Source of the DNA: a virus
Strand: one strand, 5' to 3'
Length of the DNA: 25,873 nucleotides
IMG/VR virus record: IMGVR_UViG_3300025570_000099
Location: 1-25,873 of that record
Shown: in pieces, positions 1 through 25,873 of the stretch
Numbering within the stretch: position 1 is the first letter of the stretch
How the letters are laid out: every line of letters begins with the position of its first letter
Made by a program: the position numbers and the translations under genes
The notes under the pieces: generated by a model
What the model saw: the letters and a program-made list of their open reading frames with translations, nothing else
What the model was told of the DNA's origin: nothing
Databases searched by the model: none

Positions 1-464
1 AAAGTGAACAACAACTAGAAGCTTTAAAAACTAAGATGTCTGTTATCGAAGAACGAGAAGCCGCCATCCAACGTAAAGAAGCTGAAGCTACACTACGTTC
101 GCGCCATCCTGATTTTGAGGATATACGCGGAGACGAAAAGTTTCATGATTGGGCTAAAGAACAACCTGAAGCAATTCAAGGTTGGATTTATGAAAACCCA
201 GATAATGTTTCATTAGCAGTTAAAGCTATTGATCTTTATAAAATGGAAAATGGTATCAAGATTGTAAAAGAGCAAAAGACAAAGAAATCACAAGCCCCCA
301 AATCTTCAGCGGCAGACATGGTGTCCACACGGACAACACAAATAGATGCTAAAGAACCAAAGATTTGGTCACAACGGGAAATCGCTAAACTGTCTATAGC
401 TCAATTTGATAAATACGAAAGTGATATTGACCAAGCTATAGTAGAAGGCAGAATAGTAGATTAA
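1..464 (+). CDS. Putative capsid scaffolding protein, C-terminal part (gene cut by window start)
   Basis: The reading frame is open to the left edge: codons from position 3 read SEQQLEALKTK directly into the internal Met at 36, so that ATG is probably not the true start. About 153 residues are visible. The first 30 or so are highly charged heptad-like helix (EEREAAIQRKEAEATL), then a mixed region with HPDF and WAKEQPEAIQGWIYENPDN, a Lys/Ser-rich linker, and a helical, acidic C-terminus. Scaffold proteins of podoviruses are helical, charged, and encoded immediately before the coat gene, which is the arrangement here (32 bases of spacer). The assignment rests on position and composition, not on a diagnostic motif. 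It could also be another capsid assembly factor. The portal gene would be expected further upstream. Confidence 0.6.
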   Translation, partial: SEQQLEALKTKMSVIEEREAAIQRKEAEATLRSRHPDFEDIRGDEKFHDWAKEQPEAIQGWIYENPDNVSLAVKAIDLYKMENGIKIVKEQKTKKSQAPKSSAADMVSTRTTQIDAKEPKIWSQREIAKLSIAQFDKYESDIDQAIVEGRIVD

Positions 465-496
465 AAATTATTGTCTTTTTTTAGGAGTAACACACA

Positions 497-1486
497 ATGG
501 CTTATAACCAATCAGACCAACTATTTGAGCAAAGCACAGACACCAACGGTAACTTTGCTAACTCAGTTTCCGGTCAAACTAACAGCTTCTTCATGCCCTC
601 AATCTTTTCTAAGAAGGTTCTTAACTTCTTCCGGAAAGCATCGGTAGCTGAAGCAATTACCAACACTGACTATGCAGGCGAAATCTCAGGTTTCGGTGAT
701 TCTGTAAAGATCATCAAAGAGCCAGAAATCACTGTTTATCAGTATGAGCGTGGCGCTGACGTAACTCAGACTAAGCTAACTGACGTTGAAACTACTTTGA
801 TTGTAGATGTGGCTAACGCATTTAAATTCAAAGTTGATGATATTGAAACTGCTATGTCTCACGTAAACTTCAAAGAGGTTGCATCTTCATCTGCCGCTTA
901 CGCATTGCGTGACGCATTTGATGCAGGCGTAATTGCTAAGATTATTGCAGGCGTTTCAGCTTCAAGCCCTAACCACATCCTTGGTAGCGACAGTGCTACT
1001 GACCTAGCCGCAGGAACTTTTGACGGCACTGGTAACTTGGACATTGGTTCTGGCTCTACCGAACATGATCCTTTAGATGTGATGGCTCACATGGCGCGTC
1101 TTCTTGACGAGCAGAACATCCCAGAAGAAGGTCGTTGGTTCTTGGCTCCACCTAGTTTTTACGAGCAACTATCTCAGTCTAGCTCTAAGTTGATGTCTGT
1201 TGATTTCAACGCCGGACAAGGTTCTATCCGCAACGGATTGGTATCTTCTGGCAAGCTACGTGGATTTGACATGTACAAGTCTAACAACATTGCCGCTACA
1301 ACTAACGCGGCAGGTCAAGTAGTATGTGGACACATTAGCTCTACTGCAACTGCACAGACCATCACAAGCACTGAAGTCCTACGCGACCCAGACAGCTTTG
1401 GTGACATCTGTCGTGGACTGCACGTATATGGTGCTAAGGTTCTACGCCCAGACGCATTAGTATCTGCGTTCTACGGTATTGACTAA
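497..1486 (+). CDS. Major capsid (coat) protein, HK97/P22-type
   Basis: This 329-residue protein is the likely shell subunit. The start ATG is preceded by AGGAG at 483-487. The N-terminal part (residues about 30-60) is the flexible arm with FFMPSIFSKKVLNFFRKAS. The stretch around residues 78-115 (ITVYQYERGADVT, then TLIVDVANAFKFKVDDIE) is the pattern of HK97-fold coat proteins of this marine phage group: an E-loop/P-domain strand followed by 'D...F.VDD'. The C-terminal half holds a domain with WFLAPPSFYEQL and ends in LRPDALVSAFYGID. Length is within the usual range for coat proteins lacking a large insertion. All 17 Asn codons are AAC, unlike neighbouring genes, which fits very high expression. 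The preceding scaffold-like gene and following adaptor support the call. Confidence 0.88.
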   Translation: MAYNQSDQLFEQSTDTNGNFANSVSGQTNSFFMPSIFSKKVLNFFRKASVAEAITNTDYAGEISGFGDSVKIIKEPEITVYQYERGADVTQTKLTDVETTLIVDVANAFKFKVDDIETAMSHVNFKEVASSSAAYALRDAFDAGVIAKIIAGVSASSPNHILGSDSATDLAAGTFDGTGNLDIGSGSTEHDPLDVMAHMARLLDEQNIPEEGRWFLAPPSFYEQLSQSSSKLMSVDFNAGQGSIRNGLVSSGKLRGFDMYKSNNIAATTNAAGQVVCGHISSTATAQTITSTEVLRDPDSFGDICRGLHVYGAKVLRPDALVSAFYGID

Positions 1487-1502
1487 GTAAGCAATTAGAG
1501 AC

Positions 1503-1522
1503 GAGGGGTGTCAAAGCCCCTC
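1503..1522 (+). terminator. GC-rich stem-loop just after the coat gene (possible weak terminator or attenuator)
   Basis: GAGGGG at 1503-1508 pairs with CCCCTC at 1517-1522, extendable by a T-G pair to a 7-bp stem with a 6-base loop. It lies 17 bases after the coat gene stop and 18 bases before the next start. No run of T follows (TGATCTTTGAG), so it is not a textbook intrinsic terminator. Its position parallels terminators placed after coat genes in other podoviruses, where they lower expression of the next genes. It may instead protect the coat mRNA 3' end. Confidence 0.4.
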
Positions 1523-1530
1523 TGATCTTT

Positions 1531-1536
1531 GAGAGG
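1531..1536 (+). promoter_or_regulatory. Ribosome binding site that sets the start of the 57-residue gene
   Basis: GAGAGG ends 4 bases before the ATG at 1541. A longer frame from TTG at 1529 is possible, but that codon lies upstream of this site, so translation from the ATG is preferred. Confidence 0.6.
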
Positions 1537-1540
1537 CAAC

Positions 1541-1714
1541 ATGGCAATTATTGGAAGTAATGAAAAGCCTATAATGATGAGAGGCAAAAAGAGAGGAAAG
1601 ATATTAGGCGATACAGGAAGTTGGTATAAGCCCGAAAACAAAAAGAAGTATGAAGACAACTGGGACAGAATTTTTAATAAACCAGACACTAAAACAGAAT
1701 CAAAGGCGCAATAA
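1541..1714 (+). CDS. Small basic protein of unknown function, between coat and adaptor genes
   Basis: This encodes 57 residues beginning MAIIGSNEKPIMMRGKKRG and rich in Lys/Arg, with a Trp-Tyr pair in GSWYKPENKKKYEDNWD. The ATG at 1541 is chosen because GAGAGG lies just before it; the frame can be extended only by four residues to a TTG. I do not recognise a family. It has no signal peptide or membrane segment. It lies between the coat gene and the head-tail adaptor, so a minor capsid or assembly role is possible, but this is inferred from position only. The stop is 3 bases before the ATG of the adaptor gene, so the two are probably translated together. Confidence 0.6.
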   Translation: MAIIGSNEKPIMMRGKKRGKILGDTGSWYKPENKKKYEDNWDRIFNKPDTKTESKAQ

Positions 1715-1717
1715 CAT

Positions 1718-2488
1718 ATGTCATCAACTTATCTTGATTTAACTAACGAACTGTTACGAGAACTTAATGAAGTTACGTTAACAAGCGCAACATTTACAAG
1801 TGCGGTTGGTGTACAGCAACATGTTAAAGACTCACTTAATCGTGCATACTTTGATATCATTAACGAAGAACCGCAGTGGCCGTACTTAGCTGTTGCTGAA
1901 AGCGGTGACGTAGACCCGATGTATGGAAACGTATATGTCGAGACAACCGCAGGTACACGTTTTTACGAATTAAAACCCGCTAGTTCTAGTATTACTACGG
2001 ACTACGGATCAATAGATTGGGATAATTTTTATATTACTACTGTAGGTGTAGACGGAGAAACTGCTCCTTATGTTTCGCGCAACCTTCGCTTCATGACTAC
2101 AGAGGCGTGGAAGGACTACCGAAGAATTTCAGAAAATTTAGACGATGCTGACACACAACAATACGGTGAGCCTAGCAACGTCATCCGAAGCCCAGACTCA
2201 CGAAAGTTTGGACTAAGCCCTATCCCAGATAAAACATATCGCGTATGGTTCTATGCTTGGAGCCTACCCACAAACCTTGTAGCTCACGGAGACACTGTAG
2301 TGTTCCCTGAAATGTATACATCTGTATTACTAGCTAAAGCCCGATACTATATCTGGCAGTTTAAAGATAACCCACAAGCGGCGGCGTTTGCATTAGAAGA
2401 TTTTAAGAAAGGATTACGCAGTATGCGTTCTAACCTTTTAGAGCCTACGCCCACTTATATCAAAGATGACCGAATGAGATTCGTATAA
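1718..2488 (+). CDS. Head-to-tail adaptor (connector) protein
   Basis: This 256-residue protein resembles the adaptor ring proteins that sit under the portal in podoviruses (SU10/P22 gp4-like families). The N-terminus YLDLTNELLRELNEVTLTS is a conserved amphipathic helix of this family, followed by a helix with VKDSLNRAYFDI and a Glu-Pro-Gln-Trp-Pro segment. The middle is beta-rich (residues 70-175), with WFYAWSLPTNL near 175. The C-terminal part (residues about 200-240) is helical again: PEMYTSVLLAKARYYIWQF, then DFKKGLRSMRSNLL. Location between coat and nozzle genes agrees. The gene ends one base before the start of the nozzle gene, implying coupled translation. The family match is from memory of sequence patterns, so the exact family name is uncertain. 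Confidence 0.78.
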   Translation: MSSTYLDLTNELLRELNEVTLTSATFTSAVGVQQHVKDSLNRAYFDIINEEPQWPYLAVAESGDVDPMYGNVYVETTAGTRFYELKPASSSITTDYGSIDWDNFYITTVGVDGETAPYVSRNLRFMTTEAWKDYRRISENLDDADTQQYGEPSNVIRSPDSRKFGLSPIPDKTYRVWFYAWSLPTNLVAHGDTVVFPEMYTSVLLAKARYYIWQFKDNPQAAAFALEDFKKGLRSMRSNLLEPTPTYIKDDRMRFV

Positions 2489-2489
2489 T

Positions 2490-4094
2490 ATGGCCGCTTC
2501 GCAACCCTATGGTGTTTCATGTAAAGGTGGGTTAAATACTAACCTAAACCAACTTGAAATGCTTGGACAGCCGGGATTAGCTACAAAGCTTGTAAACTTT
2601 GAAGTTGATCCAGACGGAGGCTATCGCCGCATAAACGGCTATACAGCCTTTGGTGATACTCGTCCTAATGGCTCTAATGAAATACTAGGGCTTGCAGTAT
2701 ATGCTGATGGCCTTATAGCTTGTTCGGGCGATGGTATTTTCTTTAGCCCTGACGGTGAAAATGCTTGGCTACAAATCAATAGAGCATCTGTACACTCAAG
2801 TGGGGACAACTACTCAACATTTATTGGGAGAGGTTTAGCCGCACGGACAAGTCAAGGACAGTCAAGTTTTGCAGTCTACGAAGGCAACACAGACTATGGT
2901 CAAATTATTATTTGTGATGGTGTCAACAAGCCTTTTTACTTTCACATGGAAGGCTCTGGAGCTTTAACTACTCGCACATTCTTTGCAGAAGAAATAACAG
3001 TAAGCGGCACAACAGCCCCAACAGTATGTGCAGTGCACGATCATCACTTAGTAGTTGCGGGAGCAGACGCGGCTAAAGATACTATATATTATAGCCACAA
3101 CTTTGAGCCTGAAAACTTTTCAGGTTCAGGATCGGGAAGCATTAAGCTGTCTGATCAAGTTATAGGACTTAAAAGCTTTCGTGGCGACTTAATTATTTTC
3201 TGCCGTAATAGTTTACACAAGCTTATAAACATTAATGATTCTAGTAACATTGCTATTGTACCTGTTACACAGAACGTAGGTTGCTTGAGTTCACATAGCA
3301 TTCAAGAAATTGGTGGTGACTTAGTGTTCCTTAGCCCAGACGGTATACGTTCTGTTGCGGGTACATCAAGAATTGGTGACGTTGAATTAGGATCAGTTAG
3401 TCGTCAAATACAATCTATTATTTCTACTGTTGCTCACGGCATAAATTCTTTTACTATTACAAGCGCAGTCCTAAGAAGCAAGTCGCAGTACAGATTATTT
3501 TATAATACAGACGGCGGGTCTACTGCATCTGCTAAAGGAATTATTGGTACACTAACAGCTAACGGCTTTGAATGGTCTGAAACTCTTGGAATACAAGCTA
3601 CTGGCTTTGCTTCTGGCTTTGAAGCTACAGGTGTTGAAAAACTCTATCACGGAGACAGCCAAGGTTATATTTATAATCATAATACTGGCAATAGTTTTTT
3701 AACAGGCGGCACGGCTTTAGATATTGACGCTCAGTATCTTACTCCGCACTATGACTTTGGAGATGTAGGCACTAGAAAAACTTTACATTATGTTAAGATT
3801 TCTGTAACTCCAGAAGGCGAAGCGTCACCTACATTAAAAATTAGATATGACTACGAAGATACAACAATACCACAGCCGCCAGAGTATGTTTTAGACAACA
3901 TACCGACACCTTCTCTTTTTGGAGATGCAGTATTTGGAACGGCTGTATTTGGCGCAAGCACTGACCCAATGCTTCGTCAAGCTGTTCAAGGAAGTGGAAG
4001 TGTTTGCAATTTACGAATACGCAGCACAGATCAAAAGCCGCCTTATGCAATTAACGGCATCTACATAAATTACGTCCCATCAGGTAGGAGATAA
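2490..4094 (+). CDS. Tail nozzle / tail-tube stabilisation protein (beta-propeller-like)
   Basis: The 534-residue product fits the nozzle family (T7 gp12 / P22 gp10-like) that forms the distal end of the short tail. Evidence is the N-terminal signature GGLNTNLNQLEML, then NFEVDPDGGYRRINGYTAFG around residues 36-55, a pattern typical of these proteins, and a mostly beta-strand composition with repeated blade-like units (e.g. DLIIFCRNSLHKLI near 237 and DLVFLSPDGIRSVAG near 277). The C-terminal 100 residues again look beta-rich (YVKISVTPEGEASPTLKIRY). It starts one base after the adaptor gene stop and is followed after 5 bases by the fibre gene, whose product would attach near the nozzle or adaptor. 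Confidence 0.8.
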   Translation: MAASQPYGVSCKGGLNTNLNQLEMLGQPGLATKLVNFEVDPDGGYRRINGYTAFGDTRPNGSNEILGLAVYADGLIACSGDGIFFSPDGENAWLQINRASVHSSGDNYSTFIGRGLAARTSQGQSSFAVYEGNTDYGQIIICDGVNKPFYFHMEGSGALTTRTFFAEEITVSGTTAPTVCAVHDHHLVVAGADAAKDTIYYSHNFEPENFSGSGSGSIKLSDQVIGLKSFRGDLIIFCRNSLHKLININDSSNIAIVPVTQNVGCLSSHSIQEIGGDLVFLSPDGIRSVAGTSRIGDVELGSVSRQIQSIISTVAHGINSFTITSAVLRSKSQYRLFYNTDGGSTASAKGIIGTLTANGFEWSETLGIQATGFASGFEATGVEKLYHGDSQGYIYNHNTGNSFLTGGTALDIDAQYLTPHYDFGDVGTRKTLHYVKISVTPEGEASPTLKIRYDYEDTTIPQPPEYVLDNIPTPSLFGDAVFGTAVFGASTDPMLRQAVQGSGSVCNLRIRSTDQKPPYAINGIYINYVPSGRR

Positions 4095-4099
4095 CCCAA

Positions 4100-7000
4100 A
4101 TGGCAGGAACAAGTTACACTAGACAAAGTACGCTTACCGATGGCGATACGATTACAGCTTCACTTTTTAACGCAGAATACAATCAATTAGTTACTGCGTT
4201 TTCGTATGCGGCTTCTGGCACTACAGGACACCAACACGATGGAGGCTCAGGAGAGGGCGGCAACATTGAAATCATTGGAGATCAAGACTTTTTAAACAAG
4301 ATAGTTGTTGATAGTTCTAACAACCGTTGGAGCGTCTTTGTAGAAGTGGGCGGTAGCGCCGTTGAGCAAGTACGCATTGAAGATGGTGTTGTGTATCCAG
4401 TAACCGACAGCGATGTAGATTTGGGTACAAATGCTTTACGTTTTAAAGACGCTTACATTGATAGTCTTACAGCTACAGGAAACCTCACAGTTGGTGGAAA
4501 TATAACTGTAACAGGTAACGTAGATGTTGACGGCATTGTAGAGTTTGACGGTTTATCTGGCACAGGATCAGTTACAGTCACAGACATTTTAGATCAAGAT
4601 GATATGTCAGGCGACAGTGCGACAGCCCTTGCAACTCAACAGAGCATTAAAGCCTATGTAGACGCACAGCAAGATACTGTTGATACATTCGCAGAGATTT
4701 TAGCATTGAGTAACACATCTGGCGGTACAGATGTAGAGTTGACCACAACCGACAAGGTTCAGTTCCGCGATGCCGCAATTTACATTAACTCTAGTGCTGA
4801 CGGACAACTAGATATTGTTGCAGACACTGAGATTCAAATAGCCGCAACTACTATAGACATTAATGGTGCTGTAGCACTTAATGGTGCAGTTACTGGAGCT
4901 ACCAACATTACATTGAGCGGTGAGCTTGATGCGGCTACAGGCGACTTCTCAGGCGCAGTAGATATTGATGGCGCTTTAGACGTAGCAGGAACTACGAACC
5001 TTGATGTAGTAGATATAGATGGCGCAGTAGATATGGCTACAACTTTAGCTGTTGCAGGCAACGTAGATTTCAATGGCGACCTAGATGTAGATGGTACTAC
5101 AAACCTAGATGTTGTAGATATAGACGGTGCTGTGGACATGGCCTCTACACTGACTGTTGCAAGTAATATTGTAGTTGGCGGCACAGTTGATGGCCGTGAT
5201 GTAGCTACAGATGGTACTAAGCTAGATGGTATTGAAGCCAGTGCAACTGCTGACCAAACTGATGCAGAGATTCGTACAGCGGTAGAAGCCGCTACAGATT
5301 CTAATGTCTTTACAGATGCAGACCATACAAAGCTAAATGCTATTGAGGCTTCAGCAGACGTAACGGACACAGCTAATGTTACTAGCGCGGGTGCATTAAT
5401 GGACAGTGAGGTAACTAACCTTGCTCAAGTTAAGGCGTTTGATTCATCGGACTATGCTACAGCGGCACAAGGTACTACTGCTGATGCGGCACTGCCTAAA
5501 TCTGGTGGAGCAATGACAGGTGCGATAACCACCAACAGCACTTTTGATGGTCGTGATGTTGCTACTGATGGCACTAAGCTAGACGGTATAGAAGCTAGTG
5601 CAGACGTAACGGACACAGCTAACGTCACAGCCGCAGGAGCTTTGATGGATTCAGAGCTTACTGCTATTGCAAGCGTTAAGGCTTTGAACCAAGGCGTTGC
5701 TACTACTGATAGCCCTCAGTTTGTAGGTATTACTTCTACTGCTAATGTAATTGTAGGTGGAAACCTCACAGTAAACGGCACTACAACAACTCTAAACACT
5801 GCAACACTTGATGTAGAAGACAAGAACATCACTATAAATTATGGTGCAGGAGATACTACAGGCTCTGCAAACGGAGCAGGTATTACAATTCAAGATGCTG
5901 TAGATGCTTCTACAGACGCTACAATCCTTTGGGACACAACTAATGATGAGTTTGATTTTTCTCATCCTATTAATGTAGCAGGTAAAGTTACAAGCACAGG
6001 CACTTCAGTATTTGCAAGCTTAGACATCTCTGGAGACATAGACGTAGACGGCACAACTAACCTTGATGTCGTGGACATTGATGGTGCTGTGGATATGGCT
6101 TCTACACTAGCAGTAGCAGGAGTTGTTACAGCCAACGCAGGTGTAGTGGTAGATAACTTCACGCTTGATGGGACTACTCTGGCTTTAAGTTCTGGTGATA
6201 TGCTTGTTGATGTAGCGGGCAATATAACTCTTGATGCAGATGATGCAGGTGAAATAAGACTTAAAGACGGTGGAACACAATACGGTGCTTTGAAAATAGA
6301 CAGTAGTCGTTTCAAAATTCAATCTATAATTTCAGACGCAGACATGCTGTTTGCAGTAAACGATGGTGGTAGTGAAGTAACAGCCCTCTCCTTTGATGCG
6401 TCAGAGGCAGGAGCGGCCACGTTTAATTCTACAATAGCGGCAACAGGCATAACTGTCTCAGGCAACCTTGATGTAGACGGCGGCACAATCAAGCTGGATG
6501 GTAACTATCCTAACGGTGTTAATAACGTAGCTCTAGGTAACGCTGCTTTAGATACTGCAAGCGGGGTAAATGGCTATTCTGTGGCTGTTGGTACTAACGC
6601 CTTAACCGCCATGACAAGTGGTGGTTCAAACGTAGGAGTTGGGTACGCTTCTGGTGCGGCAATTACAACTGGCGGTAACAACGTAGCTGTCGGTACAGAA
6701 GCCTTGGATGCCACTACAACAGGCAGTAGCAATGTTGCGGTAGGTTCAGCAGCATTGGGTGCAAACACTACAGCATCAAACAACACAGCAGTTGGTTATT
6801 CAGCTTTACTTTCAAACACCACAGGAGACGCTAACACAGCTCTTGGTAGCGGTACTTTATATGCCTGTACAACTGCTTCTGCAAATACTGCTGTAGGTAA
6901 GGACGCTGGCGCTAACATAACTACTGGAGGGAACAACACAGCCGTTGGTAGAAGTGCTTTACTCGCAAACACTACAGGCAGAGACAATACCGCTTTAGGC

Positions 7001-9199
7001 TTTAGTGCAGGAGTGACTAACACTACGGGGCTTGAGAATACCGCCATTGGTATGTACGCCTTGAGATTTAACACCACAGGACAAACAAACACTGCTGTGG
7101 GCTTACAGGCACTTCACCGAAATACAACGGCTAGTAACAATACGGCTGTCGGTAGATATGCTCTGGAGGCAAACACCACAGGCACACGTAACACCGCAGT
7201 GGGCGCATTAGCAGGGGATGCCAACACAGAAGGCAATTACAACTCAGCCTTTGGTTATAATTCATTAGGGGCAAATACTACAGGCACACATAACACTGCT
7301 CTTGGTGACTTTTCTCAGGCTGCTAACACTACAGGAACTAAGAATGTTTCTGTGGGGCAAGGGTCATTTATTACCAACACTACAGGCTCTAATAATGTAG
7401 TTGTGGGTACAGAAGCTATGACTGCTAACACTACAGCAGATAACAACACAGCAGTTGGTTTTCAAGCTTTATATGCTAACACCACAGGCAGTGAAAATAA
7501 CGCATTGGGCTATGGTGCTTTACAAGCCAACACAACTGCTCAGAATAATAATGCTTTTGGAACTTTAGCTTTAGGGGCAAACACCACAGGTGCGAGTAAT
7601 ACTGCTATGGGTGGTAATACTTTAGACGCTAATACCACAGGAAGTAACAACACAGCAGTGGGTTACGTTGCTTTAGGAGCAAACACCACAGGCGCTCAAA
7701 TGACAGCCGTGGGTACGTTAGCTTTAGCCGCTAGTACGACAGCCACTGGTTGTATAGCAGTAGGGTTTAGGTCATTAAACGACAACACCACTGGCGATTG
7801 GAATGTTGGTCTTGGATATGATGCTTTAGGAGTTAATACCACAGGCGCTAACAACACAGCTGTCGGTACGTTTGCGCTAGACGCTAATACCACCGCATCT
7901 AACAATACAGCAGTGGGTTATGCTTCTTTAGGCACAAACACCACAGGTGCTAGTAATACAGCAGTTGGTAGAGAATCTTTATTTAATAACACTACAGGCG
8001 CAAGTAACGCCGCACTGGGTCTTAATGCTTTATACGCAAACACCACAGGCACAGAGAATGTTGCCGTTGGTAAAGGCGCTTTACAATCAAATACCACAGG
8101 TAGTTACAATCACGCCTTTGGAGTAAATGCAGGTTACGCAATAACAACTGGTTCGACTAACATAGCTATAGGAAACGCGGCTTTAAGTACCGCTACAACC
8201 GCAAGCGGTAACACAGCAGTTGGACACAGCGCATTAGCCGCAAACACTTCAGGTTCTTCTAACGTAGGAGTGGGTGCAAATGTATTAGATGCTAATACCA
8301 CAGGCGCTAACAACACAGCCGTTGGTAAAGATGCTTTAACCGATAACACCACAGGCACATATAACACCGCAGTGGGTTCATTATCTTTGGAGAATACAAC
8401 CACTGGTATTTCAAATACTGCCGTAGGTGGGCAAGCATTACAAGGTAATACCTCAGGCGACTACAACACGGCTATGGGAGTAAATGCACTTGATAAAAAC
8501 ACTACAGCAGACGGAAATACAGGTATAGCCGCAGGAGCTTTAGCCGCAAATACAACAGGCGCAAGCAACACAGCAGTCGGTCAGAATGCTTTAACCGCAA
8601 ACACCACAGGTACACAGAATACAGCAGTGGGTCAAAGTGCAGGCAATACTATTACTACAGGTAACTATAATTTATGTGTTGGATATAACACTGATACTGG
8701 TTCTATTGATTCACAGAGACGCTTTGTTATTGGACAAGATTTTAACGGAACTACAAATAATGCAGTACACATAGGTGCTTCTGGTGGTCATGTTAGAAAC
8801 GACTTTTTAAGCGATGCCACTTGGGATCAAGTTTCAGATGTGCGTAAGAAAACAAATATTGAAGACAACAGTATGGGCTTAGAGTTTATCAATGGTCTGC
8901 GAACAGTAATCTTTAATTTTAAAGCACCTTCAGAGTATCCCGAAGAGTGGCAAGAATACAATGCCAGTCAGACTGAGCCTGTAGTTAAGGACAAAAAAAT
9001 AGGTCTTATAGCTCAAGAAGTTAAAGCAGTTATTGATGAATTAGGTATTGAACATTATGACGGTACTTGGGGAGAGAAACCAAACGGACAGCAAGAGATT
9101 GGCCCTTCTGATTATATTTTTCCGCTTATCAAAGCTATACAAGAACTTTCAACTCAACTAGACGCAGCATTAGCTCGCATTGAAACCTTAGAAGGATAA
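4100..9199 (+). CDS. Giant tail fibre with 17-residue repeats and S74-type C-terminal chaperone
   Basis: This 1699-residue protein is the likely receptor-binding fibre. The start follows AGGAGA. Residues 1-60 look like the tail-attachment end, with a His pair in GTTGHQHDGG (H44, H46). Residues about 100-800 are beta-rich, low-complexity fibre shaft (DVDLGTNALRFKDAYI at 105-120, NLTVGGNITVTGNVDVDG) with repeated blocks annotated separately. Residues 809-1523 are about 42 tandem 17-residue units of the type NTAVGxxALxANTTGxx, similar to beta-roll repeats of YadA-like adhesins. Residues 1579-1699 match the peptidase S74 intramolecular chaperone: SDVRKKTNI, then IGLIAQEV, a Tyr-Ile-Phe-Pro-Leu-Ile-Lys-Ala segment and a coiled-coil end. 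The product should be a trimer that cuts off its own chaperone. It is long even for phage fibres. Confidence 0.88.
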   Translation: MAGTSYTRQSTLTDGDTITASLFNAEYNQLVTAFSYAASGTTGHQHDGGSGEGGNIEIIGDQDFLNKIVVDSSNNRWSVFVEVGGSAVEQVRIEDGVVYPVTDSDVDLGTNALRFKDAYIDSLTATGNLTVGGNITVTGNVDVDGIVEFDGLSGTGSVTVTDILDQDDMSGDSATALATQQSIKAYVDAQQDTVDTFAEILALSNTSGGTDVELTTTDKVQFRDAAIYINSSADGQLDIVADTEIQIAATTIDINGAVALNGAVTGATNITLSGELDAATGDFSGAVDIDGALDVAGTTNLDVVDIDGAVDMATTLAVAGNVDFNGDLDVDGTTNLDVVDIDGAVDMASTLTVASNIVVGGTVDGRDVATDGTKLDGIEASATADQTDAEIRTAVEAATDSNVFTDADHTKLNAIEASADVTDTANVTSAGALMDSEVTNLAQVKAFDSSDYATAAQGTTADAALPKSGGAMTGAITTNSTFDGRDVATDGTKLDGIEASADVTDTANVTAAGALMDSELTAIASVKALNQGVATTDSPQFVGITSTANVIVGGNLTVNGTTTTLNTATLDVEDKNITINYGAGDTTGSANGAGITIQDAVDASTDATILWDTTNDEFDFSHPINVAGKVTSTGTSVFASLDISGDIDVDGTTNLDVVDIDGAVDMASTLAVAGVVTANAGVVVDNFTLDGTTLALSSGDMLVDVAGNITLDADDAGEIRLKDGGTQYGALKIDSSRFKIQSIISDADMLFAVNDGGSEVTALSFDASEAGAATFNSTIAATGITVSGNLDVDGGTIKLDGNYPNGVNNVALGNAALDTASGVNGYSVAVGTNALTAMTSGGSNVGVGYASGAAITTGGNNVAVGTEALDATTTGSSNVAVGSAALGANTTASNNTAVGYSALLSNTTGDANTALGSGTLYACTTASANTAVGKDAGANITTGGNNTAVGRSALLANTTGRDNTALGFSAGVTNTTGLENTAIGMYALRFNTTGQTNTAVGLQALHRNTTASNNTAVGRYALEANTTGTRNTAVGALAGDANTEGNYNSAFGYNSLGANTTGTHNTALGDFSQAANTTGTKNVSVGQGSFITNTTGSNNVVVGTEAMTANTTADNNTAVGFQALYANTTGSENNALGYGALQANTTAQNNNAFGTLALGANTTGASNTAMGGNTLDANTTGSNNTAVGYVALGANTTGAQMTAVGTLALAASTTATGCIAVGFRSLNDNTTGDWNVGLGYDALGVNTTGANNTAVGTFALDANTTASNNTAVGYASLGTNTTGASNTAVGRESLFNNTTGASNAALGLNALYANTTGTENVAVGKGALQSNTTGSYNHAFGVNAGYAITTGSTNIAIGNAALSTATTASGNTAVGHSALAANTSGSSNVGVGANVLDANTTGANNTAVGKDALTDNTTGTYNTAVGSLSLENTTTGISNTAVGGQALQGNTSGDYNTAMGVNALDKNTTADGNTGIAAGALAANTTGASNTAVGQNALTANTTGTQNTAVGQSAGNTITTGNYNLCVGYNTDTGSIDSQRRFVIGQDFNGTTNNAVHIGASGGHVRNDFLSDATWDQVSDVRKKTNIEDNSMGLEFINGLRTVIFNFKAPSEYPEEWQEYNASQTEPVVKDKKIGLIAQEVKAVIDELGIEHYDGTWGEKPNGQQEIGPSDYIFPLIKAIQELSTQLDAALARIETLEG
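4988..6100 (+). repeat. Three copies of an identical 17-residue shaft block (GTTNLDVVDIDGAVDMA)
   Basis: Copies lie at 4988-5038, 5093-5143 and 6050-6100, all in the fibre frame. The 17 residues are identical in all three, yet 10-11 of 17 codons differ between any pair, all synonymously. The flanks (TLAVAG, TLTVAS) are also similar. These are shaft repeats, not mobile elements. Confidence 0.9.
5189..5602 (+). repeat. Two copies of an identical 19-residue shaft block (DGRDVATDGTKLDGIEASA)
   Basis: Copies lie at 5189-5245 and 5546-5602. The 19 residues are identical while 7 codons differ synonymously. A partial third version, HTKLNAIEASADVTDTANV, starts near 5327, and ADVTDTANV recurs after the second full copy. 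Confidence 0.88.
6524..8668 (+). repeat. About 42 tandem 51-bp units coding 17-residue fibre repeats
   Basis: Residues 809-1523 of the fibre divide into a first 18-residue unit and 41 units of exactly 17 residues, with consensus N-T-A-V-G-x-x-A-L-x-A-N-T-T-G-x-x. The register never slips after the first unit. A degenerate unit (NLCVGYNTDTG) follows. Some units change class, e.g. TTAS or TTAD instead of TTG, or AGxxITTGG in place of ALxANTTG. Such periodicity fits a parallel beta-roll or solenoid in a trimer. Confidence 0.93.
8834..9199 (+). other. Predicted self-cleaved S74 chaperone domain of the fibre
   Basis: The 121 residues from Ser1579 to the end have the S74 pattern. Ser1579 starts the SDVRKK motif, and Lys1584 is five residues later, the same spacing as the Ser-Lys dyad known from endosialidase chaperones. 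Cleavage would occur just before Ser1579. GLIAQEV (residues about 1635) and the final coiled coil are the other family marks. Confidence 0.82.
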
Positions 9200-9205
9200 A
9201 TAACC

Positions 9206-9466
9206 ATGACTGAAGAAGTAGAAGTAGTAACACGCACCGAAGAAGAACTAGCACAAGACTACTCAGCAATGGGTGACTCCGTAGCTCTTATTAATACTGT
9301 AATCGCAGGTGACGCTATGGCAGAAGATGATGCCGAAGACCGTCAAGGCTGTGTAGACCGCAACGTACAGCACCTAGAGCTTATGGTTGCTAAAGACGAC
9401 TGGGGCAGCGAAGACATGACCGCAGTTAATGCAGCCATCAGTGCAGGAAACGGGTATAGCGCCTAA
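9206..9466 (+). CDS. Small acidic protein of unknown function
   Basis: This encodes 86 residues, strongly acidic (MTEEVEVVTRTEEEL, AEDDAEDRQG), with a helical look and no membrane segment. A good ribosome site, AGAAGGA, precedes the ATG. The C-terminal half contains NVQHLELMVAKDDWGSEDM. I recognise it only as a type often found after fibre genes in marine phages, with no known function; an accessory fibre or assembly role is possible but unsupported. Its stop overlaps the next start as TAATG, so translation is coupled to the following membrane protein. Confidence 0.6.
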   Translation: MTEEVEVVTRTEEELAQDYSAMGDSVALINTVIAGDAMAEDDAEDRQGCVDRNVQHLELMVAKDDWGSEDMTAVNAAISAGNGYSA

Positions 9467-9660
9467 TGGACATTATATTCAAAGCCCTAAAGTCTAAGAC
9501 TGTACAGTTCTCAATTGCTTTGGCCATCCTCAGCATACTGCAAGGCTACGTAGGCTTCTTGCCTGTGTCGCCAGCAGGACAAGCCGCTGTTGGTTGTATC
9601 ATTGCAAGCTGTGTCACTGTACTGCGCTTTGTGACTGTGGCTCCTATAGCGGAGAAGTAA
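9466..9660 (+). CDS. Small two-helix membrane protein, holin candidate
   Basis: The 64-residue product has two hydrophobic segments, residues about 13-32 (VQFSIALAILSILQGYVG) and 38-58 (GQAAVGCIIASCVTVLRFVT), with a short Pro-containing turn between and charged ends (KALKSK, APIAEK). This size and layout fit a class II holin or another small inner-membrane phage protein. It overlaps the preceding gene by one base (TAATG) and abuts the next, so it belongs to a tight four-gene cluster. Holin function is inferred from topology and the presence of a second membrane protein nearby; a clearer holin is encoded at 25081. Confidence 0.6.
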   Translation: MDIIFKALKSKTVQFSIALAILSILQGYVGFLPVSPAGQAAVGCIIASCVTVLRFVTVAPIAEK

Positions 9661-10119
9661 ATGATTGCGGAAATCTCAGCAGTTGTAGGTGTACTTAAGG
9701 CTCTTAACGACGGCATAAAAACCGTCAAAGAGTCTGGAGACCACTTGTCAGGTCTGTCGGGATTATTCACTAGCCTCACTGACAGCAAGGTAGCTGTAGA
9801 GAGCATTGAAGAAGCCACAAAAGCAGGCGATCATGTACTAACACAGGAAGAAGCGCTGGAGTTGGCGTGGGCTAAGGATGCTATACGGCAGCATGAGAAA
9901 GAACTAAAGCGCATTACCCCCAAGGCAGTGTGGCGTGACATGCTAATGATACAGAACAAGTCTATTCTAGACCACAAGCATAAACTAGAAAAAATTAGAC
10001 TTGCTAAGTTAAAACAACAACGAAAAGTAACTGATATGCTAAAAAACATAGGAGCTACTATTGTTGTTGTTTCTGTATTTGGTGGTATTTTTTGGTTAAT
10101 AACTGAAGGTATAATATAA
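9661..10119 (+). CDS. Tail-anchored coiled-coil protein of unknown function
   Basis: This 152-residue protein has an N-terminal segment with small residues (ISAVVGVLKALNDGIKTVKES), a long charged helical middle (residues about 45-125, including HEKELKRITPKAVWRDML and HKHKLEKIRLAKLKQQRK), and one C-terminal membrane helix, residues about 129-149 (GATIVVVSVFGGIFWLIT). I recall similar proteins near fibres in marine T7-like phages, always without a function. The layout suggests a tail-anchored inner-membrane protein with a cytoplasmic coiled coil. A spanin is unlikely because known inner-membrane spanins carry the membrane segment at the N-terminus. The ATG directly follows the previous stop; its own stop overlaps the next start as TAATG. 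Confidence 0.62.
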   Translation: MIAEISAVVGVLKALNDGIKTVKESGDHLSGLSGLFTSLTDSKVAVESIEEATKAGDHVLTQEEALELAWAKDAIRQHEKELKRITPKAVWRDMLMIQNKSILDHKHKLEKIRLAKLKQQRKVTDMLKNIGATIVVVSVFGGIFWLITEGII

Positions 10120-10295
10120 TGGCTGTAGAAGAATCAGTAAAAGAAACGGTAGACGTAGTAGCTGCTTCAACAGGCATACTTTCTTTAGTTGCTTGGTTAC
10201 CGCCTACAGCCTCATTGTTTACTATTATATGGTTAGGTATAAGGATATACGAATCAGATACTGTTCAAAAACTTGTAAATAAAAATAAAGAATGA
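10119..10295 (+). CDS. 58-residue membrane protein, class II holin candidate
   Basis: The frame ATG 10119 to TGA 10293-10295 encodes 58 residues: MAVEESVKETVDVVAAS, a hydrophobic stretch (residues about 18-40, TGILSLVAWLPPTASLFTII) and IRIYESDTVQKLVNKNKE. The Trp-Leu-Pro-Pro turn could split the stretch into two short helices. The end 'IRIYESDTVQK' resembles small holins of marine T7-like phages as I remember them. The gene overlaps both neighbours, TAATG upstream and ATGA downstream, which supports it being real. Function is inferred from size, charge pattern and this resemblance. Confidence 0.62.
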   Translation: MAVEESVKETVDVVAASTGILSLVAWLPPTASLFTIIWLGIRIYESDTVQKLVNKNKE

Positions 10296-11317
10296 AATTT
10301 TATATACTAACATCTAATAACTATAAAGGACTTATGCGTCATTTTGATCCTGAATATAGTCACATACAAAAAGAAGATGCAGTTGTAATTATTAATAGTT
10401 TAGACAGTGCATACATTGAACAAGCTAAAAACTTTTGTATTGTAAAAGATATTAAATATTATATCACAGAAAGCAACGGAAGTCCAGCAAAAGGTAAAAA
10501 TAGTTTGTTAGACATTTTTTTAGAATCTAATAATGACTATTGTGTCATGATAGACGGCGATGATTTTTTAACTCCGCATGGTGTTTGGATGTATAAGCAC
10601 TTAGCGGGATTAGAAACTCCCCCGGACGCAGTATGTTTAATTAATCAAACGTCTTTACGTTATCAAAATGATGTGTTATACTCCGTAAATCCTTTTACTG
10701 TAGACTATGAAGATCTTTTAAGCTCTGATTACTATACAATGTTTAAACATGATCTTGGGTTGAGCCACGAAAAATCTATGTACTTTCATAATCTTCATAA
10801 CAAATACTATGCAGAACAGCAAAAGTACAGCGAAGGCTCTGAAGTACATTGTCGTGTTACATGGATGAGCAAAAAGGCTGCTCAGTTTAAATTTGATGAG
10901 GATTTAATTGTAGGCGAAGACACGTTGCAAATGTTGCGTTTAAAGCACGAAGCTTTAGAAGGACGTTTAAATTTATATACTACAAACGAAAACCCTGCAA
11001 CATATGTATACGATGAAAGAGAACCCGGAACTGTAATGCTAGAGTCTAGTTTTGGGACTGATTATGAATGGATGGATGTGTATCTCAATGCTCTTGAAGA
11101 AATGAAAGAAAACAATCAACTGCATTTGAATACATGCCTTCCAGAGCTAAAAATAGAATATCCTCAAGATTATGTTTATAACGATCTTGAATTAACAGAG
11201 CCTCACGTACATGAACTACAGGAAGCTCATCTAGTGTTTCCACAAAACGCTACAGATAACTCAATACAGAAGTGTTATGAGTTTTTAAAATCTTTAGACA
11301 ACAAAAAAGCTGCATAG
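10292..11317 (+). CDS. Glycosyltransferase, GT-A fold (family 2-like)
   Basis: This 341-residue protein probably moves a sugar from a nucleotide-sugar to an unknown acceptor. The start of the fold is visible as MKFYILTSNN and VVIINSLDSAYIEQAKNFC (residues 31-49). SNGSPAKGKNSLLDIFLES (61-79) precedes the metal-binding DxD, D88-G-D90 in VMIDGDDFLTP. VGED at 207-210 fits the acidic catalytic-base motif of GT2 enzymes. The last 90 residues are less typical. The ATG overlaps the previous stop (ATGA) and no ribosome site precedes it, so expression depends on the upstream small gene. The region looks more AT-rich than the flanking genes, suggesting an acquired gene. Targets could be virion proteins or host surface glycans; nothing in the sequence decides. 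Confidence 0.72.
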   Translation: MKFYILTSNNYKGLMRHFDPEYSHIQKEDAVVIINSLDSAYIEQAKNFCIVKDIKYYITESNGSPAKGKNSLLDIFLESNNDYCVMIDGDDFLTPHGVWMYKHLAGLETPPDAVCLINQTSLRYQNDVLYSVNPFTVDYEDLLSSDYYTMFKHDLGLSHEKSMYFHNLHNKYYAEQQKYSEGSEVHCRVTWMSKKAAQFKFDEDLIVGEDTLQMLRLKHEALEGRLNLYTTNENPATYVYDEREPGTVMLESSFGTDYEWMDVYLNALEEMKENNQLHLNTCLPELKIEYPQDYVYNDLELTEPHVHELQEAHLVFPQNATDNSIQKCYEFLKSLDNKKAA

Positions 11318-11332
11318 CGAAAGGATAAATAA

Positions 11333-14300
11333 ATGAGCAAGAAAAGAAAACTAAGAGATACTAAAAAATCTTTGAAGCAATTAAAAGCTAAACGAGCCAA
11401 CTATGCAGCAGGCGGTTATGGATATGGTGGTGGTAGTTCAAGTTCAAGGGAAAGGCTTGTAAGAATGGTTCCTATAAAAGAAGAAAGAGATACTGCTTCT
11501 AACGAAAGAAACGTTATGGCTCCTCAAGTAATGACAAGAGGAGAAGACGGGAATATGTATCCTAATCCAATAGCAGCCGCAGAAGCTAATGAAAGATATG
11601 CAGCATCTCAATCTTCTCGTACTTCTAGAACAGGTCTTCCTACTAGTCGAGGCACAGGTAATCTTAATAATACTACATCTTATATTTTTGATGGTGTGGA
11701 TTTTAGTGGGGTTTTACCACAAAATTCTGAGTCTTCTGAGTCTTCTGAAGCGCCTGTTGGGATGCCTATATATGATCCGGGCAGACCTGAGCTTAGACAA
11801 ATGCAAGCCGTTAAAACTGGCATTGGGGCTGCAAGCACTAGTTCTATAGAAAGTTTAAAACGTGCTGCTGGTTATGGGGATCGAGGAGCCGCTGAAGCTT
11901 TACGCGGCTATGGCATTTCTACAGATATTCAGCGACTAGCAAATATGAAAGACATTCAAGCTAAAGCTGTGTCTGCCGGAGAGTTAATAGCAGCACAAGG
12001 AGAGGCAGCACAAGCTGATGTTGCAGGCGTAGCATCTCAAGCAGATCAATATGCAGATAAGTATGTAGAGCAATATCCTGAATGGAATGCAAAGCAAAAA
12101 GCTGAAGCAAAACAATGGGCGTACAACCAAAGAACTGGTGTTAAGTCTCCTATGCCTTCATGGTTAATGAATTCAGATTTCTTAAAAGGCATTGAAGCTG
12201 CTAATAACATGGAGTATGACACAACTTCAAGAGAAGCTACAAGCTACGAAGCCGCTAAAGCTGAACGCTTAACAGACACTAAAGCCGCACAAGGCGAAGT
12301 ATCAGTAACAGCTGAAGCAGACCAAGCAACAGCGGCTACAGTAGATACCGCACAACGTGACAAAGCTGCCGAAGAAGCTGCAATGGGCGTTGCGGCTACG
12401 CGCCCTGAAGAACGTGATTATGCAACAGCGGTTACAACTGATGAGCGGTTTACTGTTGATGAACCTGAAGATATAGATGTCACTACACGCGAAGCTCAAG
12501 TAATTTCTCAAGAAGAAATGGATCGATTGAGTCAGATAGCGCAAGAGCGTGGTGTAGATGTTAGAGACATTCCAGAATACGAACTAGCTCAAACACGCCA
12601 AGTACAGGTAGGCCAAGCAGCTCAAATGGGCTATACGCCCCGTTTAGGCGAAACACCCGAAGCAGTCGTTGTACGTGCAGAAACCTATGGAGCTGACTTT
12701 ACGCCCCAAGGCGGTAAGACAGAAATAGATGCAATTCCTGCATACATCAAAGCTTCTAAGCGTGTTGCACAAGTAGGCGAAGCTTCACAGCGTATTGCAG
12801 CTGAGCTGGGCGATGTGCCTTCAACAGACTTAGAAGGCCGTCAAGCTATTACAGGCGAAGCTCCTAAAGGAGACGCTGCACAGATTGGCGGTATACCTAC
12901 AATGGCTGCCGCAACTATGCAAGCGGTTACAGGCCAAGAGCGTACAGTAGCTGCCGCAGATATGATGGAAGTTGTTGCTGATGTCCCGCCCGAAGTTACA
13001 GCGGCTGTTGCACAAGACCCAGCAACTGTTGAAGCTCAGATAGATTCTGGCGAAGACCCTAAAGTAACAGCAGCTGTTGCAGCACTACCAACAGAAGCTC
13101 TTGTATCTACACAGATGGAAGGCTTGTTAGCAGGTATGGAAGACGGAGAGACTCCTGCATGGGCTAGACCAGCTGTTGCAGCTATAGAGTCTCAAATGGC
13201 CCGTAGAGGGCTTTCTGCTTCTTCTGTAGGTCGCGATGCACTCTTCAATGCTATTATTCAAAGTGCATTACCAATGGCTCAGAGCAATGCTCAGGCACTA
13301 CAAGCTAGAGCGCAACAAAATCTTAGCAACGAACAACAGGCTAACCTAGCTTCTGCGCAAAATACCATGCAGGTTCGTATGCAAAATCTGGCTAATCGTC
13401 AGACCGCTGCATCACAAACAGCAGAAATGGCACAGCAGATTAAAGTACAGCAAGGAACTTTTGAACAACAAGCAGTAATGACTACTGCGCAACAAGCTCA
13501 AGAAACAGCTCTTGCAAACGCTCAAATGGCTCAGCAACGCGCACAGCAAGAATCTTCGCAGCGCCAGCAAGCAGCTATCTCGCAGTTAAGTACTAGTTCC
13601 CAGTTAGATCTTGCAAACTTACAAGCTCTTAATGCAGCAGGCGCACAAAATCTAAACGCTGAGCAGCAAGCTAAACTGCAAACATACAATGCACAAGTAA
13701 ATAAAATTGTACGTCAAGCAGACTTAAATCAGGACATGGAAAAAGCAAACCTGTCTCCTGCTCTTCAGGTTGAGATGCAAAGAATCTCTGAAATTAACGC
13801 AGCTGCTAAAGATACAATGACAGCAGAACAAACTGAGCGGTTAACAAACCTTCAGGCGTTAATTGATTTCCGCAAAACAGATGCATCTTTTGCGCAGCAG
13901 ATGGACATGGCTAACATGTCTAATGAGCAGCAGATAGAACTAGCTATGCTTCAAGATAGGGCCGCTACAGATTCTGCAAACTTTACAGCTGATAATCAAT
14001 TTAGATTGCAAGAGCTGAATAATATTGTTTCGCGATCTACGCGCCAAGCTGAACTAAATGCACGTATGGAAGAAGTAAACCTAGATGCAAGTTTAAAAGT
14101 AGAACTATCTGAACTTGCTGAAAAGAACACTACTTCCCGTGCAAACATGACAGCAGAGCAGCAAACAAGACTTGCAAACTTACAAACTCTTGTAGACTTC
14201 CGCAAAACTAATGCAGCTCTGGCTCAGCAAATGGATACTGCAAACCTTGCTAACGAACAGCAAATGGAGCTTGCAAATCTTCAAGAGCGTTCAGCTACTG

Positions 14301-15526
14301 ATGCAGCTAACTTTACTGAATCTAACCGCTTTAGAATGCAAGAGTTGAATACGCATGTACAGGTTATGTCGCAGAACGAACAGCTTAAGCAAAACGCTGA
14401 CATGGCTAAACTGTCTATGCAAGAAAAAATTAGTCTTGCAAACTTGACGCAAAAGAACGCAGCAGATTCAGAAAGCATGAGTGCAGAAAATGTTGCTGAG
14501 CTTCAGATGTACGAAAAGAAAATGGCAGCTGGTCAGCTTAATGCACAGCTTGCACAACAGATGGGCCTTGCAAATTTAAGTAACGAGCAATCTGCTGCGA
14601 TGTTTAACGCACAAATAAACGCTAATTTAGATATGAAGCAGTTTGATGCTAATCAACAGATGGCGCTTGCAAATAGTCAGTTTATGCAAACTATGACAGC
14701 TACGCAGTTTAGCGCGGATCAACAGTCAGCTATTCAAAACGCTACAATGTTGACACAAGTAGACTTAGCTAATGCTGATGCAAGGACTCGTGTGTCTGTA
14801 GAAAATGCTAAGAACTTTTTAACTATGGACATGGCTAACCTTAGCAACAAGCAACAGGGCATTGTTATGGATCAACAGATGGCTCAACAGGCTTTGTTAT
14901 CTGATCAGGCCGCTAAAAACGCCGCGCTTCAGTTTGGCGCAACATCTCAAAACCAGATGGATCAGTTTATGATCAGTCAAGCTAATAACATGGCGCAGTT
15001 TAACACTAGTGCAACAAACGCTATGAGGTCTTTTAATGTAACTGAATCAAATCGCATGGCAGCTATTGAAGCAGGCAACACACTACAAGCCGATCAGTTT
15101 ACTGCGCAGCTTGAAGCAGACATCAATAAGTTTAATACTTCTATTGATACGCAGCGAGACCAGTGGAATGCAGCAAATGCACAGGCTATTGAGCAGTCTA
15201 ATATTCAGTGGCGTAGACAAGCAAACACTGCCGATACAGCAGCAGCTAATGCGGCTAATCAGCAAAATGTTCAAAATGCTTATAACATTTCTGCGCTAGA
15301 TCAGACTCAAATGTGGCAGCAACTGCGCGATGAAGCCGCTTATATACGGCAGAGCTACGAAAATAATGAGCAGCGGGAAGCACAGTTAATTGCAACGGCT
15401 ATTGGAAATGAGAGTGCAACAAGCAGCAAAGACACAGGAACAACTACAGCTTCGTTGATAAAGATCTTAGGAAGTTATGGGTATAAATCAGCAACTACAC
15501 CAATTACGTATGCAGGCGGAGGATAG
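11333..15526 (+). CDS. Large Gln/Ala-rich helical internal virion (ejection) protein
   Basis: The 1397-residue product has a basic N-terminus (MSKKRKLRDTKKSLKQLKAK) followed by YAAGGYGYGGG, a low-complexity region to about residue 270, an Ala/Glu/Thr-rich region with many 'AAQ' and 'GEA' motifs to about 640, then a long Gln/Ala/Asn-rich helical part (about 640-1340) made of related repeats, and a C-terminus ending in TYAGGG. No enzymatic motif is seen. Size, composition and position at the head of the block after the tail genes fit the internal core/ejection proteins of podoviruses, as in marine relatives. AAGGA at 11321-11325 serves the start. The stop lies within 4 bases of the next ATG. 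It might alternatively be an extended tail-associated structural protein. Confidence 0.68.
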   Translation: MSKKRKLRDTKKSLKQLKAKRANYAAGGYGYGGGSSSSRERLVRMVPIKEERDTASNERNVMAPQVMTRGEDGNMYPNPIAAAEANERYAASQSSRTSRTGLPTSRGTGNLNNTTSYIFDGVDFSGVLPQNSESSESSEAPVGMPIYDPGRPELRQMQAVKTGIGAASTSSIESLKRAAGYGDRGAAEALRGYGISTDIQRLANMKDIQAKAVSAGELIAAQGEAAQADVAGVASQADQYADKYVEQYPEWNAKQKAEAKQWAYNQRTGVKSPMPSWLMNSDFLKGIEAANNMEYDTTSREATSYEAAKAERLTDTKAAQGEVSVTAEADQATAATVDTAQRDKAAEEAAMGVAATRPEERDYATAVTTDERFTVDEPEDIDVTTREAQVISQEEMDRLSQIAQERGVDVRDIPEYELAQTRQVQVGQAAQMGYTPRLGETPEAVVVRAETYGADFTPQGGKTEIDAIPAYIKASKRVAQVGEASQRIAAELGDVPSTDLEGRQAITGEAPKGDAAQIGGIPTMAAATMQAVTGQERTVAAADMMEVVADVPPEVTAAVAQDPATVEAQIDSGEDPKVTAAVAALPTEALVSTQMEGLLAGMEDGETPAWARPAVAAIESQMARRGLSASSVGRDALFNAIIQSALPMAQSNAQALQARAQQNLSNEQQANLASAQNTMQVRMQNLANRQTAASQTAEMAQQIKVQQGTFEQQAVMTTAQQAQETALANAQMAQQRAQQESSQRQQAAISQLSTSSQLDLANLQALNAAGAQNLNAEQQAKLQTYNAQVNKIVRQADLNQDMEKANLSPALQVEMQRISEINAAAKDTMTAEQTERLTNLQALIDFRKTDASFAQQMDMANMSNEQQIELAMLQDRAATDSANFTADNQFRLQELNNIVSRSTRQAELNARMEEVNLDASLKVELSELAEKNTTSRANMTAEQQTRLANLQTLVDFRKTNAALAQQMDTANLANEQQMELANLQERSATDAANFTESNRFRMQELNTHVQVMSQNEQLKQNADMAKLSMQEKISLANLTQKNAADSESMSAENVAELQMYEKKMAAGQLNAQLAQQMGLANLSNEQSAAMFNAQINANLDMKQFDANQQMALANSQFMQTMTATQFSADQQSAIQNATMLTQVDLANADARTRVSVENAKNFLTMDMANLSNKQQGIVMDQQMAQQALLSDQAAKNAALQFGATSQNQMDQFMISQANNMAQFNTSATNAMRSFNVTESNRMAAIEAGNTLQADQFTAQLEADINKFNTSIDTQRDQWNAANAQAIEQSNIQWRRQANTADTAAANAANQQNVQNAYNISALDQTQMWQQLRDEAAYIRQSYENNEQREAQLIATAIGNESATSSKDTGTTTASLIKILGSYGYKSATTPITYAGGG
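13478..14640 (+). repeat. Tandem 110-residue helical repeats in the 1397-residue protein
   Basis: The unit begins near M(T/S)AEQ and includes FRKT..., AQQMDxANxxNEQQ, TDxANFT and RxQELN. The unit-start ATG falls at 13817, 14147 and 14477, and the QQM Met codon at 13901, 14231 and 14561: spacing is exactly 330 bp each time. A more diverged 113-residue unit begins at 13478. The third 110-residue unit fades after its first half, although MDMANLSNKQQ recurs at 14825. Confidence 0.82.
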
Positions 15527-15529
15527 ATA

Positions 15530-16906
15530 ATGGGCTTATTTAGTAAAATTTGGAAAGGCGTTAAAACAGGTGTCAAAAGTATTGGCAAAGGAATTAAAAG
15601 CGCGTTTAAAAAGTTTGGCAAGTTTATGAATAAGATTGGCATACTTGGTCAAATAGCTATGATGTTTATTTTGCCGGGAATTGGTCAAGCTTTAGGGTCG
15701 ATGTGGACAGGCATAGCGGGCCAGACAGCCGCTCAAGGAGCCGCCGCTGCCGCTTCAGCCAGTGCGTCTGCTGTAGCCGGAGCCACTGCCGCAGGGGCTA
15801 CAGCTAGTGCCGCTGCTGCCGCAGGCGCTACAGCCGCCGCAGGTGTTTCAACAGTTGCTTCAGGTTTAGCAGGTTATACTGGAGCTTTATCTGGCGTAGC
15901 TAATGCGGCAGGAAACATGATGCGGTTTGTTAGCAGTACTGTTGGTAAAGCAGGAACAGTGTTTAACAATATTACTCAGGGCATTACTGAAACTCTTGGA
16001 AACTTTGCAAAAACTGCGGGTAAAAAACTAGGCTTTAAAGGCGACATGTTTGCAAATGCAGCAGACAATTTCTTTGGCCCCGGAAATAGCGCGTCTTCCA
16101 GAAGTTTTGGAGAAGCATCTAGGTTTGGAAATTTAACAGAGTCTAAAAGTTTTTTTACAGCTAGAGACACTCAGTATGAAAAAGCATTTAAAGCTACAGC
16201 AGATGACGCATCTAAAGCAATTACTGACACGCCTGTTAAATCAACGGATATGCAAGGAAGTACAACAACAGACAACAACTTTAGACAAGCAAGCATGGAC
16301 ACCGCTCCTAAGATTTCAAACGATCCTCTTAACGATCTTTCCGAAAGACAGATAAATGACTATGCCGCTCAAGTAACAGACAAAGAATGGATAGATCAAG
16401 GCTTCTCACTTAAAGGTCAAATGGGAGATATTGAATATAAGATGGGCGATAAAAACTGGTATGTCTCTCCTGAAAATCTTTCTAAAATGGACAACTCTCA
16501 ACTATTTGAATCTTTTCAAACAGGTAAAATGAGGGGAAGTGCATTCTCAGAAGGTGTAAAAGATTTAGGTCAAAACTTCTTAGACTTGCCTAAAAATATG
16601 TACAATGAAGGAAGAAGTTTTTTAAGCAACCCATTAGAAGGAGCTACTGGTAAGTTACAAAATAAAGCAGTTACTAGAGTCGCTCAAGAAATGGGTCTTG
16701 AAGAAAAGCCAGTATATAATCAGTATGCTTATGCCGCTGCTATACCTACGTTTCAAACAGCAGACGTAGGCACTTATGGCGCTCCAGAACTTATGAATGC
16801 TCGCGCTTTTGAACAACAGGTAACGAACAATCCAATGCCTTATGGCTATACCGCTTTTCAGTATGACAGCTATATGAAGCAATCTAACCAGTATGGCACA
16901 GCATAA
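15530..16906 (+). CDS. Internal virion protein with Lys-ladder amphipathic N-terminus and Ala/Gly-rich membrane-like segment
   Basis: The 458-residue protein starts MGLFSKIWKGVKTGVKSIG. Residues 1-36 hold ten Lys at 6, 9, 12, 16, 20, 23, 27, 28, 31 and 35 and no acidic residue, giving an amphipathic cationic helix. Residues 37-60 are hydrophobic (ILGQIAMMFILPGIG), and 66-130 are almost only Ala, Gly, Ser, Thr and Val. The rest is polar and helical, with NPMPYGYTAFQYDSY near the C-terminus. No catalytic motif is seen. Neighbours suggest a core protein released into the envelope during DNA entry, where the N-terminal region could insert into a membrane (inference). GGAGG at 15518-15522, inside the end of the previous gene, serves as ribosome site. 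Confidence 0.66.
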   Translation: MGLFSKIWKGVKTGVKSIGKGIKSAFKKFGKFMNKIGILGQIAMMFILPGIGQALGSMWTGIAGQTAAQGAAAAASASASAVAGATAAGATASAAAAAGATAAAGVSTVASGLAGYTGALSGVANAAGNMMRFVSSTVGKAGTVFNNITQGITETLGNFAKTAGKKLGFKGDMFANAADNFFGPGNSASSRSFGEASRFGNLTESKSFFTARDTQYEKAFKATADDASKAITDTPVKSTDMQGSTTTDNNFRQASMDTAPKISNDPLNDLSERQINDYAAQVTDKEWIDQGFSLKGQMGDIEYKMGDKNWYVSPENLSKMDNSQLFESFQTGKMRGSAFSEGVKDLGQNFLDLPKNMYNEGRSFLSNPLEGATGKLQNKAVTRVAQEMGLEEKPVYNQYAYAAAIPTFQTADVGTYGAPELMNARAFEQQVTNNPMPYGYTAFQYDSYMKQSNQYGTA

Positions 16907-16919
16907 GAGGTTTTAAATT

Positions 16920-17543
16920 ATGGCGACAGTAGAAGAAGAATACAAAAAGATACAGATGAGTGGCAAGCGCCCAATTCCGGGACAGTCGTTAACAAACGAT
17001 CCTGAGAAACCTGAGCTTTACGAAAAAGCTCCTGAGTTTGTTTCAGTTCACGCTGCTTCTGAATATATGTTTGGAAAGCTTATTGAGCCAGATGCATACA
17101 CTTCAATCATGGAAGCTGTAGACGAAGGCGTGGCGATCATGGACATAACTCAGTCTCTTCTTTTTGTAGAGTTTCAAGAAGGTAAATTTAATCCTGATTT
17201 AATGTTTATGTTAGTTGAACCTGTTGCATATATGATTATTGCTCTTGCTGAAAAATTAGACTTATCTATGGTTATTTATCGTGGTGAAGAAGAAGATGAA
17301 GAAGCAGAACAACAGTTTCTTGGCCTGACTGTTGCAGAAGACAGACTTAAAAAGCTTCAAAAAGCAGGGCAAACTGGACGGGTTCCAGCTAGTGTTATTA
17401 CACCTAAGATGGCAGAACAGATAGAAGAGCTTCCTGAGTTACCTGAAGTAGGGACAAACAAACAAAGCTTACTAGGTTCTCCAGCAGACGCGCCTGTTTC
17501 CACATCACCAGAGAGCTTAATGGCTCCACCACAAGGAGCTTAA
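16920..17543 (+). CDS. Virion-associated protein of unknown function
   Basis: This 207-residue acidic protein has a conserved-looking core: PIPGQSLTNDPEKPELYEK (residues about 18-36), ASEYMFGKLIEP, then AIMDITQSLLFVEFQEGKF and PDLMFMLVEPVAYMIIALAE (about 72-108), which is hydrophobic but probably buried helix and not a membrane segment. An acidic run (EEEDEEAEQQ) and a Pro-rich tail follow. I recall the 'PGQSLTND...' and 'MLVEPVAYM' patterns in other marine phages at the same place among internal virion genes, with no assigned function. AGAGG precedes the start. The gene is 4 bases from the next start. A chaperone or minor core component is possible; the sequence does not tell. Confidence 0.65.
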   Translation: MATVEEEYKKIQMSGKRPIPGQSLTNDPEKPELYEKAPEFVSVHAASEYMFGKLIEPDAYTSIMEAVDEGVAIMDITQSLLFVEFQEGKFNPDLMFMLVEPVAYMIIALAEKLDLSMVIYRGEEEDEEAEQQFLGLTVAEDRLKKLQKAGQTGRVPASVITPKMAEQIEELPELPEVGTNKQSLLGSPADAPVSTSPESLMAPPQGA

Positions 17544-17547
17544 AAGA

Positions 17548-19809
17548 ATGGCTATTAGAGAATTTGGACAGTCGTTGCTTGCAGACGTTAGAAAACGTAA
17601 AGATGACCAAGCTAAGAAAAACAAACCTTCTACTTTAGACAAGGCGTTAATGGTTGGAGCTGCTGTTATACCCATGATAGGGGCTTCTAAAGTTACCGAA
17701 CAGTTTAATAACTTTTCACAAAACAAAGAAGTGTTAGATACTAACATTATGCTTACTGCCGCTGAGCGTGTAGATAAAAAATTAAATGCAGTTACAGCCG
17801 CACTAGATGAGAAAGGGTTTTCAGCAAAACAATATTTTTTAGAAGAGCAAGCAGAACGAGATATGGAAGCTGCTTTAGCTCAAAATGAAAAATTTAATAA
17901 AGACACAGCTTCTCAAACTCTTTATAAAAATACGTTCCGTAATGATTTTATGAAAAATCAACAAACTATTGCTAAAGCTGAGTTAGCCGCCTCTCAATAC
18001 GAACAAGCTTTAGAAGCTCAAGAACGCTTTAAAGCTTCTGGAACTAAAGAACAAGCTTTTGCTTTAGGCCAATCTAAATTAGCGCGTGGGCCGTTGACAG
18101 CGTTCTTTGGCGCTGAGAAAAGAGAAGCTGCCGCAGTCGAGTCATATAGAAGTTCAATGTTTGCACAGAGCGCAGGGCGACTTGCAATGTTTGATGAAGT
18201 TCTTAAAACAACGGGTGGTGATTTTGTTGAAGCTCGTGAGATTGAAAAGACTTTAAATTTGGACGAATCTAGAACAGACCGCCCAGTATTTAGAGAAGAG
18301 GTAATAGACGGCGTAGTAATTCAAATTGCGGGTAAAAAAGACGTAAACGGTAAGATTACATGGGACAAGAATCCTCAAGATATTAAGCGATTTGACATTC
18401 GATCACCCCTTGGCAAAACAAAAACTCTTTTAGCTCAGTTTAACGTAGTTGAAAAATTGTCGACAGACATAGACTCTGCGGGCCAATCTGCTGCCATTAA
18501 AGAAGGTTTTAAAATGGTTCCTAAAACTGAAGCAGAGTTTGAAAATAACATGGAGATATACAAAAAGTATATACAAAGTAACGGTTTAGTAACTCTTTCT
18601 GAGAATGAAAAAGCAGGTAAAAAATTACTAGCAGAGTCGTTAATTAAATTAGTAAATAGTGAGTCTTACTTACGCGAACAAAATGATTACGAGAGAGGTG
18701 AAGTAGAAATAGCAGAGCTGAAATCTAACATTGCTGCAAACAACGAAGGCGTTACAGGTGAGCAGCTTGAAACAATTTTTAAAGACAACAAAAAATTACA
18801 AAGTGCTTTAACTAGTAACAACGCAATTGCTATTAATTTAGCAAATAGAAAAACAGAAGTTGCACTACAAGTTTATCAAGCCTATCCAACTATAGATCCC
18901 GAATACGTTAGAGAACCCGCACCTGTAAGTGAAGTTGAAGCACCTATTACTAATACAGGAGCTAGTTTTGTAGGCGCTGACGCAACGGCTGCCGATTCAA
19001 AAGGCGTTCGGTTTAACAACTGGTTAAATATTAAAGAAGATTTAGAAAAAGAAAAAGATAATGAGTGGTACGGAAAAGTTGGTTCAGACGGCACCTTTCT
19101 TCAGTTTGAAACCGCTGCACAGGGTGTACGCGCAGCAGACAAAGTATTAATAAGTTATGCAAACAAAGACATCAACACTGTTTCAGATGTCATTACAGCT
19201 TGGGCACCTCCTACAGATAACAACCCAACTGAAGACTATATTGATTATGTTGCTGATAGCTTAGGAATAGATGAAGGAGCAGTAATAGACTTAAACGATC
19301 CTGAAGTTCGAGCAGATCTTCTTTCAGCAATGAGCATGTTAGAAAGCGAAAAAGAAGTTAGCCCCGATGAAATTTTAAGTCTTATTACTTCAGCTAATGC
19401 AGAAGCAGAAGCAGAAGCAGAAACTGTGGATCAAACAGGAGAGTTGGCGGACGATCTAGGTATTAAAATAATTAGCAGTTCTCCACCTAAGCCTCAAAGA
19501 AAAGTTTTTGGGATTAAAACAACAAGCGGAAAAAGTTTACAGACTGTCAAAGAAGATTTAGATCGTCTTGATACTGAGCTTTTAGAGGACTTACCTACCA
19601 CTCAAAGAAAAAGACTTTTAAAACGCAGGGCAAAAGCGCAAGTAGAGTTAGACAAATTTGAAAGGGTAGCTAAAATTAAAGATCCTACATATACTTCTAC
19701 GCCTTCTAAAGTCTACGCAGTTAGGATGCTTGAAGAAGACAAAAGAACAATGAGCCAAGAAGATGCAATTGCTAATTATGTGAGTCGAATGAAAGGGGAA
19801 ATAAAATAA
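17548..19809 (+). CDS. Internal virion protein with a cell-wall-hydrolase-like domain
   Basis: The 753-residue protein has a hydrophobic patch near residues 33-47 (ALMVGAAVIPMIGA), a long charged helical region (60-450), and at about 486-605 a domain with GVRFNNWLNI, then WYGKVGSDGTFLQFETAAQGVRA and VISAWAP-like VITAWAPP followed by EDYIDYVADSLG. This matches the phage domain usually written 'NNPGNI...W.G..G.DG.F..F....GIRA...WAPP.EN.T..YI..VA', seen in virion proteins and thought to act on peptidoglycan. The normal NNPGN is NNWLN here, so activity is doubtful. After a short AEAEAEAE tract the C-terminus is basic and helical. Position between core proteins fits an ejected protein that helps pass the cell wall, as T7 gp16 does with its own hydrolase domain. 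Confidence 0.68.
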   Translation: MAIREFGQSLLADVRKRKDDQAKKNKPSTLDKALMVGAAVIPMIGASKVTEQFNNFSQNKEVLDTNIMLTAAERVDKKLNAVTAALDEKGFSAKQYFLEEQAERDMEAALAQNEKFNKDTASQTLYKNTFRNDFMKNQQTIAKAELAASQYEQALEAQERFKASGTKEQAFALGQSKLARGPLTAFFGAEKREAAAVESYRSSMFAQSAGRLAMFDEVLKTTGGDFVEAREIEKTLNLDESRTDRPVFREEVIDGVVIQIAGKKDVNGKITWDKNPQDIKRFDIRSPLGKTKTLLAQFNVVEKLSTDIDSAGQSAAIKEGFKMVPKTEAEFENNMEIYKKYIQSNGLVTLSENEKAGKKLLAESLIKLVNSESYLREQNDYERGEVEIAELKSNIAANNEGVTGEQLETIFKDNKKLQSALTSNNAIAINLANRKTEVALQVYQAYPTIDPEYVREPAPVSEVEAPITNTGASFVGADATAADSKGVRFNNWLNIKEDLEKEKDNEWYGKVGSDGTFLQFETAAQGVRAADKVLISYANKDINTVSDVITAWAPPTDNNPTEDYIDYVADSLGIDEGAVIDLNDPEVRADLLSAMSMLESEKEVSPDEILSLITSANAEAEAEAETVDQTGELADDLGIKIISSSPPKPQRKVFGIKTTSGKSLQTVKEDLDRLDTELLEDLPTTQRKRLLKRRAKAQVELDKFERVAKIKDPTYTSTPSKVYAVRMLEEDKRTMSQEDAIANYVSRMKGEIK
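19399..19422 (+). repeat. Four tandem GCAGAA hexamers (Ala-Glu repeats)
   Basis: GCAGAA occurs four times without interruption at 19399-19422 and encodes AEAEAEAE between the hydrolase-like domain and the C-terminal helices. Gain or loss of a unit would keep the frame. Confidence 0.9.
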
Positions 19810-22800
19810 TGTCTCAGACAACTTTAGAACTTTCAAATGGCACTACGGTTACACTCGAACACCCTGAAGGAGTAACTAAAGAACAGCTTAGACGTTTTGC
19901 AGAAAAAGAACAGAAGCTTACAGAAAACGCAGCAGCTAAAGACACTACTAAGTATTTAGAAGATAAAGAATCTCCTAGCGTAGGGACAGATCTAAAGCGA
20001 GTGTTGTTAGACACACAACGAGACGTAGTAAGTTTAATAGATTATCTTCCCGGAGATGCGTTTGGTTTAGATGATATGGGAACTTTAACTAAGCAAAAGG
20101 AGTTAAGCCGCCTTGCAGGTTTTGGGTATCTTGAAACTTCTGAGCATATTGATCCGCTAACAGGTAAAATCAAAGCTCCTGAAACTGCTATAGGGATAGC
20201 TGCGTCTATTGTTCCGTATGTTGCAGGAGCAGGTGCGTTAGTTAAAGCCGTGCCTAAGCTTGCTATGAAGTTTGCACCTAAGCTTGCAGCTCGTTCTGTT
20301 CCTAAAGCAGTTCAGTATACAGCAGCAGGCGCGGCCACTTCTCAAGTGCTGACTGATTTAGATGAGAATTTATTTAATGTTGTATCTGATGTTTTCCCAG
20401 AAGGCACACAGAACACTGTAATTCAGGCTTTACAAGCAGATGAAAACGATACGCAAGCTTCTAAGCGTCTCAAAATGTTAATAGGCGATGTAGGACTAGG
20501 TGTTACAGTTGATGCTTTATTTAAAGCTGCACCAATGCTTAAAAATATAATTACTGCTAAAAAACCTACAGCCGATGATGTGGTTGAAGGCTTGAAAGAA
20601 TTTAGTAAAGCTGAAGAACTTACAAAAGTAAGTCTACGTACATCTGATGCAGAAACAAGAGCAGCAGGGAAACCTGTTCCTTTTAGAGGAGACTTACCTA
20701 CTGAGCCACAGGCTTTTAAATCTTCTCCCGATGATCTTGCTCAAATTGAAGCTCAAAAAGCTGAAGGCAAGAAAGGCGTAGCTTGGGCAAAAGCTAAAAT
20801 AAATCAAGTGGGCCAGCAGATCTTTACTTCTAGAGGCTATGCGCCGTCTAAAATGTTTGCAATGTTTAATCAAAGTCAAGCAGAGCAGCGCGGAACAATT
20901 GTTGAAGCTACGCAGATAGCTAGGCGTTTAAACAACTCATTTAAAACTTTTACAGACGAAGCAACTAAAACAACCAACATTGAAAAAGCTCAAGAGTTGT
21001 TGACAACAGACTTATCAAAATATACTACTCTTGATATAAGCAAACAAGCAACGCGCTTGAGTGCAGACCAAGGCATTGGAGTAGAAGTAGCTGAAGCAGT
21101 TTTAGATGCTCGTTATTTAATAGACAAATTATCTAATCAAATTTCAGGAACAAAGGGCTTTAAAAAAGAAGCGTTAAAAAGTATTCAAGAAAACATGGGT
21201 ACATATTTAAGAACTTCTTACAAGGCTTTTGATGATCCTTCTAATTGGAAGCTAGATGATGTTTTAAAACAAACAGCAATTGATGACCTACTACCCAGTA
21301 AAATGGCAGAGGTTGCAGGCAGAGCATCGAGTAAAAACTTTTCTGAAGATAAGATTGCAGAACTTGCAGAACAACTTGCAAGAAAAGATGTAGACGATAT
21401 TTTAAAACAGGTTACAGATAAAGAAACTGTTGATCATCTTACTCAAGTTCAGAGGGTAGCTAAGTTCCACAAGAAAACAGAAGACATGCCTCAAAGTATT
21501 AAAGATCTTTTAGGTGAAATTAAAGATCCAGCCGATAACATTATTTTAAGTGTGAGCAAAGCTGCGCGTATTTACGAAGTCAATAACTTTTATCAAATAG
21601 CTAATCAATTAGGTAAGAACGGCAAGTATATTCAAACTGCTGCGTCTGAAGGTGTACGTAGTAAAAGACTAAGCACTAAAATAACTAACACTAATTCTAT
21701 TCTTGACGGGAAGTATACTACTCCTGAAGTAGCTAAGTTTCTAAATAGACAAGAAGAAACTTTTAAGTTCCTTAGTGAAAATAGTAACGGAGCCGCAGAA
21801 GCGTACAAAGTATTTTTAAAATACAAAGGAACTGCTCAGGCATCTAAGACAGTCTACAGTCATGTTACAGCACTGCGTAACATACTTGGAGGCGCTCAAT
21901 TTGCTATCGCTAACGGAAACTTGTCTGCTATAAACCCCCTTTCTAAAAATAGGGGACACATGAAAGTCTTGTGGAATAACATGGCTGGAAAAGGCGACAA
22001 AGAACTAGATCAAATTTATAAAAAATATGTAGACTTGGGTGTTATTAATACTAACCTTAAAGTCAATCAGTTTAGAGAACTTATTAATATTTCTAGTAAG
22101 GACTTTGGTACAAAGAAGTTGACGACCCTTATAAATCAGAATCCAATCTTAAAAGGTATGGAAAACTTCTACATGGCTACTGATGATTATTTTAAAATGT
22201 CAGGCTTTCTAGACGAACTAGAAACTTTAAAGAAAGCTAAGCCTACTTCTTCGTTGGATGTTTTAGAACGCGAAGCTGCGGATATTATCCAAGACACTAT
22301 TCCTAACTATGATCGAGTGCCTAAAGGACTGAAGAAATTAAACTATCTTCCAGTTGGTAATTTTATTTCTTTTCCCGCTGAGATACTTAGAACAAGCTTT
22401 CATATTGTTAAGCAAGCAAGCAAAGAAATAAACTCAGGTAATACTGTTCTGCGTAACAGGGGACTACGAAGACTTTCAGGATTTACGGCGGCTGCTGTAG
22501 GTGTAAACGAAGCTTCTAAACTATCAGCTAATTTAATAGGGTGGACAGAAGAAGAAAGACAACAACATACACTTTTAGCAGAAGGCAAGTACGACAAGAA
22601 CAGCAGCTTTATTTGGAACCGCAGAGAGAACGGCGACATTACAAAAGTTTCTACTAAGTACTTAGATTCATACAACACTATTAAAGAGCCAGTGTTGGCT
22701 GCTTTAGATAGGATTGTAGACGGTGAGTTAAAGGGTGAGCAGCTTGAAGACTACATCTTTAAAGCAGGCATAGATGGAATGCTTACTCTTTCCACTCCTT

Positions 22801-24713
22801 TTGTGTCGGAGTCTATTGCAACTAAAGCAACATTAAATGTTTTAGAAGCTATACGTTCTCCTGACGGAAAGACCAGTGACGGTAAAGTGTTGTTGCCGCC
22901 AAGCATGTCTACAGCCGAAAAGTTAAGTACTTCTGTATTTGAATTGTTTAAAGCTGTAGAACCGGGATCTGTAACAAGCCTAAGAAAACTTGGAGATAGC
23001 GTAGACGCATACACAGGCGAAGAGCTAGAAAAATTAGGGCCAGTAAATAAAGATGCGTTTATAACAAACATAACTGGAATCCGCATATCGCAACACGACC
23101 CTGATTCAGCTTTAAAGTTTGCTGTGTCTGATTTTAATAAGCAGACTCGCGCTAATGTTAAACCTATCTATAAAGTTGGAAAAGACACTGCTGTAACAAT
23201 GTTGGATAATTATATTGCTCGTCAAAGTAAAAACTATGACTACCAGCAAGACCTGTTTAGAAAAGTCAGCGCCTATTCATCTATTAACGGCAGATACAAA
23301 ACATTAAGAATGCTTACAGATAGTGGTCTGTCAGATCCCGCTGCTCGTGATATATACAACGGGAAGTTTAAGCCTACAGCCCCTCCTAAAATAGATGACA
23401 GGATTATAGAAGTTTTAAAAGCTTCTACACCTGAAGACGTATCACAGGGGACACAGTTAAGAACTGCTAATCGTGAATACACTTCTGTATTCAGAGAGTT
23501 TCAGAAGTTGTCATTGTATGGCGAAGAAGAGATGAATCCCTTTGATGATCCAGAAGAAGCCTACGAAAGACTAGGGAAGTCCACGGGCGGTGAGGTTACT
23601 GAGCCTGTATCTAACGCTCCTAAAGAGCCTGATGAGCGTATTAATAAGCTCACAGGCTTGCCGTATAACGAGGGGGCTGGGCCAGCTTACATGGACATTG
23701 AAGACCCTTTACGCGTATTGAATATGGCAGCGGGTGGGAGAGTTAAAAAAAGCGCAGGCGGTAAACTACTTAAAATGTTTATTAAGAAAACTGCACCCAG
23801 TGCTGCGCCCGTTATAAAGCAAGCAGACGAAATTGTTGAAAGCGCTGCGTATGCTGTTGTTAAAGATAAGAAAGGCAACGCGTTTGTAGGTGTTACTAAA
23901 AGCTCAGAAAGCACAGAAGACTCTTTAGGTTTAACGCCTGAGAGTATTGAAGCTTGGAAGAAAGAACAGAAAGGTTTTAAACAACCCAAAGTTCCTGAAG
24001 TTGTAGAAGCCGCAGAAAAACTAGCTAAGAAAGAAATAGACGAAGCTGAGTTTGACACTATTGTTAATACGTATAAGCCTATAAAGCCTATTACAGAAGT
24101 CCCTGACCTTCCTACGCCTGTTGAAATTGCAAGCGCCTTAGACAGTAACAAAAGAGCTGCTGGCATTGTAAACGTAAATCTTAAAATAGAAGACGGTACT
24201 TCCGTTGCTTCTAGACTAGACATTCCTGCTTACGAGCAGAACAACACATGGGTTGTTTCGTTACATGACGGTAGTAAACGTGGAGGTGCTTCATTAGGCT
24301 ATGGCCAAACGGCGGTATTAGATAATGTCAAGTTTTCAAGCGAACCTAAAGCAGCTATAAACATTGCAAAAGGAAAGCCGAAAGCAACTATTGCTAGAAT
24401 GTACGGGTCTTGGAAAAATCAAAAGCCTGAAGATGTCCATGCGTTAGCTAAACAATACATGGATGATCCTGAGTGGACACAAGTAGGAATGAATCCTGAC
24501 CGACACTCTTTCTTTTATGACAAGCTGACAGGAGAGCCTGTAACATCAGCAGAGCAAGTTATACAAGTAGGGCCGTTGGTACTGGCTAAAAATGTAACTA
24601 AAACATCTAGGACAGATCCGATGTTTAGCATAAACCCTAAAGACCCAGACGCTCCTCGATTCGCAGCAGGCGGCAAGGTTCTCAACGCACTTAAAAGGAA
24701 CTGTAGTAAATGA
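19809..24713 (+). CDS. Giant internal virion (DNA-ejection) protein with polyvalent-protein-like C-terminal domain
   Basis: This 1634-residue protein begins with a small domain (TVTLEHPEGVTKEQLRRFAE, residues 13-31), a hydrophobic helix at about 126-146 (TAIGIAASIVPYVAGAGALV), and a long helical body. Residues about 830-890 hold IPNYDRVP and GNFISFPAEILRTSF (850-864), a pattern I know from large phage ejection and polyvalent proteins. Residues 1305-1318 contain MAAGGRVKKSAGG. From about 1400 to 1610 is a conserved domain with SRLDIPAYE, WVVSLHDGS (from 1481), ATIARMYGSW and VGMNPDRHSFFYDK, then VIQVGPLVLAK, seen in large polyvalent proteins. It ends FAAGGKVLNALKRNCSK. Size and position match the largest ejected core protein of podoviruses. 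The start overlaps the previous stop (TAATG); the end overlaps the endolysin start (ATGA). Confidence 0.7.
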   Translation: MSQTTLELSNGTTVTLEHPEGVTKEQLRRFAEKEQKLTENAAAKDTTKYLEDKESPSVGTDLKRVLLDTQRDVVSLIDYLPGDAFGLDDMGTLTKQKELSRLAGFGYLETSEHIDPLTGKIKAPETAIGIAASIVPYVAGAGALVKAVPKLAMKFAPKLAARSVPKAVQYTAAGAATSQVLTDLDENLFNVVSDVFPEGTQNTVIQALQADENDTQASKRLKMLIGDVGLGVTVDALFKAAPMLKNIITAKKPTADDVVEGLKEFSKAEELTKVSLRTSDAETRAAGKPVPFRGDLPTEPQAFKSSPDDLAQIEAQKAEGKKGVAWAKAKINQVGQQIFTSRGYAPSKMFAMFNQSQAEQRGTIVEATQIARRLNNSFKTFTDEATKTTNIEKAQELLTTDLSKYTTLDISKQATRLSADQGIGVEVAEAVLDARYLIDKLSNQISGTKGFKKEALKSIQENMGTYLRTSYKAFDDPSNWKLDDVLKQTAIDDLLPSKMAEVAGRASSKNFSEDKIAELAEQLARKDVDDILKQVTDKETVDHLTQVQRVAKFHKKTEDMPQSIKDLLGEIKDPADNIILSVSKAARIYEVNNFYQIANQLGKNGKYIQTAASEGVRSKRLSTKITNTNSILDGKYTTPEVAKFLNRQEETFKFLSENSNGAAEAYKVFLKYKGTAQASKTVYSHVTALRNILGGAQFAIANGNLSAINPLSKNRGHMKVLWNNMAGKGDKELDQIYKKYVDLGVINTNLKVNQFRELINISSKDFGTKKLTTLINQNPILKGMENFYMATDDYFKMSGFLDELETLKKAKPTSSLDVLEREAADIIQDTIPNYDRVPKGLKKLNYLPVGNFISFPAEILRTSFHIVKQASKEINSGNTVLRNRGLRRLSGFTAAAVGVNEASKLSANLIGWTEEERQQHTLLAEGKYDKNSSFIWNRRENGDITKVSTKYLDSYNTIKEPVLAALDRIVDGELKGEQLEDYIFKAGIDGMLTLSTPFVSESIATKATLNVLEAIRSPDGKTSDGKVLLPPSMSTAEKLSTSVFELFKAVEPGSVTSLRKLGDSVDAYTGEELEKLGPVNKDAFITNITGIRISQHDPDSALKFAVSDFNKQTRANVKPIYKVGKDTAVTMLDNYIARQSKNYDYQQDLFRKVSAYSSINGRYKTLRMLTDSGLSDPAARDIYNGKFKPTAPPKIDDRIIEVLKASTPEDVSQGTQLRTANREYTSVFREFQKLSLYGEEEMNPFDDPEEAYERLGKSTGGEVTEPVSNAPKEPDERINKLTGLPYNEGAGPAYMDIEDPLRVLNMAAGGRVKKSAGGKLLKMFIKKTAPSAAPVIKQADEIVESAAYAVVKDKKGNAFVGVTKSSESTEDSLGLTPESIEAWKKEQKGFKQPKVPEVVEAAEKLAKKEIDEAEFDTIVNTYKPIKPITEVPDLPTPVEIASALDSNKRAAGIVNVNLKIEDGTSVASRLDIPAYEQNNTWVVSLHDGSKRGGASLGYGQTAVLDNVKFSSEPKAAINIAKGKPKATIARMYGSWKNQKPEDVHALAKQYMDDPEWTQVGMNPDRHSFFYDKLTGEPVTSAEQVIQVGPLVLAKNVTKTSRTDPMFSINPKDPDAPRFAAGGKVLNALKRNCSK

Positions 24714-25066
24714 TAGAGAAGTACACATATTTTAAAATAGAAGACTTTGATTGCCAAGAAACTGGCGAAAACAAAATGAAGCCTCAGTTTATTCACAAGC
24801 TTGATCACTTGCGAAAGATTTGTGGCTTTCCGTTTATTGTAACTAGTGGGTACAGAAGCCCCAACCACAGCTTAGAAAAACGAAAGCAAACTCCCGGCAC
24901 TCATGCACAAGGAATTGCCGCAGATATTGCAGTGAACGGTGGCCGACAGCGCATGCAAATAGTACAACACGCCACTGCTATGGGTTTCACAGGCATTGGA
25001 GTTGCTAAAGGTTTTGTACATGTAGATATACGTGATGATTTTAAACCAGTTCTTTGGTGCTATTAA
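24710..25066 (+). CDS. Endolysin, zinc-dependent peptidase of the M15 family
   Basis: The 118-residue protein should cut peptide bonds in peptidoglycan (L-Ala-D-Glu or D,D type). The M15A motifs are all visible: TSGYRSPNHS (residues 45-54), GTHAQGIAADIAV (63-75) with zinc ligands H65 and D72, and FVHVDIRDD (102-110) with ligand H104. The usual length of single-domain M15 phage peptidases is 110-150, so it is complete. The N-terminus EKYTYFKIEDFDCQETGENKM is also typical: the stretch before 'F' and 'CP/CQ' helps form the fold. There is no signal peptide, so it needs a holin to reach the wall. Its ATG overlaps the preceding stop (ATGA) and the holin gene follows after 14 bases, forming a lysis pair. 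Confidence 0.9.
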   Translation: MIEKYTYFKIEDFDCQETGENKMKPQFIHKLDHLRKICGFPFIVTSGYRSPNHSLEKRKQTPGTHAQGIAADIAVNGGRQRMQIVQHATAMGFTGIGVAKGFVHVDIRDDFKPVLWCY

Positions 25067-25068
25067 GC

Positions 25069-25073
25069 AGGAG
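25069..25073 (+). promoter_or_regulatory. Ribosome binding site that sets the holin start
   Basis: AGGAG lies 7 bases before the ATG at 25081. A longer frame from TTG at 25054 would overlap the endolysin end and place this site inside the coding part, so the ATG is preferred. Confidence 0.65.
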
Positions 25074-25080
25074 ACCTACC

Positions 25081-25458
25081 ATGTTAGATAAATTAATTGG
25101 CCCAGTAACAGGACTACTGGACAAGTTCATCGAAGACAAGGATAAGAAGAACGCCATAGCCTTTGAACTAGCCACTATGGCAGAGAAGCATGCTCAAGAG
25201 TTATCTAAAGGTCAGTTAGAAGTTAACAAGACTGAGGCAGCACATAAGAGTTTGTTTGTAGCTGGATGGCGACCCGCAATAGGTTGGATATGCGGAATGG
25301 CTTTACTCTATTCTACTATCTTAGCTCCCATCTTAGGCATATGGTTTACTGTACCGCCTGTAGATAGCGCACTACTTACAAGTGTGTTAATGGGCATGCT
25401 AGGTTTAGGTGCTATGCGAACCGCAGAAAAAGTAAAAGGCGTACAAAGGGAGAAGTAA
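25081..25458 (+). CDS. Holin of the gene-transfer-agent 3TM type
   Basis: The 125-residue protein has an amphipathic, charged N-terminal half (LDKFIEDKDKKNAIAFELAT, then QLEVNKTEAAHKSLFVAGWRP) and hydrophobic segments at about 66-90 and 97-112. 'EAAHKSLFVAGWRPAIGWICGMALLY' is the core signature of the GTA-type holin family (Pfam GTA_holin_3TM): an Asn/Glu-Ala motif, then WRP-x-I-GW. The protein would form holes in the inner membrane so the M15 endolysin can act. It directly follows the endolysin gene. The start is the ATG at 25081 after AGGAG, giving a length normal for the family. A third, weaker membrane helix near the N-terminus (IGPVTGLL) is possible. Confidence 0.82.
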   Translation: MLDKLIGPVTGLLDKFIEDKDKKNAIAFELATMAEKHAQELSKGQLEVNKTEAAHKSLFVAGWRPAIGWICGMALLYSTILAPILGIWFTVPPVDSALLTSVLMGMLGLGAMRTAEKVKGVQREK

Positions 25459-25459
25459 A

Positions 25460-25642
25460 GTGGCAGCTAAAAAGAAATCAACAGTAAACAAAGCAGGAAA
25501 CTATACCAAACCTACCATGCGAAAGAACTTGTTTAATAAAATTAAAGCAGGCACTAAGGGTGGCAAAGCAGGACAGTGGTCAGCTCGCAAGGCTCAAATG
25601 CTTGCGAAGGAATACAAAGCTAAAGGAGGTGGGTACAAATGA
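25460..25642 (+). CDS. Small, very basic conserved phage protein
   Basis: This encodes 60 residues from a GTG start with an AGGGAGAA ribosome site upstream. The product is rich in Lys and Gly: VNKAGNYTKPTMRKNLFNK, GTKGGKAGQWSARKAQMLAK and a KGGGYK end. I have seen the 'NYTKPTMR...GQWSARKAQMLAKxYK' pattern widely in phages and metagenomes, without a known function. The charge suggests nucleic acid contact, e.g. packaging with DNA, but this is inference. Its stop overlaps the next ATG (ATGA). It lacks any secretion or membrane signal. Confidence 0.72.
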   Translation: MAAKKKSTVNKAGNYTKPTMRKNLFNKIKAGTKGGKAGQWSARKAQMLAKEYKAKGGGYK

Positions 25643-25785
25643 AAGTTAAAGCACCTAAAGGTCATCACTGGATGAAGCAGAAAGACGGCTCAATGAATTT
25701 AATGAAGCACACTGGCAAGTTTGTTAAGCACAAAGGAGCTTCACTCGAAGCTAATTTTAAAGTACAAAAGGTTCATAAGAAATAA
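25639..25785 (+). CDS. 48-residue His/Lys-rich basic protein
   Basis: The frame ATG 25639 to TAA 25783-25785 encodes 48 residues: MKVKAPKGHHWMKQKDGS, then NLMKHTGKFVKHKGASLEAN and FKVQKVHKK. It has six His and many Lys and no membrane segment. It overlaps the preceding stop (ATGA) and the following start (TAATG), and AAGGAGG at 25623-25629 is well placed as ribosome site, so it is probably real despite its size. The opening 'PKGHHWMK...DG...LMK' recalls short basic proteins of marine phages. The function is unknown. Confidence 0.62.
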   Translation: MKVKAPKGHHWMKQKDGSMNLMKHTGKFVKHKGASLEANFKVQKVHKK

Positions 25786-25873
25786 TGGCACTTAAAAAAT
25801 CTCAAAAGTCTTTAAAGAAATGGACAAAGCAAAAGTGGCGTACACCTTCTGGAAAACCTAGCGGTAAAACTGG
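25785..25873 (+). CDS. Basic small protein, N-terminal part only (cut by window end)
   Basis: Thirty residues are visible: MALKKSQKSLKKWTKQKWR, then TPSGKPSGKTG, open to the right edge. The 'KSLKKWTKQKWRTxSGKPS' start is a pattern I know from a family of short, basic phage proteins in marine metagenomes, usually about 90-100 residues. No function is known. Its ATG overlaps the previous stop as TAATG, so it continues the chain of small basic genes. Confidence 0.68.
   Translation, partial: MALKKSQKSLKKWTKQKWRTPSGKPSGKT

Follow-up and report, generated by a model that had tools for sequence, protein, structure and literature searches.

The fibre gene and its genomic setting

The window analysed here, that is, the whole 25,873-nucleotide stretch of the IMG/VR record IMGVR_UViG_3300025570_000099, consists of structural genes of a marine podophage arranged in an order like that of HMO-2011. 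The genes up to and including the fibre (coat protein, tail protein, 'amidase', fibre) follow one another as in that phage, and the N-terminus of the fibre gene gp43 of HMO-2011 is related to that of the window (42.6% identity, residues 1-190 of the fibre); by this combination of syntenic structural genes and a related fibre N-terminus, the window is probably of the HMO-2011 type. The two fibres differ in that the gp43 match ends ahead of the repeated block described below. A 49.8-kb contig nearly identical to the window (L362) has genes for a family-A DNA polymerase, endonuclease I, a Cas4-domain exonuclease and a primase/helicase. Ten of its ORFs were scanned (PHROGs on all ten, Pfam on nine), and none was recognised as a strand-annealing or Rad52-like recombinase.

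The long ORF that carries the blocks has a Peptidase_S74 domain near its C-terminus, as is characteristic of S74-type tail fibres and spikes. The features of this gene are as follows.

4100-9199, plus strand: tail-fibre gene carrying the blocks, an ORF of 1699 aa; phrog_4636 (tail spike), phrog_24456 and phrog_892 (tail fiber); Peptidase_S74 near the C-terminus
8834-9046, plus strand: Peptidase_S74 (chaperone of endosialidase), residues 1579-1649; PF13884, 4.3e-10, 40.2 bits against a cut-off of 22
4988-5038, 5093-5143 and 6050-6100, plus strand: the 17-mer GTTNLDVVDIDGAVDMA, in frame within one ORF (4100-9199)
4950-5054, plus strand: joint module copy 1, a 105-nt unit with the 17-mer at 4988-5038; same 180-nt junction in L084, L085, L086 and L087
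5055-5159, plus strand: joint module copy 2, a 105-nt unit directly tandem to copy 1, with the 17-mer at 5093-5143; a two-parent mosaic
6012-6116, plus strand: joint module copy 3, a 105-nt unit with the 17-mer at 6050-6100; its 30-nt core is exact in 83 IMG/VR stretches
5189-5245, plus strand: the 19-mer DGRDVATDGTKLDGIEASA, copy 1, a second recurring fibre module, less promiscuous
5546-5602, plus strand: the 19-mer DGRDVATDGTKLDGIEASA, copy 2

Several other features were noticed in and around this gene. The ORF directly ahead of it (2490-4094; compare gp44 of HMO-2011) matches phrog_5107, 'amidase', a label that looks doubtful because the same ORF also matches structural PHROGs. An ORF of 341 residues between structural genes (10292-11317) has no Pfam or PHROG match, and its start, by eye only, resembles a GT-A type glycosyltransferase. 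Within the fibre gene, a repeat of 17 residues (51 nt) that follows the pattern NTAVGxxALxANTTG occurs at least 30 times at positions 6662-8661, with 61-82% DNA identity to a reference copy and identical tracts of up to 27 nt; these repeats have what we take to be a YadA-head-like look, and they showed no Pfam match in the scan of the fibre. A direct repeat of 113 nt with 71% identity (5327-5439 and 5573-5685) belongs to a module that also resembles the solved fibre of cyanophage P-SCSP1u (8i4m), the match lying in its EIRT...ADVTD stretch.

Identical peptides with different codons

The three copies of the 17-mer are, as originally noticed, identical in every residue, and the pairs of copies differ in 10, 10 and 11 codons, all of the differences being synonymous; the nucleotide differences per pair have the same values (10, 10 and 11). 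Independent choice of codons according to the usage of this gene would yield 9.67 differences (sd 1.92), with a probability of 0.54 for 10 or more and 0.34 for 11 or more; thus the copies are near synonymous saturation rather than super-diverged. The accompanying observation on the 19-residue pair (5189 and 5546) also held, with seven codon differences where 11.65 (sd 2.08) are expected (P(<=7) = 0.024), so that this pair is more alike than codon independence predicts. The unusual feature of the 17-mer is not the size of the codon difference but the lack of any residue change at near-saturated synonymous sites. Full codon saturation of the block, which we also considered, is nearly but not fully true: position-specific codon preferences remain, with a codon homozygosity of 0.493 in the block and 0.426 elsewhere in these fibres (for ATT, 0.79 and 0.52). 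We read this residual preference as residual common descent; DNA-level constraint is an alternative.

Because the other loci had been chosen by block peptide patterns, the measurement of residue conservation was restricted to fibres recruited through their N-terminus (80 loci plus the window, of which 58 are distinct). At least one block is present in 39 of these 58 fibres, for a total of 112 block rows, 53 of which have the exact 17-mer. In the main family (93 of the 112 rows, those of other sequence families being dropped), pN/pS is 0.034 for the ten-residue core and 0.076 for the 17-mer at a pS of about 0.67, the 17-mer value rising to 0.230 when all 112 rows are kept. The flanks have a pN/pS of 0.240 (ten residues upstream) and 0.432 (seven residues downstream), and the N-terminal domain of the same fibres 0.216, although one 17-column stretch of that domain is as low as 0.064. 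Substitutions do occur in relatives, namely, T2V, V7A/I, D15N and M16I/L. The block peptide is therefore under strong, although not absolute, purifying selection, in agreement with the constraint that the original prediction had proposed as one of two explanations; block residues changing at the same rate as residues elsewhere were sought in the relatives and were not seen.

Structure prediction added little to this picture. The AlphaFold model of a 167-residue stretch (18-row alignment A1) has a mean pLDDT of 60.1, falling below 50 at residues 101-167, and in the same model DSSP assigned no strands and the PDB yielded no match at E<=0.001; our supposition is that the chain must trimerise in order to fold. 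The only relative with a solved structure, the P-SCSP1u fibre, gave a good alignment with the next module (EIRT...ADVTD) but not with the block.

The block as a probable joint between fibre modules

The 17-mer is the centre of a module of about 35 residues, roughly LDISGDIDVDGTTNLDVVDIDGAVDMASTLAVAG, that is present in at least 182 distinct fibre ORFs and up to seven times in one fibre (L107). Of the 361 copies, 325 have both flanks available, and these come from 182 of the 210 distinct fibre ORFs. Their upstream flanks fall into 45 classes and their downstream flanks into 63, joined in 158 different combinations; in 87 pairs of upstream classes, both members are combined with two or more of the same downstream classes. 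When flanks that are themselves tandem blocks are removed, 160 sampled contexts still comprise 40 upstream and 52 downstream classes in 120 combinations, with 45 pairs of upstream classes having at least two downstream classes in common. The control motif GHQHD joins a single upstream class to a single downstream class in 19 contexts, and the DGRDV...KLD module is intermediate in promiscuity (33 x 15 classes, 119 contexts); the other controls (EDKNI, S74 and WDxxxDEF) had too few contexts to use. All four combinations of two upstream and two downstream classes were found around the block. The contexts also diverge at the DNA level: among the 69 distinct contexts of the 30-nt core of copy 3, pairwise identity at a distance of 45-60 nt is down to 0.41 on the upstream side and 0.35 on the downstream side, and by 90 nt it is about 0.3. 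The translated flanks are likewise very different from one another.

The block is also where homology between fibres tends to end. The ends were taken from fibre-fibre alignments of at least 90% identity and at least 200 nt, deduplicated; earlier, looser thresholds were dominated by block-centred matches, and the deduplicated set was used alone. Block windows contain 66 of the 318 distinct ends. Positions drawn at random from the same aligned DNA would give 29.4 (sd 4.9), and none of 1000 draws reached the observed 66. This enrichment is modest (1.6-2.6 fold) and is partly a consequence of block conservation.

A further test concerned mosaics, with parents chosen on the flanks alone and the switch placed inside the 108-nt middle. 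For 61 of 334 units, two candidate parents were available, one matching the upstream side only and the other the downstream side only. A single switch in the predicted order explains a median of 0.81 of the informative sites, compared with 0.56 for the reversed order, and the predicted order is better in 57 of the 61 units, tied in four and worse in none. All three window copies are among these mosaics (22 of 30, 33 of 36 and 18 of 24 sites explained, compared with 14, 24 and 12 in the reversed order). Only 7 of the 61 mosaics are explained to at least 95% by one switch, which implies that the parent stand-ins are imperfect or that more than one event took place. Thus, as in the T-even kind of system, a conserved motif is repeated in the fibre gene and separates variable segments, and ancestry switches fall within the motif.

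Possible turnover of block DNA

Where both flanks of a block match between two fibres (>=88%), synonymous divergence in the block exceeds that in the flanks by a factor of 2.24 (bootstrap 1.74-2.87; 55 windows, 42 fibre pairs), compared with 1.15 (1.11-1.19; 5503 windows, 363 pairs) at places away from blocks. Such an excess could also fit diversification of codons, but the within-fibre tests given below argue against that reading. A sibling contig, L136, gives an example: it equals the window throughout the 3.5 kb ahead of the fibre, where differences are absent downstream of about position 566, and within the first 1127 nt of the fibre itself the two differ only in three clusters. Past these 1127 nt the two fibres diverge.

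4993-5020, plus strand: patch in copy 1, eight differences in 28 nt, all synonymous; flanks identical
4384-4393, plus strand: second patch, four differences in 10 nt, synonymous
4588-4604, plus strand: third patch, five differences in 17 nt, one of them non-synonymous

The clustering of these nearly exclusively synonymous differences suggests very short exchanged patches, and such patches may be how the extra synonymous divergence of the block arises. Among copies with neither flank related, 72 of 16253 pairs (0.44%) share identical 30-mers, seven times the 0.064% under codon independence, so that block haplotypes appear to travel between contexts. The mean codon identity of such flank-unrelated pairs (0.490) equals the position-specific expectation (0.493); hence most exchanges, if recent, are not visible.

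Copies within one fibre were compared with copies from different fibres in two sets. The first was drawn only from the loci of the two initial IMG/VR scans, which had yielded 156 loci with 151 block-like copies, 85 of them peptide-identical, before redundancy removal; in the resulting 103 copies from 38 distinct loci, the within-fibre codon difference is 0.507, compared with 0.5155 (sd 0.012) when copies are dealt at random. In the larger set (179 units, 101 loci and 147 pairs, with L239-L277 excluded), copies within a fibre are more alike than permuted ones, with a codon difference of 0.452 compared with 0.504, and identical tracts of at least 20 nt are present in 32% of the within-fibre pairs compared with 11% of the permuted ones. 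Some fibres carry recent internal duplicates of the block.

Distribution of the block

The joint may extend beyond close relatives of the window. Among 30 long block-bearing records, a relative of the window capsid (E<=0.001) was found in 15, with 77-100% identity in 12 and weak matches in three; there was no match in the other 15, although these records are fragmentary and absence is weak evidence. In the 18 records comprising the 15 unmatched and the three weakest, one, from among the unmatched, encodes a T4-like Gp23, and no HK97-type Phage_capsid scored over the cut-off. Searches of cultured phages with the 42-residue joint peptide gave no match at E 0.01 (low-complexity filtering may contribute), and all 164 records obtained from a phage-isolate collection at E 10 have less than 60% identity to the block. 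In bacterial genomes, a degenerate core was found in four stretches (L357, L358, L359 and L360), two of them in a Maricaulis MAG, one in a Sphingobacteriales MAG and one in Winogradskya humida. The 34,378-base Maricaulis contig equals the IMG/VR contig of L266 in length and is therefore probably a phage contig binned with the MAG. One of the four bacterial stretches has the 105-nt tandem pair.

Origin of the repeated block

Taken together, these observations make it likely that the block joins the interchangeable parts of long tail fibres in a large pool of marine phages, none of them cultured, and that its peptide is under constraint while recombination reshuffles it. At the joint, every segment would have to adopt one common fold register, probably a trimeric one, and this would keep the peptide fixed. 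With a joint common to so many fibres, homologous or diverged-homology recombination between co-infecting phages would tend to cross over there, and whole modules would be swapped in frame. Every exchange would import another synonymous version, such that the copies within one fibre would come close to random draws from the pool.

Plain ancient duplication is the rival that survives best; we consider it unlikely nonetheless. In this view, the block was copied within the fibre in the distant past, and the copies have since passed down vertically with their peptide constrained, playing no particular part in recombination. It accounts for a constant peptide at nearly saturated synonymous sites, for the position of copy 2 as a 105-nt tandem right behind copy 1, and for the relatives L084-L087, in all of which copies 1 and 2 are unaltered, as is copy 3 in L084 and L086, and the recent internal duplicates of some fibres show that duplication does occur. 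It does not account for the same block lying between tens of unrelated module classes in all four combinations of two upstream and two downstream classes, for within-fibre pairs of the first set that are no closer than cross-fibre pairs, or for the patchwise difference of copy 1 between near-identical siblings. The old duplication invoked by the original prediction thus stands in part, as some fibres contain internal duplicates, but the copies resemble draws from a pool of many phages, and unrelated modules are joined at them.

The module swapping might also be only apparent, with metagenome contigs misjoined at the shared block: the block-bearing relatives used here are all metagenome contigs, and misjoins do occur in conserved segments. 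The recurrence of junctions makes this very unlikely. Those of the window are exact over 180 nt in four other contigs for copy 1 (L084-L087), five for copy 2 (the same four and L136) and two for copy 3 (L084 and L086), these contigs coming from datasets 3300006029, 3300025508, 3300022178, 3300000101 and 3300007540, which may re-use the same water samples. More generally, 62 of 292 distinct junctions recur in two or more loci, some of these loci being one and the same contig or site. In addition, the stretches of DNA shared at the switches tend to be short, 56 of the 61 being no longer than 34 nt, which is below the k-mers that assemblers use at the end of a run.

The second explanation offered in the original prediction was that the copies keep unlike codons so as to prevent recombination between repeats, here taken to include deletion between repeats within one genome; identical tracts would accordingly be rarer than codon usage predicts. 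The opposite was found. In 300 synonymous shuffles of the window gene, repeated 12-mers averaged 55.5 and repeated 15-mers 9.0, compared with 212 and 52 observed, so that identical tracts are not avoided in this gene; we think that the excess of repeated words comes mainly from the separate NTTG-type repeats at 6662-8661. Although the longest identical tract among the window copies is 11 nt for every pair and the block exceeds its flanks in synonymous divergence, active codon separation is hardly credible, given that the codon differences match independent choice, that copies within a genome are no more different than chance or than those of other genomes, and that the block is itself a recombination joint.

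Under the reading of the block as a reshuffled joint, a stronger version can be put forward tentatively, although we regard it as rather doubtful. The joint would serve the whole community as a site of exchange, with a fixed peptide that lets fibre modules follow one another in any order, and short-patch exchange would turn over its DNA faster than the flanks. The outcome would be a hot spot of synonymous divergence within coding DNA, marking a natural crossover point that unrelated groups of marine phages have in common.

Relation to known systems and implications

The closest parallel is in the T-even phages, where, as Tetart reportedly found in 1998, fibre segments are exchanged at conserved motifs; these are said to be glycine-rich and to lie in the adhesin of cultured coliphages, for which changes of host range were tested. 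In both cases, short conserved motifs are repeated in a fibre or adhesin gene, separate variable segments and serve as homology for exchange. The joint described here differs in being an Asp-rich module of another sequence, carried by uncultured marine phages and known from sequence alone.

Domain shuffling in fibres is documented more broadly: in the sections of PMC10684548 considered here, which concern mosaicism of receptor-binding proteins, tail fibres and spikes belong to the protein classes in which recent domain shuffling is most abundant. That likeness is at the level of domains and HMMs, and these sections name no DNA-level joint, whereas here the joint and its switches are resolved to tens of nucleotides. 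PMC3945230 deals with phage Rad52-like recombinases and relaxed homologous recombination in temperate E. coli phages; it resembles our case in that the mosaics arise by homology-driven exchange tolerant of divergence and retain some homology where the exchanged fragments begin and end, and differs in the phages concerned and in the recombinase, none of the Rad52-like kind having been recognised in the ten ORFs of L362. A term search of PMC9038755, the paper on the HMO-2011 group, returned no word starting with 'tail fib', and a full-text search of a limited literature collection found no paper with the block strings. The mechanism class, swapping of fibre modules at conserved motifs, is known; no description of this particular joint, or of how it behaves at the DNA level, was found in the literature searched.

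The joint provides a sequence handle on how abundant uncultured marine phages rebuild their receptor-binding fibres. With a nearly fixed joint of about 35 residues, fibre modules can be parsed and recombination can be estimated directly from metagenomes. Identical peptide repeats with different codons can be a normal outcome of constraint combined with pool-wide recombination and, accordingly, should not be read as an anti-recombination design unless copies within and between genomes have been compared.
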